IMG/VR virus record: IMGVR_UViG_3300048925_000666
Coordinates: 1 to 54,344 of that record
Direction: 5' to 3' (one strand)
Origin: a virus
DNA: 54,344 nt
Every line of letters starts with the position of its first letter. Within the stretch, counting starts at the first letter, position 1. The notes under the pieces were generated by a model, which was not told the origin of the DNA, did no database searches, and saw only the letters and a list, made by a program, of their open reading frames with translations. Below, one piece after another: positions 1-54,344 of the stretch. A program made the translations under genes and the position numbers.

Positions 1-528
1 TCACTGGCCCAGATTGCCCAGCAGGTCGGCCTGAACGATCTCCACCCAGTATTCGTCCGGATCGCTGATAAAGGCTACGTGCTTCATGCCTTTGTCCAGG
101 CGTTTGACGAAGGGCACGCCCAATGACTCGAAACGCGCGCAGGCCGCCTCGATGTCCGGCACCGAGAAACAGATGTGCCCGAAGCCGCGTGGGTCCTTGT
201 TGCCGTTGTGGTACTGCGAGTCATCGCTTTCGCTGCCCCAGTTATGGGTCAGTTCCAGCACCGACTCGCGGCTGAAGGTGTAGCTCATCCGCGCTGCGTC
301 ATCCTCCGGCACCTCGACGCCCTTGGTCATCGCCAGGAAAAACAGCGAAAACTTCGCCTCTGGAAAATCCACCTTGCGCAGCAAACCCATGCCCAGCACC
401 CGCGTGTAGAAATCCAGCGAACGCGCCGGATCCTTCACCCGCAACATCGTGTGATTGAACACGTAATCCTGCGTGACGGCATCGGGCGTTGTGCAGACAC
501 CGGGTTGGGTTTCGCTCTGGAAGGACAT
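1..528 (-). CDS. gloA: Lactoylglutathione lyase (glyoxalase I), host gene
   Basis: Glyoxalase I isomerises the methylglyoxal-glutathione hemithioacetal to S-lactoylglutathione in the cytoplasm. The 175-residue protein has the single glyoxalase fold with candidate metal ligands His in NHTMLRV, Glu in VLELTHNWG, His in GHICFSV and Glu in YWVEIV. The length and the N-terminal extension before the fold fit the longer, zinc-dependent class rather than the short Ni-type E. coli enzyme. The stop codon is the first three bases of the window. I chose the ATG at 528 (MSFQSE); the frame stays open upstream to 909 but runs through the REP doublet and the prophage junction. This is the only host gene in view. 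Confidence 0.95.
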   Translation of the reverse strand: MSFQSETQPGVCTTPDAVTQDYVFNHTMLRVKDPARSLDFYTRVLGMGLLRKVDFPEAKFSLFFLAMTKGVEVPEDDAARMSYTFSRESVLELTHNWGSESDDSQYHNGNKDPRGFGHICFSVPDIEAACARFESLGVPFVKRLDKGMKHVAFISDPDEYWVEIVQADLLGNLGQ

Positions 529-611
529 GGCAGGCTGCTCGTGAGGAGTGGTCAGGCAGTTTAGAAAGCCGCCGGGCGGGCGAGGTAATACTGGATTACT
601 ACTGTGCGGAC

Positions 612-742
612 TGTAGGAGCGCGCTTGCCCGCGATCTGCCGGGAACCGGCAGCGAACCCTGCCCACGCGGTGAGTCTGAAGCTCGGTGTTTGCGGGTTTT
701 ACGGCGGGTTTGCCGCCGGTCGCGGGCAAGCGCGCTCCTACA
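612..742. repeat. Inverted REP doublet (REPIN-like)
   Basis: The segment TGTAGGAGCGCGCTTGCC at 612-629, continuing to 635, recurs as its reverse complement at 720-742 with about 22 identical bases. Each unit is a classic Pseudomonas REP sequence (GTAGGAGCG-type with an internal stem), and the two face each other about 85 bases apart. Such doublets are scattered in intergenic DNA of fluorescens-group genomes and mark this stretch as host chromosome. Confidence 0.85.
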
Positions 743-824
743 CAGGGTGGGCTTATAACCACGTAGTAGACCGCTACTATTTCTAGGTTCGGTAAGAGAC
801 TGTTTTTACAGGGGTTCACAGTCT

Positions 825-868
825 TCCCCAAAACCTCCCCAATATATCCCCAAAACCCTCCCCAAAAA
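825..868. repeat. Four phased TCCCCAA repeats beside int (candidate arm-type sites of attL)
   Basis: TCCCCAAAAC at 825, TCCCCAATAT at 836, TCCCCAAAAC at 847 and TCCCCAAAAA at 859 are spaced 11, 11 and 12 bases, about one helical turn each. The array ends at the last base before the integrase stop codon. Short phased repeats next to int are typical of the arm sites that tyrosine integrases and their accessory proteins bind. The core site is not identifiable because the other prophage end is outside the window; the junction should lie between the REP doublet and about 825. Confidence 0.5.
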
Positions 869-1972
869 TCAGGCGTAGGCGACGTCGATCCACTCGGTGC
901 CCCGCCCATCTTTGTAGAGCTCGGTCATGGCGGAGTTTTTGTGTCCGAGCAGCTTCTGAGGGTTCCGGCCTTCCTTTTCGTGAAGCCGGGCAGACAGAGA
1001 CCGCATCTCATGGAACGAGGGGGGAGCACCTTCGAAAAGAATTTCGGCCTTCGCCGCCGCTTTGTCCCGCGCCGCCGCGAACCCAACGGTAAGCGCATTC
1101 AACGATACGGGATTGCCTGCGGTCGTGCTGGTCGACTTTCTGCCGTGGTGCACCAGGTGCTTCGAAACTACGCTGTCTCGGCACTTCTTGACCAGGTCCT
1201 TCAAATTCAGATCGGCGCAGGCCAGGGTCAGGGATGTGCTGATCCGCAGCCGGGCGCCGGTTTTGGACTGGACCACGTGCAGCGCTTCGTCGTGCACGTC
1301 CTTGAACTGCATTTTATGGATGTCATCGCGGCGCTGTCCGGTGAGCAGGGCGATTTCCATCGCTCGCTTCAGCCAGGTGGGCGCCTCGGCATGGATGAGT
1401 AGCCAGAATTCAAAGCTCAGCCGCTGGCGCTGGACCTTGGTGCGGACAGCGCGGGTGACCGATACCGGATTGTTCTTGGCCCAGCCCATCGCCATGGCTT
1501 CGCGGAACAGGTCATGGAGGAGGGAGCGCATCGCTTTCGCCATTTGGGCCTTGCCTTCAGCTTCCATCGACTTCACGTAGGCCGACACGTCAAACGTGCT
1601 GATCTCCTTCAGATCCATCTCTCCGAAGTGCCGCTCGAGCTGACTCAGCCGGCGGCCGATCGTGGCAACGCTGGAAGCGGCGAGCCCGCGCTTCGCGTAT
1701 TCAGTCCTGTATTCGACCACCCATTCGCTGAATGTTCGCCGCGGGCCTTCCGCAATGCGGTCAGAAAGCTGGTTAGGGTATGTCGACCTCAGAATCATGT
1801 TCTGGGTGTGCGCTTCGTGAATTGCCGATTCTTTATCCGTGCCCAGACCGTACACACGACCCGTCTCCGGGTCGCGGTAGGTGTAGTAGGTCTTGCCGTT
1901 GCGAGCGTCGGTTTTGCGGTACAGGTTTGCCGGAAGATCTTTGGAACCTGATTTACGCGGCCTTGGCGCCAT
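869..1972 (-). CDS. int: Lambda-type phage integrase (tyrosine recombinase)
   Basis: Site-specific recombinase that inserts and excises the prophage. The 367-residue protein has an N-terminal arm-binding region, a SAM-like core-binding domain (about 80-180) and a catalytic domain with Arg in TGQRRDD (about 214), Lys in QSKTG (237), HEMR (321-324), LLGHK (His 344) and the nucleophile Tyr in ELYKD (353). The stretch from HEMRSLSARL onward closely follows lambda Int. I chose ATG 1972 (MAPRPRK) behind GAGAGACC; an in-frame ATG 15 bases earlier has a poorer site. It overlaps xis by 20 bases, as in lambda. Confidence 0.95.
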   Translation of the reverse strand: MAPRPRKSGSKDLPANLYRKTDARNGKTYYTYRDPETGRVYGLGTDKESAIHEAHTQNMILRSTYPNQLSDRIAEGPRRTFSEWVVEYRTEYAKRGLAASSVATIGRRLSQLERHFGEMDLKEISTFDVSAYVKSMEAEGKAQMAKAMRSLLHDLFREAMAMGWAKNNPVSVTRAVRTKVQRQRLSFEFWLLIHAEAPTWLKRAMEIALLTGQRRDDIHKMQFKDVHDEALHVVQSKTGARLRISTSLTLACADLNLKDLVKKCRDSVVSKHLVHHGRKSTSTTAGNPVSLNALTVGFAAARDKAAAKAEILFEGAPPSFHEMRSLSARLHEKEGRNPQKLLGHKNSAMTELYKDGRGTEWIDVAYA

Positions 1973-2168
1973 GTCGGTCTCTCGCAATGCGTCTGGCCAG
2001 CGAGCCAGGTTTCAGATACTGGGCTGAAAGCTCAACATAATAGCTGCGCCCGTGCTTGAGTGGTGCAGGGAAGATGAAGCCCTCGCGCGCCCACTTGCGC
2101 AGCGTGCTGAGCTTTGGCGGAGGGTCGAAATTCGATTCGCCCCATTTCTCCAGCGATACCTTGGCCAT
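1953..2168 (-). CDS. xis: Excisionase, lambda Xis-like
   Basis: This 71-residue basic protein carries a winged-helix MerR/Xis-type motif: LSTLRKWAREGFIFPAPLKH resembles the lambda Xis segment around RRWVRESRIFPPPVKDGREY. It is expected to bend attachment-site DNA and steer Int toward excision. Its 3' end overlaps the 5' end of int, so the two are translated from one message, the arrangement found in lambda. The family assignment rests on this motif, size and position. Confidence 0.8.
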   Translation of the reverse strand: MAKVSLEKWGESNFDPPPKLSTLRKWAREGFIFPAPLKHGRSYYVELSAQYLKPGSLARRIARDRHGAKAA

Positions 2169-2185
2169 GTTGGCTACCTCCGGGT

Positions 2186-2518
2186 CTATGCGGGGTTGAG
2201 TGGTTGCGTTGCTTTGGCGATGGTTGCCTCGAAGCGACTGGCAAGCGCCGCGTTCACCTCTGCTTTGGTGGTGCTTTCGTCCGTGCCCTTGGCGCGATGC
2301 AGGGTTTCGTACCGGCGGAGGGTTTCAGCAGCCTCGATGAGGTCGGCCAGGAGAGCTTCGTTTGCTTCCTTCGCGCCACGCTGCCGGCCGACGGCGTAAG
2401 AGGCGTCCTGAAACTGGATTGCTTCGTCGCCGAGCACGCCGATGCGCTTAAGGTGCTGCGAATGAATGCGCTCGATGAGGGCCTGATCTTGTTGATGGAT
2501 CGGATTTTCTCTGGACAT
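2186..2518 (-). CDS. Small helical early protein of unknown function
   Basis: A 110-residue, mostly alpha-helical soluble protein (MSRENPIHQQ start, then Ala/Glu/Lys-rich helices such as KEANEALLADLIEAAETL). It lies 17 bases upstream of xis on the same strand and is probably part of the pL transcript. I recognise no domain. Similar small helical proteins are common between xis and the recombination genes of Pseudomonas prophages. Confidence 0.6.
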   Translation of the reverse strand: MSRENPIHQQDQALIERIHSQHLKRIGVLGDEAIQFQDASYAVGRQRGAKEANEALLADLIEAAETLRRYETLHRAKGTDESTTKAEVNAALASRFEATIAKATQPLNPA

Positions 2519-2603
2519 GCGTATCTCCCGCCTGCTTCGGAAAGCAGGCTATAGTGGTCTGCTGGAAATAGCCGCTCGTCGGAACGCGAGCACTATCAAG
2601 GAG

Positions 2604-2627
2604 TTGGCTACTCAATGAGGTAGCCAA
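2604..2627 (+). promoter_or_regulatory. Inverted repeat covering the ribosome binding site of the 2633 gene
   Basis: TTGGCTACTCA pairs with TGAGGTAGCCAA, a long stem with one bulged base. It ends inside the AAAGG that precedes the ATG at 2633. As RNA it would hide the ribosome binding site; as DNA it could be an operator. A second hairpin (CCTGCTT CGGA AAGCAGG, 2531-2548) lies just upstream. Confidence 0.4.
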
Positions 2628-2632
2628 AGGAA

Positions 2633-2860
2633 ATGGAATTTATGCGACCGAAACCTATTGATTCACCAAACGCGCTCGACCTCGTCAAGGAGCTGGATGA
2701 CGCAACCGAGCAGATGATGGCTATCGGAGTCGACCAGGTCGGCACGCCTCAGTGGCAGGAAGCTTTCGAGCGGCAGCAGCGCGCCTTCCGAGGTTGGCGC
2801 GACTATCTGTATCTCAAGGCGGACGAGAAGCCGCCAGCGCGGCTGCTGAGCATCGCCTGA
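2633..2860 (+). CDS. Small plus-strand protein of unknown function
   Basis: A 75-residue acidic protein (MEFMRPKPIDSPNALDL) reading against the surrounding early operon. AAAGG lies just before the ATG and a hairpin overlaps that site. A second in-frame ATG at 2642 would remove three residues. No domain recognised. Its orientation suggests an independently expressed accessory gene. Confidence 0.55.
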   Translation: MEFMRPKPIDSPNALDLVKELDDATEQMMAIGVDQVGTPQWQEAFERQQRAFRGWRDYLYLKADEKPPARLLSIA

Positions 2861-2904
2861 TCGCCCGCCGTACACCGGCAGGCATGTGGATGATGGGGAA
2901 GGGG

Positions 2905-3357
2905 TTACTTGTCAGATGTGCGTTTGCGCGCGGCAAGCACCAAGGCTTTCGACGCCTTAGCGACACCCCCGACAACGTCGTCGGGCAGGATTGCGGTATT
3001 ACAGTGCGGGCATAGCGGCGCGGTCTTTGTGCTGCGCCATGCTTCGTCCATCACCTTCGCCGCCCGGCTGCGCGCTTGGAATTGTTCGGCCTCAGCCAGC
3101 TCAGCCTCGCGGCGCTTGATCCGCCCGGCCGCCGCGCTGAACATGCTCACCAGTCCCTCAAATGCATCGAAGGCCTCAACCTCGGTCTCGCAATCACTGC
3201 ACCAGATGCGGCGCTCGTTGTGGTCGTAGACGAGCTTCCGGTGTTGACATGAAGATGTCGGCCGGCGCGTCAGGCCACGCGCTACCCGCAAGTCTTCGAT
3301 CTGGACGACCTTCACGCCGTAAAGGTAGTCCTGCGGCTCAATTGGGGCTTTGCTCAT
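2905..3357 (-). CDS. Protein with paired CxxC zinc-binding motifs
   Basis: A 150-residue protein with a Cys/His set near the N-terminus (CQH...CSDC) and a second CPHC motif near residue 125, separated by a long charged helix (AAAGRIKRREAELAEAEQFQARS contains it). This looks like a split zinc ribbon around a coiled coil. The start at 3357 follows a strong AAGGAGG; the longer frame upstream covers the neighbouring small gene. It overlaps the next gene upstream by four bases (ATGA), so the two are probably translationally coupled. Function unknown. Confidence 0.75.
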   Translation of the reverse strand: MSKAPIEPQDYLYGVKVVQIEDLRVARGLTRRPTSSCQHRKLVYDHNERRIWCSDCETEVEAFDAFEGLVSMFSAAAGRIKRREAELAEAEQFQARSRAAKVMDEAWRSTKTAPLCPHCNTAILPDDVVGGVAKASKALVLAARKRTSDK

Positions 3358-3509
3358 GCCGCCTCCTTGCCGCGCTGCCACCAGTGCCAGGCGCGGGCCA
3401 TGAAACGATCCAGATAGCTGCCATTGCTCAGGCGCTGGGATTGGCACCAGGCCAGAGTGCAGTTGTGATAGTCGGCGTACTCAAGTTCGAATCGATCGCG
3501 GTCGGTCAT
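3354..3509 (-). CDS. 51-residue early protein
   Basis: A short gene (MTDRDRFELEYADYHNC to WHWWQRGKEAA) that overlaps its neighbours by ATGA at both ends, filling exactly the space between them, which strongly supports it as real. The GGCAAGGAGGC near its 3' end doubles as the ribosome binding site of the next gene. Rich in Trp and Arg at the C-terminus. No function assignable. Confidence 0.75.
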   Translation of the reverse strand: MTDRDRFELEYADYHNCTLAWCQSQRLSNGSYLDRFMARAWHWWQRGKEAA

Positions 3510-3946
3510 AGGGCCACCTGCTGGATCTGCTCATCGACCCATTTGCGCATGCGCTCCCATCGGCGCTCTGGCGTGTCGCGGATGAACTTGTAGTGGCCGC
3601 CAGGCTGTTCTTCGTAGCTCCCGTCACGCTCGTCGTTCTCGAACACGATCTCCGCCGCCATTGCCTCGGCAATACCGAAGGCTTTGGATACGCTTTCGCG
3701 GCAGTGAGCGTCGATGCTGCTCATGTCGAGTCCTCGCTTCGCGCCGAGCACGCCCAGGGTGCAGAACTCACCATCCGCCTCAAGAGTGTCTTTTGTCAGC
3801 CGTTTAACCGGCATCGCCTCCAGCGCATCGCGCAGTTCCATCAGGAACGCTTGGCCGCGCTTGCCCTTGATGGCCGATGTCACCGCGCCGCGCCAGCAAA
3901 TCAGGCTCCAGCCGCCACAGTCGTCGCTATATCCGCTGCGGCTCAT
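3506..3946 (-). CDS. Conserved-looking early protein of unknown function
   Basis: A 146-residue soluble protein beginning MSRSGYSDDCGGW. I chose ATG 3946 because it overlaps the preceding stop (ATGA) with GGGGGTGAAG just upstream; the longer frame to 4009 lies inside the upstream gene. The N-terminal motif SDDCGGWSLICWRGAV and a mid-protein LTKDTLEADGEFCTLGVLG are seen. Such proteins are common in Pseudomonas early operons but I know of no assigned activity. Confidence 0.7.
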   Translation of the reverse strand: MSRSGYSDDCGGWSLICWRGAVTSAIKGKRGQAFLMELRDALEAMPVKRLTKDTLEADGEFCTLGVLGAKRGLDMSSIDAHCRESVSKAFGIAEAMAAEIVFENDERDGSYEEQPGGHYKFIRDTPERRWERMRKWVDEQIQQVAL

Positions 3947-4515
3947 GACTTCACCCCCTTGCCCAGCAGCACGTCGGTGACCACTTCCCAAAGTTTTGCC
4001 GGTGACCACTGGAAGCGGTCGAAGTCGGTGTCAGGCTGGATGCCGTAGCGGCAGGTTGAATGGGCGCCGGCCGGATAATCACCGCGCTTCTGCATGATTG
4101 TTGCTACGCGCCCGTCGCCGCCGGGTTCGGTGCGGTGGTAGTCGTAAGCAATGGTGTTGTAGTCGTCGCCTGCTTGCACCTTGAAGGTAGTTTCCCAGTT
4201 CAGGTGCGCACGTCCGTCCGGCGTCCAAGGGCGCCCACCGTTCTCACCGCGCTTGCCCTCATGCAGGTACAGCACAAAGTCGCCCTCGTCGTGGCGCTGC
4301 ATCTCGTAGCAGTGATTGATCTGTGTGCCAACGATCACCCGGGACATGAAGTTGAAGCGGTGATCGTGGATAGCCGAGTGTTCGAAGCAGGAACGGCGCG
4401 GCAGCTCGGGGTGCCAAACGTGCAGGCGCTGGCTCCCCTCTAACTGCACCTGGACGAAGCCCAGGCCGTGCAGGGTGATCTTGTCGGTCATGATGTCGTC
4501 GATAATCATGGGCAT
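3943..4515 (-). CDS. Cupin-like early protein (HDH motif)
   Basis: A 190-residue protein with a histidine cluster SAIHDHRFNF and a later DYHRTEPG, the spacing of ligands in cupin or double-stranded beta-helix folds. It is coupled by ATGA to the downstream gene. The 5459-6046 gene has a comparable LHDHPWN motif, so the operon may carry two distant relatives. Start at 4515 follows GCGGAGCT. The metal-binding role is inference from the motif only. Confidence 0.65.
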   Translation of the reverse strand: MPMIIDDIMTDKITLHGLGFVQVQLEGSQRLHVWHPELPRRSCFEHSAIHDHRFNFMSRVIVGTQINHCYEMQRHDEGDFVLYLHEGKRGENGGRPWTPDGRAHLNWETTFKVQAGDDYNTIAYDYHRTEPGGDGRVATIMQKRGDYPAGAHSTCRYGIQPDTDFDRFQWSPAKLWEVVTDVLLGKGVKS

Positions 4516-4583
4516 AGCTCCGCATGGCCGCGCTCAGGCGCAGCAGGCAATGAGTAAATAAATCCGAGCCGGTAGGGCGGAAA

Positions 4584-4614
4584 GTAAGATTTTCCGGGCT
4601 GGGGTAAGATTTTC
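4584..4614. repeat. Two direct repeats GTAAGATTTTC spaced 20 bases
   Basis: GTAAGATTTTCCGGG at 4584 and GTAAGATTTTCTGGG at 4604, exactly two helical turns apart, lie in the roughly 100-base gap between two minus-strand genes. This could be an operator pair or a local promoter control site for 3943-4515. Nothing else is seen in this gap. Confidence 0.4.
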
Positions 4615-4620
4615 TGGGGG

Positions 4621-5262
4621 TTACTCGCCTTCGTTGGCGAGAGCGTTGAGGCGCAGGAAGGATGTCCCAGGGATTTCGTAGTCGCGCGGGATCAACAGCG
4701 CGGCCCGGGCGTTCCAGGCTTCCCACATCTGCTGTTGGTTTGGAGGCCCGTAGTTCGGATCGGGCATGCTGCCATGTATATCCCGCGTTGGCGCGCCGGT
4801 GCTGTACTTGGTCTTGAACCTCCGGCGGTGCCATGCCTCAAACGGCTCGCGCTCGGCTTCATCCACCGGCTGGGTCGATGCCGGTTCAGGTACGAGCTTC
4901 CTGAGCGTTCGGTGCAGGTCCGGCGGCAACCCTCTCTCTGCGTTGGTCAACACCTGCTCGACGACTGATTGCAGGTCATCAACCCGCTGATCGGCGATGG
5001 TCAGGCGTTGCTGCAGGGCGGCGATCTCTGCCTGGAGGCGGGTGACGTGGGCGTGGTGGACATCTGCCATAACGACCCATGGGCCGTGCGGCTTGTAGTC
5101 GATCTTGTTGCCGTCCTCGGACAGCATTTTCACGACGCGGTAGCGGTGCACTACCGGTTTCACGGCAGCCGGCGCCAGAGCGGCGGTTTGCTCTTCGCAG
5201 CTCATGCAGATGTCGCCCAGTGACAGGCAAATCGCGCAATCCTGATTCAATTCCTGACTCAT
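4621..5262 (-). CDS. Coiled-coil early protein with N-terminal Cys cluster
   Basis: A 213-residue protein: an N-terminal Cys-rich stretch (QDCAICLSLGDICMSCEEQ), a beta segment, a coiled coil (about residues 65-105, HVTRLQAEIAALQQRL...) and a C-terminal part rich in aromatic residues (EPFEAWHRRRFK, MWEAWNARAALL). The last section resembles the EA31/DUF551-like phage proteins that repeat a QQQMWEAWNARA motif. The start follows AGGAGGGG. It overlaps the upstream gene by ATGA. Function unknown. Confidence 0.7.
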   Translation of the reverse strand: MSQELNQDCAICLSLGDICMSCEEQTAALAPAAVKPVVHRYRVVKMLSEDGNKIDYKPHGPWVVMADVHHAHVTRLQAEIAALQQRLTIADQRVDDLQSVVEQVLTNAERGLPPDLHRTLRKLVPEPASTQPVDEAEREPFEAWHRRRFKTKYSTGAPTRDIHGSMPDPNYGPPNQQQMWEAWNARAALLIPRDYEIPGTSFLRLNALANEGE

Positions 5263-5462
5263 AACCCCTCCTGCGGATACGTGCCCACTTCGCCCTGGTC
5301 GGCGGCGTTGGCGGCTTGGATGATTTGGCGGGCGATGTCGCGGGCCTGCTTCGGTGTTACAGGTTCGAATGGCAGCTGGCGGAAGCTGATGACCGGGCTG
5401 CCTTCGGATGGCCTGGTGATGGTTGCAGTGACGGTGTGCCCGAGTGCTGGCGCTGTGTTCAT
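5259..5462 (-). CDS. 67-residue early protein
   Basis: Small protein (MNTAPALGHTVTATITRPS...) joined by ATGA overlaps to genes on both sides, which supports it being translated. The N-terminal half looks like beta strand and the C-terminal half helical (PKQARDIARQIIQAANAAD). No recognised family. Confidence 0.7.
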   Translation of the reverse strand: MNTAPALGHTVTATITRPSEGSPVISFRQLPFEPVTPKQARDIARQIIQAANAADQGEVGTYPQEGL

Positions 5463-6046
5463 GGCTTCTCACCTGTGTAGATGCGCCAATCGACCTTCTT
5501 GCCCTTCACCAGGAAGCCCCAGTCACCTTGCCAGCGGCTGGTGATGAAAAGGGTCCAGACGCCGCCCTCGGAGACCTGGTCTATTCGGTGGTATTGCCCG
5601 TGCAGAAGCACCGCTGTATCCCCGGTGTCGCGCCGGAGCCATTCGCAGGCATCCCGGGTGAGCCATTCATGCCACTTGGGGTCAGCGCCCTGAACCAGGC
5701 AGCTACGCACTGAGTCTTTCCACTCACTGCTGGCGGGTCGCTGCTCGACATACTTGCCGCGAAGGATCACGGTGCGGGCGTTCCAAGGGTGATCGTGCAG
5801 GTCCCGGTCAGCATCCGGACGCAGGATGTGGTGGATCCGGATCGACCATGGGAACCAGGCGTATCTGCCTATGTGCGTTCCTCGGTCATGCGGGTTGAAC
5901 AGCCACCACCGGCCCATGTACGTGTCCTGGCCGTCGGCAGACATGATGTGTTGGTAGGGCGTGCGCTGGGCGCGGGTGATCAACCAGTTGGCAACAGCAG
6001 GGCGCGCCAGCAGCTTGGCGAGCAGGCGCCAGATCAGATTTTTCAT
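5459..6046 (-). CDS. Cupin-like phage protein with LHDHPWN motif
   Basis: A 195-residue protein, first gene of the minus-strand block 6046 to 2905. The N-terminal 25 residues are basic and hydrophobic (MKNLIWRLLAKLLARPAVAN), possibly membrane-associating. The body has RDLHDHPWNARTVILRGKY and HGQYHRI, His pairs in cupin-like positions. AGGGAT precedes the ATG. Two GTAACC/GGTTAC palindromes sit just upstream and may control this block. Catalysis is unknown. Confidence 0.7.
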   Translation of the reverse strand: MKNLIWRLLAKLLARPAVANWLITRAQRTPYQHIMSADGQDTYMGRWWLFNPHDRGTHIGRYAWFPWSIRIHHILRPDADRDLHDHPWNARTVILRGKYVEQRPASSEWKDSVRSCLVQGADPKWHEWLTRDACEWLRRDTGDTAVLLHGQYHRIDQVSEGGVWTLFITSRWQGDWGFLVKGKKVDWRIYTGEKP

Positions 6047-6058
6047 TGCGATATCCCT

Positions 6059-6104
6059 GTAACCGATTCAGGTTACTTTTCGAGATGTAACCTCTGGAGG
6101 TTAC
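6059..6104 (-). promoter_or_regulatory. Pair of GTAACC/GGTTAC palindromes, candidate operators
   Basis: GTAACCGATTCAGGTTAC at 6059-6076 and GTAACCTCTGGAGGTTAC at 6087-6104 are both 18 bases. The second is palindromic over 8+8 bases around TG; the first has 6-base arms. Their centres are 28 bases apart. They fill the gap between the methyltransferase stop and the next gene's start on the minus strand. No T-run follows, so a terminator is unlikely; a dimeric repressor or activator site is the better reading. Confidence 0.55.
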
Positions 6105-6114
6105 TTATGGTGGA

Positions 6115-8208
6115 TCAGGCTGCAACCGCTTGGCGTTGGGCGGCGCGCCATGGATCGTTGGCGCGGGCGAGGGCGGCCATCGGCGGCGGGCTGACGCTGT
6201 TGCCGCACATGTGTACCTGTTCGGTTTTCGTGAACGGCCTGCCGTCGGCGCCGTGAGTGATGATGTAGTCCGGTGGGAAGCCTTGCGCCCGGTAGAGCTC
6301 GGACGGTTGCAGCATCCGCAGCCTGATGTCCACGATCACATACGGCGTGCCCTTGACCATGACGGTGACCAGGCCCAGGCGATCCTTGGTCGTGATCGTT
6401 GGCGTCGGCTGGTCGCAGCCGCCCATGTTATCGGTGCCGTAGTAGCTGATCAGGAACGCTGCGACGCGCAAAGCGCCTTCTTCATGCTCTGGCGACAGTT
6501 CGAAGGTGACCAGCGAGCTCTTCCCGCCGCCGCCCGCCGTGATGGTCGGTGCTGGCCCCGTCAGTGCCTGGCCGACGCTGGCGCCGAACTGGCGTTCCAT
6601 GAAGGCGGTCATCAGCCCGTGATGCGTGCCGCCGGCGCTGACGGTGTGCAGCGGTTCATCCGCTGCCCGGGCATCACAGTTGCCGCGCAGGTGCAGCAGA
6701 CTCGCGGTCACCAGCTGCTGCTGACTCCCTGTGTTGGTCACCGTGGTCATTGGGTCGTTAAGGCTCTTGGCGTCGGTGGTGTTGAACCCGCCGTTCATTT
6801 GGGCCATGAATGCGGTGGCGATGCCCATGGCGTGCGCGGCGCCGGCTGGGCGCTGGTAGTTGCCGCCGCTGGTGATGGTCGGCAGCGGCTCATCCAGCGC
6901 CTTGCCCTCATCATCAAACCGAAACTTGACCAGGTGTGCGGCGGCCAGCGCGTGTTTTACCCCTCCGGCCACCACTGCCCCCAATGGCTGATCCAGCCCC
7001 GGCACGCGCGGTTGTTGGCCTTCGCGCTCGCCGTATCCGGTCTGCACCAGCGTCGGGCTGATCAATGTCAGCTCGCCCCGATTGGCGCATGTGACCGTCG
7101 GCAGTGGCTCGAGCGGATCGTTCACACGGTCGCTACCCTGGTGCGTGGCCGGCGCTATGACCGGACTCACCACCGAGAATGACCCACCTTTTGGGTAGGA
7201 GGTCACCGTGCGCAGCGGCTCATCCATGGATTGAACCGTCTCGGTGGACCAGTTCGCGATCGGCACAATGAACGGCGCCGGGTTGTCGATGACGAATTTC
7301 TTCATGCCTTTGGCGATCCGGCGCTTGGTGGCGTCGGCCAGTTCGTCCTTCCTGCCGAAGATGCTTTTGCCCAGGTCGCTGAAGTCGATGCACTCGGCGG
7401 CGGTGCGGTACTTCTGCTGTCCCTTGCCGGGCTTCTTGGCATGGGTCGGTTCTGGCCAGACGATCGGTTGGCCGTCGCAGCGGGCGATCATGAACAGCCG
7501 CTCACGGCTGGTCGGCGCGCCGAAGTCGCAGGCCTTGATGACGTGCCATTCGACCACGTAGCCCATGCACTCCAGAAGATGTACGAAGCGCTTCCAGGTG
7601 GTGCCGCGGCGCTTCGGGTCGGGTACCAGAAACTGCTGACCGACCGGCACGACTTCACCAGGTGCGGCGACAACCTTCTCGATGACTTCCTTGCCCTTGG
7701 TGTTCAGCACGGTCACCAGCTTGATGGCGCGCCCGGTCGCTTTGTCACGCTTGGCGATCAGCGGGCCCCACTGCAGGATCTGCTTCACGTTTTCCAGGCT
7801 GATGACGCGGGGCTTCTTCTTGCCGCCCCACTTCAAGCCGATCCACGACAGGTTGCGGATCTCGCGCTTGCGCGGCTGGCCGCCGGCGGCCTGGCTGTGG
7901 TGCGTGCAGTCCGGCGACATATGGAACCAGCCGACAGCCTTACCGCCGCACTCGGTATCAGGGTCACCCTCGAACACGTCGGTGGTGAAATGCTGCGCAC
8001 CCGGGTGATTGACAGTGTGCATGCTGATCGCCTTGGCGCTGTGGTTCTTCGCCACGTTCACTTTGCGGCCCAGTCCCATCTCCAGGCCGGTACCCGCGCC
8101 GCCACCGCCGCAGAAGAAGTCCACGACGATCTCATCGTCTTGCGGATCGAAGCCAAGGCCGTACTGCGTTTTGAAATCGAACGGGTGTTTCTTCTGTTGT
8201 GCAGACAT
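6115..8208 (-). CDS. DNA (cytosine-5) methyltransferase with repeated C-terminal motif
   Basis: Transfers a methyl group from SAM to C5 of cytosine. In 697 residues: motif I VVDFFCGGGGAGTGLE (28-43), catalytic Cys in SPDCTHHS (Cys101, in place of the usual PCQ), motif VI SLENV (about 137-141), motif VIII SRERLFMIAR (about 234-243) and motif X MCGNSVSPPP near the end. Between them (about 310-640) are some eight copies of a D-x-P-x-x-T-(V/I)-T motif, for example MDEPLRTVTS, LDEPLPTITSGG and ADEPLHTVSAGG. No restriction enzyme gene is nearby, so an orphan, anti-restriction or regulatory role is likely. Its start site segment is shared with the 9291 gene. Confidence 0.92.
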   Translation of the reverse strand: MSAQQKKHPFDFKTQYGLGFDPQDDEIVVDFFCGGGGAGTGLEMGLGRKVNVAKNHSAKAISMHTVNHPGAQHFTTDVFEGDPDTECGGKAVGWFHMSPDCTHHSQAAGGQPRKREIRNLSWIGLKWGGKKKPRVISLENVKQILQWGPLIAKRDKATGRAIKLVTVLNTKGKEVIEKVVAAPGEVVPVGQQFLVPDPKRRGTTWKRFVHLLECMGYVVEWHVIKACDFGAPTSRERLFMIARCDGQPIVWPEPTHAKKPGKGQQKYRTAAECIDFSDLGKSIFGRKDELADATKRRIAKGMKKFVIDNPAPFIVPIANWSTETVQSMDEPLRTVTSYPKGGSFSVVSPVIAPATHQGSDRVNDPLEPLPTVTCANRGELTLISPTLVQTGYGEREGQQPRVPGLDQPLGAVVAGGVKHALAAAHLVKFRFDDEGKALDEPLPTITSGGNYQRPAGAAHAMGIATAFMAQMNGGFNTTDAKSLNDPMTTVTNTGSQQQLVTASLLHLRGNCDARAADEPLHTVSAGGTHHGLMTAFMERQFGASVGQALTGPAPTITAGGGGKSSLVTFELSPEHEEGALRVAAFLISYYGTDNMGGCDQPTPTITTKDRLGLVTVMVKGTPYVIVDIRLRMLQPSELYRAQGFPPDYIITHGADGRPFTKTEQVHMCGNSVSPPPMAALARANDPWRAAQRQAVAA

Positions 8209-8256
8209 GCGGGATCCTCGCAGCTATAGTCGCGATTAATTCAAAAGGAGGTGGAT

Positions 8257-8490
8257 ATGCAGTGTTTTATCTGTGATCGGCAGGCGACTGAAACTCCGGC
8301 ATTCCAAGGTGGGCATCTGGTGAATTGCCCTTCTTGCGGCTGGTACGGCATTACCGGAACCGCTTTGCATCTGCTTAACCAAAATTGCTACGTTTTTAAC
8401 CCCGCGCGAACGAAGGATTGGTTTGAGGCACAAAGAGAGAGGGGTGTTGAGCACCCCCTAATCATTGCCGAAAACAATCTGTGGGACTGA
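8257..8490 (+). CDS. Small zinc-ribbon protein, copy 1
   Basis: A 77-residue protein: MQCFICDRQ, then NCPSCGWYGITGTALH, giving two CxxC pairs, then FNPARTKDWFEAQRERG. It is a paralogue of the 10016 gene (MKCFICEG, DCSDCGAYLVAGALL, FNVEKTREWLSEQRRLG). The ATG at 8257 lies six bases after AAAAGGAG; the GTG at 8251 touches the binding site and is less likely. It is divergent from the methyltransferase, with only 48 bases between the two starts. Confidence 0.75.
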   Translation: MQCFICDRQATETPAFQGGHLVNCPSCGWYGITGTALHLLNQNCYVFNPARTKDWFEAQRERGVEHPLIIAENNLWD

Positions 8491-8516
8491 TCATAAAGCG
8501 GTGCCTGGTTTGATGT

Positions 8517-9291
8517 TCAGGCGCTAGCGATGATGTCGGCTTCCGCCATTTCGCAGAAAAATGAGCAGGTCGGGATTTTCTCGTTACGCCGGACCGGGCC
8601 GCCGCCCAAGTCGCGTAGCGAGAACCGCACATTGGTATCTCGGTAGCGGTGTAGGTACGAGCCCGGCCCAAGCGTGTCCTGGACTTTGCACAGCGCTTCA
8701 AACTGATCAGGGAAGTCCTCGCGGATAGCACGGAAGTAGCCTTCGCCACCCTTCACACATCCGATGCAATTGGCGTTGTCGTAGCCCATTCGATACATGA
8801 TCGGAATTTCAATGCCGGCGCGCTCAAGCATCGCTTTGCAGTCATCCTTGCCCAGGCCTCGATCGATCAGGGGCGAGACCATAGGACGATCTGGGTTGCG
8901 CTCCCGAAAGTCTTCTAGGCGGTCGACCTCCTCGGCGGTGTAGCCGAACACCATCACATCGCCTGGCTGCTTCCATTGGTCAAGAACACGGCGTTTCAGC
9001 AGCTTCGTGCAGCAGGCGCCCAGGTGATTCTTGATATACCGCTCGCGGTTGAACACCTGGATGATGTTCGCTTCATACTTCTCGTCGCGGAGCACCGTGA
9101 TTGGTTGGCATGAACCATGCCGCACACTCGTCAGCAAACCGGCGATTGTCCGGGTGCTCGTTGGCCAGGAAGGCATTGATGATGACCACCTCATGCGTGG
9201 CGCCGTACTGGGCGATGGCGAGTTTCGTTGCGACCGCAGAAGCAGCGCCGCAACTGAACTGGCAGACGATGCGGGATTTTGAATCGATCAT
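8517..9291 (-). pseudogene. PAPS-reductase-like (PP-loop) gene broken by a frameshift
   Basis: Two overlapping frames together make one phosphoadenosine-phosphosulfate reductase family protein. The N-terminal frame starts at 9291 (MIDSKSRIVCQFSCGAASAV, the phage version of the PP-loop) and carries DECAAWF. The C-terminal frame continues QPITVLRDEKYEANII, GACCTKLLKR, NCIGCVKGGEGYF and PTCSFFCEM to 8517. The switch is near 9108-9112, where removing one base from ATGC would give an uninterrupted WF-C-QPITV. Phage members often sit beside DNA-modification genes, as here. Either a true frameshift mutation or a sequencing error; recoding has no visible slippery site. Confidence 0.75.
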
Positions 9292-9369
9292 GCGGGATCC
9301 TCGCCACTGGCGTGACACAAAATTGGTTTTTACAATTGCTCCGATCATCGTTTTTAAAGGAGGCACGCG

Positions 9370-9606
9370 ATGACCGAACACCGGATTTACGATGTGTACA
9401 AAGATTTGAGAATGTGGAACTACATGACCTGCGAGAAAAACGAAGCCGGTCGCGAAACCTGGAGAATCAACGTTGAAATCAAGCGGGGTGAAGAGGTGTT
9501 GATTCCTGTGGTCCCAGGCACAGAGACATACGTTGATCGCGGGTATGCACAGATCGCGGGCAAAGCATTGGGCATGAAGCTGGTGGATGAGGCTGGAATA
9601 TCCTGA
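9370..9606 (+). CDS. 78-residue plus-strand protein
   Basis: A small, probably beta-rich protein (MTEHRIYDVYKDLRMWNY...) with a strong AAAGGAGG before the ATG. It diverges from the PAPS-reductase-like gene. No family recognised. With the next two genes it forms a short plus-strand series opposite the pL operon. Confidence 0.7.
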   Translation: MTEHRIYDVYKDLRMWNYMTCEKNEAGRETWRINVEIKRGEEVLIPVVPGTETYVDRGYAQIAGKALGMKLVDEAGIS

Positions 9607-9650
9607 GCATCAGCCTGCCATACACTCATTTTCAAGTTGGAGGAGAGGTC

Positions 9651-9896
9651 ATGAGCGAAGGCGCGATCAATGTGCGTCAATTCCATGCACTCGACGCCGT
9701 CAGCTATAAGGCTATTAGGGAGCAGCTGTGTCTGAGTGCGGATGAGTTTGATACATGGGTGACTGGGGTATACGGCGCGGGAAGCATCTATGGCTACTCG
9801 GTCTACTTCGCTTCAAACACTCCCGCGCCCATCCGTGAGAAGGTCCCAGGCTTGACGGACAAACTATTCATTCATACGGGCCCACTCGGTGAGTGA
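9651..9896 (+). CDS. 81-residue plus-strand protein
   Basis: Follows the 9370 gene by 44 bases, with GGAGGAGAGGTC before the ATG. Contains CLSADEFDTWVTGVYGAGSIYGY and a Pro-rich middle; no known domain. A strong hairpin (GAGCCAGAT GGC ATCTTGGCTC, 9899-9920) lies just after the stop and may end or stabilise the message. Confidence 0.7.
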   Translation: MSEGAINVRQFHALDAVSYKAIREQLCLSADEFDTWVTGVYGAGSIYGYSVYFASNTPAPIREKVPGLTDKLFIHTGPLGE

Positions 9897-9949
9897 GCAG
9901 AGCCAGATGGCATCTTGGCTCCTCAAGGTCTGTCAGACCGAGCCTGACT

Positions 9950-9961
9950 AGGGTTAACCCT
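9950..9961. promoter_or_regulatory. Palindrome upstream of the second zinc-ribbon gene
   Basis: AGGGTTAACCCT is a perfect 12-base palindrome; flanking GACT and AGTC extend the symmetry to 9947-9968 with a three-base interruption. It sits 54 bases before the 10016 start, where an operator is expected. Confidence 0.35.
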
Positions 9962-10015
9962 GATAGTCGCTGCCTGACTGCTGGGCTAAAGTGCTCCAAA
10001 AAACCGGAGCCTAGT

Positions 10016-10300
10016 ATGAAATGTTTCATCTGCGAAGGCGCAGCAAGTATTGTTGAAGCGGGTCACGATATCCGTGGTGCGGACTGTTCCGATTGTGGTG
10101 CTTATCTAGTGGCCGGCGCACTGCTGGCCGAACAGGTGATCAACAAGCTCACGTTCAACGTTGAGAAGACGCGCGAATGGCTGAGCGAGCAACGTCGGCT
10201 TGGCATGCCGATGCCATTACTGGCAGCCACGAACGTCTACTGGAACGAGAGCCCGTGGCCCGCCGTAAACCTAAGTGGGTCGCACCTCATGGATGGATGA
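10016..10300 (+). CDS. Small zinc-ribbon protein, copy 2
   Basis: A 94-residue protein with CxxC pairs at CFIC and CSDC, then FNVEKTREWLSEQRRLGMPMPLL. It is a clear paralogue of the 8257 gene, with about 15 extra residues at the C-terminus. The ATG at 10016 follows CCGGAGCCTAGT. The two copies flank the 9370-9896 pair and the broken PAPS-reductase-like gene. The mid-section suggests a nucleic-acid or protein-binding adaptor, but this is a guess. Confidence 0.75.
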   Translation: MKCFICEGAASIVEAGHDIRGADCSDCGAYLVAGALLAEQVINKLTFNVEKTREWLSEQRRLGMPMPLLAATNVYWNESPWPAVNLSGSHLMDG

Positions 10301-10378
10301 GCTGGCATTTCTGTAGGCACGATCCTCGCTCGGGCTGTTCTGGCTATTGAGGTGGCGGCTGATGCGGTGGTGGGGTGA

Positions 10379-11005
10379 TCAGGGCCGGTTGTCTGCACCG
10401 CAGTTCAGGCAATCATGCTGAAACCGCTGGCGGTCAGAGATAAACCGGCCGCATCCGTGACAGTTGAACATCAGTTCCCGCGGCTTTTTCGGCTTCGCCA
10501 ACTTGATGCCGGTGCCGCGCAGGGCCTCTTTGATCGAAACATCATCGCGCTCCACCAACCGGCGGCTGTGCGCGTCGATGTAGGGGCGTGGCCATACGAC
10601 AGCCCCAGACTGCCCGAGCTTCCCAATCCAGCTGATGGTGCATTCCCGCGGCACACGAACTGCCTTGCTTAGGTCGCTGGTGAACGAGCCATCTTCACAG
10701 AGCCAGACCAGGTTGTTGCCGTTCCAGCACTTCGGCTTCTGGATGTAGAACTCAGATGCATCGGGATGCTGATCGAGCGCTTCTGACAAAGTGACGTGTT
10801 GGCAGTCGACGCCAATGCGCGCTCTGGCGTCTACGTACTCCTTCGGCCAGGGGATGTCGGTGTCTCGGTGTCCCTGAGCCTGCTCAGCGGTGTACAGCTC
10901 GGCCTTGGCCAGATCGGTGACATACCCCTTACCGTCCTTCGCCCAGAAGGTCAGGCCGTCCCCGACGTAGCTGCGGCTGTCCTGCAGATAAAATTGATCG
11001 GCCAT
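10379..11005 (-). CDS. Early protein with C-terminal zinc ribbon
   Basis: A 208-residue protein with two similar halves: DSRSYVGDGLTFWAKDGKGY and KCWNGNNLVWLCEDGSFTSD both precede D-L-S/A-K-A and later PWPKEYVDA versus VWPRPYIDAHSR, so the body is an internal duplication. The end has CHGCGRF and CLNCGADNRP, a zinc ribbon. ATG 11005 follows GGGAGCA; the open frame above has no support. Function unknown. Confidence 0.7.
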   Translation of the reverse strand: MADQFYLQDSRSYVGDGLTFWAKDGKGYVTDLAKAELYTAEQAQGHRDTDIPWPKEYVDARARIGVDCQHVTLSEALDQHPDASEFYIQKPKCWNGNNLVWLCEDGSFTSDLSKAVRVPRECTISWIGKLGQSGAVVWPRPYIDAHSRRLVERDDVSIKEALRGTGIKLAKPKKPRELMFNCHGCGRFISDRQRFQHDCLNCGADNRP

Positions 11006-11112
11006 GATAATGCTCCCTGCGACAGCCTCCGAAAGGCTCGGTGGCGAATAGGTTGGTTGAACTGCCATTGCCAGGGGCTGCCAAAACAGACACACCCCAA
11101 GGAGACACGGCA

Positions 11113-11229
11113 ATGGCAGAAGAAAAGAAAGAACCGCCAAAAGAGGACGTTCCAGCCCACTCCACTGAGAAAGAGAAGGAACGGCTCAAGGACTTCAACA
11201 AGGACGGGATTCCGCCTGGTTCGTGCTGA
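11113..11229 (+). CDS. 38-residue highly charged protein
   Basis: MAEEKKEPPKEDVPAHS... is almost entirely Lys/Glu/Asp/Pro and likely disordered. It has AAGGAGACACGGCA directly before the ATG. It is divergent from the 11005 gene. An earlier in-frame ATG at 11041 would start within the divergent gene's upstream region and has no ribosome site. Comparable small charged proteins occur in Pseudomonas genomes; function unknown. Confidence 0.55.
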   Translation: MAEEKKEPPKEDVPAHSTEKEKERLKDFNKDGIPPGSC

Positions 11230-11235
11230 ACCAGC

Positions 11236-11287
11236 CACCACGTAGCCCGCTGCTGGCGAAGTTTCGAGTGGTGGGCTATACGTGGTG
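11236..11287. repeat. Long imperfect hairpin downstream of the 38-residue gene
   Basis: CACCACGTAGCCC pairs with GGGCTATACGTGGTG, a 13-base-pair stem with a two-base bulge and a loop of about 24 bases. It lies between two plus-strand genes with no T-run behind it. It may stabilise the message or be a small RNA structure. Confidence 0.35.
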
Positions 11288-11320
11288 ACCGGCATGGGGC
11301 CGGTTTCCGAGGAACCGTAA

Positions 11321-11659
11321 ATGGATGCAGCTGTTGCAGGGTTGATAGGCGCTGGAATCGGGGCCAGCAGCTCACTGATTACCGTGTGGATTCAGGCGCG
11401 TTACCAAGCAAAGCGTGAACGCGCAAAATTCGTCCTCGAGTTTGCGGAAAGAGATAGATACGACTCTCGTGAGCAAGCGATCAAAAGAGGCAGTCAGGGG
11501 GCCCTTCCCCCGGTCGCACTTTATGCGCATTATCATCGCGAGATGTTTGAGCTGTTGGAAAATGGAAAATTGAACCCATCCACGATGCGGCAGCTTACTG
11601 AGCGAAACAGGAAGCTTTGGAAAGCTCTGCGTGAGCTGCATGATGAATATCAGGATTAA
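11321..11659 (+). CDS. Small membrane-anchored protein
   Basis: A 112-residue protein with one N-terminal membrane segment (VAGLIGAGIGASSSLITVWI, about 5-24) followed by a basic cytoplasmic stretch (QARYQAKRERAKF) and a helical body. GAGGAACC precedes the ATG. It converges on the 11656-11985 gene with a four-base overlap. Function unknown; the shape fits a phage accessory or superinfection-exclusion type protein but nothing proves it. Confidence 0.7.
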   Translation: MDAAVAGLIGAGIGASSSLITVWIQARYQAKRERAKFVLEFAERDRYDSREQAIKRGSQGALPPVALYAHYHREMFELLENGKLNPSTMRQLTERNRKLWKALRELHDEYQD

Positions 11660-11985
11660 TCATCGTCAGCGTTCCTATCAGGCTCCCGCATTCCTAACTC
11701 CCTAAGCTGGCGCGCCATTTTTAGTGTCACAACAAAAACTGCCGCGTCAGGCTTTCTCAAACGCCGAGCTTGTTCCTCAAGCGGGGCCGCCAAGAAAGAC
11801 AGCGCCAGGTCCTGCCACAGTTCCTGCACTTGGCTGTAGCCGTGGTCCTTCATCGCAGTGTCCATGCCGGACCGAGTGCCCACCGGGGCTTCGATCTTCA
11901 GCGTTTCGATTCCCATCTTTGCTTTGATCTCGTTCTGCCGCGCCCGGTAATCCGCCGAGTGCCTGGCAGCTGCTGACTTTTCCAT
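11656..11985 (-). CDS. Early protein, helical, with basic N-terminus
   Basis: A 109-residue protein starting MEKSAAARHSADYRARQNEI, then a helical section with DTAMKDHGYSQVQELWQDL. The arrangement of a basic arm before a short strand and two helices is reminiscent of small DNA-binding proteins, but I cannot assign a family. AAGAGGCACC precedes the ATG. Confidence 0.65.
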   Translation of the reverse strand: MEKSAAARHSADYRARQNEIKAKMGIETLKIEAPVGTRSGMDTAMKDHGYSQVQELWQDLALSFLAAPLEEQARRLRKPDAAVFVVTLKMARQLRELGMREPDRNADDD

Positions 11986-12066
11986 CCGGTGCCTCTTTGA
12001 TCTGGTGCACCGGCAACCCCATCCACGGCTGCCGACGGCGTTGGTGCACTCGTTTGTTGATTCGCC

Positions 12067-12528
12067 TCATGCCGCAACCTTCACTTGCCGCCACGCACCA
12101 ATTGACGAAAGCAGGGCCGATACTTGGGCTTCGCTCACCTCAACTGCGCCGGGCACTGCCAGCCAGCCAATGCCAACAAGGTGGTTCGGATTGCACTCGG
12201 CCTTGACCTCTTCGTAGAAGTGCTCGACCAGGTCAGACAGCGTCGCTACACGATGAACGCCGTCTGGGGTGAAGACAGTCATCTTGATGTACTCGGCGCC
12301 GTCGGCCTGGTGGCAGATCCCGGCGATATGCATTGTCCATCGATGAGCGATATCGCACAGGGCGTCGGCGACCGGAACAGAACGGATCTGCTTGCCGTTC
12401 TTCCAATTGATCATGATCTGCAGACCGCTTGGGTCGATGCTGATCACAGCAGCACGCTCGGTCCCGAGAAGAGCGCGCATGCTGCGCTCGATCTGGACTT
12501 TGCGGTTACACGGCTTGCGCTTGCTCAT
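12067..12528 (-). CDS. Early protein of unknown function
   Basis: A 153-residue protein (MSKRKPCNRKVQIERSM...). A helical, basic N-terminus is followed by alternating strands (AAVISIDPSGLQIMINW, YIKMTVFTPDG) and a helical end. It overlaps the upstream gene by ATGA. No known domain. Confidence 0.65.
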   Translation of the reverse strand: MSKRKPCNRKVQIERSMRALLGTERAAVISIDPSGLQIMINWKNGKQIRSVPVADALCDIAHRWTMHIAGICHQADGAEYIKMTVFTPDGVHRVATLSDLVEHFYEEVKAECNPNHLVGIGWLAVPGAVEVSEAQVSALLSSIGAWRQVKVAA

Positions 12529-12761
12529 ATGCCCTCCGTGATACGGCGCACCTGGTCACGCTCAGCAGCGTTCAGGCGGAGTCGCTTGCGTTTCAGTACG
12601 TAGTCGGGGTCGATAAAATTACTGCGTGGGGCCGGCGGTACGCGCTCAGGAAATGATTCAAGCGGCTGAATTTTCTTGCCGGTCGCCATGAAATGGTCGA
12701 TCTGCGCGCGTAGGTCTTCAATGATCTGTTTCCGGGGATCAGCCAGCGGAGCGAAGTTCAC
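12525..12761 (-). CDS. 78-residue early protein
   Basis: Small basic protein (MNFAPLADPRKQIIEDL...) ending in DPDYVLKRKRLRLNAAERDQVRRI. ATGA overlaps on both sides couple it to 12067-12528 and 12758-13093. Function unknown. Confidence 0.65.
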   Translation of the reverse strand: MNFAPLADPRKQIIEDLRAQIDHFMATGKKIQPLESFPERVPPAPRSNFIDPDYVLKRKRLRLNAAERDQVRRITEGI

Positions 12762-13093
12762 GACTGATGCCCCATGAACATGAAGACTAGGGTGATAGCG
12801 CAGAAGATCACGGTCCAGCGCAGCATGAAGCGGGCAACAGTGCCGACGGTGACCTGTGCAGCCTGGGTTAACTTGGAGACGTCCTCAAAGCTCTGGGCTG
12901 CCTGGCAGGCGCTGTTGTGGCCCGTCACCTCGGCGCGCTCGACGCCGGTCTGGCGATCGAGCACCCCGAACAGGTTGTTCTGATGTGGCACCACCACGAA
13001 GCGCGGCTTGGCGTTGAACTCGGCGGTGGCCTGGGCGGCACGCTGGCGCAACGCTTCGTGAACGGCGCGCATCTGGCTGATTGTCTGATTCAT
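12758..13093 (-). CDS. Small protein with C-terminal membrane segment
   Basis: A 111-residue tail-anchored protein: a helical, Gln/Ala-rich soluble part, then one membrane segment near the C-terminus (FMLRWTVIFCAITLVFMFMG). GAGGAAAGGAC precedes the ATG. It is the first gene of an ATGA-linked trio reading left. Function unknown. Confidence 0.7.
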   Translation of the reverse strand: MNQTISQMRAVHEALRQRAAQATAEFNAKPRFVVVPHQNNLFGVLDRQTGVERAEVTGHNSACQAAQSFEDVSKLTQAAQVTVGTVARFMLRWTVIFCAITLVFMFMGHQS

Positions 13094-13193
13094 GTCCTTT
13101 CCTCGGTGGGTTGCGTGTATTCGTCAGCACTCTGGTCGCCGGCTGTTTGCCGTTGGGCGCCGGGGAGAGTGCTGGCGGGTACACGCCAGGTGA

Positions 13194-13219
13194 AAAAAAG
13201 CCCAGTCGAAACCGGGCTT
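13194..13219 (-). terminator. Intrinsic terminator in the left operon
   Basis: On the minus strand GAAGCCCGG TTTCGA CTGGGCTTTTTTT forms a GC-rich stem followed by seven T. It stands between the membrane-protein block (right) and the 13093 gene (left), so leftward transcription past it would need antitermination. Confidence 0.75.
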
Positions 13220-13221
13220 CT

Positions 13222-13668
13222 GTTTTGTTGCTGGCTCAACGACGCCTCCGTACGTTGGCCGTTATCCCGGAGCCGCGTGGGGCAGTAGTCCGGGCTTGGC
13301 GATGTGCTACATGGCTGCGAATCCTCCGTGTGAGAGTGAACCATCCGGAAAAACGGGATGGTTGGGCGCAGGGGGCAGCCGGGGCTGGCGTGTGCTCATC
13401 CGCGCGGTTCTGCGAGTTGTAAGGTTCTGCATTGCATCTGAGCGCATTGGAGAGTGATCGAAACACCAGGTCGCTACGCCTGCTTGTTTCCCGCCGGGTT
13501 TTTGGTATTGGCCGTCTTGCTTCACCGGCTCAGGACATTCACGGGGCTTTGCGATCCTACCGGTGCAGCCCGCTCGGGCACGCTTCGGTCACTCTCCGAT
13601 GCGGCCTGGTGCGGGGGAGTACCAGGGCATCGGGCAGTTTTCGTCAGGCTGACGCTGGCGCAGGTTGT
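13222..13668 (-). other. Gene-poor stretch in the left operon
   Basis: About 450 bases without a convincing gene. Short frames exist on both strands, but none has good start signals or protein-like composition. On the minus strand there is GGAGG (13323-13327) ten bases before ATG TAG (13307-13312), a start codon followed at once by a stop. The pL leader has a similar short element. Confidence 0.5.
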
Positions 13669-14274
13669 TCAGTCGCTGGAACTGGATGAGCTGGTGCTAT
13701 CGCTCGATGAGGTGCACGAGCTGTCGCTGCTGCTGGAGTAGCTGCTTTCGCTGTAGCCGCCATGGCTGGTGTGGCTGCTGCAATGGGAACGAGATGGCGT
13801 GTCATCGCTTGCTGCGTAGATCGCCTGGCTGGTTGGGTTCAGAGGATGTAGCGGGTTGGTGTAGATGTCGTCGTGGCTGGAGTTACGCACGCTTAACGAA
13901 CTTGGTGCTTCACGTCGCGAGGAGCTTGGAGGCTGGCTGACCGTTGAGTTGATTACCGGCTCCCTCCGCGCTTCCTTGGTGGGGTTGCTGACAGTTCCTC
14001 GCGATGGTCTTGAGCTACTGACCGGTGAGCTGCCGGTCCGCTGCGCATGAGCCTGCTTCGGCTTTTTCTTTCGAGTCGCCAGGACAGCAATCAACTTGAT
14101 TGCGGCAGCGATGACCACCACGGCAATCACCAGAGCAAACAGACCCCAAAACGGAGCCGTCACCCAAAACCATGACCAGTCAATGTATCCGGTCAGCTTG
14201 AGAACGACGAACGCGATCCCGAGCAAGCCCAGGATGCTTATGCCGCCATTTGTTGAACTGCTATTTGCCGACAT
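13669..14274 (-). CDS. Membrane protein with Ser-rich C-terminal tail
   Basis: A 201-residue protein with two membrane segments (ISILGLLGIAFVVLKLTGYI and FWGLFALVIAVVVIAAAIKLI), a basic junction (TRKKKPKQ) and a long low-complexity tail that ends in almost pure Ser/Asp. The topology suggests both ends on the same side with the tail in the cytoplasm. TAGGAGCT precedes the ATG at 14274. The tail composition is unlike neighbouring proteins. Function unknown; proteins of this design occur with TerB neighbours in stress or phage-exclusion contexts, which is only suggestive. Confidence 0.75.
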   Translation of the reverse strand: MSANSSSTNGGISILGLLGIAFVVLKLTGYIDWSWFWVTAPFWGLFALVIAVVVIAAAIKLIAVLATRKKKPKQAHAQRTGSSPVSSSRPSRGTVSNPTKEARREPVINSTVSQPPSSSRREAPSSLSVRNSSHDDIYTNPLHPLNPTSQAIYAASDDTPSRSHCSSHTSHGGYSESSYSSSSDSSCTSSSDSTSSSSSSD

Positions 14275-14285
14275 TTCGACAGCTC

Positions 14286-14456
14286 CTATTTGGACTTTAG
14301 CAGCGGCCAGACCAGCAACAGGATCAGCACCGCGAGGAACCCGTCGGCGCACATGCTGATGACTCGGGACACCGAGTCGATCAGCACCACGCCAATGAGC
14401 AGACAGACGATGAGGAACGCCCGCAGGCGCTCCACCATTTCCCTGAACAGGGGCAT
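14286..14456 (-). CDS. 56-residue two-helix membrane protein
   Basis: Translating the minus strand gives MPLFREMVERLRAFLIVCLL and then a second hydrophobic helix (GFLAVLILLLVWPLL) ending in KSK. The stop lies 12 bases before the next start at 14274, within the space that gene's ribosome site needs, so the genes are tightly packed. The ATG at 14456 nearly touches the terB stop at 14457. Most likely a small inner-membrane partner of the neighbouring membrane protein. Confidence 0.7.
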   Translation of the reverse strand: MPLFREMVERLRAFLIVCLLIGVVLIDSVSRVISMCADGFLAVLILLLVWPLLKSK

Positions 14457-14891
14457 TTACAGATGGTCTTTCAGGTTCAGGCCCAGCAGCTTGGCGCTGC
14501 GCTCCAGGGCTTTCAGCTCCGCTTCTTCGATTTCGCCGTCCGCCTCGGCCACGGTCAGCATTACGTTGAGCACCGTCAGTGCTTCCTGCGGGCTGTGGGC
14601 CAGGTCGCCCAGCTCTTTCTCGGCGTTCTGGCGAAGGATGCGCGGGCCGGACTTGAAGTCGGTCTTGGCGCGGTCGATGGTGTTGGAAAGCTCCGCGCCG
14701 AAGCCTTGCAGCGCCGGGTTGTTGCTCAGGATGGTTTCGACCTTTTGCATTTCGACGTCTTCGAGATCTCCATCAGCCGCCGCCACGTAGATAGCGCCGT
14801 AGACAACAGCTTCCATCAGATCGCGGTTTGCCAGCTTGGACACAGCAGCGCGTGCCTGGCCGGATTTCTTACCGAACAATTTGCCTAACAT
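14457..14891 (-). CDS. TerB-family protein
   Basis: A 144-residue all-helical protein with the paired acidic TerB signatures VAAADGDLEDVE and VAEADGEIEEAE, which in TerB family proteins bind metal ions. The start MLGKLFGKKSGQ is basic. TerB proteins are linked to tellurite and colicin/phage resistance modules and to membrane complexes; here two membrane proteins follow in the same operon, so a small membrane-associated module is plausible. Confidence 0.88.
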   Translation of the reverse strand: MLGKLFGKKSGQARAAVSKLANRDLMEAVVYGAIYVAAADGDLEDVEMQKVETILSNNPALQGFGAELSNTIDRAKTDFKSGPRILRQNAEKELGDLAHSPQEALTVLNVMLTVAEADGEIEEAELKALERSAKLLGLNLKDHL

Positions 14892-14969
14892 GGTGATGCC
14901 TCAGGTTGGGGGATTTCCCAATGCAGCCTGTCGCCAAGCTGCATCAGTGAAATTTCCGTGCAGGCTGGT

Positions 14970-15242
14970 TCAGTCTTCGTCTTCCACATCGAGCATCTTT
15001 TCGATATCGGCCGCTGCGGGCTTCTTCCAGTTTCTGATCTGGCCAGTTTCCAAATCGATATCCAGTTCCAGGTAGTCGCCGTAGTGATTCCCGGGGAAGA
15101 AACCGGGCACGTAGCCCTCGTAATTTCCGACCACGTCGCCTTGGGCGTCGACCAAACCAGCTGTGAATCGGTCGCTGACCTTGATATGCAACTTGAGCAA
15201 GGTCACGTCGACCTGGACCGTTTTCTTCTGGTTGATTTGCAT
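14970..15242 (-). CDS. Conserved-looking phage protein, beta-rich
   Basis: A 90-residue protein (MQINQKKTVQVDVTLLKLHI...) with VPGFFPGNHYGDYLELDIDL and GQIRNWKKPAAADIE. The YLELDIDLETGQIRNW pattern is one I associate with small early proteins of Pseudomonas phages, of unknown role. CAGGAGTCAGCAGC precedes the ATG. It is the first clear gene read from pL. Confidence 0.75.
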   Translation of the reverse strand: MQINQKKTVQVDVTLLKLHIKVSDRFTAGLVDAQGDVVGNYEGYVPGFFPGNHYGDYLELDIDLETGQIRNWKKPAAADIEKMLDVEDED

Positions 15243-15502
15243 GCTGCTGACTCCTGTTGATTTCCCGTCTGGCCCTCAACCTCGAAGGCCAGCCAGTGAA
15301 ACCTGGTAGCGCTACGCCGCCGATGGCTTCGCGCTTTCGTGTCGTCGGCCTTGAGCTTCCCTGTTCACTCCGCGTAGATCGGCTTCGACGGTGTGGTCAT
15401 TGGGTCATATGTTCGCTACACGACTGCTGACTGCAGCTCGGTGGCCCGGTTGGTGGTGGGCAGTCTGTCGTGGGTTGCCGGTCCGTGTTCCGGCTGGGCT
15501 TG

Positions 15503-15620
15503 CTACTTCATTGGCAGGTTCCTCCTATGGTGTTTGGTCCTCCCCATGCGCATCGCCGGATTCATATCTCTGCCCAGGTCACGCATTTCGTGTTCGGCGT
15601 TCTTCCCGAGTGGCTTGCAT
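15503..15620 (-). other. Short Arg-rich overlapping frames in the pL leader
   Basis: A 13-codon frame at 15620-15579 (MQATREERRTRNA) follows GCGAGGACGCC. A 27-codon frame at 15586-15503 (MRDLGRDMNPAMRMGRTKHH...) overlaps it in the -2/+1 register. The second ends in TAGGAGG, ATG AAG TAG, that is, a two-codon frame with its own good ribosome site. Arg-rich N-termini are the hallmark of lambdoid N antiterminators; together the pieces look like a shortened or frameshifted N. This is weak evidence. Confidence 0.3.
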
Positions 15621-15732
15621 GGTTTGGCGTCCTCGCGATGTGGCGAGTCCGGCAGCTATCCAGAGGCTGCGTGGGCGACGATTTAGCTTGTCCCGACCCA
15701 TTGGGTACGTCGCGGTGGTCACGTCAGGTTTT

Positions 15733-15756
15733 GAAAGAGCGGCGGGGCGCCGCCCC
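15733..15756 (-). promoter_or_regulatory. boxA-like element and hairpin (nut-like site)
   Basis: On the minus-strand transcript a GGGGCGGCGCCCC hairpin (15744-15756) is followed by CGCTCTTTC (15733-15741), which matches the boxA consensus CGCTCTTTA at eight of nine bases. It lies about 40 bases after the predicted pL start, where lambda has nutL. A weaker stem, ACCC AAT GGGT, follows. Confidence 0.5.
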
Positions 15757-15785
15757 TTCGCCGTGTTGTCGCTGGCGATGGGTTT

Positions 15786-15849
15786 AATTTAGCCACGCGC
15801 TAAAATTACGTCAATAGCTCATAGCTAAATAATTTAGCTGTGCGTGAAA
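15786..15849 (-). promoter_or_regulatory. Early left promoter pL and operators OL1-OL3
   Basis: Minus-strand -35 TTGACG (15809-15814) and -10 TAAATT (15786-15791) are 17 bases apart. Three copies of a 17-base operator overlap them: TTTAGC-CACGC-GCTAAA (15788-15804, perfect arms), AATAGC-TCATA-GCTAAA (15813-15829) and TTTAGC-TGTGC-GTGAAA (15833-15849). The same motif occurs between cI and cro, so this is the left operator of the prophage repressor. Confidence 0.8.
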
Positions 15850-15905
15850 TTTATCTTTCGCGAAGTCGAGAGAGTCAATACGACGGATATCTAAGGGGAG
15901 GGGTC

Positions 15906-15960
15906 TTTACGCGGCGATTAGCATCAGGCTAATATTCTGAAACACTGTATGTACATACAG
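15906..15960 (+). promoter_or_regulatory. Promoter with LexA box upstream of the DUF1654 gene
   Basis: TTTACG (15906-15911) and TAATAT (15930-15935) are 18 bases apart. CTGTATGTACATACAG at 15945-15960 is a perfectly symmetrical LexA box placed over the expected transcription start, 20 bases before the ATG. SOS induction should switch this gene on. Confidence 0.85.
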
Positions 15961-15980
15961 CATTAACGAGGGAGGTGTTC

Positions 15981-16301
15981 ATGGCAGTGCAGGGAAAAAT
16001 AAAGACGTCGCAGCCAACCCAGATGTCCGGCGTTGAGCGTCTTACGTTGAGGGTTTCCAGCATGATTAACCACCCGATCGCCCAGGATCGGAAGTGGGCA
16101 AAAATTCATCGGCTTGATACGGACGGCGATCGCGAGTGGGACGAGGTAATGGGCGTGCTTGCCGAGGTTGACGGCATTGAAATGACGTTTAACGACGAGG
16201 ACGAGTCCGTAACATTGAGCTGGGAAGCTCCTGATGATGAAGATCCTCGCGTCGAGGATCGCGCTGAACTTGATGCCTTGGAAGAGCCTGCGCCTTTCTA
16301 A
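15981..16301 (+). CDS. DUF1654 family protein, SOS-controlled
   Basis: A 106-residue soluble protein of a family largely limited to Pseudomonas: the core SGVERLTLRVSSMINHPIAQ and WDEVMGVLAEVDGIEMTFND fit DUF1654. The C-terminus is very acidic. GAGGGAGGTGTTC precedes ATG 15981; a GTG six bases earlier lies within that site. It sits alone on the plus strand between OL and the toxin-antitoxin operon, with a LexA box in front and a terminator behind, so it should be expressed on DNA damage even in the lysogen. Confidence 0.8.
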   Translation: MAVQGKIKTSQPTQMSGVERLTLRVSSMINHPIAQDRKWAKIHRLDTDGDREWDEVMGVLAEVDGIEMTFNDEDESVTLSWEAPDDEDPRVEDRAELDALEEPAPF

Positions 16302-16308
16302 CCTGCAC

Positions 16309-16338
16309 AAAAAAGCCCGCCCAAATGGCGGGCTCTTT
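16309..16338 (+). terminator. Bidirectional intrinsic terminator
   Basis: AAAAAAGCCCGCC AAAT GGCGGGCTCTTTT: an eight-base-pair GC stem with A-run before and T-run after. It ends the DUF1654 message on one strand and the secB-like operon on the other. Confidence 0.85.
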
Positions 16339-16349
16339 TCAGCCGTTGG

Positions 16350-16799
16350 TTACACAGGCGGGGCTATTTTCTTTTTACGGGTAGCCGGCTTCTTTTTGGG
16401 TGGCGCTTGTGGCGGTGCATATGGGAAATCGATCGAGTTGGCCCCTAAAAGCTCCAGCAAAGGCTTAGCTACATTGCGCAAATAGGGGTAAAGCAACGAC
16501 CCAAGCTCATATGGGGCCTCCCTGGTTGCAAGGGCGGATACGCCCTCAGGGGTTATGACCTGAAATGTGCCAATCACGCTGATTTCAAAAAATGGAGAAC
16601 CATCATTTATTGAAGTCTGCAGCTTGACCCGAACGTCGACGTAGTCGTCGAGCTCGATTTCACTAGGTGAACGACTGATTGCAACGTGAAACCTTGCGTC
16701 GTAGCCATCCTCGCCATCATCTTCAAACGATGGCTCAAAAGGCACCCCTCGGATTTCTTCGACCTTGACCAGGTCGAGTCGGACGTCATATAGGTTCAT
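16350..16799 (-). CDS. SecB-like chaperone of a toxin-antitoxin-chaperone system
   Basis: A 149-residue SecB-fold protein: strands in the N-terminal half (MNLYDVRLDLVKVEEI, FHVAISR, FFEISVIGTFQVI), then ATREAPYELGSLLYPYLRNV and LLELLGANSIDFPY, which parallel the SecB helix and the GGFPPL...PVNF region. It ends in a Lys/Pro-rich basic tail, unlike the zinc-binding tail of housekeeping SecB. Its start overlaps the hicB stop (ATGA). In known TAC systems such a chaperone folds and protects the antitoxin; when it is titrated or lost, the antitoxin is degraded and the toxin freed. Confidence 0.8.
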   Translation of the reverse strand: MNLYDVRLDLVKVEEIRGVPFEPSFEDDGEDGYDARFHVAISRSPSEIELDDYVDVRVKLQTSINDGSPFFEISVIGTFQVITPEGVSALATREAPYELGSLLYPYLRNVAKPLLELLGANSIDFPYAPPQAPPKKKPATRKKKIAPPV

Positions 16800-17242
16800 T
16801 TTACTAAGCTCAAGAAGACTTTTTGAGTAGTCCTGCGTTCATGCACAGTGAAGGAGCCTTCATAGTCCATCTGCTCAGGGTAGTGGTGGTGAACCTCTTG
16901 ATGCCGACCATGAATGTGACACTCAATCGCATCCTTCACCAGATCGTTAAGGCTCTTATCCTCGCGGACTGCTTGGCGTGCGGCGTCTCGATGCAAATCT
17001 CGGCCAATACGAACGTTGAATGTCCCAGAAAACGGCTTGTTAGGCTCAACGCCTAGGTCCGCGCAGGTTTCGAGATAGTCTTCCACTGCCTCCACGAATG
17101 CCTCGTGCAGACCCACGGGACTCTCTGCTTCGAAGCTGACCAGATCATTTATGTGAAGAATTTTTCCAAATAAGACGTTGTTTTCAAAGGAAAACTCCAC
17201 TGATCCCTGAAATCCCTTATGCTCAAGAATCTGCTTGCTCAT
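16796..17242 (-). CDS. hicB: HicB-type antitoxin with extended C-terminal tail
   Basis: The 148-residue antitoxin has the HicB partial RNase-H-like domain (about 1-72, with FGKILHINDLVSFEAESPVGL and AFVEAVEDYLETCADLG) and a ribbon-helix-helix DNA-binding part (about 73-110, FNVRIGRDLHRDAARQAVREDKSLNDLVKDAI contains it). Family members of this type usually stop near there. This one has about 38 more residues, His-rich then FTVHERRTTQKVFLSLVK. Such C-terminal tails are the chaperone addiction segments of known TAC antitoxins. It overlaps both neighbours by ATGA and should repress the operon. Confidence 0.88.
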   Translation of the reverse strand: MSKQILEHKGFQGSVEFSFENNVLFGKILHINDLVSFEAESPVGLHEAFVEAVEDYLETCADLGVEPNKPFSGTFNVRIGRDLHRDAARQAVREDKSLNDLVKDAIECHIHGRHQEVHHHYPEQMDYEGSFTVHERRTTQKVFLSLVK

Positions 17243-17493
17243 TTCATATGCCCTTGCGATATAAGAGCTTCTTTCACCAGCTCAATCTGATATTCCAATA
17301 AGGTGCCGTCAGGGTGACGTTTATGCAGCAAAATCTTGTGCTTGGTCTCGCTCACAAATTTTTTGCGCGACCCTGACCCCTCCAGTTCGGAGTAGCCGTA
17401 CGACTTAAGCAATCTGACAAGGTCTTCCCAAGAAAAATCCTTGGGGGGAGGACGACGACCAAAGTCGTCTCTGAGCTTCTGCAGCTTGCTCAT
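17239..17493 (-). CDS. hicA: HicA-type toxin (mRNA interferase)
   Basis: An 84-residue dsRBD-fold protein: SWEDLVRLLKSYGYSELEGS followed by GSRKKFVSE and KILLHKRHPDGTLLEYQIEL, the pattern of HicA toxins of the GSR type, in which the HxxHP region follows the second strand. HicA toxins cleave mRNA and stop growth until HicB neutralises them. I start at ATG 17493 (MSKLQKL); a longer frame adds nine unlikely residues. It is first in the hicA-hicB-secB operon, toxin first as usual for hic loci. Confidence 0.88.
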   Translation of the reverse strand: MSKLQKLRDDFGRRPPPKDFSWEDLVRLLKSYGYSELEGSGSRKKFVSETKHKILLHKRHPDGTLLEYQIELVKEALISQGHMK

Positions 17494-17516
17494 ATGACAA
17501 CACCTGAACTGCATGT

Positions 17517-17535
17517 GCAACTATAGTTCAGTTGC
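17517..17535. promoter_or_regulatory. Inverted repeat upstream of hicA
   Basis: GCAAC-TATAGTTCA-GTTGC, containing AACTATAGTT, lies 24 bases before the hicA ATG. It is a reasonable candidate for HicB autoregulation through its ribbon-helix-helix domain. The rest of the gap up to cI (17536-17731) shows nothing definite. Confidence 0.4.
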
Positions 17536-17731
17536 TGCCGTAGCTGCAAATTTGATGTACGAGCGGTTGAGCTTTTGGCTCTACCTACCATGGTAATGAT
17601 TGGGCGTTCCATACCGCGTCCATGAAAAGAGTGAAATCTGGCGTCGCCTGGAGTCTCACGTCACCCGGCTCTGCTAGGGATTTTGATCGTTTTTTTGGAT
17701 CCTGCAATAGCAAGCTTCGCCTTCGACTAAG

Positions 17732-18586
17732 TCATGCCTTTCTGGCATTCCAGATCAGCAGCACCTTCGCATGGATCGTCACGTCATCGATTCGGGCTGT
17801 CTGATTCTCATAGTGCTGGTTGTCTGAGATCAGTCGGTAATGCTCTTCATCCAGTCGCATAACTCGCTTGATGTACAGCTCGTTGTGCCAGGTTAGGACG
17901 TAAATGCCCTCGCCGATGAAGTCCTGAACGCCCTTGTCCACGATCACCATGTCTTTGTCGTTGATCGTCCCGGCCATGCTCTCGCCCCAGCCATTGATCA
18001 TGCCGAGCGACGTGTTAGACGTGTAGGTGACGCCCTTTTCACGCAGGATGTCTTCCCGGACCACCAGATTGCGCACGACCTCCTGATAGTCGGGCGGCAC
18101 CTGGCCGTGGCCCATCGCCGCGCGAATGTCGTACTGGGGAATCACGATTTCATCGTTGGTAGGCTTGAGGCTGGAAATGTTGGCTGTAACAACGTCAGTA
18201 GGCCCATCGTCCGGCTCCTCGGCAGCGGCAACAATTCTGTCCCGCGCTTCAACTGTCAAGCCTTTCACCTTCGCCAGCATCCGCTTCACCTGGTCAGCGG
18301 CGGTGGGAGAGGCCGATTGTTCTTGGATAGTCAACGAATCAACTGATTTTGTAACCGGGTAGCGGTCCCCTTCGACAGCTGACACAGAGTCGAACCAACC
18401 TCGCGGCAGGTTCTCGACTGCCTCGATACGGCGCGCAACATCGTCGCCCAGATTTTTCGCCGTTTTGTCGGAAAGGATCTGACTTAGGTGAGCAGGCGCC
18501 ATCCCCCAGCGATCAGCGCACGCGCCTTTCTTCTGGCTGCCTATCAGCTTGATCAGCTGCTGCTTGCGAATTTCGTAGATATCCAT
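17732..18586 (-). CDS. cI: Prophage repressor CI (HTH plus S24 peptidase)
   Basis: The 284-residue repressor has an XRE helix-turn-helix (about 20-60, GACADRWGMAPAHLSQILSD), a linker and a LexA/S24 peptidase domain with the catalytic Ser in NGWGESMAGT and Lys in ELYIKRVM. The expected self-cleavage site is MG in IRAAMGHGQVP. It should hold the lysogenic state by binding OL and OR, and cleave itself with RecA after DNA damage. I start at ATG 18586 (MDIYEIRK); upstream residues in the open frame read through the operators. Divergent from cro. Confidence 0.92.
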   Translation of the reverse strand: MDIYEIRKQQLIKLIGSQKKGACADRWGMAPAHLSQILSDKTAKNLGDDVARRIEAVENLPRGWFDSVSAVEGDRYPVTKSVDSLTIQEQSASPTAADQVKRMLAKVKGLTVEARDRIVAAAEEPDDGPTDVVTANISSLKPTNDEIVIPQYDIRAAMGHGQVPPDYQEVVRNLVVREDILREKGVTYTSNTSLGMINGWGESMAGTINDKDMVIVDKGVQDFIGEGIYVLTWHNELYIKRVMRLDEEHYRLISDNQHYENQTARIDDVTIHAKVLLIWNARKA

Positions 18587-18605
18587 CTGGGCAAGAATGC
18601 CAGTG

Positions 18606-18673
18606 TTTAGCTCAATGCTAAATGTGCCCACAGCTAAATATTCCTTGCTCTGATATTAGCCCTAAGCTAAATT
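18606..18673. promoter_or_regulatory. Right operator region and promoter pR
   Basis: Operators: TTTAGC-TCAAT-GCTAAA (18606-18622, perfect arms), a degenerate site with one good half, GCTAAA (18622-18638), and ATTAGC-CCTAA-GCTAAA (18655-18671). pR: TTGCTC (18645-18650), 17 bases, TAAATT (18668-18673), the same -10 as pL. The last operator covers the pR spacer and -10, so repressor there blocks cro; the leftmost lies nearest the cI start. Confidence 0.8.
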
Positions 18674-18697
18674 TCTCCTATGTTTAGGAGAATCCCT

Positions 18698-18934
18698 ATG
18701 AATGACCATCTGCGCGACTGGCTCGCCAACGCCAGCACCAGTCGCCGTAAAGAAGTTGCCGATGCCGCAAAAACCACCGTTGGCCATCTTTGGCAGCTTG
18801 CAGGTGGACACCGGAAAGCATCTGCCGAACTCGCTGAAAGGCTTCAAGACGCTTCCAGCGGGGAGATCACTATTGCGGGCCTTCGTCCTGATTTGATCGA
18901 CCTTGCCCACAAGGTTTTGCTCGGCGCCGCCTAA
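18698..18934 (+). CDS. cro: Cro-like repressor (YdaS/Cro type HTH)
   Basis: A 78-residue helix-turn-helix protein (RRKEVADAAKTTVGHLWQLAGGHRKAS) of the YdaS/Cro sort, first gene of the rightward operon. AGGAG lies seven bases before ATG 18698. It should compete with CI at the shared operators and favour lytic growth. The YdaS similarity is common for Pseudomonas prophage Cro proteins and does not by itself imply a toxin-antitoxin role. Confidence 0.8.
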   Translation: MNDHLRDWLANASTSRRKEVADAAKTTVGHLWQLAGGHRKASAELAERLQDASSGEITIAGLRPDLIDLAHKVLLGAA

Positions 18935-19006
18935 CTCCTCTGGCGTAGTCACATCTTGCAACGCGTGATGGCATGCAGCCACTGAAACAAAATCGAGGTT
19001 TTACGA

Positions 19007-19429
19007 ATGGACGAATTTCTGCGGGCTTGCCAAAGCGCGGTCCTGGACAACGAAGCGAAGACGCTGGCCGGCCAGATGGGCGTTCCTCACGTGAGCCTGC
19101 TCCAGCGCGCAAACCCCGACAACGATGCTCATCACCTGACCATTGAGCACTTGTTCGGGATTCTGCTCCACACCGGCGACATGCGTCCGCTCGCCGCTCT
19201 GGCCGACCAGTTCGGTTTCGACCTGGTCGCCAAGGCTGCGCCAGCGCCCAGAGCACTGACGTCATCGCTGCTGCATGTCTCGAAGGAAATCGCTGATCTG
19301 ACGCTGGCTGTGCACGAAGCACTGGCGGACAACCACGTTTCCCAGATCGAGAAGCAGGCCATCCGAAAAGAAATTGATCACGTTCGGCATGAGCTCGACG
19401 TGATGGAAGAGTCGGTCAAGGTCGCCTGA
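19007..19429 (+). CDS. CII-like phage regulatory protein
   Basis: A 140-residue protein matching the CP76/CII-type phage regulator pattern: DEFLRACQSAVLDNEAKTLAGQMGVPHVSLLQRAN, a helix-turn-helix that pairs with HHLTIEHLFGILLHTGD, then a helical oligomerisation region. It follows cro by 72 bases. Lambda CII activates pRE and pint; whether this family does the same is not established, so the name marks position and family only. Confidence 0.75.
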   Translation: MDEFLRACQSAVLDNEAKTLAGQMGVPHVSLLQRANPDNDAHHLTIEHLFGILLHTGDMRPLAALADQFGFDLVAKAAPAPRALTSSLLHVSKEIADLTLAVHEALADNHVSQIEKQAIRKEIDHVRHELDVMEESVKVA

Positions 19430-19443
19430 ATCGCAGGCAATAA

Positions 19444-19471
19444 AAAAGCCGGTGGCTAGACCGGCTTCTTC
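19444..19471 (+). terminator. Terminator-like hairpin in the early right operon
   Basis: AAAAAGCCGGT GGCTAG ACCGGCTTCTTC: a seven-base stem with a weak T-rich tail. It lies between the CII-like gene and the antirepressor, like the tR sites downstream of cro in lambda, and would limit early transcription of the replication genes. Confidence 0.6.
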
Positions 19472-19494
19472 AACAACACTTGTGAGGTCCGATT

Positions 19495-20235
19495 ATGCAC
19501 ACCACGGCCACCCAGAGCAATAGCCCCCCTGATTCGTCAGTTTTCCACACTCAGCAAACCATGATGTGTCAGTTAATGTCGTCGCGCGAGATCGCAGACT
19601 TGACCGGCAAGGGTCACAGCCATGTTCTTCGTGACATACGCAAAATGCTGGAGTCTTTGAAAGATGATCCATCTATGGATCATGTCCGGGAGCATAAGGA
19701 TGCCCGCGGTTACACGTCGGAGATCAGCCTTGACCGTGATCTGACTGACACCCTGTTGACTGGCTACAGCGCAAAAATGCGTATTGCCGTCATCCGCCGC
19801 TGGCGCGAACTGGAAGAGCAGGCCACGCCCCGCATCCCTGCGAACTTCGCCGAGGCCCTGCAACTGGCCGCTGACCAGGCACGCGAGAACACCCGCTTGC
19901 TGGGCCTGATCGAGTTGCAGGCCCCGAAGGTTGCCGCCATCAAGCGTCTGGCTGCCGCCGAGGGTGCGATCTGCATCACCGACGCCGCCAAGCAGCTCGG
20001 CATTCCACCGCACAAACTCTTCGACTGGATGCAGGCCAACCGCTGGATTTACCGCCGTGGTGGCTCTACCCGCTGGATCGCCATGGAGCCGCGCATAAAG
20101 TCCGGCTACCTGAAGCACAAGGTCACTGCACTCAAGCCAGACACCGAAACCGGAGTAGAGCGCGCTGCATTTCAACCCCTCGTCACCCCAAAGGGCCTGA
20201 CTCGTCTCGCCGAACTCTTTCAGGAGGCTGTGTGA
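19495..20235 (+). CDS. Rha-type antirepressor with KilAC domain
   Basis: A 246-residue protein. N-terminal part (about 25-110): MSSREIADLTGKGHSHVLRD and RWRELEEQ are typical of the Rha phage regulatory domain. C-terminal part (about 150-240): ITDAAKQLGIPPHKLFDWMQANRWIYRR and the RIKSGYLKHKVT end are the KilAC (ANT) DNA-binding domain. Proteins of this make-up act as antirepressors or regulators of lytic genes. Its stop overlaps the next start by one base, with AGGAGG for the next gene inside its end. Confidence 0.88.
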   Translation: MHTTATQSNSPPDSSVFHTQQTMMCQLMSSREIADLTGKGHSHVLRDIRKMLESLKDDPSMDHVREHKDARGYTSEISLDRDLTDTLLTGYSAKMRIAVIRRWRELEEQATPRIPANFAEALQLAADQARENTRLLGLIELQAPKVAAIKRLAAAEGAICITDAAKQLGIPPHKLFDWMQANRWIYRRGGSTRWIAMEPRIKSGYLKHKVTALKPDTETGVERAAFQPLVTPKGLTRLAELFQEAV

Positions 20236-20978
20236 TGGCTGGCGACTGGATCAAATTCGAACTCACCACCCTAGACAAGCCTGAGGTCTGTCAGATTGCA
20301 GACGCAGCGAACATCGATCCAGACGCGGCTGTTGGCAAGCTCATGCGCGTGTGGGGCTGGTTCGATCAGCAGACCGAAAAAGGTAACGCTCCGAGCGTTA
20401 GCAAAAAGTTACTTGATCGCATGGTTGGCGTTACCGGTTTCTGCGATCACATGAAATCGGTGGGTTGGATGGAAGAGGCCGATGGTTTTATCAGCCTGCC
20501 TCACTTCGAGCGTCACAACGGGAAGACCGCCAAAAACAGGCTTCTCACCGCCAAGCGTGTGGCAAATCACAAATCCGCTAACGCTAAAGGTAACGCTTCG
20601 ACCGTTAGCGATGCGTTACCTAAAGAAGATGTAGAGAAGAATAAAGACCATCTCTCTGCGCGTGGTGCGAAAGATCCCCGCATGCCCAGCGAAATGACCC
20701 TCGGCTGGACGCCAGATCCGAAGATCCTGAAGACCTATGCGCTGCATCAGGGTGTGGCCATGGACCTGTTCACTGACAACGTCCTGAAGGCGTTCACCGG
20801 CCATTACGAACCACGGGGCCAGGTCAACACCGAGGCCGAGTGGGTCAGCATGCTGGTGAAGTGGGTCCGCAACGATCTGAACCGCGCCTCCAACGTCAAG
20901 CCGTTCACTCCTCGCCAATCGAATCAGGATTTCGATGACGACAGCACCGACTGGAACGATCAAGGGGTAGGCCAATGA
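20235..20978 (+). CDS. Replication initiator, lambda O-like role
   Basis: A 247-residue protein. The N-terminal half (WIKFELTTLDKPEVCQIADAANIDPDAAVGKLMRVW contains it) is a winged-helix-like DNA-binding region; the C-terminal part has MTLGWTPDPKILKTYALHQGV and an NTEAEWVSMLVKWVRNDL segment like the DnaT ssDNA-binding domain. It precedes the P-like helicase loader and holds a cluster of iteron-like repeats within its own reading frame, as lambda O does. ATG 20235 follows AGGAGG by seven bases. Overlaps the P-like gene by ATGA. Confidence 0.8.
   Translation: MAGDWIKFELTTLDKPEVCQIADAANIDPDAAVGKLMRVWGWFDQQTEKGNAPSVSKKLLDRMVGVTGFCDHMKSVGWMEEADGFISLPHFERHNGKTAKNRLLTAKRVANHKSANAKGNASTVSDALPKEDVEKNKDHLSARGAKDPRMPSEMTLGWTPDPKILKTYALHQGVAMDLFTDNVLKAFTGHYEPRGQVNTEAEWVSMLVKWVRNDLNRASNVKPFTPRQSNQDFDDDSTDWNDQGVGQ
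20382..20648. other. Candidate replication origin: seven GCGTTA(C/G)C repeats
   Basis: GSTAACGC or its complement occurs at 20382, 20395, 20428, 20577, 20589, 20602 (one base off) and 20613. Two pairs form nearly identical 24-base blocks, AAAGGTAACGCT followed by YCGASCGTTAGC, at 20380 and 20587. An A-rich stretch (20621-20648) follows directly. Iterons plus an AT-rich side inside the initiator gene is the lambda ori layout. Confidence 0.55.
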
Positions 20979-21667
20979 ACAGCGTTGCCACCGTGACTTC
21001 GGGGCTGTGGGCCAAGGTCCAGTCAGGACAATACATCGCGAAGGATGAGCCGCTGCCTGCCGCTGTGCAGGCTGAGCTCAACCGGGAAACCGCCGTGGTG
21101 ATCAATGGCCTGTTCCGTCAGCTGCGCGCCATCTTCCCAGCCTGGAAACAAGCGTGGCCCGACATGCCGGCGTACAAGGCCGCGAAGAAGGAGTGGCTTC
21201 AAGCGTTTCTTGAGGCCGGTCTGTGCAGCCTTGACCAACTGCAATTCGGCCTGATGGGCGCTCGACAGTCTGGCAGGGACTTCATCCCGGCCCCGGGTGT
21301 TTTCATCGCCTGGTGCACGCCGACGGCGGAGATGCTTGGGCTGCCAACGCTTGAGGCCGCACACCGCGAGGCCTGCCGCAATGCACATCCGTGTATGGCC
21401 GGGAGGGGCAAGTGGAGTCACGACGCCGTCTGGCATACCGCGAAAGAGTGCGGGTTCGAGAACCTCAACAAGTTGCAGGTTCCGCTGAGTCTCAAGCTGT
21501 TCGAGCGCAACTACGCGATCACCGTGCGCCGCCTCGTCGAGGGCCTGCCATTGCAGAAAATGCCATTGGCACTGCCGGCAGAGGTTGAAGCCCGTCGCAC
21601 CCCAGAGGTTGGCAACAACGCGCTGGCTAAGATCCGCGCCATGCGTGCCGGTGGCCGCCATGCGTAA
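20975..21667 (+). CDS. Replication protein P-like helicase loader
   Basis: A 230-residue protein with the features of the phage replication protein P family: VVINGLFRQLRAIFPAWKQAWPD, EWLQAFLEAGLCSLDQLQFGLMGAR and PAPGVFIAWCTPT. P-type proteins bring host DnaB helicase to the phage origin. It overlaps the O-like gene by ATGA. Position right after the initiator supports the call. Confidence 0.85.
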   Translation: MNSVATVTSGLWAKVQSGQYIAKDEPLPAAVQAELNRETAVVINGLFRQLRAIFPAWKQAWPDMPAYKAAKKEWLQAFLEAGLCSLDQLQFGLMGARQSGRDFIPAPGVFIAWCTPTAEMLGLPTLEAAHREACRNAHPCMAGRGKWSHDAVWHTAKECGFENLNKLQVPLSLKLFERNYAITVRRLVEGLPLQKMPLALPAEVEARRTPEVGNNALAKIRAMRAGGRHA

Positions 21668-21860
21668 CCCGATGCTCGCGCCGCCGGTGACCAGCAATTT
21701 CCAGTTTGCCGTGTACAGCGGTGCCTACAAGTTCGACCTCACGTCAGAGCCGGAGCAGCCTCAGGCCCTGTTCGCAGATCGCGATATAGCCTCCAGCTAC
21801 GCCCGGGCCAAGTGGCCGACCACTCACGAAATCGTTGACCTCTGGGAGATGTACCCATGA
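21660..21860 (+). CDS. 66-residue protein after the P-like gene
   Basis: MRNPMLAPPVTSNFQFAVYS... starts inside the end of the P-like gene and overlaps the next small gene by four bases. It contains EPEQPQALFADRDIASSYARAKWP, a pattern found in short phage proteins that I cannot name. The overlaps on both sides support translation. Confidence 0.6.
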   Translation: MRNPMLAPPVTSNFQFAVYSGAYKFDLTSEPEQPQALFADRDIASSYARAKWPTTHEIVDLWEMYP

Positions 21861-21970
21861 AGACCTTGCTCGCGCTGGTTGCCTTGGCCCGTTGCGCCGT
21901 CACGCTGCTGGAGTGCACGTATTCCGACCAGGTGGCGCCGGTGGAATTTCAGTTTGGAGGTGGCGTTTGA
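21857..21970 (+). CDS. 37-residue hydrophobic small protein
   Basis: MKTLLALVALARCAVTLLEC followed by a short polar tail. It is joined by ATGA to the gene before and overlaps the TTG start of the gene after; the GGAGG at 21956-21960 inside its end is the ribosome site of the next gene. The hydrophobic N-terminus could be a membrane segment. Very small, so its reality rests on the spacing. Confidence 0.5.
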   Translation: MKTLLALVALARCAVTLLECTYSDQVAPVEFQFGGGV

Positions 21971-22269
21971 AGCAGTCAAAACTGACCAAGGCGGCGCGTG
22001 GCCGCGACTGCCATATCCGCGTGCCTGGCGTGTGCAACGGGAACCCGGAAACCACGGTGCTGGCTCACTTCCGGCTGGCAGGCACACGCAGCGGGATGGG
22101 CATCAAGCCGAACGACCTGCAGGCGGCCTGGGCGTGCTCGGCCTGCCATGACGCGGTTGACTCACGCAGCAAGACCGCGTTCAGCCATGACGAACTCCGT
22201 CGTATGCACCTCGAAGGCTTCGTGCGCACCTTGGACGTCCTGGTGTCGGAAGGCAAGGTGGCCGCGTGA
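21967..22269 (+). CDS. DUF1364 nuclease-like protein
   Basis: A 100-residue protein (KQSKLTKAARGRDCHIRVPG) with the DUF1364 pattern: CHIRVPGVCNGNPETTVLAHFR and WACSACHDAVD, a Cys/His set like an HNH-type zinc site. It likely acts on recombination intermediates in place of NinG or Rap. It must start at a TTG (21967), seven bases after GGAGG, overlapping the previous stop; no ATG fits. Confidence 0.8.
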   Translation: MKQSKLTKAARGRDCHIRVPGVCNGNPETTVLAHFRLAGTRSGMGIKPNDLQAAWACSACHDAVDSRSKTAFSHDELRRMHLEGFVRTLDVLVSEGKVAA

Positions 22270-22697
22270 TCGGGTTCAAGCCGAAGCAGTTCAAGCCGCA
22301 CACTGCACGCGCCAAGCCGGTCGACCGGGAAGGCATGGAGCAAGCCGCGCTGATGAGGGAAATCGAACTCACCCTCCCTGAGGTTGCGGAACTGATCTAT
22401 CACGTGCCGAACGGTGGACACCGGCACAAGGCGACAGCTGCAAAGCTTAAAGGGCAGGGCGTGAAGGCAGGCATTCCTGATCTGGTTCTGTCAATGGCCC
22501 GCGGTGGGTATTTCGGCCTGTACATCGAGTTCAAGGCCACGCCGCCGAACGATGCCCCGGTGTCGGCCAGCCAGCACGCCTGCATCCGCCGCCTGAGCGA
22601 ACAGGGCTATCTGGCCATCGTGTGCCGTGGTCACTTCGATGCCATGGAGCAGCTACGGGCATACCTCCGACTTCCGAAAACTGTGGTGGCCGCATGA
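22266..22697 (+). CDS. VRR-NUC domain endonuclease
   Basis: A 143-residue protein with the VRR-NUC core: IYHVPNGGHRHKATAAKLKGQGVKAGIPDLVLSMARGGYFGLYIEFKA contains the PD-(D/E)xK elements GIPDLV and YIEFKA. Members resolve DNA junctions. The start is GTG 22266, overlapping the previous stop by four bases. Together with the DUF1364 protein it makes a recombination and DNA-processing pair. Confidence 0.88.
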   Translation: MIGFKPKQFKPHTARAKPVDREGMEQAALMREIELTLPEVAELIYHVPNGGHRHKATAAKLKGQGVKAGIPDLVLSMARGGYFGLYIEFKATPPNDAPVSASQHACIRRLSEQGYLAIVCRGHFDAMEQLRAYLRLPKTVVAA

Positions 22698-23986
22698 CCC
22701 TTGCCATTTCCTTCTCCGATGCAGAGCTTAAGCGCCGAGCTGATGACCCCTCAGCAGTATTGATGCGCGACCCTCGCCACCCGGGCCTCTACTTCCGGTT
22801 CACCGAGGCACGCCCGCGCGGGACCTGGAGCTTAGTCGTTCGAAAGAAGTGGCTGCGCATCGGCTACTATCCGGATCTGTCGGCCAAGGCTGTGTTGGCG
22901 GCGTTGCCGGAGACCCGCCAGCGGCTCAGCGCTGATTCTAAGGCGACCGCCGCCATTTCCCCTTGGGCCACGCTGGGCGAACTGCTGGCCTGGTACAGCG
23001 ACAGGATGAGTCGTGATCGGCACCTTTCGGACAAGCGCAAGGCCACGGCCAAGTCCGCTATCGCCTGCCACTTGATCCCGCGCGTGGGTGGCTTGGAATT
23101 CGCCGGTATCGATCGCGCTACCCTCGACACCAAGCTGATGTGGCCGCTTCAGGAAACGCTGTCTCTGGAGTTTGTCCGGCTGATCTTCGCGCTACTGGTG
23201 CTGGCCTGCCGTCAGGCGTTCGTGCTGGGCATGATCCCAACCAACCCCATGGCCGGGATTAAATTCAGCGACTTCTCCAAGACCAAGATCAAAGCCAAGT
23301 CGGCGCGGCTGCGTGGTGTGCAGGTAGAGGGGTTGATCCAGCAACTGGCGGAGGCCTTCGACCGGCGCCCTGCCCACGGCATGCTGGCCTTGATGATGCT
23401 CTGCCACGGCACGCGAGTGGGTGAGACTCGCCGGGCGCTCTGGTCACATATCAGCCTGGCCGACCGTATTTGGCATCTGCCGGCGCTGCACACGAAGACC
23501 CGCGTCGAGCATTCGCTGCCGCTCACTGAGCAGATCTGCGCGCTGCTGAGCCGGTACCGCGCCGCACAGGTCGCCAGCGGATACACAGGGCAGCACCTGT
23601 TTCCTGCGCGTCACGGCAAGGGCATGAGCGAGGGCCAGGCCAGCAAGATATTTACCGAGCTGGGGGAGGGAGAGTGGACCAGTCATGACCTGCGAAAACT
23701 GGCCCGCACCGGTTGGGCAGACCTGGGCATCGACTTCCTCATTGGCGAGATGCTGATAAACCACGCGATGGGCCACAACGTTCAGGCCTACATCCACACC
23801 ACCGTGGAGGCGCGCAAGCGTGAAGCCCTTGAGAAGTGGCACGCCCATTTAGACGCCAAGGGTTTTGCCGTGATTCACGGGTTGGAGGGCGTCGAAAACA
23901 AAGAGTCCAGCATTGAGCCAGAAGCCACGGCCCATAAGACCTGCGACCCCATTCAGGAATCAACCATAGGCGAGGTTTTGAAATGA
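22694..23986 (+). CDS. Second tyrosine recombinase, in the early right operon
   Basis: A 430-residue protein with an N-terminal DUF4102-like strand region (GLYFRFTEARPRGTWSLVVRKKWLRIGYYPDLSAKAV contains it), a core-binding region and a catalytic domain: Arg in HGTRVGETR, HDLRKLART, GHNVQAYIH (Tyr nucleophile). It is not the prophage integrase, which lies at the left end. ATG 22694 overlaps the VRR-NUC stop. It could resolve genome dimers or be a remnant of another element adopted by this phage lineage. Confidence 0.88.
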   Translation: MTLAISFSDAELKRRADDPSAVLMRDPRHPGLYFRFTEARPRGTWSLVVRKKWLRIGYYPDLSAKAVLAALPETRQRLSADSKATAAISPWATLGELLAWYSDRMSRDRHLSDKRKATAKSAIACHLIPRVGGLEFAGIDRATLDTKLMWPLQETLSLEFVRLIFALLVLACRQAFVLGMIPTNPMAGIKFSDFSKTKIKAKSARLRGVQVEGLIQQLAEAFDRRPAHGMLALMMLCHGTRVGETRRALWSHISLADRIWHLPALHTKTRVEHSLPLTEQICALLSRYRAAQVASGYTGQHLFPARHGKGMSEGQASKIFTELGEGEWTSHDLRKLARTGWADLGIDFLIGEMLINHAMGHNVQAYIHTTVEARKREALEKWHAHLDAKGFAVIHGLEGVENKESSIEPEATAHKTCDPIQESTIGEVLK

Positions 23987-24231
23987 GCATTTCGTCGGAT
24001 GGCGCCATGGCTTTGGCTTACGCATTTCAGGTGCCTTGCATCAAGAAAGCAGCACCCGGGCCCCGCCGTGAGTTTGATCGTTCGAAGGTGTTCATGGTCA
24101 TGAAGCAGAACTTCGACCAGTTCACCCGTCTCACGGTCGTCATGGACGGCGGCCATCGATTCGAGATCGATAGCGACAAGGTGCCTTTCAACATCGACCG
24201 TGCTGCTGACTGGCTGGTAGGTGAGTCATGA
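23983..24231 (+). CDS. 82-residue protein of unknown function
   Basis: Short protein (MSISSDGAMALAYAFQV...) with ATGA overlaps on both sides, between the second recombinase and the zinc-finger gene. RLTVVMDGGHRFEIDSDKV suggests a small beta sheet. No family recognised. Confidence 0.65.
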   Translation: MSISSDGAMALAYAFQVPCIKKAAPGPRREFDRSKVFMVMKQNFDQFTRLTVVMDGGHRFEIDSDKVPFNIDRAADWLVGES

Positions 24232-24542
24232 AGAAGAGCCATGGCCCTGCCTTCCGGAAGGAACTGAAGCCGCTCATGGCCTGCGGCACGTGTCGCGGTA
24301 CGGGCGTTGTCAGCGGCGTTTTCCACCAGTTGGATTGCACCGCTTGCCACGCATCCGGCTGGGTGTGCCAGGCGACTGGTGAGCCGCTGCCGCTGGAAGA
24401 TCTGGTGCCGCAACTGAATATGAGGCTGCGCAACATGGCCGCCGAGCTGAACCGGGCTCGCCACCCAATCGGCGGCGCCCACGAGCAGTACGGACAGAAC
24501 AACCGCCGCGGCGCCGGCGGCACGAACAGAACGGGGGATTGA
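24228..24542 (+). CDS. DnaJ-type zinc-finger protein
   Basis: A 104-residue protein with ACGTCRGTG and CTACHASGW, the CxxCxGxG pairs of the DnaJ cysteine-rich domain, followed by a helix and a Gly/Asn/Arg-rich end. Without a J domain, this zinc module may support the neighbouring late regulator, as small zinc proteins often do beside Q genes. Coupled by ATGA to the previous gene; the next gene starts four bases after its stop. Confidence 0.75.
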   Translation: MKKSHGPAFRKELKPLMACGTCRGTGVVSGVFHQLDCTACHASGWVCQATGEPLPLEDLVPQLNMRLRNMAAELNRARHPIGGAHEQYGQNNRRGAGGTNRTGD

Positions 24543-24545
24543 TCG

Positions 24546-25109
24546 ATGGGTATGTACAAAGATGTGATGGGGACCCTGGTGCGGGTGCTGGCCGCTGACA
24601 ACATCGACAATAGTACGAAGCAATCTTGGCAAAAGCTGATTGATGCGGACCTGCGCAAAGGGGGGTTGGGCTCGACGCTGTCCGTCCGGGACAAGTTTGA
24701 CTACGACTGCTGCCTCTATGCGCTACTGCACCGGCAGCTGGAACCGGCGCAGTGGGACGTTCTTGTGGCGAAGTACTCCACGCACAAGGCCAACAAGGTC
24801 GCCGCTATCGGCCGCTTGGTTTCCCGAACGACCTCGCCGGCGCCGCAGCTTTTCATCTACAAAGCCCTTACAGCGTGGGCAATCCCGAAGCTCAAAGGCG
24901 TTCAGACCTGCAAGCGCTCCACGGACATGATCGTGCTGCCTGCCGAGTTCTACAACATGAACACCTGGGATCTCGAAGGCGCTCCGGAACGCACCCGACG
25001 CAACTGGCGCACAGGTATCCACAAGCGCATGGAAGCCCTAGAAGAGGCTGCGGTCGTCCACGCAACCGAGATCTTCGATGCCGAACAAATATTCGTGGAC
25101 GCCGCTTGA
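24546..25109 (+). CDS. Q-like late regulator (positional call)
   Basis: A 187-residue helical protein (MGMYKDVMGTLVRVLAADN...), last gene of the early right operon, ending next to a candidate promoter and a strong terminator. Features include DKFDYDCCLYALLHRQLEPAQWDVL, a pattern I link to the phage antitermination Q-like proteins of Pseudomonas, and RRNWRTGIHKRMEALEEAA near the end. Lambda Q lets RNA polymerase pass the terminator after pR'. The identification relies mainly on place. Confidence 0.55.
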   Translation: MGMYKDVMGTLVRVLAADNIDNSTKQSWQKLIDADLRKGGLGSTLSVRDKFDYDCCLYALLHRQLEPAQWDVLVAKYSTHKANKVAAIGRLVSRTTSPAPQLFIYKALTAWAIPKLKGVQTCKRSTDMIVLPAEFYNMNTWDLEGAPERTRRNWRTGIHKRMEALEEAAVVHATEIFDAEQIFVDAA

Positions 25110-25135
25110 CCATGCTGGCCGTTTGGCCGTAAATT
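25106..25135 (+). promoter_or_regulatory. Candidate late promoter (pR'-like)
   Basis: TTGACC (25106-25111), 18 bases, TAAATT (25130-25135). It overlaps the end of the Q-like gene and stands about 40 bases before a strong terminator, which is how Q-controlled late promoters are set up. Confidence 0.5.
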
Positions 25136-25175
25136 ATTCCCATCCTGTCATTCCTGCGTGTGTAGAGGATTGACC

Positions 25176-25210
25176 AAAAGCCTCGTCAGAGAAATCTGTC
25201 GGGGCTTTTT
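25176..25210 (+). terminator. Terminator ahead of the late genes (tR'-like)
   Basis: AAAAGCCTCG pairs with CGGGGCTTTT, with an inner CAGA GAAA TCTG stem and a run of five T. It would stop late transcription unless the polymerase is modified. Confidence 0.8.
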
Positions 25211-25234
25211 CGGATTCAGCCATTGGAGTTTCAG

Positions 25235-25465
25235 ATGGATCGATCCGAACGGCGTCACCACGAGTGGCGTATGAAGCAAAAATATCAACGCCATCAGCAC
25301 GCTCGCGAGCCAGAATGGCGTCGCACCGAACCAATACACGCAGGGCGATTTGCCCATCATGGGAAAACCTGTTCTTGCTTCATGTGCGGTAATCCCCGGA
25401 AGTTCTGGGGTGATCTGACCATGCAAGAGAAGCGTGCACGATCCCCCCGGGAAATTGACGACTAA
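25235..25465 (+). CDS. Small Cys/His-containing basic protein
   Basis: A 76-residue protein, MDRSERRHHEWRMKQKYQRH, with FAHHGKTCSCFMCGNPRKFWGD. The end (CxCxxC-GNPRKxxG) is found in short proteins of many bacteria and phages, function unknown. ATG 25235 has TTGGAG six bases before; the earlier TTG overlaps that site. Confidence 0.7.
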   Translation: MDRSERRHHEWRMKQKYQRHQHAREPEWRRTEPIHAGRFAHHGKTCSCFMCGNPRKFWGDLTMQEKRARSPREIDD

Positions 25466-25468
25466 CCC

Positions 25469-25750
25469 TCAGTCGGCGCTGGCATCGAATTCTAGTTCGG
25501 CACCAAGCGTGCGCATCTGTTCGTACACTGCATCCAACTGGGCTTCTGGCAATGTCAGCCTGGCGGCGATGAAAAACAGCATCTGCGCGCTCAGTTCGCG
25601 AGGGCTGGCGCCGCCGGTGTACTTGCGCCACTGGCGACCGTCAGACAGCCCAGCAATGGCCGCCATCTCGTTGCCGGTTTTACCCAGCTTGCTCTTCAGT
25701 GCTTCCAAATCGGAAGTGGAGGGCGGCGTGTAATGCTTGATGATCTTCAT
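25469..25750 (-). CDS. XRE-type regulator
   Basis: A 93-residue helix-turn-helix protein: DLEALKSKLGKTGNEMAAIAGLSDGRQWRKYTGGASPRELS matches the short XRE regulators seen at this spot in Pseudomonas prophages. It reads opposite to the late genes, with the coiled-coil membrane gene upstream and an operator-bearing promoter further up, so the pair may be self-regulated and active in the lysogen. Confidence 0.75.
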   Translation of the reverse strand: MKIIKHYTPPSTSDLEALKSKLGKTGNEMAAIAGLSDGRQWRKYTGGASPRELSAQMLFFIAARLTLPEAQLDAVYEQMRTLGAELEFDASAD

Positions 25751-25765
25751 ATCGGCCTTATGAGA

Positions 25766-25785
25766 AACCCCGCTTTCGCGGGGTT
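25766..25785 (-). terminator. Hairpin between the two minus-strand genes
   Basis: AACCCCGC TTTC GCGGGGTT is a perfect eight-base stem; on the minus strand it is followed by TCTC rather than a T-run. It may partly end the 25792-26010 message or adjust expression of the regulator. Confidence 0.5.
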
Positions 25786-25791
25786 CGGGGA

Positions 25792-26010
25792 TCAGGAGAA
25801 GTATTTGGTCAGTGCCAGAGTGGCTGCTGCCACCGCGCCCACAAGGCCGGATGCGATGGCCACTGGATACCAGAACATTTCCCGGCTCAGCTTGCCCGAT
25901 TCGGCGCGCAGTTTAGTGGTCTCAGCGTTCAGCTTGCTGGTCTCAGCCATTAGCTTGGCGATCTCGGAGTGAATCTTTTCGAGTTCGGCGGTGGTCATAG
26001 CGTTGCTCAT
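25792..26010 (-). CDS. Coiled-coil protein with one membrane segment
   Basis: A 72-residue protein with heptad-like repeats (AKLMAETSKLNAETTKLRAESGKL, four near copies of xKLxAET) and a C-terminal membrane helix (YPVAIASGLVGAVAAATLAL). ATG 26010 follows AAGGGGAAGC. Tail-anchored coiled coils of this kind are frequent in Pseudomonas prophages; the job is unknown. Confidence 0.75.
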   Translation of the reverse strand: MSNAMTTAELEKIHSEIAKLMAETSKLNAETTKLRAESGKLSREMFWYPVAIASGLVGAVAAATLALTKYFS

Positions 26011-26063
26011 ATGCTTCCCCTTGGGGTTGTCGGGCCGGGCGATATGCGCTTCCCATGTGTTGT

Positions 26064-26092
26064 ATATTAGGCCCATTGGGCCTATTGGTCAA
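26064..26092 (-). promoter_or_regulatory. Promoter with a 17-base palindromic operator in its spacer
   Basis: Minus-strand TTGACC (26087-26092), 17 bases, TAATAT (26064-26069). The spacer is almost filled by TAGGCCCATTGGGCCTA (26068-26084), a perfect palindrome around a central base triplet. It drives the coiled-coil/XRE pair and is likely the target of that XRE protein. Confidence 0.7.
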
Positions 26093-26219
26093 GTCTTTTG
26101 TGTAAGCCTTTTGCAGAGTGACCACAGCCAGGGTGGGCCTTCGGGCTGGTCTGGACACGGTATAGCCGGTCGTCACGTGCTACGAAAGAACACCGGCAGT
26201 CGATGAGTTTTTGCTCCAT
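26082..26219 (-). CDS. 45-residue protein (tentative)
   Basis: MEQKLIDCRCSFVARDDRLY, then HPGCGHSAKGLHKRLDQ: two Cys pairs and a reasonable composition. GAGG stands only two bases before the ATG, a poor spacing, and its end overlaps the promoter of the next gene, so I am unsure. It would extend the minus-strand unit that includes the XRE regulator. Confidence 0.4.
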   Translation of the reverse strand: MEQKLIDCRCSFVARDDRLYRVQTSPKAHPGCGHSAKGLHKRLDQ

Positions 26220-26271
26220 ATCCTCGGGACGGCATCGGCGGGCAGCGTGGGAAGACACGCAAACCATTTCG

Positions 26272-26297
26272 AGCCTCGGCATTTGCCGGGGCTTTTT
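26272..26297 (+). terminator. Intrinsic terminator before the lysis block
   Basis: AGCCTCGGC ATTT GCCGGGGCTTTTT: a nine-base stem with one mismatch and five T. It shares the GGGGCTTTTTCG ending with the 25176-25210 terminator, suggesting a duplicated late leader, and it also separates the minus-strand pair from late genes. Confidence 0.75.
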
Positions 26298-26315
26298 CGT
26301 TTCATGGAGCGCGCT

Positions 26316-27026
26316 ATGCAGAAGACCGTCTTGATCGAAGTTGGTGACTACAGCGACGCGGACCTCCCGAAGAACGCGAATGATCTTCTTGCGTTCTGGG
26401 AAGCCGAGTTGCAGAAGGTTCCGGCCGAGTACCGGCAGTCAGCAGAGATCAAGCGGTTCAACGCGAGTTTCGAGGGCGACTGGGACGACTGGCGGACAAC
26501 GCTGGAATACCCGCGTCTTGAGACACCGGATGAAGCGGCGAAGCGTGTAGCGCGGGAGAAGGTGGCAGGCACCACGATCAGCATCACTAACGACCGCGTG
26601 ACCATCGCTCAAGACGGCGTGGTTCGGGTGCGGATCGGCAATCTTGAGAAGCCTTTCACCGTCGACGGTGACCAGGTATTTCTGAATAACGCCTTCGTTC
26701 GCGATGGCACGGTCGAAACCGACCCGCTCTCTGCCAACTGGCGGGTGACCATGCAGCCCACTGCCAAAGGTCAGTACGTCGCTGCGGGTATCGGCCTCGG
26801 ATCGCAGATCCTGACAGCCGCTGACAAGTTCGCCATCAAGGAAGAGCAGCACCAAACGCCGTTTGAAAAGGCGCTAGCCGAAGGCGATGCCAGAAAAATT
26901 CTGGACATGATCACGGGAACGATCAGCGAAGCCGCGCTTGGGGAAACCCTAAGCGCCTTCAACGACTACGTTCGCTCAGTCCTTCGCGATGAGCTTCGCC
27001 CAGGCGGTCTGCTGCATCGCAGCTGA
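26316..27026 (+). CDS. Protein with rearranged tail-tip J (DUF1983-like) motifs
   Basis: A 236-residue protein. Its middle shares four motifs with the end of the J protein at 44990-48556: VVRVRIGNL, PFTVDGDQVFLNNAFVRDGT, WRVTMQPTAKGQYVAAGIGL and LTAADKFAI. In J they come in the order WSVKMQ, SADRFAI, PFAVQGG, VLRVKLGNL. The remainder is helical. ATG 26316 has GGAG nearby; longer frames read back through the terminator. It may be a tail-associated protein read early in the late message. Confidence 0.7.
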   Translation: MQKTVLIEVGDYSDADLPKNANDLLAFWEAELQKVPAEYRQSAEIKRFNASFEGDWDDWRTTLEYPRLETPDEAAKRVAREKVAGTTISITNDRVTIAQDGVVRVRIGNLEKPFTVDGDQVFLNNAFVRDGTVETDPLSANWRVTMQPTAKGQYVAAGIGLGSQILTAADKFAIKEEQHQTPFEKALAEGDARKILDMITGTISEAALGETLSAFNDYVRSVLRDELRPGGLLHRS

Positions 27027-27100
27027 TCCGCAGAACCAAATACCTACACCCGCCGCGTGCGGGTTTTCTTTTTTCCGATCCCGAAAGGGTGGACTGTCGG

Positions 27101-27427
27101 ATGCATCCAATGCCTGAGAAAAATCCTGACTTCTGGGCGCAGGTCTGGCTGATCATTACGACGCCGCTCTGGCAAGGAGCGATCATGGCCGCAACCATTT
27201 CGATGCTTCGTGTGTTGTACGAGGGCAAGGAGGCCAACAAGTGGCGCGTAGTGCTTGAGGCGCTGATGTGCGGCGGCCTGAGCCTGTCGGCCAGCAGCGT
27301 GATTGAGTGGATGGCCTGGCCATCTAGTCTTTCCGTTGGTGCTGGCGGTGCGATCGGCTTTATCGGTGTGACGGCGATCCGGGAGCTGATCATCAAGTTC
27401 CTGGGCCGCAAGGCGGAAACGCCATGA
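27101..27427 (+). CDS. Holin
   Basis: A 108-residue protein with about three membrane segments (VWLIITTPLWQGAIMAATI; WRVVLEALMCGGLSLSASSV; SVGAGGAIGFIGVTAIREL), the pattern of the LydA/superfamily III phage holins. It makes the membrane lesion that starts lysis. Two ATGs three codons apart (27101 and 27110) could give a holin and a shorter form, as in dual-start systems. Overlaps the next spanin gene by ATGA. Confidence 0.82.
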   Translation: MHPMPEKNPDFWAQVWLIITTPLWQGAIMAATISMLRVLYEGKEANKWRVVLEALMCGGLSLSASSVIEWMAWPSSLSVGAGGAIGFIGVTAIRELIIKFLGRKAETP

Positions 27428-27852
27428 CTCTCGACCCGGTTGGAACCGCATCGAAGGCCGCGGCCACGATGCGCATCATCGCAGTGGCTGTGGTCATCAC
27501 CATCGTCATGTCGCTGCTTATCGCTCTGCAGCAGATCAGAGTGGTGTCGCTGACCGCAGCCGTCGGCGTCGAGGCCAAGGCCAAGCAGGACGCTATCGCA
27601 GCCAACGTCGAGAGCCAAGCCACCATCACCACGCTTCGCGCCGAGGCGGCCAGGAACGCAGCCTATCAGGCCGATCTGAGCAACCGGCTCAAGGCCAGCG
27701 AACAGAAAGCCCAGAAGGCGAGGAAAGACTTTGAAGACCTCAAGCGCAAAAGCCCGGCTGTTCGAAAGTGGGCTGATCAGCCTTTGCCTGACGGCCTGCG
27801 CGGCAAGCCCGCAACCAGTAAAGACAGCAACGGTAAGGCTCGAACCCCCTGA
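27424..27852 (+). CDS. Inner-membrane spanin (LysB/Rz-like), first pair
   Basis: A 142-residue protein with one N-terminal membrane segment (IIAVAVVITIVMSLLIALQ) and a long periplasmic coiled coil (AEAARNAAYQADLSNRLKAS...KARKDFEDLKRKS). This is the i-spanin design. A second frame, beginning at 27731, encodes a lipoprotein partner that overlaps its end. The coupled holin upstream fits a lysis block, but there is no endolysin next to it. Confidence 0.82.
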   Translation: MTLDPVGTASKAAATMRIIAVAVVITIVMSLLIALQQIRVVSLTAAVGVEAKAKQDAIAANVESQATITTLRAEAARNAAYQADLSNRLKASEQKAQKARKDFEDLKRKSPAVRKWADQPLPDGLRGKPATSKDSNGKARTP

Positions 27853-28000
27853 GCTGGTTCCGTGCGAGCGCATCAGCGAGAGAGATGAAGACCTCGCCCT
27901 GAATGGTGATCTGTGGGCTTTGAAGGATCGAGCGGTGAATCTGCTTGATACCTGCGCCGACCAGGTCGACGCCCAGATCAAACGCAGCCAGAGCAATTAG
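27731..28000 (+). CDS. Outer-membrane spanin (LysC/Rz1-like), first pair
   Basis: An 89-residue protein in another frame overlapping the i-spanin by 122 bases. The lipobox is LTAC in LISLCLTACAASPQPV, followed by a Pro-rich, polar periplasmic part with PPELVPCERISERDE, the LysC sort. The start is TTG 27731 after AGGAAAG, the only reasonable one. It should be lipid-anchored to the outer membrane and pair with the i-spanin. Confidence 0.78.
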   Translation: MKTSSAKARLFESGLISLCLTACAASPQPVKTATVRLEPPELVPCERISERDEDLALNGDLWALKDRAVNLLDTCADQVDAQIKRSQSN

Positions 28001-28009
28001 GTACCCGTT

Positions 28010-28369
28010 ATGACCGATATCACATTGCTGAAAGTTGCCACGATTATCCCTGGCGGGAAAGCAGAAGGCTCCGGCGTTCATCTAGCGCAGGGCACCAAGG
28101 TTGTTCTAAGCGATGGAAGCGAACTTATCGGTGTCACTGGTATTACGCTGCGTGCAGAAGCAGGTGGAATCTGGAAGGCCGTCATTGAGGTTTACCCGGA
28201 TAGGGTGCTGGCGGTCACAGCGGATGCTGAAGCTCATGTGGTCGAAACTACCGCCTTGAGCGATGACAGCCGCAGTTACGGCTTGGTGACTCATGGCTGC
28301 CCTGAGGTGCCGCGCGATGGCACTTTCTTGCTTGAGAAGGGTGAAAGGGTTTCGCCACATGACCTGTAG
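28010..28369 (+). CDS. Late-operon protein of unknown function
   Basis: A 119-residue beta-rich protein (MTDITLLKVATIIPGGKAEG...) with SYGLVTHGCPEVPRDGTFLLEKGERVSP at the end. It follows the spanins by nine bases. No known family. Confidence 0.65.
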   Translation: MTDITLLKVATIIPGGKAEGSGVHLAQGTKVVLSDGSELIGVTGITLRAEAGGIWKAVIEVYPDRVLAVTADAEAHVVETTALSDDSRSYGLVTHGCPEVPRDGTFLLEKGERVSPHDL

Positions 28370-28559
28370 CGCCTGCGCTGCCAGGCGCGAACGAATGAAG
28401 AAATGGATGAAGGTCAGCTATGAACGAGCCAGAGAAATTCTTGGAGCAGGTGCAGAAGTTAAGCCCGAGCGAAGGCGATCTGCTGGTGATTTACCCAGAG
28501 CAGATGCTGACGCTGGAGCAACACCAGCGGGTAGTGAGGAGCCTGACTCCTTTCGCTGA
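28359..28559 (+). CDS. Small CxxC protein overlapping the next gene (tentative)
   Basis: MTCSACAARRERMKKWMKVS, then YERAREILG, strongly resembles short phage proteins that start with a CxxC pair and a basic helix. The frame stays open to 28559 and so overlaps the 28420 gene by 140 bases in another register. It begins just before the previous stop. Either a real overlapping gene or a gene whose C-terminal half has been taken over. Confidence 0.45.
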   Translation: MTCSACAARRERMKKWMKVSYERAREILGAGAEVKPERRRSAGDLPRADADAGATPAGSEEPDSFR

Positions 28560-28776
28560 GAGCATTGGCTGTCGGATTCTGGTATCGCAGCCAGGACATC
28601 ATGTCGCCCTTCATCCTGATCCAGGTGCGGTCTTGGCAGAAATGCGTAAGCAGACTTCTTTCCTTGCGTCTATGGCCGAGCGTCTCGACCTGCTGATCCA
28701 GGCGATGGCAGAAGGTGAGCCTGAAGACCCTGATGCGCCGCCGTTGCGCTACATGGACGGCACCCTGTGCCGCTGA
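28420..28776 (+). CDS. Late-operon protein of unknown function
   Basis: A 118-residue protein (MNEPEKFLEQVQKLSPSEGD...) with a Rossmann-like beginning (DLLVIYPEQMLTLEQHQRVVRSL) and a helical end (LASMAERLDLLIQAMAEGE). AAGGTCAGCT precedes the ATG. It lies between lysis genes and the HNH nuclease. Confidence 0.65.
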   Translation: MNEPEKFLEQVQKLSPSEGDLLVIYPEQMLTLEQHQRVVRSLTPFAESIGCRILVSQPGHHVALHPDPGAVLAEMRKQTSFLASMAERLDLLIQAMAEGEPEDPDAPPLRYMDGTLCR

Positions 28777-29141
28777 GACCGCTGAAGCCATGCAATGCCC
28801 AAGGCTGCAACGTGCTGACCCGCAACCCTCGCTACTGTGATGCCCACGTCCATCTGCTGAAGAGCGCGGTTCGAGCAAAGCCTCGGGAGAGCAGCACCAA
28901 GCGTCACTACAACTACAAGTGGCAGCAGGCCCGAGCGGGCTGGCTGGCCAAGCATCCGCTGTGCTTGCACTGCGAGCGGCGAGGCCGAGTGACTGAAGCC
29001 ACCGACGTTGACCACATCAAGCCTCACAAAGGCGACATGAACCTGTTCTGGGATAGAGACAACTGGCAGAGCCTGTGCGGACCGTGCCACTCGGCCAAAA
29101 CGGCGGCCGAGGACGGCGGATTCGGCAACGCGAGGCGCTGA
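28767..29141 (+). CDS. HNH endonuclease
   Basis: A 124-residue protein with the HNH core TDVDHIKPHKGDMNLFWDRDNWQSLCGPCHSAKTA (His, Asn and His with two CxxC zinc pairs). HNH proteins directly before the terminase of HK97-type phages assist cos cleavage during packaging. The start is GTG 28767 (PLRPLKPCNAQGC), overlapping the previous stop. Confidence 0.9.
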   Translation: MPLRPLKPCNAQGCNVLTRNPRYCDAHVHLLKSAVRAKPRESSTKRHYNYKWQQARAGWLAKHPLCLHCERRGRVTEATDVDHIKPHKGDMNLFWDRDNWQSLCGPCHSAKTAAEDGGFGNARR

Positions 29142-29300
29142 ATGCAAAAAAACCTCGAAAAAACCGAAAAAATGCTTGAAATGAGACGAATTCTCGTTTC
29201 AGGGGTGGGGGAGGGTCAAAAGTTCAGGGCTTTCGGCTTCTAGACCGCGCCCTCAACCTTGTTCACACGACCGCGAAATTAAAAATCCAGGAGTTGCGCG
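29142..29300. other. Gap before terminase, candidate cos region
   Basis: No gene. Contains an A-rich start, a hairpin GAGACGA ATTC TCGTTTC (29183-29200) and the G-rich run GGGGTGGGGGAGGGTC. In HK97-like phages the packaging site lies here, between the HNH gene and the small terminase. The staggered cut cannot be placed without the right genome end. Confidence 0.45.
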
Positions 29301-29786
29301 ATGGGAGGCACCGCCACGGTCGCAGGCCGTGGTCGCAAACCCAAGCCGACGGCCAAGAAAGAACTGGCCGGAAATCCTGGCAAGCGTGCCCTGAACAAGG
29401 CCGAGCCTGCTTTTTCCAAGGTCACGAATGTTGATCCGCCCGAGTGGCTGAGCGAACGCGCCGCCGGCATGTGGCGGATGGTCGTTCCGGAATTGCTGCG
29501 CGAACAAGTGGTTGCGCTGACCGATTTGCACAACGTCGAAGCGTTCTGTGTTGCCTATGACAACTGGCGCATGGCTCAAGAGTCGGTACAGCGTGACGGC
29601 ATTGTTGTCGCCGGCGCTACCGGTGGGCCAATGAAGAACCCCGCGCTCACAGCTGCCAACGAAACAATGCGCCAGATGGTGACCTTCGGGTCGCTGCTGG
29701 GCCTGGACCCGTCCAGCCGCACCAGGCTGATAGGCGGCAACAAGGAGAAAGCGACCAACGAATTCGCCCAACTACTGAGCTCATAA
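29301..29786 (+). CDS. terS: Terminase small subunit, P27 family
   Basis: A 161-residue protein with the P27 pattern: [20 protein letters not shown] at the N-terminus, [20 protein letters not shown] and a helical end. It recognises packaging DNA and hands it to the large subunit. The ATG follows CCAGGAGTTGCGCG. Overlaps terL by one base. Confidence 0.92.
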
Positions 29787-31519
29787 TGGCCAAAGCCCTG
29801 CATCCCAACGTCGACAAGGCGATGGCGTGGGGTCGGTCCGTGCTCCGAGGGAAGGTTCCTGCCTGCCGGTATATTCATCAGGCTATCCAGCGCCACTTCG
29901 ATGACCTGGCGGCCAGCCGCAAGCGTGGCTACCGGTTCAAGTTCGATCCGGCCAAAGCTGAGAAGAAGCTCAAGCTGATGCAGCTGCTGCCGCACACAAA
30001 AGGCGAGTGGGCATTCAAGCGTCAGTTGATCACCCTAGAGCCGTGGCAGCTATTCGGCTTGGCTGTGACGTTCGGCTGGGTCAAGAAGAAGGGCGGGTAC
30101 CGCCGGTTCCGCGAAAGCTATTGGGAAGTGCCCAGAAAGAACGGAAAATCCGTTGTCGCGGGCGGCGTGGGCATCAGCATGTTCGTTGCCGACGGCGAGT
30201 TCGGTGCCGAAGTTTATGCCGGTGCGACCACAGAGAAGCAGGCATGGGAGGTTTTCCGCCCAGCGAAGCTGATGGTGAGCAAATCGCCGATGCTGGTGCA
30301 GGCTGCAGGTATTGAGGTGAATGCCTCGAACATGAACATACCGTCCGACTTCAGTCGCTTCGAACCTTTGATTGGGAACCCCGGCGACGGCGCTTCACCA
30401 AGCTGCGCGATCGTTGACGAATATCACGAACACCCAACGTCTGCTCAGTACGACACCATGCTCACGGGCATGGGGGCGCGACGTCAGCCGCTGATGTTCA
30501 TCATCACCACCGCCGGCGCCGATATCGAAGGCCCGTGCTACGACAAGCGCCGGCAGGTCGTGGAGATGCTGGCCGGCACCGTTCCGGACGAGGAGTTGTT
30601 CGGGTGGATCTGGACGCTCGACGAAGGCGACGACTGGACCGACCCGAAGATGCTGGCCAAGGCCAACCCGAATCACGGCGTTTCGGTGTTCCAAGAATAC
30701 TTGGAGAGTCAGCAGGCTCGGGCGATTCGTTCGGCGCGATTCACCAACACGTTCAAAACCAAGCACCTGAACCTTTGGGTGAGCGCCAAAGCCGGTTTCT
30801 TCAACATGGAGGACTGGAAGTCATGCGAAGACACCACGCTCACGCTCGAGCAATTTGAAGGGCAGGAGTGGGTGGCCGGGTTCGACTTGGCCAGAAAGCT
30901 GGACATGAACTCCCGCGCACGCCTTTTCTGGCGCGTGATTGACGGAAAGATCCACTACTACAGTGTGGCGCCCAAGTTCTGGGTGCCGTACGACACCGTT
31001 TACAACAGCGACAACAAGCGCATGTCGGAGCGCTACCAAGCATGGATTAATTCTGGGCATCTGGAAGTCACTGACGGCGCCGAGATCGATTATCGGGAAA
31101 TCCTCGAGGACACGAAGGAGGCCAATCACCAGGCACCTCTTCGCGAATCTCCGATTGACCCGCATGGTGCGACTGGGCTGAGTCACGACCTGGACGACGA
31201 GGGCTTCAACCCGATCACGATCACGCAGAACTACACCAACATGTCGGACCCCACGAAAGAGCTTGAGGCGGCGATAACTGCCGGCCGGTTCCACCATGAC
31301 GGAAATCCGATCATGACCTGGTGTATCGGCAACGTGATCGGCAAAAACCTACCAGGCAACGATGACGTGGTTAGGCCGATCAAACAGGGCGAAGACAACA
31401 AGATCGACGGCGCCATCGCGACGATCATGGCTGTAGGCAGCGTGCTGCGCATCGTCACTCAAGGCTCTGGCGGCGCCGAGCAACTCATGGCATCAATCCG
31501 GGACCCAGTATTCGAATGA
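29786..31519 (+). CDS. terL: Terminase large subunit
   Basis: The 577-residue packaging motor has an ATPase domain with a Walker A-like [13 protein letters not shown] (about 115-127) and Walker [12 protein letters not shown] (206-216), and a C-terminal nuclease with [11 protein letters not shown] and a later [12 protein letters not shown]. This is the HK97/lambdoid cos-packaging type. It drives DNA into proheads and cuts genome ends. Length and motif order are normal. Confidence 0.95.
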
Positions 31520-31680
31520 ATATCGCAACGATCCTATACCTCGTGACCGCAGCACTTGGGTTTTTCCTGGCAGTGGCTGGCGTTTATATCCTGCTGGGAC
31601 TGGGCTGGGCCTTGTTGGCTGGCGCTGTCTCGTGCTTCGTCAGTGCTGCATTCATTCGTAGAGGGCTGACCAGTGGCTAA
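31516..31680 (+). CDS. 54-residue two-helix membrane protein between terL and portal
   Basis: [20 protein letters not shown] then [20 protein letters not shown]...: two hydrophobic helices and a short basic end. It overlaps terL by ATGA and the portal start by eight bases. Small membrane proteins sit here in many HK97-type phages; the role is unknown. Confidence 0.72.
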
Positions 31681-32983
31681 GTCGCTTCTTTCAGTGCTTA
31701 GTAGTGCCGTCAAAGCCCCTCAGACATCGATTGTCGATTGGGTAGGCCGGTCGCTGTCCGGGAGCGGCGGTGGCATTTGGGCACAGACCTTGGGCAGCAC
31801 TTCTGCCAACGGTAAGGTTGTGACAATCAACAAGGCCATGCGTCTCGCGGCTTGCTGGTCATGCGTGCGACTGATCTCCGAAACGATGGCCACGCTTCCC
31901 CTTGGACTTTACCGGCGCTTGCCAGATGGGGGGCGAGAGGTCGCCAGTGAAAACGATCTTCATTGGATACTCAACACAACTCCCAATAGCCGGATGACCG
32001 CCGTCCAGTTCTGGGAGGCAGTTGTCGCTTCAATGTTGCTGCGAGGTAACGCGTTCGTCGAAATCATCCGTGTCAGCGGTCGAATCGTGGCTCTGGAGTT
32101 CTTGTTGCCGAACCGGATGGATCTGGACGTTGCCGACAATGGAGAAATCCTCTATCGGTACCGAGAGAAAAACGGGAGGCTGCGCGATATCGCCAGCAGC
32201 GACATGATGCACATCCCGGCCTTTTCGCTAGATGGCCAGATCGGACTGTCACCAATTGCTTATGGCGCTGATGTCTTTGGCTCGGCGATGTCAGCCGAGG
32301 ATGTCGCCAGTTCCACCTTCAAAAATGGCATGCATCAGACTGTGGCCTTCGAGGTGGACGCGCAGCTGAACAAGCAGCAACGCGATGATTTCCGCGATTA
32401 TGTTCAGCGCATCAGCGGCGCCATGAACGCCGGCAAGTCACCCGTTCTGGAAAAGGGCGTGAGCGCCAAGGTGATTGGTATCAATCCAGTCGATGCTCAG
32501 TTGCTTGAGTCCCGAGAATACAGTGCTGAAGAGATCTGCCGCTTCTACATGGTTGACCCGACGCTGGTCGGGTATAGCGACAAGGCATCTAACTGGGGAA
32601 CTGGCCTTGAGCAGAAATTGCTCCGTTTTCTCACCTTCACTTTGCGCAGTTATATGCGCCGGATCGAAGAAGGTATAACGCGCAACCTGCTTACCCCGGC
32701 ACAGCGTCGGCAGTTTTATCCCGAGTTTTCTATCGAGGGCCTGATGCGTGCGGATAGCGCGGCGAGAGCCACCCTGTACTCGCAAATGGTACAGAACGGG
32801 ATCTACACCCGCGACGAATGCCGCATGAAGGAAAACTTGCCCAAGATGGGCGGTAACGCAGCAGTGCTCACTGTGCAAACCAACCTTTCGCCAATTGACC
32901 AGCTTGGCCAGGGCGATGATGGGCAAGCCGCAAGGGCAGCTTTGCAGAACTGGCTAAACCAGCCTGCTGACTCAAAGGAATAA
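31673..32983 (+). CDS. Portal protein, HK97 family
   Basis: A 436-residue portal: KAMRLAACWSCVRLISETMATLPLGLYRR, then LNTTPNSRMTAVQFWEAVVASMLLRGNAFVEI, and HIPAFSLDGQIGLSPI, all characteristic of the HK97 portal family. A ring of twelve forms the DNA entry vertex. The start is GTG 31673 inside the end of the small membrane gene. Confidence 0.95.
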   Translation: MAKSLLSVLSSAVKAPQTSIVDWVGRSLSGSGGGIWAQTLGSTSANGKVVTINKAMRLAACWSCVRLISETMATLPLGLYRRLPDGGREVASENDLHWILNTTPNSRMTAVQFWEAVVASMLLRGNAFVEIIRVSGRIVALEFLLPNRMDLDVADNGEILYRYREKNGRLRDIASSDMMHIPAFSLDGQIGLSPIAYGADVFGSAMSAEDVASSTFKNGMHQTVAFEVDAQLNKQQRDDFRDYVQRISGAMNAGKSPVLEKGVSAKVIGINPVDAQLLESREYSAEEICRFYMVDPTLVGYSDKASNWGTGLEQKLLRFLTFTLRSYMRRIEEGITRNLLTPAQRRQFYPEFSIEGLMRADSAARATLYSQMVQNGIYTRDECRMKENLPKMGGNAAVLTVQTNLSPIDQLGQGDDGQAARAALQNWLNQPADSKE

Positions 32984-32986
32984 CTC

Positions 32987-33829
32987 ATGCAACCAAAATT
33001 CAAGGCTGGCAGTTTCAACTGCGAGCTGAGCCCGCGTGCGCTCGATAAATGGAATCCGGCCATCAAGGCAGCGGTCGAGTCCACCAGTGACACCATCACG
33101 ATCTATGGGGTCATTGGTGAGGATTGGTACGGAGCCGGTGTAACGGTGTCGCGGATTGACGCTGCGTTGCGTTCAATTGGCGACAAGCCCGTCACCGTTT
33201 ACATCAACTCCCCCGGCGGGGACATGTTTGAAGGGCTCGCTATCTACAACCGCCTGCGGGAGCACAGCCAGGAAGTCACCACCAAGGTCCTGGGGCTGGC
33301 GGCATCAGCTGCATCCGTCATTTACATGGCTGGTGCCAAACGCGAAGTCGCCAGCAGCGCTTTTCTCATGATTCACAACTGCTGGACTCTGGCCGTTGGC
33401 AACCGCCATGGACTGCGCGATACCGCCGACACCATGGAGGAGTTCGACGCGGCCATGGCTGATCTCTACGCAGAACAAAGTGGCCAAGTGGTGACCGACG
33501 TCGCCGAAATGATGGACGACGAAACGTTCATCCGGGGTAAGCGAGCCGTCGAGCTCGGTTTTGCCACGGGCCTGCTTTCTTCAGACGAAATCACCGAGCG
33601 TGAGGATGATCAGGCGCAGCAGAGCAATGCCCTAAAGGCCATGGACGTGGCACTTGCAAAGGCGGGCATGACCCGCACTGAGCGCCGCGAACTCTTCGCC
33701 AGTTTCAAGTCCAGTACGCCGCGCGCTACTGGCGGGGGCAAGCATGACGCTGCCCCGACCGATAAGCCTCGCGCTGTCGCGCTCGACCTTCAGCCCCTAC
33801 CCAAACTCTCTTTCTCTGTCCCAGCATGA
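32987..33829 (+). CDS. Head maturation protease, ClpP-like (S14)
   Basis: A 280-residue protein with the ClpP fold: INSPGGDMFEGLAIYNRL, Ser in LAASAASVIYMAGA, His in SSAFLMIHNCW and a later Asp. It removes the delta domain of the capsid protein in proheads. The C-terminal 90 residues are a flexible extension, possibly acting as scaffold. The gene follows the portal by three bases. Confidence 0.93.
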   Translation: MQPKFKAGSFNCELSPRALDKWNPAIKAAVESTSDTITIYGVIGEDWYGAGVTVSRIDAALRSIGDKPVTVYINSPGGDMFEGLAIYNRLREHSQEVTTKVLGLAASAASVIYMAGAKREVASSAFLMIHNCWTLAVGNRHGLRDTADTMEEFDAAMADLYAEQSGQVVTDVAEMMDDETFIRGKRAVELGFATGLLSSDEITEREDDQAQQSNALKAMDVALAKAGMTRTERRELFASFKSSTPRATGGGKHDAAPTDKPRAVALDLQPLPKLSFSVPA

Positions 33830-33840
33830 GGCTACATACC

Positions 33841-35214
33841 ATGAAATTTCGTCTGTCCCCGGCATTCCTGATGGCCGTGCTGGCCATTGCCGCGTTCATC
33901 CCACTCACTTTCGGCGTGAAGGCTGAAACCATCATGGGCTCGTTGCTCGTGCTTGGCGGTTCGGCCTTTTTCGTCACGCGTGGCAAGTCCAGCTACACCG
34001 GCTGGAATGCTCAAATGGGTAAAATCGGTGAGCAAGACATCGAGGCCCAGTACAAGGAAACCCAAGCCAACCTCAAAGATATTGGCGATCAGCTCAAGGC
34101 GCATGCCGAGAATGCGCAGAAGACCGTCGAGCGGCACGAAAACCTCAGCAAAGAGACCTCGGCCAAGGTCGATGAACTGCTGATGAAGCAAGGGGAGCTG
34201 CAGGCTCGCGTGCTCGAAGCTGAGCAAAAGCTGGTAAACGCTAACCGAGATACCCAGCGGGATGAGCCGCAAAAATCTGCCGGTGAGCTCTTCGTCGCCA
34301 GCGAGCAAATGGAGGGTGTCAACTCATCGTTCCGTGGCTCGCGTCGCGTGTCCGTGCCGCGCGCCGCCATCACAACCACAACTGCGGGTGGCCTGGCCCC
34401 TTCCGAGCGTAGCGACATCGTTGCGCTGCCCGGTCTGCGCCGCGCCACCATCCGTGATCTGGTCGCTCCGGGTCAGACCGAGGCTGGTTCCTACGAATAT
34501 GTTCGTGAAACCGGCTTCACCAACAGCGCGGCACCCGTTGCCGAAGGCGGCGCCAAGCCGTACTCCGACATCACCACCGCGCTGATCACCGCGCCGGTGC
34601 GCACCATCGCCCACTTGTTCAAGGCTTCGCGCCAAATCCTGGACGATGCCAAGGCGCTGCAGAGCTACATCGATGCCCGGGCTCGCTACGGCCTGCTCCT
34701 GGCCGAAGAGTCACAACTGCTGTACGGCAGCGGTGCTGGCGCCAACTTGCAAGGCCTGGTGCCCGTGGCTTCCGCGTACGCCGCGCCTGCGGGCGTGACT
34801 GTCACCGGTGAGCAACGCATCGACCGCCTGCGCCTGGCGCTGCTGCAGGCCGAGCTGGCCGAATTCCCTTCGGACGGCATCGTGCTTAACCCTATCGACT
34901 GGGCCCTGATCGAGCTGATCAAAGATGACGTCGGCCGCTACATCATCGGTCAGCCGCAGGATGGCACCGCAGCCCGGCTGTGGAATCGCCCGGTGGTCGG
35001 TACCCAGGCGATGAAGCAGAACGACTTTCTGGTTGGTGCCTTCAAGCTGGGCGCGCAGATTCTGGATCGTATGGAGGTCGAGGTGCTGATCTCCACCGAG
35101 AACTCCGACGACTTCGAGAAGAACATGGTCACCCTGCGCGCTGAAGAGCGCCTGGCGTTCGCCATCTACCGTACCGAAGCATTCGTTACCGGCAAGCTCG
35201 CGGCAACCGCCTAA
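33841..35214 (+). CDS. Major capsid protein, HK97 fold, with hydrophobic N-terminus
   Basis: A 457-residue HK97-type capsid precursor. Residues 8-25 and 31-46 are hydrophobic and membrane-like, unusual for a capsid. A coiled-coil delta domain follows (about 60-140, KETQANLKDIGDQLKAHAENAQ...), then the fold proper from about residue 170 (TTTAGGLAPSERSDIVALPG, PVRTIAHLFKASRQILDDA, IVLNPIDWALIEL). GAGG lies nine bases before ATG 33841, so the hydrophobic part seems to be translated. Assembly into 415-subunit icosahedral heads is typical of the family. Confidence 0.93.
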   Translation: MKFRLSPAFLMAVLAIAAFIPLTFGVKAETIMGSLLVLGGSAFFVTRGKSSYTGWNAQMGKIGEQDIEAQYKETQANLKDIGDQLKAHAENAQKTVERHENLSKETSAKVDELLMKQGELQARVLEAEQKLVNANRDTQRDEPQKSAGELFVASEQMEGVNSSFRGSRRVSVPRAAITTTTAGGLAPSERSDIVALPGLRRATIRDLVAPGQTEAGSYEYVRETGFTNSAAPVAEGGAKPYSDITTALITAPVRTIAHLFKASRQILDDAKALQSYIDARARYGLLLAEESQLLYGSGAGANLQGLVPVASAYAAPAGVTVTGEQRIDRLRLALLQAELAEFPSDGIVLNPIDWALIELIKDDVGRYIIGQPQDGTAARLWNRPVVGTQAMKQNDFLVGAFKLGAQILDRMEVEVLISTENSDDFEKNMVTLRAEERLAFAIYRTEAFVTGKLAATA

Positions 35215-35224
35215 CACACTGCAC

Positions 35225-35243
35225 GGGCTGGCGTTGCCAGCCC
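35225..35243 (+). other. Stable hairpin after the capsid gene
   Basis: GGGCTGGC GTT GCCAGCCC is a perfect eight-base stem with a three-base loop, ten bases after the capsid stop and with no T-run. It probably protects the 3' end of the abundant capsid message. Confidence 0.6.
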
Positions 35244-35256
35244 TTCGAGGTGAAAC

Positions 35257-35571
35257 ATGTCAGATCTCTTGATCAAGCCGTTGCGGGCCTATGAGGACCG
35301 CGGAATTATCCGTGACGTCGATCACGAACCCTATCCAGCGCCTAAATGGCTCGCCAAGGAGCTTGAGCAGCTCATGCTTTGCGAGATCGTAAGCGAGGTC
35401 GATTCGGATCAGGCTTCAGAGATGAAGCTCGCGAAGAAGGGACAGCGCTGGATCGTTGTCGATGCAAATGGCGACCAGGTGGGTGATTTCATCGGGAAGC
35501 GGGAGGAGGCTGAAGCCGAGCTGGCGAAGCTGTTGGCTGCGGAACCCAACGAACCTCCGCCCGAGGAGTAG
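35257..35571 (+). CDS. Head-region protein of unknown function
   Basis: A 104-residue acidic protein (MSDLLIKPLRAYEDRGIIRD...) with RWIVVDANGDQVGDFIGKREEAEAEL. Its location between capsid and connector genes suggests a minor head role. CGAGGTGAAAC precedes the ATG. Confidence 0.7.
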   Translation: MSDLLIKPLRAYEDRGIIRDVDHEPYPAPKWLAKELEQLMLCEIVSEVDSDQASEMKLAKKGQRWIVVDANGDQVGDFIGKREEAEAELAKLLAAEPNEPPPEE

Positions 35572-35574
35572 GTG

Positions 35575-36051
35575 ATGTCCGTGATCAGCATCGAAACGGC
35601 TATGCAACATCTATACGCCGATCCTGAAGATCTGCCCCTCGTGCAGATTCAGCTGGATGCGGCTGAGGAAGCTTCGATGCAGTTTTTGAATCGCCGTTTC
35701 TTTGTCGATCAGGCTGCCTTGGATTCCGCCAAAGCTGGCGCGACTCTGCGCACCCGTGAGGCGCGCGGGGTCTACGCCAGCGCATTGGTGGAGGCTGACC
35801 TTCCGGAAAATGCAGACATCCGTTGCATGCTTCGAGATAACGCCAAAAAAGCATTAACCGAAACCTACGAGACCATCGACATGGACGAGCGCGGAATGGT
35901 GATCAACGCCGCTATCACAGCGGCTTGCCTGCTGAAGCTCGGCCACCTGTTCGCCAACCGTGAAGAGGTTGTCACGGGAATCACGGCGACCGAGCTGCCC
36001 CTCTCTTCGAAGTCTCTTTTGATGCCTTACCGCATCAAGATGGGTGTTTGA
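35575..36051 (+). CDS. Head-tail connector, gp6-like
   Basis: A 158-residue helical adaptor: MSVISIETAMQHLYADPEDL, QIQLDAAEEASMQFLNRRFF, and a helical end (INAAITAACLLKLGHLFANREEV), as in HK97 gp6 family connectors, which form a ring below the portal. GAGGAG lies seven bases before ATG 35575; the GTG just ahead of it is less likely. Its stop overlaps the next start by one base. Confidence 0.82.
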   Translation: MSVISIETAMQHLYADPEDLPLVQIQLDAAEEASMQFLNRRFFVDQAALDSAKAGATLRTREARGVYASALVEADLPENADIRCMLRDNAKKALTETYETIDMDERGMVINAAITAACLLKLGHLFANREEVVTGITATELPLSSKSLLMPYRIKMGV

Positions 36052-36389
36052 TGCTGGCCGGCAAGCTGCGGCACCGCGTTGATTTCCAAACGCTGGGCGA
36101 GGTGCAGGATCCGGCCAGCGGCGAGATGGTGCCAGGTTGGGCGACGATCTGGGCCAAGGTACCAGCCTCGGTGACGCCGCTCAGTGTACGGGACTTGATC
36201 GCTGCTCAGGCAGCCCAGTCCGAGGCGTCGGCCCGCATCATGATCCGCTACCGCGCCGGCGTGCTGCCCACCATGCGCATCATCTATCGTGGCGAGGTGT
36301 ACGACATCAAGGGGCCGGCGCTGCCTGATCCTGACTCTGGTCTGGAGTACCTGACCATCTTGGTAGCGAAAGGATTGAACGATGGCTGA
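36051..36389 (+). CDS. Head closure protein
   Basis: A 112-residue SPP1 gp16/HK97-type head-closure protein: MLAGKLRHRVDFQTLGEVQDP and IYRGEVYDIKGPALPDPDSGLEYLTILVAKGL are diagnostic. It seals the connector after packaging. It overlaps the preceding stop by one base and the gp10-like gene by eight. Confidence 0.9.
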   Translation: MLAGKLRHRVDFQTLGEVQDPASGEMVPGWATIWAKVPASVTPLSVRDLIAAQAAQSEASARIMIRYRAGVLPTMRIIYRGEVYDIKGPALPDPDSGLEYLTILVAKGLNDG

Positions 36390-36915
36390 CAGTGTCCAGT
36401 TCAAGCTTGAGGGGATTGATTCATTGGTCTCCAAGCTGGAGGCGATCAGCTATGACGTGAAGAGGAAAGGGGGCCGAGCCGCACTCCGCAAAGCTGCTGC
36501 GCTAATCTCGGCGAAGGTGAAGGAAAGTGCCCAGCGAATCAACGACCCGGAAACTTCCGAGGATATCTCGAAAAACATCACCGTTCGTTGGAATGGCCGG
36601 TTGTTTAAAACCAGCGGTGACCTGGGCTTCCGCATCGGCGTGCTTGGAGGAGCTAAGCAATACAACAACATGCACACCAGGAAGGGCGGCAGGCGTGGAT
36701 CGTATGCCACCGGAGGGAGCTACCTAAATCCCGGCGGAGACACCTTCTATTGGCGTTTCCTCGAGTTCGGTACCTCGCGTTTTGCCGCTAAGCCATTTAT
36801 GCGGCCAGCTCTGGCCCAGAGCATTTCCGAAGCTACCAATACCTTCATCACCGAATACGAAAAAGCCATCGACCGGGCGATCCGGCGCGCGGCCAAGAAA
36901 GGAACCACAGCGTGA
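36382..36915 (+). CDS. HK97 gp10-like tail protein
   Basis: A 177-residue protein with EGIDSLVSKLEAI at the start and FYWRFLEFGTSRFAAKPFMRPAL, the hallmark of the HK97 gp10 family that completes tail joining. Lies between head closure and tail terminator genes, normal order. Confidence 0.9.
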   Translation: MADSVQFKLEGIDSLVSKLEAISYDVKRKGGRAALRKAAALISAKVKESAQRINDPETSEDISKNITVRWNGRLFKTSGDLGFRIGVLGGAKQYNNMHTRKGGRRGSYATGGSYLNPGGDTFYWRFLEFGTSRFAAKPFMRPALAQSISEATNTFITEYEKAIDRAIRRAAKKGTTA

Positions 36916-37280
36916 ATTCAGCACCCATCTTCGCCGTTTGCGCTGCCGATGTTGGCGTGAGCGCGCTGCTTGGCGTGTCCCCGACCAGGCTGTACCCGTT
37001 TGGGGAGGCGCCAGAAGGCGTAGAAAAACCTTACGCGGTTTGGCAGTTGGTCACCGGCAGCCCGGAGAACTACCTGGCCGGACGCCCAGACCTGGACGGC
37101 TACACGCTGCAAGTTGACGTCTACGGCACCACGGCCGCTTCGGCGCGCGCAGTGACTGCCGCCATCAGCACCGCCATCGAGCTGAAAGCCTACGTGGCAC
37201 GCTGGGGCGGTGAGAGCAAGGACACCGAAACAAAGCTTTACCGTTCGAGCTTCGATATCGACTGGCTCGTTCCCCGATAG
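36912..37280 (+). CDS. Tail terminator/completion protein, DUF3168-like
   Basis: A 122-residue protein with [40 protein letters not shown] and SSFDIDWL, typical of the tail-completion family that caps the tail tube. The start is GTG 36912, overlapping the previous stop by four bases. Confidence 0.85.
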
Positions 37281-37299
37281 CCAAACCCAAAACCCAAGG

Positions 37300-37321
37300 C
37301 CCGCCATGTGCGGGTTTTTTT
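37300..37321 (+). terminator. Terminator-like hairpin before the tail tube gene
   Basis: CCCGC CATGT GCGGG followed by seven T. A good intrinsic terminator within the late operon; modified late transcription would be needed to pass it. Similar hairpins precede the I, J and endolysin genes. Confidence 0.75.
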
Positions 37322-37344
37322 ATGCCCGACATTTGGAGATCACC

Positions 37345-38076
37345 ATGTCGATTCTGTCCCAAGGTACTCAGGTCTACGCCCTGGTGCGATCCATTGCGAA
37401 CCCTGCTAACTTCGAGGTAATGGAAGTCGAATGCGCCACCGCGTTCAGTCCTGGTGGCAACCCCGCCGATCCGATCGAAACCACATGTCTCAGCCAGAAA
37501 GTTCGTACCTACATGCGAGGCTTGCGCACTCCAGGTCAGGCTTCTCTCACGGTCAACGCCGATCCGCGCATCGACTCCCATATCCGTCTTCATCAGCTGT
37601 CTGAAGACGACACTGACGAAACCATTCATTGGGTGGTTGGCTGGTCTGACGGTACCGACATCCGCCCGACGGTGGTTGCTGCCGGTGCGCTGGACGAGAT
37701 CCGCCTGACCAACGCCGGGACGGGCTACACCACAGCACCGACCGTGACCCTCACTGGCGGTGGTGGGACCGGCGCAACTGCAACGGCCCAGGTCGCTGGC
37801 GGCAAGGTCACCGGTTTCACCATCACCAACCCCGGCACCGGTTACACCAGCGCTCCGGACGTTGCTTTCACCGGCGGCGCCGGCACTGGCGCTGCGGCAT
37901 CGGCGGTTGTTTCGACCGAGCCTGACTTCGACCTGCCGAACACCCGCACCTGGTTCCTGTTCGACGGCTATGTCTCCGACTTCCCGTTCGACTTCGCGGC
38001 CAACGCAGTGGTTACGACTGCCGCCACCATTCAGCGTTCCGGTGGTTCTGCTTGGATTCGTAAGGCGGCTGCGTAA
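37345..38076 (+). CDS. Major tail tube protein with inserted GTGYT repeats
   Basis: A 243-residue tail tube protein. The beginning ([20 protein letters not shown]) and the end ([31 protein letters not shown]) are those of lambda-like tail tube proteins. Between them, about 110-185, are two copies of a T-N-x-GTGYT-x-AP-x-V-x-x-TGG-x-GTGA repeat, a beta-rich surface module. It would decorate the tail surface. ATG 37345 follows TTTGGAGATCACC. Confidence 0.88.
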
Positions 38077-38501
38077 TGAAACTGACTCTGGAAAGCCTCA
38101 AGTCAGTCGGCGCCTTTACCGGGCGTCCGGTCGAAAAGGAAATCAAGTGGTCGCAGGGCGATGATGAATATGTTGCAACAGTGTTCATCCGCCCGCTGGG
38201 CTATCAGGCCGCCGTCAGTGATGTCACCGCCCTGAACGGGAAGCATGACAGCCTCGCGGGCCGTATTGCCGCGAGCGTCTGTGATGAAGAGGGCAACCCT
38301 GTCTTCACCGTGGGCGATATAACCGGTACCGCTGATCCTGAGCGCGGCGCCCTTGATGGCCGGCTGACAGTTGCGCTGCTGGCAGCCATCTTCGAGGTGA
38401 ACAACCTGGGAAAGACGACGCTTTCACCGACATCGAAGAGCTCTGGCACGAGCTCGCGATCACGTTCGGCTGCACGATCGCGGAAGCCCAAGAGCGCCTG
38501 A
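38076..38501 (+). CDS. Tail assembly chaperone G-like, zero-frame product
   Basis: A 141-residue protein ([20 protein letters not shown]...) ending in a Ser/Arg-rich stretch that is just the zero-frame read-out after the slip site. Lambda G has about the same length. Binds the tape measure protein during tail assembly. Its start overlaps the tail tube stop. Confidence 0.88.
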   Translation: MKLTLESLKSVGAFTGRPVEKEIKWSQGDDEYVATVFIRPLGYQAAVSDVTALNGKHDSLAGRIAASVCDEEGNPVFTVGDITGTADPERGALDGRLTVALLAAIFEVNNLGKTTLSPTSKSSGTSSRSRSAARSRKPKSA

Positions 38502-38710
38502 GCCTTCGTGAGTTCAACAGGTGGGCCAAGTACCGGCGCGAGCGCGGATCGCTGAACCCGGCCGCGCGCATCGAGCGGTCTGTTGCGCTGCTGACCACCA
38601 TCTATGCCAACAGGATTTCCAAGGATGGCGATTTCAAGCTTTCCGACTTCCTGCCCCATCAGGCTGCCCGGGAATTGAGCCTTGAGGAAGCGATGGAGAC
38701 GTGGGCCTGA
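38076..38710 (+). CDS. Tail assembly chaperone GT fusion by -1 frameshift
   Basis: At 38408-38414 the message reads G GGA AAG in the correct register, the same heptamer as in lambda G-T. Slipping back one base gives 113 residues of G followed by DDAFTDIEELWHELAITFGC... and ends METWA at 38710, making 211 residues. The T part has no start of its own, which argues that frameshifting is the only way it is made. Known from lambda: a small fraction of ribosomes slip, and the ratio matters. Confidence 0.9.
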
Positions 38711-38728
38711 TTATCTCGGAGACATTGA

Positions 38729-41251
38729 ATGGCCAACTCACTGGGCACCTTGACGCTTGATCTGATTGCGAAAATTGGTGCCTTCACTGGCCCGCTGGAC
38801 AAGGCAAGTCAGGAGTCCAAGAAGCGCACCGCTGAAATCGCGAAGTCGTTTGATAACCTGGCAAAGGGAGTGGGGGCTGCCGTTGGATCGATTCCGGCGG
38901 TCCTCACTGCGCTGGTCGTGCACTCGGCCAGTGTGGCGAAGGAGATCTCTAATCAAGCGGCCCTGGCCGGCCTAGGAACAACGGAGTTCCAGAAGTACGC
39001 GGCTGGCGCTCAGAGCGTCGGCATCCAGCAAGACAAGTTGGCCGACATCTTCAAGGACACCAACGACAAGCTCGGGGACTTTGCTAACACTGGTGGAGGC
39101 GCGCTGAAGGACTTCTTCACCAACATCGCGCCTAAGGTGGGCGTCACCGCCGACAGCTTCAAAAAACTGAACAGTAAGGACGCGCTGGCGCTGTACGTGA
39201 CGAGCCTTGAAAAGGCCAACGTCAATCAGCAGGAAATGACCTTCTACATGGAGGCGATCGCCAGCGACTCAACCGCACTGGTCCCGCTCCTGCGCAACGG
39301 TGGCAAGGCCTTCGACGATCTCGGCGCCTCGGCTGAGGCGGCCGGAGTGATCCTGGATGAAGGCACCATTGCGGCTGCCAAGCAATTCGGGATCGAGGTC
39401 CAAGGGCTTGAGCAATATCTGACGTCTGCGAAGACAATGCTGGCCGCCGAGTTCCTGCCGGTGCTGGCGCAGTTCACCAAGGACGTCAATTCGTCGGCCA
39501 AGCAGGCAGGTGGCCTGAAAGGGGTGGTTGGCGACCTCGGTGAGAAGCTTGTCGAATCCACGGCCTTCGTAGTCAACGCGGGCGATGGGGTCGTTCGTGT
39601 GTTCGATATCGTTGCCAACACTCTGGTCGGGTTGTTCGCCACCGCGGTAGGACACACCGACAAACTCGCGGCGCAGGCTAACTCTGCGCTGGGGACATTG
39701 ACGTTCGGAGATACGTCCAAACAGTTCAAACAGAATGCTGCCGATTTCGCGAACAGTGCCCAGGTGCAGTTTGGCGTCGCTGCGCAGGCGGCTGGCAAGA
39801 TCAAGGAAGACCTTGAAGCCCCGCTGGCGGGCGACAAGTTCAAAGCCTACGTCGCCAATGCCAAGTCGGCTGCGGCGGAACTTGCCAAGACCAGTCTGTC
39901 TGTCACCCCTGGCACTGGCTCTGGCGTTGATCCAGCAGCCATTGCCGCGGCGGCCGCTGCAGCAAAAAAGGCGGCTTCTGACGCGGCCGCCGCTGCCAAG
40001 AAAATTCAGGACTCTTTCAAGGATTCCGAGACTGACCTGCACCGGCAAATCGAACTGATCAATACCTCAGTGGATGCCCGAAAAAACGCCACGGAAGTTG
40101 CGAAGGTTCAGTTCGAGATCGAGTCAGGGAAGCTGGTCGGCGTCAATGCGGACCAGCAGAAGCGGTTGCTCGGGTTGGCTGCCGAGCTAGACGCGAAGAA
40201 GAAGCTAAAGCAGGCCAACGAAGACGAGGCCAAGGCCGCCGCCTACGCCGCCACGCTCGATGTGGCCAACCGGACAGCCAAGTCAGGGTTCGATCAAGAG
40301 ATCGCAGGTATCGGGCTTGGCGACAAGGCGCGCGACCGGCTTAATCAGGATCTTGCCATCAGGGAGGATTACAACCAGCAGATGGCGGACTTGCAGAAGC
40401 AGTTCAACACCGGCGACCTCAGTCCTGAGAACTTCAAAAAGCAAACCGGGCAGCTCAAAGCCGCGCTGGCCGAGCGCCTGGCGATCCAGCAGGACTATTA
40501 CACCGGTTTGGACAATGCCCAGGCCGACTGGACCAAGGGGGCGACGGCGGCTTTGGCCGATTACCTCGACAGCGCCCAAGACGTGGCAGGGCAGACCAAG
40601 GGGCTGTTCACCAGCGTCTTTAGCGGTCTGGAGGATCAGGTCAGCAATTTCGTTTTGACTGGAAAGGCGTCGTTCGCGGACTTCACCAAGTCAGTGCTGG
40701 CGGACTTGGCGAAGATAGCGGCGCGTCAGGCTGCCAGCGGTCTGCTCTCTGCGGGGGTGTCTGCAATTGGTGGTCTGTTTAGCGGTGGTGCAACCGCAGG
40801 CTCGTCGCAATCGGACTACACCGGTGCAGCCTTCGCGAACTGGACGAAGACCCAGGCCAAGGGCGGGGCGTGGCTGGACGGCATCCAGATGTTTGCCAAG
40901 GGCGGTGCATTCACAAATGGGTTGGTCTCCTCGCCAACCGCATTCGGTATGGCTGGCGGGAATCTTGGGCTGATGGGCGAGGCGGGTCCTGAGGCGATTC
41001 TGCCGCTGTCCCGTACCTCTGACGGCTCGTTGGGGGTGAAGGCGATTGGCGGCGGGGGTTCGGCAACCTCCACCCAGGTGCTCATTCAGCAAACCATTGC
41101 GGTGCCGGACTCGGGCAGCGGCGCTTCCACTCAGGACGTACAGGCTGTGGGCCAGGCCTACGCGGATACGGCAAAGCGCGGCGCCCAGCAGGCAATCGCG
41201 GAAGAACTTCGCCCCGGTGGCGCGATTTGGAGAGTCGTCAATGGCCGTTGA
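38729..41251 (+). CDS. Tape measure protein
   Basis: An 840-residue protein with coiled-coil N- and C-parts, an Ala/Lys-rich section (AAAAAAKKAASDAAAAAKKIQ) and hydrophobic patches (VGSIPAVLTALVV; AASGLLSAGVSAIGGLFSGG). Near the end, EAGPEAILPLSRTSDGSLG is typical of lambda-like tape measures. Using the known rough relation of 0.15 nm per residue, the tail would be about 125 nm. It sets tail length and may help DNA enter the cell. Confidence 0.94.
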   Translation: MANSLGTLTLDLIAKIGAFTGPLDKASQESKKRTAEIAKSFDNLAKGVGAAVGSIPAVLTALVVHSASVAKEISNQAALAGLGTTEFQKYAAGAQSVGIQQDKLADIFKDTNDKLGDFANTGGGALKDFFTNIAPKVGVTADSFKKLNSKDALALYVTSLEKANVNQQEMTFYMEAIASDSTALVPLLRNGGKAFDDLGASAEAAGVILDEGTIAAAKQFGIEVQGLEQYLTSAKTMLAAEFLPVLAQFTKDVNSSAKQAGGLKGVVGDLGEKLVESTAFVVNAGDGVVRVFDIVANTLVGLFATAVGHTDKLAAQANSALGTLTFGDTSKQFKQNAADFANSAQVQFGVAAQAAGKIKEDLEAPLAGDKFKAYVANAKSAAAELAKTSLSVTPGTGSGVDPAAIAAAAAAAKKAASDAAAAAKKIQDSFKDSETDLHRQIELINTSVDARKNATEVAKVQFEIESGKLVGVNADQQKRLLGLAAELDAKKKLKQANEDEAKAAAYAATLDVANRTAKSGFDQEIAGIGLGDKARDRLNQDLAIREDYNQQMADLQKQFNTGDLSPENFKKQTGQLKAALAERLAIQQDYYTGLDNAQADWTKGATAALADYLDSAQDVAGQTKGLFTSVFSGLEDQVSNFVLTGKASFADFTKSVLADLAKIAARQAASGLLSAGVSAIGGLFSGGATAGSSQSDYTGAAFANWTKTQAKGGAWLDGIQMFAKGGAFTNGLVSSPTAFGMAGGNLGLMGEAGPEAILPLSRTSDGSLGVKAIGGGGSATSTQVLIQQTIAVPDSGSGASTQDVQAVGQAYADTAKRGAQQAIAEELRPGGAIWRVVNGR

Positions 41252-41579
41252 AACATTCACCTGGTGCCCAAGGATTGAGCCCACCAGCGCGCCGGGGTAC
41301 CGCGTGCGCTCGTCTAAGTTTGGCAACGGGTATGAGCAAGTTGTGGGCGACGGGATCAACAACCGCGAGGACAGTTGGCCGCTCACGTTTGTCGTGAAGG
41401 AAGTCGTGGCCCACCAGATCAAGGACTTCCTCGACCGCCATGGCAACTTCAAGTCGTTTTTCTGGACGCCGCCGCTTGGCCAGTTGGGCTTCTGGCGAGC
41501 CACCGCACCGGCCATCACGCCCAATGGTGCCGGGATTTACACCCTGACAACCACCTTCACCCAGTCATACCTTCCATAG
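41241..41579 (+). CDS. Minor tail protein M-like
   Basis: A 112-residue protein (MAVETFTWCPRIEPTSAPGY...) with RSSKFGNGYEQVVGDGINNRE and KSFFWTPPLGQLGFWRA, diagnostic of the lambda M family at the tail tip. It overlaps the tape measure gene by 11 bases. Confidence 0.9.
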   Translation: MAVETFTWCPRIEPTSAPGYRVRSSKFGNGYEQVVGDGINNREDSWPLTFVVKEVVAHQIKDFLDRHGNFKSFFWTPPLGQLGFWRATAPAITPNGAGIYTLTTTFTQSYLP

Positions 41580-41586
41580 GGCTAAC

Positions 41587-42336
41587 ATGCCGCTGATCAG
41601 AGATATCCAGGTGCTTGAGCCTGGAAGTGAGGTGCTGCTGTTCGAACTGGACGGCAGCGACTACGGCGCCGACGTGCTGCGGTTTCATGGCCACGCCATT
41701 CCCTACACGGCGGATGAGTTGGTAGCCGCTGGCGCACATGCCGATCAACTCCCGGCCAAGTCGATTTGGTGGCAGGACGATGAGTACGGCGCCTGGCCGG
41801 TGCAGATCGACGGCATTGAGGCCAATGGCGACGGCACGGCTGTGCGGCCAACGCTCGCAGTGGGCAACGTCAACGGCAGGATCACGGCGCTGTGTCTAGC
41901 GTTCGAGGATCTGCTGGAGTTCAAGGTAACCATGCGGCACACGATGGGCAAATACCTGGACGCCGCGAACTTCCCGGCGGGAAACCCGGAGGCAGATCCC
42001 ACTCAGGAGTCCATCGAGGTCTGGTATCTGGACCAGAAGACCAACGAAGATGGCGAGACTGTTTCGTGGGAGATGGCCAGCCCGGGCGACGTCGGCGGCG
42101 AGAGCGTCGGGCGCCAGATGACCACGCTTTGCCATTGGTGTCTCACCGGAGGGTATCGCGGGCCGAACTGCGGCTACACCGGCCCATACGTCGACAAGGA
42201 CGGTAACCCCACCGACAGCCCCGAACTGGACGAATGCAATGGCCTACTCACCACCGGCTGCGAGCCGCGGTGGGGAGCGAACAACGAACTTCCGTTCGGC
42301 GGCTTCCCGGCCGTTTCCTTGATTGCTCGGAGCTGA
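41587..42336 (+). CDS. Minor tail protein L-like
   Basis: A 249-residue lambda L-type protein. The N-terminal domain (PLIRDIQVLEPGSEVLLFELD) is followed by a C-terminal Cys set: CHWCLTGGYRGPNCGY, DECNGLLTTGCEPRWG, which in lambda L binds an iron-sulfur cluster. It forms part of the tail-tip complex with M, K, I and J. Confidence 0.9.
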   Translation: MPLIRDIQVLEPGSEVLLFELDGSDYGADVLRFHGHAIPYTADELVAAGAHADQLPAKSIWWQDDEYGAWPVQIDGIEANGDGTAVRPTLAVGNVNGRITALCLAFEDLLEFKVTMRHTMGKYLDAANFPAGNPEADPTQESIEVWYLDQKTNEDGETVSWEMASPGDVGGESVGRQMTTLCHWCLTGGYRGPNCGYTGPYVDKDGNPTDSPELDECNGLLTTGCEPRWGANNELPFGGFPAVSLIARS

Positions 42337-42338
42337 CC

Positions 42339-43094
42339 ATGCTGAAACACATCTTCAAGGCCGTGCAGGCGCATGCGGCCGCCGAGTACCCGCGCGAATC
42401 CTGCGGGCTGCTGATCAGCATTGGCCGCAAGCAGCAGTACATCCCGTGCACCAACACCGCGACCGAGCCGAATGAGGAGTTTCGCATCGCGCCAGAGGAT
42501 TACGCGGCGGCAGAAGACCTGGGTGAAGTGATCGGCATTGTTCACTCGCACCCAGACGCGACCAGCAGGCCATCGCCGCGCGACTTGGCCATGTGCGAGG
42601 CGACCGAGATGCCTTGGCACATCCTGAGCTGGCCGGAGGGCGACCTGCGCACCATCGTCCCCACCGGCAACACACCGCTGCTTGGTCGGCCATTCGTGCA
42701 CGGTGCCTGGGACTGCTGGCAGGTCTGCGCGGATTGGTACAAGCGAGAGTGGGGGCTGGAGTTCGAAGCCTTCAAGCGCGAGGACGGTTGGTGGGAGCAG
42801 GCCGACGGCCCGAGCCTATACGAGCAGGCCTACGAGGCGGCGGGATTCGAGCGCGTCGGCACCCCGCAGCGGGGCGACATGATCGTGATGGAAGTGGGGC
42901 GCACCAAGCACCCGAACCATGCGGGCATCTATCTGGGGGCTGATCCACAGTTGCCCGGAGAGCCATCGGCAGTGCACGGCGCTGGTCCGTTCCTGCTGCA
43001 CCACCTGTATGGCAGGCCGTCCGAGATTATCGTGTTCGGCGGGCCATGGCATGACAGAACACGCCTGATTCTCAGGCACAGAGACGCTAAATAG
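42339..43094 (+). CDS. Tail tip protein K-like (JAB peptidase plus NlpC/P60)
   Basis: A 251-residue protein. N-terminal JAB/MPN domain with GIVHSHPDATSRPSPRD (metal-binding HxH...D) and Glu upstream; C-terminal NlpC/P60 domain with Cys in GAWDCWQVCADWY, His in HPNHAGIYLG and a HHLYG. Lambda K has the same two domains. Likely digests cell wall or processes tail proteins. ATG 42339 follows CTCGGAGCTGACC. Confidence 0.93.
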   Translation: MLKHIFKAVQAHAAAEYPRESCGLLISIGRKQQYIPCTNTATEPNEEFRIAPEDYAAAEDLGEVIGIVHSHPDATSRPSPRDLAMCEATEMPWHILSWPEGDLRTIVPTGNTPLLGRPFVHGAWDCWQVCADWYKREWGLEFEAFKREDGWWEQADGPSLYEQAYEAAGFERVGTPQRGDMIVMEVGRTKHPNHAGIYLGADPQLPGEPSAVHGAGPFLLHHLYGRPSEIIVFGGPWHDRTRLILRHRDAK

Positions 43095-43121
43095 TGAGCG
43101 GCGAGGCCGCAGGAGAATGTA

Positions 43122-43304
43122 ATGAAGCAGCCTTTTGAGATCGAGGAAGATCACATTCTGCACTCAGCGGGCATCAGTGGTGCCTGCTCTGAGTGTCCAA
43201 TCGAGCAACACTGCGAAGAGCTCCAGCCAGCAAATGCCAGTGAAGAGGAGATCATCGCAGCGCTTTCGAGCTTTACGTCTAGTTTTTTGATTCCTGTTGC
43301 TTAA
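43122..43304 (+). CDS. 60-residue acidic Cys protein
   Basis: MKQPFEIEEDHILHSAGISG then ACSECPIEQHCEEL: an acidic protein with a small Cys cluster. AGGAGAATGTA precedes the ATG. The 3' end overlaps the opposing 43279 gene by 26 bases. First of the insertions between K and I. Confidence 0.6.
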   Translation: MKQPFEIEEDHILHSAGISGACSECPIEQHCEELQPANASEEEIIAALSSFTSSFLIPVA

Positions 43305-43533
43305 TCTGCTCAAGCACATTGAGCACACCATCGATAGCGCTTTTGTACAGCTTCAGATTAACCTCTTTTAGACCGACATCTTCAGTGTCTCGTTGCTCCT
43401 TGAGGGTGGCCTCAAGAAGCTCTCTATGTTCGGTTTCAAGATAAACAACATGCGCCAGGCACTGCACGGCTCGCGTTAGCCCAAGCACCACCGAGTCGTG
43501 CCGCAGATACGGCTTAAATTCTTCATCGCTCAC
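43279..43533 (-). CDS. Minus-strand accessory protein (moron)
   Basis: An 84-residue helical protein (MSDEEFKPYLRHDSVVLGLT...) reading against the tail operon, with TAGGAGGTCG directly before the ATG. Being opposite to late transcription it must have its own promoter, the sign of a lysogen-expressed moron. No family recognised. Confidence 0.65.
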   Translation of the reverse strand: MSDEEFKPYLRHDSVVLGLTRAVQCLAHVVYLETEHRELLEATLKEQRDTEDVGLKEVNLKLYKSAIDGVLNVLEQIKQQESKN

Positions 43534-43716
43534 ATCGACCTCCTAGGTCACATTGCCCCCGGTCCATGGGCTTGCAGGCAACGGACCGAGGCGGTTCGTT
43601 AAAGGCGCAACGCTACTACGGCATGCACCTGGTTCGTTACTGATCGTTTGTCCATGCTGGATGGGTGGACAGGACGATGTTATGTTTTGCTTTCATACAT
43701 GCGAAGGAGACGCATC

Positions 43717-43872
43717 GTGGCAGCAGTAAAGACCTACGTTTTCAAGCTCAAAGCGAGCAACGGTTCAGGCATGAGCAACGTTCTTCAGAACGGAACTGAC
43801 CAGCGTGAAGCTGAGAGGAAGATCCTGCAGAAGTACCCCGGAGCCACGATTCTCGAAGTGCGCCAGCAGTGA
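43717..43872 (+). CDS. 51-residue protein, moron
   Basis: A small basic protein (AAVKTYVFKLKASNGSGMSN... PGATILEVRQQ) with a beta-alpha-beta pattern. GAAGGAGACGCATC precedes GTG 43717, a better start than the upstream ATG at 43696. An inverted repeat TGTCCA-N11-TGGACA (43647-43669) upstream and a terminator downstream make it an independent unit within the tail operon. Confidence 0.65.
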   Translation: MAAVKTYVFKLKASNGSGMSNVLQNGTDQREAERKILQKYPGATILEVRQQ

Positions 43873-43876
43873 CCCG

Positions 43877-43902
43877 AAGCCCAGCCATGTGCTGGGCTTT
43901 TT
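43877..43902 (+). terminator. Intrinsic terminator after the 51-residue moron
   Basis: AAGCCCAGC CATGT GCTGGGCTTTTT: a nine-base stem, five T. Typical moron boundary. Confidence 0.85.
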
Positions 43903-43953
43903 GCATCGATTGCCTTGGTGCTACCCTCGGCCCTTTATCAATGAGGGATCATC

Positions 43954-44298
43954 ATGCGAATTCTGATAGGGGCGCTGGCGGTTGCCCTGCTGGCTGGGTG
44001 TGTCGGTCCGGGGGATTTGGCTGAAAACGAGCCGAGCATTAACGCCACCACCAAGAAAGATCCGAAGCGTTACGCGCTGTGCGTATTCCCCAAGTGGCAG
44101 AATGCGCGAACCGATTCCACAATGTCGGAGACCGAAAACGGTTATCGGCTCCTTGTTGCCAGTAACAACATGGCAGACGAGATGCTCGACATCACCAAGA
44201 CTGCCTATGGTAGTTTGGTGGTCCTGCATCAGCGTATGGCATGGTCCATGATGCCTGGCCGAAGCGCTGTTGAATCAGCGGTTCGATCTTGTCTTTAA
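43954..44298 (+). CDS. Small lipoprotein
   Basis: A 114-residue protein with a signal peptide and lipobox: MRILIGALAVALLAGCVGPG, Cys16. The mature part has KRYALCVFPKWQNARTDSTM and a conserved-looking SLVVLHQRMAW. It lies between K and I with terminators on both sides, so is a moron. Prophage lipoproteins often block later infection at the outer membrane; here that is only a possibility. Confidence 0.75.
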   Translation: MRILIGALAVALLAGCVGPGDLAENEPSINATTKKDPKRYALCVFPKWQNARTDSTMSETENGYRLLVASNNMADEMLDITKTAYGSLVVLHQRMAWSMMPGRSAVESAVRSCL

Positions 44299-44310
44299 CC
44301 AATTCTTAAG

Positions 44311-44331
44311 CCGCCTCCGGGCGGTTTTTTT
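44311..44331 (+). terminator. Intrinsic terminator after the lipoprotein gene
   Basis: CCGCC TCCG GGCGG followed by seven T, just before the I-like gene's ribosome site. Confidence 0.8.
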
Positions 44332-44347
44332 ATGTTCGGAGCAAAAG

Positions 44348-44932
44348 ATGGCTGCTACTGCTGCTCACTTCGACCCAGTGACGACGATCATTCTCACCGG
44401 CCCGCTTCGCAAAAAATTTGGTCGCGTGCATAGACGGCAGCTTGATAGCGGGCGTGCGTGGGAAGCGCTGAAAGCTTTGAAATGTACGCTCGATGGTTTT
44501 GAAGACGAAATCAAACGACTCAGTCGGCTGGGTATGCGGTTTGCGGTTTTCCGTAATGGCCATAACGTTGGCGTCGACAGCCTGGAAATGGGCGGCACCC
44601 GCGAGGTGAAGATCGCCCCAGTTCTTGAAGGCAGTAAGCGCGCAGGCATTCTGCAGTCCATCCTTGGCGCTGTTCTGCTTGTGGCGAGTATTTGGTTTCC
44701 TTCACTTGCGCCTGCTGGCGTAGCTCTGGTCGCTGGAGGCGTAATTCAGATGCTCAGCCCTCAAGCATCTGGGCTGCGGCAGAGCGCTGCCCCCGAAAAC
44801 CTGCCGTCCTACGCCTTCGGCAGCGCCCGAAACACCACAGCCAGCGGCAACCCGGTCCCGATCTGCATCGGCCGGCGGCGCTGGGGCGGCGCGATCATCA
44901 GTGCCTCGATCTACGCCGAAGACAAAACCTGA
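44348..44932 (+). CDS. Tail assembly protein I-like
   Basis: A 194-residue lambda I-type protein: an N-terminal ubiquitin-like region (ILTGPLRKKFGRVHRRQLDSG), a hydrophobic Gly/Ala stretch (ILGAVLLVASIWFPSLAPAGVALVAGGVI) and the end NTTASGNPVPICIGRRRWGG. It works with J at the tail tip. ATG 44348 follows GGAGCAAAAG. Confidence 0.9.
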   Translation: MAATAAHFDPVTTIILTGPLRKKFGRVHRRQLDSGRAWEALKALKCTLDGFEDEIKRLSRLGMRFAVFRNGHNVGVDSLEMGGTREVKIAPVLEGSKRAGILQSILGAVLLVASIWFPSLAPAGVALVAGGVIQMLSPQASGLRQSAAPENLPSYAFGSARNTTASGNPVPICIGRRRWGGAIISASIYAEDKT

Positions 44933-44951
44933 TTTTGGATTGGAAGACCCA

Positions 44952-44973
44952 ACCGCCGACTGGCGGTTTTTTT
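44952..44973 (+). terminator. Terminator-like hairpin before J
   Basis: ACCGCC GACT GGCGGT followed by six further T. It lies in the 57-base gap between the I-like and J-like genes. Confidence 0.75.
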
Positions 44974-44989
44974 ATGCCTGGAGAAAAGC

Positions 44990-47900
44990 ATGGGCGCAGC
45001 TGAACGAATCGACATCACCGGCGCCAAGGGCGGCAGCAGCAGCCCGAAAACTCCGATTGAGGCTGCTGACAGCCTGCGCTCGACGAACCTGGCCAAGATC
45101 CTGATCGCGGTCGGCGAGGGCGAGTTCGACGGCGTGCCCAGCGCCCAAAACATCTATTTGGACAACACGCCAATCAATGACGCTAGCGGCAACGTCAACT
45201 TCCCGAACGTGAAATGGGAGTGGCGCACCGGCGCGGTGGATCAGTCCTATATCCCCGGCATTCCATCGGTGGAGAATGAAACCACGGTCAACGTCGAGCT
45301 GCGCAGCGATACGGCGTGGGTTCGTTCGCTGACCAACACCCAGCTTTCCGCAGTGCGCCTGCGCCTGGCCTGGCCCGCGCTCCAGCAGCAGGACGAGAAC
45401 GGCAACGTCGGCGGTTATCGCATCGAATATGCGGTCGATGTGGCCACAGACGGTGGGGCCTATCAACAGGTGCTGGTCGAAGCAGTGGACGGCAAGACCA
45501 CTACTCGCTACGAGCGCTCGCGCCGTATTGACCTGCCGGCAGCCACCTCTGGCTGGCAGATCCGCGTCCGCCGCCTGACGCCCAATCAGAACAGCAACAA
45601 GATCGCCGACACCATGCTGATCGCCGGCTACACCGAGGTGATCGACGCGAAGTTGCGGTACCCGAACACCGCGCTGCTCTACATCGAGTTCGACGCCGAG
45701 CAGTTCACCAAGATTCCTGCTGTGACCGTGGACTGCAACGGCCGCAAGTGGCAGGTGCCGAGCAACTATGACCCGGTCACCCGCAGTTACACCGGCGTGT
45801 GGGATGGCACCTTCAAGCTTGCGTGGACCAACAACCCGGCGTGGATCACCTACGGCATCTGCACGGTAGACCGCTTCGGTTTGGGCAAGCGCATCAAGCC
45901 GTTCATGGTCGACAAGTGGGAGCTGTACCGGATCGCCCAGTATTGCGACCAGTTGGTCGGGAATGGCGCGGGCGGGCAAGAGCCTCGCTTCCTGTGCGAC
46001 ATGAACCTGCAGGGCAAGGCCGAAGCCTGGACGTTGCTGCGCGACATCTCCGCGATTTACCGGGGTATGACCTACTGGGCCCAAGGCCAGCTCGTCGCAC
46101 AAGCCGACATGCCGCGCACCCAGGACTTCGACTACGTCTTCACTCGCGCGAACGTCATCGACGGCAAGTTTTCCTACGGCAGCGCATCAAGCAAAACCCG
46201 CTACTCGCGCGCGATCGTCAGCTACGACAACCCGGCCAACAACTACGACACCGACGTCACAGCCTATTCCGATACCGCGCTGCAGCAGCGATTCGGCGAC
46301 AAGCCGATAGAGATCAGCGCCATCGGCTGCACCCGCGCTTCTGAGGCCCAGCGCCGAGGCAAATGGGTGGTGATGAGCAACAACCAGGACCGGACTGTCA
46401 CGTTCAAGACCGGCATGGAGGGCGCTATTCCGCTCCCGGGCTACATCATCCCGGTGGCCGACTCGCTGCTGGCCGGGCGGGAAGTGGGAGGGCGGATTTC
46501 GGCGGGCGCCGCGCGCGTCGTGACGCTCGACCGTGACACCCAGGCCAAGCCCGGTGACAGGTTGATCATCAACCTGCCCAGCGGCAAGGCCGAGGGGCGC
46601 ACGGTGCAGTCTGTCTCAGGTCGGGCAGTGACCGTCACCACCGCATACAGCGAGACGCCGACGGCAGAATTGCAGTGGGCGCTCGATGCTGACGACTTGG
46701 CGATCCCGCTTTATCGTGTGCTCAGCACCAAGCGCACCACCGAAGGCGACTACGAGATCGCGGCGGTTCAGTTCGAGCCGAGCAAGTTCGCGTTCATCGA
46801 CACTGGCGCACGGCTGGAAGATAGGCCGATCAGCGTCATCCCTATCACGGTCGTTCCGGCGCCGGCCAGCGTCACGCTGACGTCCAACACTGCTATCGCC
46901 CAGGGCTTGGCCGTTACCACGATGACGATCACGTGGCCGGCTGTCACCGGCGCGGTCGGCTACGACGTCGAATGGCGCAAGGACAACGGCAACTGGATCA
47001 AGCTGCAGCGCACCGGCGCGACCAGCGTGGACATCACCGGCATCTATCGGGGCGCTTACTTGGCCCGGGTGCGTGCGGTGAGCGCCTACGACATCTCGTC
47101 GATCTGGCGGACCTCGATCCTGACCCAGCTCAACGGCAAGGAAGGCCTTCCGCCGGCAGTGACCTCGCTGACGGCGGCCCCGCTGATCTTCGGCATCCGC
47201 CTCAAATGGACTTTCCCACCAGGTGCGGAAGACACCCAGCGCACGGAGATCTGGTACGGACCGACGCCGGCGCGGGAAAGCGCAACTAAGCTCACCGACC
47301 TGGCCTACCCTCAGTCCGAATACAGCATACAAGGCCTGCTGGCGGGCGTGACGTTCTTCTTCTGGGCGCGGCTGGTTGACCGGACTGGCAACATCGGTCC
47401 GTGGTACCCGGTCGGGCAGGGCGTGATGGGGCAGAGCAGCTCGGAAGCCGCACCGATCCTGGACATGATCGCCGGCCAGATTGGCGAGACGGAGCTCGGC
47501 CAGGACCTCAAGGACAAGATCGACAAGATCGACGACCTGCAGGAGCAGATCGACGCGCTGGATGGGCTGGCGGGCTACAAGCAGGATCAGGTCTACACCA
47601 AGGGCCAGCAGGTTGTTGCGGATGATCGCATCTACCAGGCGAAAAGCACTGTGCCGATCAACACGCCGCCGCCGAACACCGCCTACTGGCTGGACGTGGG
47701 TCAGAGTGTCGAGACGGCCAACGGCCTGGCCCAGCAGGTGGCGACCAACACCACCGACATCACCACCATCGACGGGAGGGTGACGGCCCAGGCTTCAAGC
47801 TTGCAGGCGCTGCGGTCATCCGCCCGGGATGACGATGGTGAAGGTGACCTGGCCGATGCCCTGAAGGGCTGGGGCAGCACGGCCAGCATCGTCACCGAGG

Positions 47901-48556
47901 CCAAGACCGCTGCCAGCGCGAATGAGGCTGTCGCGAAGAGCGTTACCCAGCTGACTGCCACGGTGGGCGACAACCAGGCGCAGGTTACCGATCTGCGCCA
48001 GGTGGTTACCACGAACCAGCAGGCCACGGCCATCGCCATTCAGCAGCTCGGCGTTAAGGTCGACGGCAACACGCTCGATATCCAGACCCAGTCGCAGGCG
48101 CTGGTCGACGTGAACGGGAAGGTCTCAGGCTCCTGGTCCGTGAAGATGCAGTACAACTCGGCGACGGGGCAGTACATCGCCGCGGGCATCGGGCTTGGCA
48201 TCGAGAACACTGCAGCCGGACTACAGAGCCAGTTCCTGGTCTCTGCCGATCGTTTTGCCATCGTCAACACCATTGCCGGCGGTGCCGTCTCGGTTCCGTT
48301 CGCGGTTCAGGGCGGGCAGGTATTCCTCAACCAGGCGTACATCCAGGACGGGACCATCACCAACGCCAAAATCGGCAGCTTCATCAGCTCGACGAACTAC
48401 GTGGCGGGCCAGACCGGCTGGATCCTCAACAAGGACGGCACGCTGGAAATCAACGGCGGTGCAGCGGGTCAGGGGCGAATTGTCGTCAACAACCTGTATG
48501 TGGCCGTCTACGACGCGAACAACGTGCTTCGGGTGAAGCTCGGAAACCTGGGGTGA
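44990..48556 (+). CDS. Host specificity protein J-like (tail tip)
   Basis: A 1188-residue central tail-tip protein. The N-terminal two-thirds follow lambda J (KTPIEAADSLRSTNLAKILIAVGEGEFDGV contains it; TVDCNGRKWQVPSNYDP; WITYGICTVDRFGLG), then fibronectin-III-like domains (about 620-800), a helical linker (DLKDKIDKIDDLQEQIDAL) and a DUF1983-like C-terminus (WSVKMQYNSATGQYIAAGIG, PFAVQGGQVFLNQAYIQDGT). The end decides receptor binding. Four of its C-terminal motifs recur in the 26316 gene. Confidence 0.95.
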   Translation: MGAAERIDITGAKGGSSSPKTPIEAADSLRSTNLAKILIAVGEGEFDGVPSAQNIYLDNTPINDASGNVNFPNVKWEWRTGAVDQSYIPGIPSVENETTVNVELRSDTAWVRSLTNTQLSAVRLRLAWPALQQQDENGNVGGYRIEYAVDVATDGGAYQQVLVEAVDGKTTTRYERSRRIDLPAATSGWQIRVRRLTPNQNSNKIADTMLIAGYTEVIDAKLRYPNTALLYIEFDAEQFTKIPAVTVDCNGRKWQVPSNYDPVTRSYTGVWDGTFKLAWTNNPAWITYGICTVDRFGLGKRIKPFMVDKWELYRIAQYCDQLVGNGAGGQEPRFLCDMNLQGKAEAWTLLRDISAIYRGMTYWAQGQLVAQADMPRTQDFDYVFTRANVIDGKFSYGSASSKTRYSRAIVSYDNPANNYDTDVTAYSDTALQQRFGDKPIEISAIGCTRASEAQRRGKWVVMSNNQDRTVTFKTGMEGAIPLPGYIIPVADSLLAGREVGGRISAGAARVVTLDRDTQAKPGDRLIINLPSGKAEGRTVQSVSGRAVTVTTAYSETPTAELQWALDADDLAIPLYRVLSTKRTTEGDYEIAAVQFEPSKFAFIDTGARLEDRPISVIPITVVPAPASVTLTSNTAIAQGLAVTTMTITWPAVTGAVGYDVEWRKDNGNWIKLQRTGATSVDITGIYRGAYLARVRAVSAYDISSIWRTSILTQLNGKEGLPPAVTSLTAAPLIFGIRLKWTFPPGAEDTQRTEIWYGPTPARESATKLTDLAYPQSEYSIQGLLAGVTFFFWARLVDRTGNIGPWYPVGQGVMGQSSSEAAPILDMIAGQIGETELGQDLKDKIDKIDDLQEQIDALDGLAGYKQDQVYTKGQQVVADDRIYQAKSTVPINTPPPNTAYWLDVGQSVETANGLAQQVATNTTDITTIDGRVTAQASSLQALRSSARDDDGEGDLADALKGWGSTASIVTEAKTAASANEAVAKSVTQLTATVGDNQAQVTDLRQVVTTNQQATAIAIQQLGVKVDGNTLDIQTQSQALVDVNGKVSGSWSVKMQYNSATGQYIAAGIGLGIENTAAGLQSQFLVSADRFAIVNTIAGGAVSVPFAVQGGQVFLNQAYIQDGTITNAKIGSFISSTNYVAGQTGWILNKDGTLEINGGAAGQGRIVVNNLYVAVYDANNVLRVKLGNLG

Positions 48557-48559
48557 ACG

Positions 48560-48904
48560 ATGGCCTATGGCATGCGGGTGTGGGACGCCTCGGGAAACCT
48601 GCGCATGGATGAAAACTCGTTCACTGTGCGGATTGTCCTATCGGTAGTCGTCAACAATAGCGGCTGGACAATCGTCAACTCCCAGGGCGCAGGGTATCAG
48701 GACTTCAGTTGTCCAGGCGTCACGCCGTCCAACGCCTCGGCCACTTGCCTTCCTGTGGCTAATTACACAAGCAATGACACTCAGTTCGAAACCGAGGTGC
48801 GGACAGACGTGGTGCGGGTCTATAACTACAATCGGGGATATGCCGGATTTACCAACCCGGCAACCACGGCTTCAATGCGACTGATCGTCGTGAGGATGTC
48901 TTGA
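48560..48904 (+). CDS. Tail-tip/fibre-region protein
   Basis: A 114-residue beta-rich protein (MAYGMRVWDASGNLRMDENS...) that follows J by three bases. WDASGNLRMDENSFTVRI is frequent in proteins right after J in Pseudomonas phages. Probably a tail-tip accessory; the stop overlaps the next start. Confidence 0.75.
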   Translation: MAYGMRVWDASGNLRMDENSFTVRIVLSVVVNNSGWTIVNSQGAGYQDFSCPGVTPSNASATCLPVANYTSNDTQFETEVRTDVVRVYNYNRGYAGFTNPATTASMRLIVVRMS

Positions 48905-49581
48905 TGTCGTATGGCTTTCAGTCCACGAACAACAGTGACGTCGTAACACTCGACTCGGAATTTGCGCGGCTTGTCGTTCTTGATCAGGGCGCTTACTCGC
49001 CAAACGCGGAGAGCGGCTTGCGGGCGAACGTAAATTTTTCACGTGTGATCACCTCGCAAGAACCGCCATTGATTTTTGCTAAGCCAAGCGTAATCAGTGG
49101 GCAGGCAGCAATTACCAGCGTTTTGATATACGGATCTCCTGGAAACTGGACCGGGTTCGGCATTCGCACGCGAAGCGTGAACTATGCGCCCCCAAATGGC
49201 ACATGGTTCGTTGGCGCCTTTGCTGCGCAAGGCGTAAGCCAATACGGTATGCAGCTTTTCGACGGATCGGGGAAGCTTCTTTTCGATAGTGGAAACCCAT
49301 GCGCGGTATTTACGGCGGCATATCAGAACTGGGCATATGCCTTCACGCAGACCCTAGATGTTGGCGTAACTAATTTCTTTTCCAGTCCAAAGCCGATCAA
49401 TACCGTGGACTACATGCTGGTCAATAACTACAGCATGAACGTGGTAGCAGGGTCTAACTCGGGCGCCCTTGTCGCAAGCGTGTGGGATTTCACTAATGGG
49501 ACGCTGTACGCAACTATGACGTCTTCAGCTAACTCTCAGACGTTCTACCTGCCCGCCTTATTCGCCAGGCTAGTCGCTTAA
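48904..49581 (+). CDS. Tail-fibre-region protein
   Basis: A 225-residue beta-rich protein (MSYGFQSTNNSDVVTLDSEF...) with many aromatic and Asn/Ser residues, as in adhesive tail proteins. It is AT-richer than its neighbours, with rarer codons, a sign of recent exchange. GAGG lies eight bases before ATG 48904. Likely involved in host surface contact. Confidence 0.7.
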   Translation: MSYGFQSTNNSDVVTLDSEFARLVVLDQGAYSPNAESGLRANVNFSRVITSQEPPLIFAKPSVISGQAAITSVLIYGSPGNWTGFGIRTRSVNYAPPNGTWFVGAFAAQGVSQYGMQLFDGSGKLLFDSGNPCAVFTAAYQNWAYAFTQTLDVGVTNFFSSPKPINTVDYMLVNNYSMNVVAGSNSGALVASVWDFTNGTLYATMTSSANSQTFYLPALFARLVA

Positions 49582-49606
49582 CTTTTCCAAACCAAAGGAA
49601 TTACAT

Positions 49607-50647
49607 ATGCCCTGGTACAAAGCCGGGACGGTTTCTGTCGTCCAAAATTCAGGCACGGTTACTGGCACCAATACAGCTTTTGCAGCGAACGCACGTGTCG
49701 GTGATGCATTCCGCGGGCCAGATGGTGGCTGGTATGAGGTGACGAACATCGCGAGCAACACCGTGCTCTCGATATCCCCGAACTATCAGGGCACAAACAG
49801 TGCCGCGGGCGCCTACGCGCTGGCGCCGATGCAGGGCTACGTGAAGGACTCTGCCGACGCCCTGCGCGCACTGGTGAACCAGTTCGGGCCAGTGCTGGCG
49901 GTGCTGGGCACTATAGGCACCCTGGCGGGTGTTCGCTCCGCGTTGAACCTGACCAACACCGATGGCTTGCCGGAAGGCGACAACAAGTACTTCTCGGATT
50001 TTCGGGTGCGCGCGGCGGTGCTCACCGGGCTGGTGACGACCAGCACTGCCGATGTGGTCGCGGCCGACAACGTCTTGGCCGCCATCGGCAAGCTGCAGGC
50101 CAAGGCCGCCGCTGCTGTGACGGCACTTGCTGCAAAGGCTGCCAGTGGTACCAACAGCGATATCAAATCCCTGACCGGGCTGACCACCGCGTTGTCCGTC
50201 GGCCAGGGCGGTACCGGTGTCACCACCACAGCCGCGCTGCTGTCTGCACTGCAGTCGGCGGGCGCCTTCGGCAAGAGCAACATCCTCGGCAGCGTCGGGC
50301 AAAGTGGCGGGGTGCCCACGGGCGCCATCATCGAGCGCGGAAGCAACGCTGCTGGTGAATACACACGCTTCGCCGACGGCACCCAGATCTGCTACTGCAA
50401 ACCATCTGGCATCGTCAGCGCCTCAGCTGGCCTGAACGTTCTCGGGCCTTACTCGACCCCGGCGGCGTTTGCCGCATCGGACTTCATCGTTCTGGGCAAC
50501 GCAGTGCCGCAGGGTACGAACGATCAATACGGCATTGTCCTGGCGTATCCCGCGAGCGCTGGGTCATTCAACCTTGTGCTGCGTAACGGTGCGGCTGCCC
50601 AGCAGTTCGCGAGCTTCCGAATTCTTGTCGTCGGCAGGTGGTTCTAA
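49607..50647 (+). CDS. Tail fibre protein
   Basis: A 346-residue fibre. The N-terminus (MPWYKAGTVSVVQNSGTVTG) is a common attachment domain for phage tails, then LPEGDNKYFSDFRVRAAVLTG and Ala-rich helical segments, SVGQGGTGVTTTAALLSAL, and a beta-rich tip ending ILVVGRWF. It likely binds the cell surface. Confidence 0.85.
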   Translation: MPWYKAGTVSVVQNSGTVTGTNTAFAANARVGDAFRGPDGGWYEVTNIASNTVLSISPNYQGTNSAAGAYALAPMQGYVKDSADALRALVNQFGPVLAVLGTIGTLAGVRSALNLTNTDGLPEGDNKYFSDFRVRAAVLTGLVTTSTADVVAADNVLAAIGKLQAKAAAAVTALAAKAASGTNSDIKSLTGLTTALSVGQGGTGVTTTAALLSALQSAGAFGKSNILGSVGQSGGVPTGAIIERGSNAAGEYTRFADGTQICYCKPSGIVSASAGLNVLGPYSTPAAFAASDFIVLGNAVPQGTNDQYGIVLAYPASAGSFNLVLRNGAAAQQFASFRILVVGRWF

Positions 50648-50649
50648 TC

Positions 50650-50988
50650 ATGATTATCAAATTGCACCCGCAGCGCCGCGATGAGCTGCTCGAAGTCCAC
50701 AAGAGCGGCGATACGCTGGTCATCAACGGTGAGCCGTTGGACTTCGCCCCTCTACTGGATGGCGCTACCCTGCCGGCCGGCGCAGTGGATAACCCCTGGG
50801 TCACAGGGGACGTCGATCGAATAGATGGTGAGCTCGTCATCAACCTGCTGCTGCCGCTTCCGGTCAACTACAGCCAGGCGCAGGCATTTCCCCAGGACCT
50901 GGTGGGCGTGCCGGATGGCCCGGTGCTGCTGCCTCAGCCGTTGCCGGTGCCCGAAGTTGTCGAAGAACCGCAGGAGTTGGCTGAATGA
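50650..50988 (+). CDS. Fibre-associated protein
   Basis: A 112-residue protein (MIIKLHPQRRDELLEVHKSG...) with DFAPLLDGATLPAGAVDNPWV and a Pro/Glu-rich end. This short family follows fibre genes in many phages. ATG 50650 has AGGTGG nine bases earlier; a GTG at 50638 lies inside it. Overlaps the next gene by ATGA. Confidence 0.75.
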   Translation: MIIKLHPQRRDELLEVHKSGDTLVINGEPLDFAPLLDGATLPAGAVDNPWVTGDVDRIDGELVINLLLPLPVNYSQAQAFPQDLVGVPDGPVLLPQPLPVPEVVEEPQELAE

Positions 50989-51353
50989 GCAAAATCGACT
51001 GGTCGAAAATGATCACCAGAGAGATGAAGGAGGCCGCGGCGCTGGCGCTGGTGCTCGCGGAATCGAAAAGCCAGCTGGCCCAGCGTAACGCCGTGGCTGC
51101 CGAGCAGATCGCCCGCATTCAGGACCGCGTGGACACGTTGGGATACGGCGTTGATGCCGGCGTGGCCTCCGAAGAGGATGAGGCAGAGCTGGCGGGGCTG
51201 ACGATCAGCCTCAAATCCTGGAAAACCTACAAGTTCGCCCTGGGCAAGGTGGCTACGCAGCCGACCTGGCCGGCGGCGCCGTTGTGGCCCCCAGCCCCTG
51301 CAATCCCCGACATCGCTGCAGACCCCGCCGCGCTGGGCCTCGACACCATCTGA
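50985..51353 (+). CDS. Tail fibre assembly-type protein
   Basis: A 122-residue protein: helical start (DWSKMITREMKEAAALALVLAESK) and SLKSWKTYKFALGKVATQPTWPAAPLWPPAPAI near the end, the pattern of phage tail fibre assembly proteins (WK.YR..L..v..q..wP). It helps fold the fibre. Ends the tail operon. Confidence 0.82.
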   Translation: MSKIDWSKMITREMKEAAALALVLAESKSQLAQRNAVAAEQIARIQDRVDTLGYGVDAGVASEEDEAELAGLTISLKSWKTYKFALGKVATQPTWPAAPLWPPAPAIPDIAADPAALGLDTI

Positions 51354-51379
51354 TAGCGATGCCGCTAACGCAATGCTCA

Positions 51380-51604
51380 TTACTCGGCGGAGTAGAACTG
51401 CTCGATCCATTCCCGACTCCCCGGGAGGCGCTTCGCGACTCCAAGATCGTGAGACTGTCGCGCCCAGCGGACAGCTTCATAAGGCAGGTCAAAAAGCATG
51501 ATGATTCCATCATGATCAATGACCTCAAATACCTTACCGACCCCCTGTTGCGAGAAATGGGATGGCACCTCATCACCGGCTAGAACGCGAAAAGTCAGTG
51601 CCAT
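51380..51604 (-). CDS. Small minus-strand protein
   Basis: A 74-residue protein (MALTFRVLAGDEVPSHFSQQ...) with VFEVIDHDGIIMLFDLPYEAVRWARQSHDL. Start signals are weak at ATG 51604 and no better at GTG/ATG ten codons upstream. It reads against the late genes, between fibre and endolysin. Function unknown. Confidence 0.5.
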   Translation of the reverse strand: MALTFRVLAGDEVPSHFSQQGVGKVFEVIDHDGIIMLFDLPYEAVRWARQSHDLGVAKRLPGSREWIEQFYSAE

Positions 51605-51675
51605 AGCTTTAGCCCTAATGTCTGGAACGATCATCACCGTTCAAATTCGTTCAATCGATTGAGCATACAACCTAG

Positions 51676-51699
51676 CCCGCCAAATGCGGGTATTTTTTT
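51676..51699 (+). terminator. Terminator-like hairpin before the endolysin
   Basis: CCCGC CAAAT GCGGG TA then seven T. It ends the fibre message or sits in the path of late transcription into the endolysin gene. Confidence 0.75.
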
Positions 51700-51714
51700 G
51701 CCTGGAGAAAAGTG

Positions 51715-52161
51715 ATGCCACCAGTCACCCGAGGGGTTCGCAACAACAACCCCGGCAACATCGATTACAACCCGCGCAACCAGTGGCAGGGCCAGCTCGC
51801 GCCAGATCCCACGGTGGAGAAGCGTTTTGCTCGCTTCGACACCGCTGAAAATGGAATCCGGGCTTTGGCGAAACTCATCCTGGCCTATCGCGGCAAGGAC
51901 GGAATGCCTGGCATTGGTGGTTCTGGCATCGACACTGTGCGCGAGGTCATCAACCGCTGGGCCCCGGGCGTTGAGAACGACACCGAGTCCTACATCAGGG
52001 CGGTGGCCGCCGGCGTAGGTGCGCAGCCAAATCAGCCGGTCGACCTGCGCGACCAGAAAATCCTGACCGCGATCACCATCGGCATCATCAAGCATGAGAA
52101 CGGTGGCGTGCCGTATTCGACTGCGGTGATATCCGAAGGCATCCGGAGGGCGTTGGCATGA
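51715..52161 (+). CDS. Endolysin-like peptidoglycan hydrolase
   Basis: A 148-residue protein beginning TRGVRNNNPGNIDYNPRNQW, the mark of a lysozyme-like family often filed as phage structural protein or muramidase. DTAENGIRALAKLILAYRGKDG and IINR-type middle follow. With the spanin pair directly downstream (ATGA overlap), an endolysin role is most likely. No signal peptide, so a holin must let it out. ATG 51715 has GGAG seven bases before. Confidence 0.78.
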   Translation: MPPVTRGVRNNNPGNIDYNPRNQWQGQLAPDPTVEKRFARFDTAENGIRALAKLILAYRGKDGMPGIGGSGIDTVREVINRWAPGVENDTESYIRAVAAGVGAQPNQPVDLRDQKILTAITIGIIKHENGGVPYSTAVISEGIRRALA

Positions 52162-52670
52162 CCGACCTGCGCGTTAAGCTCGCTGCCTATAGCGTCGCGG
52201 TGGTGGTGCTGCTCGCCACAGGGTTCGCCGCCGCGTGGTTCTGGCAGGCCAACGCCTACGGCAAGGTCATTGCCACCAATGAGTCCAGCCGCCAGGCCGA
52301 TCTGACGCTGATCGCCAATGTTGGTGCAGACCAGGCCAGAAAGGCGCTTGCCAGGCAGCAGGACGCAGAGCAGCGCCTTGCCCAGTTGGACAAATCCGCC
52401 ACAGAAGAGAAGGTGAAAGCCAATGCTGAAAACGAAACTCTGCGCCGCGCTGTTGCTGACGGCACTCGCCGGCTGCGCATCGCGGGAAGTTGTCGTGCCA
52501 GTGGTGGGAACGTGCCCGGCACCGCCAGCGCCTCCGGCCTGGGTGATGCAGGCACCGTCGAACTCGCTACAGGAACTGGACAGAGTATTCTCAATATCCG
52601 AGCCGGCATCATTGCCGACCAGGCAGCGCTGAAGGCCGCCCAGTCGTATATCAGGGACGTGTGTCGTTGA
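52158..52670 (+). CDS. Rz: Inner-membrane spanin Rz, second pair
   Basis: A 170-residue protein with an N-terminal membrane segment (YSVAVVVLLATGFAAAWFW) and a periplasmic coiled coil (ARKALARQQDAEQRLAQLDKS) ending in RAGIIADQAALKAAQSYIRDVC, as in the lambda Rz family. It contains the Rz1-type gene within it. Joins inner and outer membranes at the last step of lysis. Confidence 0.9.
   Translation: MTDLRVKLAAYSVAVVVLLATGFAAAWFWQANAYGKVIATNESSRQADLTLIANVGADQARKALARQQDAEQRLAQLDKSATEEKVKANAENETLRRAVADGTRRLRIAGSCRASGGNVPGTASASGLGDAGTVELATGTGQSILNIRAGIIADQAALKAAQSYIRDVCR
52423..52632 (+). CDS. Rz1: Outer-membrane spanin Rz1, embedded in Rz
   Basis: A 69-residue lipoprotein wholly inside Rz in the +1 frame. 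Signal and lipobox LLLTALAGCASREVV, then a Pro-rich segment (TCPAPPAPPAW) and a short end. This is the Rz1 design. The embedded layout matches lambda. It is a second o-spanin in addition to that at 27731. Confidence 0.88.
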   Translation: MLKTKLCAALLLTALAGCASREVVVPVVGTCPAPPAPPAWVMQAPSNSLQELDRVFSISEPASLPTRQR

Positions 52671-52675
52671 TGGGC

Positions 52676-52831
52676 CTACTTGCCTTTGGGTGCGGCGTTC
52701 CCGCGACCGCCGCCTGATGGGTTTCCTGTTTTGCTCGGGAGATTCGGCACTGGCGCAGGCGACTTACCGCCAGCCTTACCACCAGAAGCGCCTCCGCCTG
52801 CGTTACCTTTTCCACCTGATACCTTCGACAT
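52676..52831 (-). CDS. 51-residue Gly-rich protein
   Basis: MSKVSGGKGNAGGGASGGKA ... NPSGGGRGNAAPKGK: low-complexity Gly/Lys/Ser/Pro, disordered. CGGAGGAAGGCGTC precedes the ATG. Short Gly-rich proteins of this kind occur on the Pseudomonas prophage right arm. It is convergent with Rz. Confidence 0.6.
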   Translation of the reverse strand: MSKVSGGKGNAGGGASGGKAGGKSPAPVPNLPSKTGNPSGGGRGNAAPKGK

Positions 52832-52890
52832 GACGCCTTCCTCCGCATGTTGAACGAGTGTGAGAGCATAGTTCAATGCGGTAGCCCTCA

Positions 52891-53613
52891 TCAGTGCTCG
52901 AACAGATCCGACTGGTGAGGTTCGATTGCCTCGATCAACTGCGGCCCCTGATTCCGCACATTTCCCACGTCCTTGCTCACCTCAAACCAGGTGAACTGCT
53001 CTGTCGGTCGGCAGCATTCTTTGGCGATCTCGGCGGCGCGCTCCGGCGTGGTTTCTGGATCAACCCATTCTCGGGCATGCTCCGGGCTCAGCACCACCGG
53101 GCGCCGATCATGGATGTCCACCATGCCCTGGTCTGAATCCGCGGTGATGATGACAAACCCATCCTGCGGGTCCGGCTCAAGTCCCTGATGCACTTCCGCC
53201 AGCGCGGCGAAGAACATCGGTCCTTCCTCCTTCAGCCTGATGAAATACGGCTGCTTCTTCTTGGGATCGTCCGGATCCTTCACCCACTCGAACCAGCCAT
53301 TGGCGGGGGCCAGCGCGCGCCCGTTCGGCCAGAGCTGTTTGAAGTACTTCCCCGTCATCACCGTCTCGACCCTGGCATTTATGGGTGCGGGCCGCTTGGC
53401 ATCCTTCTTCGCCCAGAATGGCGACCATCCCCATTTCACCTTGTCCACGCTTAACCCGTCTTCAGTCGGGCGGATTATCTCCACTCGAGTCGACGGCGCG
53501 ACGTTGTAGCGCTCGATAGGCCACAGGTCGTAGCCGTTGATGACGATCTGCTTCGACGCCAGGTCTTTGAGGTAATGGTCCATCGGCTCGTAGATCGAGT
53601 AGCGTCCGAACAT
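52891..53613 (-). CDS. HMCES/YedK (SRAP) family protein lacking Cys2
   Basis: A 240-residue SRAP-domain protein. The family normally starts MCGR, and Cys2 forms the thiazolidine crosslink with abasic sites in single-stranded DNA. Here the start is MFGRYSIYEP: Cys2 is Phe (codon TTC). The other active-site residues remain: Asn79 in INARVET, Glu109 in ANGWFEW and His168 in VDIHDRRP; RYNVAPST is also intact. It may still bind abasic DNA or ssDNA without crosslinking. The start is firm because upstream in-frame residues are unlike any protein; a LexA box lies 60 bases upstream, divergent. Confidence 0.9.
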   Translation of the reverse strand: MFGRYSIYEPMDHYLKDLASKQIVINGYDLWPIERYNVAPSTRVEIIRPTEDGLSVDKVKWGWSPFWAKKDAKRPAPINARVETVMTGKYFKQLWPNGRALAPANGWFEWVKDPDDPKKKQPYFIRLKEEGPMFFAALAEVHQGLEPDPQDGFVIITADSDQGMVDIHDRRPVVLSPEHAREWVDPETTPERAAEIAKECCRPTEQFTWFEVSKDVGNVRNQGPQLIEAIEPHQSDLFEH

Positions 53614-53646
53614 GGTGTCACCTGTCGAAAATCGGCTTATACAGTG

Positions 53647-53689
53647 TTGACCACGATAGCTCAGCTTAGTTAACTGTATGCATATACAG
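53647..53689 (+). promoter_or_regulatory. Promoter with LexA box for the SOS unit
   Basis: TTGACC (53647-53652), 17 bases, TTAACT (53670-53675), with the LexA box CTGTATGCATATACAG at 53674-53689 over the end of the -10. It should control the 53708 and umuD'-like genes and possibly the divergent SRAP gene. Confidence 0.85.
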
Positions 53690-53707
53690 TATCCAAGAGA
53701 TCGAACC

Positions 53708-54001
53708 ATGTATTTTCTCATCACACCCCGAAGACGCCTTGGCGTGGCGATCGACAAAAAGGAGCTTCCCAAGATTCCTCCGATCCGGGGAGATGTCCAC
53801 ATCATCGAAACCCATGATGACCTCCTTGGACGGACCACCACTACCGCCTGGGTATTCACCGCTGCCCCGGGGCCGGGAGTGCTTCCCCGTTTGCTGGACG
53901 TGACCATCACCGGCATGGCGACGAATGGGATGAACCTCACTGGCGTCGAGGTAATAGACGATGCGTTCTATGCGCAGTCCTGGTGGTGCCGCTTTGAGTG
54001 A
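53708..54001 (+). CDS. SOS-unit protein of unknown function
   Basis: A 97-residue protein (MYFLITPRRRLGVAIDKKEL...) with HIIETHDDLLGRTTTTAWVF and VEVIDDAFYAQSWWCRFE. First gene behind the LexA box and immediately before the umuD'-like gene. I recall such proteins upstream of umuDC in Pseudomonas prophages, without a known role. ATG 53708 has AGAGATCG ahead; an earlier ATG lies inside the LexA box. Confidence 0.7.
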   Translation: MYFLITPRRRLGVAIDKKELPKIPPIRGDVHIIETHDDLLGRTTTTAWVFTAAPGPGVLPRLLDVTITGMATNGMNLTGVEVIDDAFYAQSWWCRFE

Positions 54002-54005
54002 CGGC

Positions 54006-54344
54006 ATGCTTTTCGATCAGCAGAAAATCTCCCTCGATGAATTGTTCAACATCCGAGATCCGGGCACGTACCTAGTCAAGGTGGAGGGTGACAGCATGGA
54101 GGGCGCCGGCATCTTCTCCGGCGACCTCCTCATCGTGGACAAGGGCATGGAGCCGGCCGAGGGGATGATCATCATCGCGGTGGTCGACCAGGAGCCGACG
54201 GCTAAATACCTGACTTTCGAGTCTGGGATGCCCGTGCTCCGATCAGCGAGCCCGAAGTACCCACCGCGGTACATTCTGGAGAACAACGACTTCGAGGTGT
54301 GGGGCGTGGTCACCTACAGCATCCGCGACCACGATAGGAATTAA
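54006..54344 (+). CDS. Short UmuD'-like protein (no cleavage arm)
   Basis: A 112-residue S24 fold: ISLDELFNIRDPGTYLVKVEGDSMEGAGIFSGDLLIVDKG contains catalytic Ser30, and PTAKYLTF holds Lys67; SPKYPPRYILENNDFEVWGVVTYSI closes the domain. Full UmuD proteins have about 30 more residues with the Cys-Gly cleavage site. Those are absent here; the frame upstream encodes no such sequence. It should act as ready-made UmuD' for a UmuC polymerase, which would lie just beyond the window. Confidence 0.85.
   Translation: MLFDQQKISLDELFNIRDPGTYLVKVEGDSMEGAGIFSGDLLIVDKGMEPAEGMIIIAVVDQEPTAKYLTFESGMPVLRSASPKYPPRYILENNDFEVWGVVTYSIRDHDRN

Follow-up and report, generated by a model that had tools for sequence, protein, structure and literature searches.

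Research on toxin-antitoxin-chaperone (TAC) systems began with their study as stress modules encoded on chromosomes. In the HigB1-HigA1-Rv1957 system of Mycobacterium tuberculosis (Mtb-TAC), the SecB-like chaperone Rv1957 stabilises the antitoxin via a C-terminal segment. A TAC composed of HicAB and a SecB-like chaperone is known from Methylomonas methanica MC09 (Mmet-TAC), where the system works and needs its chaperone (Bordes et al. 2016, PMC5105189); this kind of system is therefore not new. CmdTAC and MqsRAC are TACs of E. coli that defend against phage, and the trigger of CmdTAC is the T4 major capsid protein, which takes the chaperone (PMC9519451, PMC11618068). The HicAB pair of Pseudomonas putida prophage P1 is a working toxin-antitoxin system that gave no defence against the phages tested and had no effect on prophage stability; in the same host, a separate RexAB pair did defend (PMC12894663). 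No report of a phage-borne HicAB TAC was found in a literature search with thin coverage of subscription journals, which leaves such absence unproven.

The window, that is, the whole stretch of DNA analysed here, is a viral record 54,344 bases long. At the DNA level it resembles Pseudomonas phages, and it encodes portal, prohead-protease-type and HK97-type capsid genes. Within its immunity region, this lambdoid Pseudomonas prophage carries a three-gene module that is very probably a HicAB-type TAC. Like Mmet-TAC, the module combines HicAB and a SecB-like chaperone in one operon, and the HicB extension covers residues 119–159 there and about 111–148 here, according to the published description; no phage or prophage setting was described for Mmet-TAC, whereas the present module is located in a prophage immunity region. 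Mtb-TAC resembles it in the chaperone, since Rv1957 (5mtw) is the best structural match of the third protein, but differs in its toxin and antitoxin families (HigBA) and in a tail motif that is not common to the present module. CmdTAC and MqsRAC are also three-gene TACs with a SecB-like chaperone, but their toxins are an ADP-ribosyltransferase and MqsR, and defence is demonstrated for them and predicted here. Finally, the lambda RexAB and P. putida RexABpp genes are likewise lysogen-borne and located downstream of cI in the immunity region, but the proteins and the mechanism (membrane effector) are unrelated.

Organization of the module and its control elements

The three genes are encoded on the minus strand. 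hicA (17239–17493) encodes an 84-aa HicA-type toxin (PF07927, E 3.5e-8; PHROG 8887 'toxin', E 1.3e-24); hicB (16796–17242) encodes the 148-aa antitoxin (PF05534, E 2.8e-18, residues 56–106; PHROG 9151, E 7.3e-43, residues 4–119); and the third gene (16350–16799) encodes a protein of 149 aa, identified as SecB-like by an AlphaFold2 model, Foldseek and hhalign, with a basic C-terminal tail of net charge +7. ATGA overlaps join hicA to hicB (17239–17242) and hicB to the third gene (16796–16799). The preliminary description had already reported these minus-strand genes, their overlaps and a HicA-type toxin with a HicB-type antitoxin; the coordinates, the strand and both overlaps match the sequence, and the two Pfam matches agree. 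The HicA-domain toxin gene is followed by the HicB-domain antitoxin gene, with both domains above the Pfam cut-offs, which places the pair in the HicAB family. Toxin, antitoxin and SecB-like chaperone together in one operon are the composition of a TAC. None of the PADLOC models matched HicA, HicB or the third protein. The G+C content of the module (49.6%) is lower than that of the window (59.2%), which suggests a recent entry, as for a mobile cassette.

A probable HicB operator, the palindrome GCAACT-N7-AGTTGC (17517–17535), is located 23 bp before the hicA ATG and is the only perfect match in the window. In the collection of related loci described below, the palindrome is perfect upstream of hicA in about half of the loci, and most of the remainder have a near match, irrespective of whether a third gene is present; it is therefore probably an operator shared across this HicB family, with no particular tie to TACs. 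The search for a promoter before hicA found only a TATAGT hexamer resembling a -10 element (17520–17525, minus strand, identified by eye), which overlaps the candidate operator and has no good -35. A pattern scan indicated an intrinsic terminator after the third gene (16309–16333, minus strand); the number of such matches is not above chance, and the position fits. The interval between cI and hicA showed no terminator, which makes read-through from cI possible, and the module still has its own operator.

The HicB tail and the SecB-like third protein

HicB comprises a HicB-like N-terminal region, a DNA-binding part (residues 56–106) and a C-terminal tail (residues 111–148; 16799–16912, minus strand), a putative chaperone-addiction segment with homologous tails in TAC-type relatives. 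The extra residues first noted at this end are present, but they number about 34 and not about 38, because the protein has 148 aa against a median of 114 aa in 58 short relatives. The tail has no clear counterpart of the W-x-R...Y motif found in the Mtb ChAD, and in many loci a conserved K/R-E/Q-x-H-x-H stretch opens the HicB tail.

The association between tail and third gene was evaluated in 103 related HicB loci from public genomes and viral contigs, a set gathered by similarity and so not random. HicBs were considered long from 130 aa upwards, and the third gene was the immediately next one, if of 115–200 aa. Such a SecB-sized gene is adjacent to 35 of the 45 long HicBs and to 1 of the 58 shorter ones (P 2.5e-17), and after clustering at 80% identity the proportions are 25/34 and 1/43 (P 1e-11). 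Two of the 35 counted genes, a transposase piece in L008 and a gene in L019 that is not SecB-like, were excluded when the chaperones were aligned, and their removal leaves the result unchanged. The C-terminal tail is absent from the 58 short HicBs; as in TACs, the antitoxin carries an extension that two-part relatives are missing. Ten of the 45 long-tailed HicBs have no SecB-sized neighbour, so the tail alone is no proof of chaperone dependence. Compared with the closest relative, L086, the HicB core is 76% identical, while the tail and the third protein have about 41% and 40% identity, respectively. This joint divergence of tail and third protein, with a conserved core, would be expected if a tail and its dedicated chaperone changed together.

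Some loci of the collection depart from this arrangement. At L019:4530–5000, L027:4449–4760 and L108:5485–5772, long-tailed HicBs are immediately followed by third genes that are not SecB-like and have no Pfam match; those of L027 and L108 are under the size limit and look alike by eye. These genes possibly encode other partners for HicB tails. In two Oceanospirillum loci, L031 (4001–4555) and L036 (4001–4561), HicBs with a similar 80-residue tail have a perfect HicB-type operator directly before hicB, and no hicA was found by script at the usual place; the HicB of L031 has a weak match to ParG.

By sequence, the third protein matched nothing significantly in Pfam, PHROGs, NCBIfam, PADLOC or the PDB, and a direct scan against genome contigs, viral contigs, phages and plasmids returned nothing at the thresholds used; its relatives were reached via HicB only. 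Its AlphaFold2 model, built on an alignment of five relatives, has a pLDDT of 76.6 and a pTM of 0.68 and shows four strands and two helices in the order of SecB. In Foldseek, the PDB entry ranking first was 5mtw, in which the M. tuberculosis TAC chaperone Rv1957 is solved together with an antitoxin tail peptide; its four Rv1957 chains were followed by the SecB proteins of E. coli and H. influenzae (E 2.7e-6 to 8.7e-5 over all these matches). TM scores to solved SecBs are 0.4–0.6, at moderate model confidence. Among viral protein models, SecB is the name given to two of the four best matches.

Profile comparison points in the same direction. The third-protein profile matched six true SecBs from other genomes in hhalign with an E-value of 5.2e-5, against 0.38 for the HicB family as control, and the alignment pairs the stretch LLYPYLRNVAKPLLE of the third protein with ILFPYARECITSLV of SecB. 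The third protein of relative L089 matches PF02556 at E 7e-4, under the curated cut-off, and SecB also leads the PDB sequence matches of a wider set of third proteins, but at E 0.3. For the related protein of the HK106 type, the model is SecB-like and of high confidence, with a pLDDT of 87.6 and a TM score of up to 0.73 to Rv1957; the profile comparison with SecB is weak (E 0.067), and the SecB fold rests there on the model. There is, then, good evidence, mostly structural, that the third protein has a SecB fold; its homology to SecB is based on that structure and on moderate profile support, with no curated family cut-off reached. The SecB fold and the basic tail had been proposed beforehand for this 149-residue protein; model, Foldseek, hhalign and tail charge agree with that proposal, and fold prediction placed SecB-type chaperones as the top PDB matches. 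In view of the fold search, a non-chaperone identity for the third gene product was discarded.

Position in the immunity region and recurrence in other prophages

Upstream of hicA, on the same strand, a gene encodes a CI-like S24 repressor (17732–18583, minus strand; the mechanical ORF extends to 18631; PF00717, E 4.9e-20; PHROG 4, transcriptional repressor). CI-type operators of the form TTTAGC-N5-GCTAAA are found in two regions, OR (18606–18671), with two sites, and OL (15788–15933), with four; the average in shuffled sequences was 0.78 against the six of the window, and six were reached in 0 of 100 shuffles. Since these operators lie on both sides, the module occupies the OL–cI interval that corresponds to rex in lambda, as the preliminary description had placed it, and a DUF1654 gene (15975–16301, plus strand; PF07867, E 1.3e-20) intervenes on the OL side. 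This gene is convergent with the module and not part of it; it had raised the possibility that the module lies outside the OL–cI interval, a possibility discarded once the operators had been located. RexA and RexB are not encoded, and the slot holds HicA, HicB and the SecB-like protein. The analogy with rex is positional only. The same description had read the architecture as a hic-type TAC in this position, with which gene order, tail, predicted SecB fold and operators are in agreement.

The window also has two perfect LexA-type boxes, CTGTATNNNNATACAG, where 0.02 are expected. One (15945–15960) precedes the DUF1654 gene beside OL; the other (53674–53689) is near the right end, beside an SRAP-family gene (52891–53940). 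The leftward operon includes a TerB-family gene (14457–14891, minus strand), with a DNA match also in Pseudomonas phages ZY21 and Nican01.

Gene order in the related loci, the suggested check on how widespread the set is, revealed that it recurs beside a repressor in several prophages. About a dozen distinct prophages have the same module after a CI-type repressor. It holds this place in HK106 and mEp234, in a Rahnella prophage and in the viral contigs L086, L087, L090 and L092–L099, and a CI-type or HTH repressor is present upstream on the same strand in L086, L087, L089–L099, L011, L012 and L015. The records of coliphages HK106 and mEp234 present hicA and hicB between cI and PL, followed in HK106 by a 'hypothetical protein', and the Rahnella prophage has the gene order of HK106. 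These coliphage cassettes share with the present module the gene order, the place between cI and PL, the operator and a SecB-like third protein; however, their HicB is about 41% identical and their third protein about 22%, and their records do not annotate a TAC. Annotated as 'hypothetical', the chaperone gene of HK106 and mEp234 is previously unrecognised. In E. coli, the HK106 cassette was found in 6 of 5,426 genomes, at 99.9–100% identity. In one of these genomes (AR_0118; L124, 3501–4641), it occurs unchanged behind a different, shorter HTH regulator, beside a YdaT-family gene, as a mobile cassette would.

Proposed mechanism and biological meaning

Judging from its family, HicA would be an mRNA-targeting toxin. 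HicB may bind the GCAACT-N7-AGTTGC palindrome before hicA, repress the operon and neutralise HicA. Its tail would hold HicB in an unfolded or protease-prone state until bound by the SecB-like partner, and in the uninfected lysogen the chaperone would stabilise HicB and keep the toxin off. During infection, the chaperone might be drawn away, most likely by an abundant late phage protein as in CmdTAC. With the chaperone lost, HicB would be degraded and HicA freed, translation would stop and the infection would abort. By the precedent of CmdTAC and MqsRAC, anti-phage defence by the module, including the superinfection exclusion that the preliminary description had considered likely, is plausible, and plausible only, considering the null result for HicAB of P. 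putida P1. The complete reading, a HicAB-type TAC that forms a cargo cassette of the immunity region and acts in anti-phage defence, is in our judgement reasonably probable.

It is rather unlikely that the TAC serves prophage retention (lysogen addiction) instead of defence. Curing would then end the supply of chaperone and antitoxin, and the stable toxin would arrest the cured cell. Addiction is the classic role of toxin-antitoxin systems, to which a TAC adds a second component needing constant supply, and the module has its own conserved operator and a low G+C content; on the other hand, P. putida P1 HicAB was without effect on prophage stability (PMC12894663), the two tested TACs act in defence, and the rex slot of lambda holds exclusion genes. 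A part in the lysis-lysogeny decision, with HicB or HicA levels feeding back on the CI switch, is very unlikely. The position between OL and cI would suit it, and lambda RexA reportedly biases the CI switch (PMC11077077), but the HicB-type and CI operators differ, and the only perfect HicB-type match of the window precedes hicA. We regard as most improbable an ordinary two-part HicAB next to a SecB-like protein that serves the phage's own folding and not HicB, for although SecB is a general chaperone, the basic tail of the third protein is unusual and its binding to HicB is putative, the third gene accompanies tailed and not short HicBs, is coupled by ATGA overlaps, travels with hicAB in HK106 and related loci, and belongs to the same three-gene cassette in an E. 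coli prophage with a different repressor.

Returning to the defence reading, it may tentatively be extended to other prophages. Across lambdoid prophages of Pseudomonas and Enterobacterales, HicAB-SecB could recur in the rex slot as a defence cassette, in which the chaperone would be a sensor occupied by capsid or late proteins of invaders and not of the own phage, and in which tail and chaperone would co-evolve fast, setting specificity.

The kind of system is already known, and the present module is a new member of it; the HicAB-SecB set recurs at a repressor-adjacent site in several prophages. The records examined list the chaperone genes as hypothetical, so the module is likely under-counted. 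The finding also raises the problem of how such a phage, which makes capsids, avoids triggering its own system. In the literature found, a trigger has been named for only one TAC, CmdTAC. HicAB-type TACs are repeatedly located beside the repressors of temperate phages, including HK106 and mEp234, which grow on laboratory E. coli, and this makes the question of the trigger directly testable.
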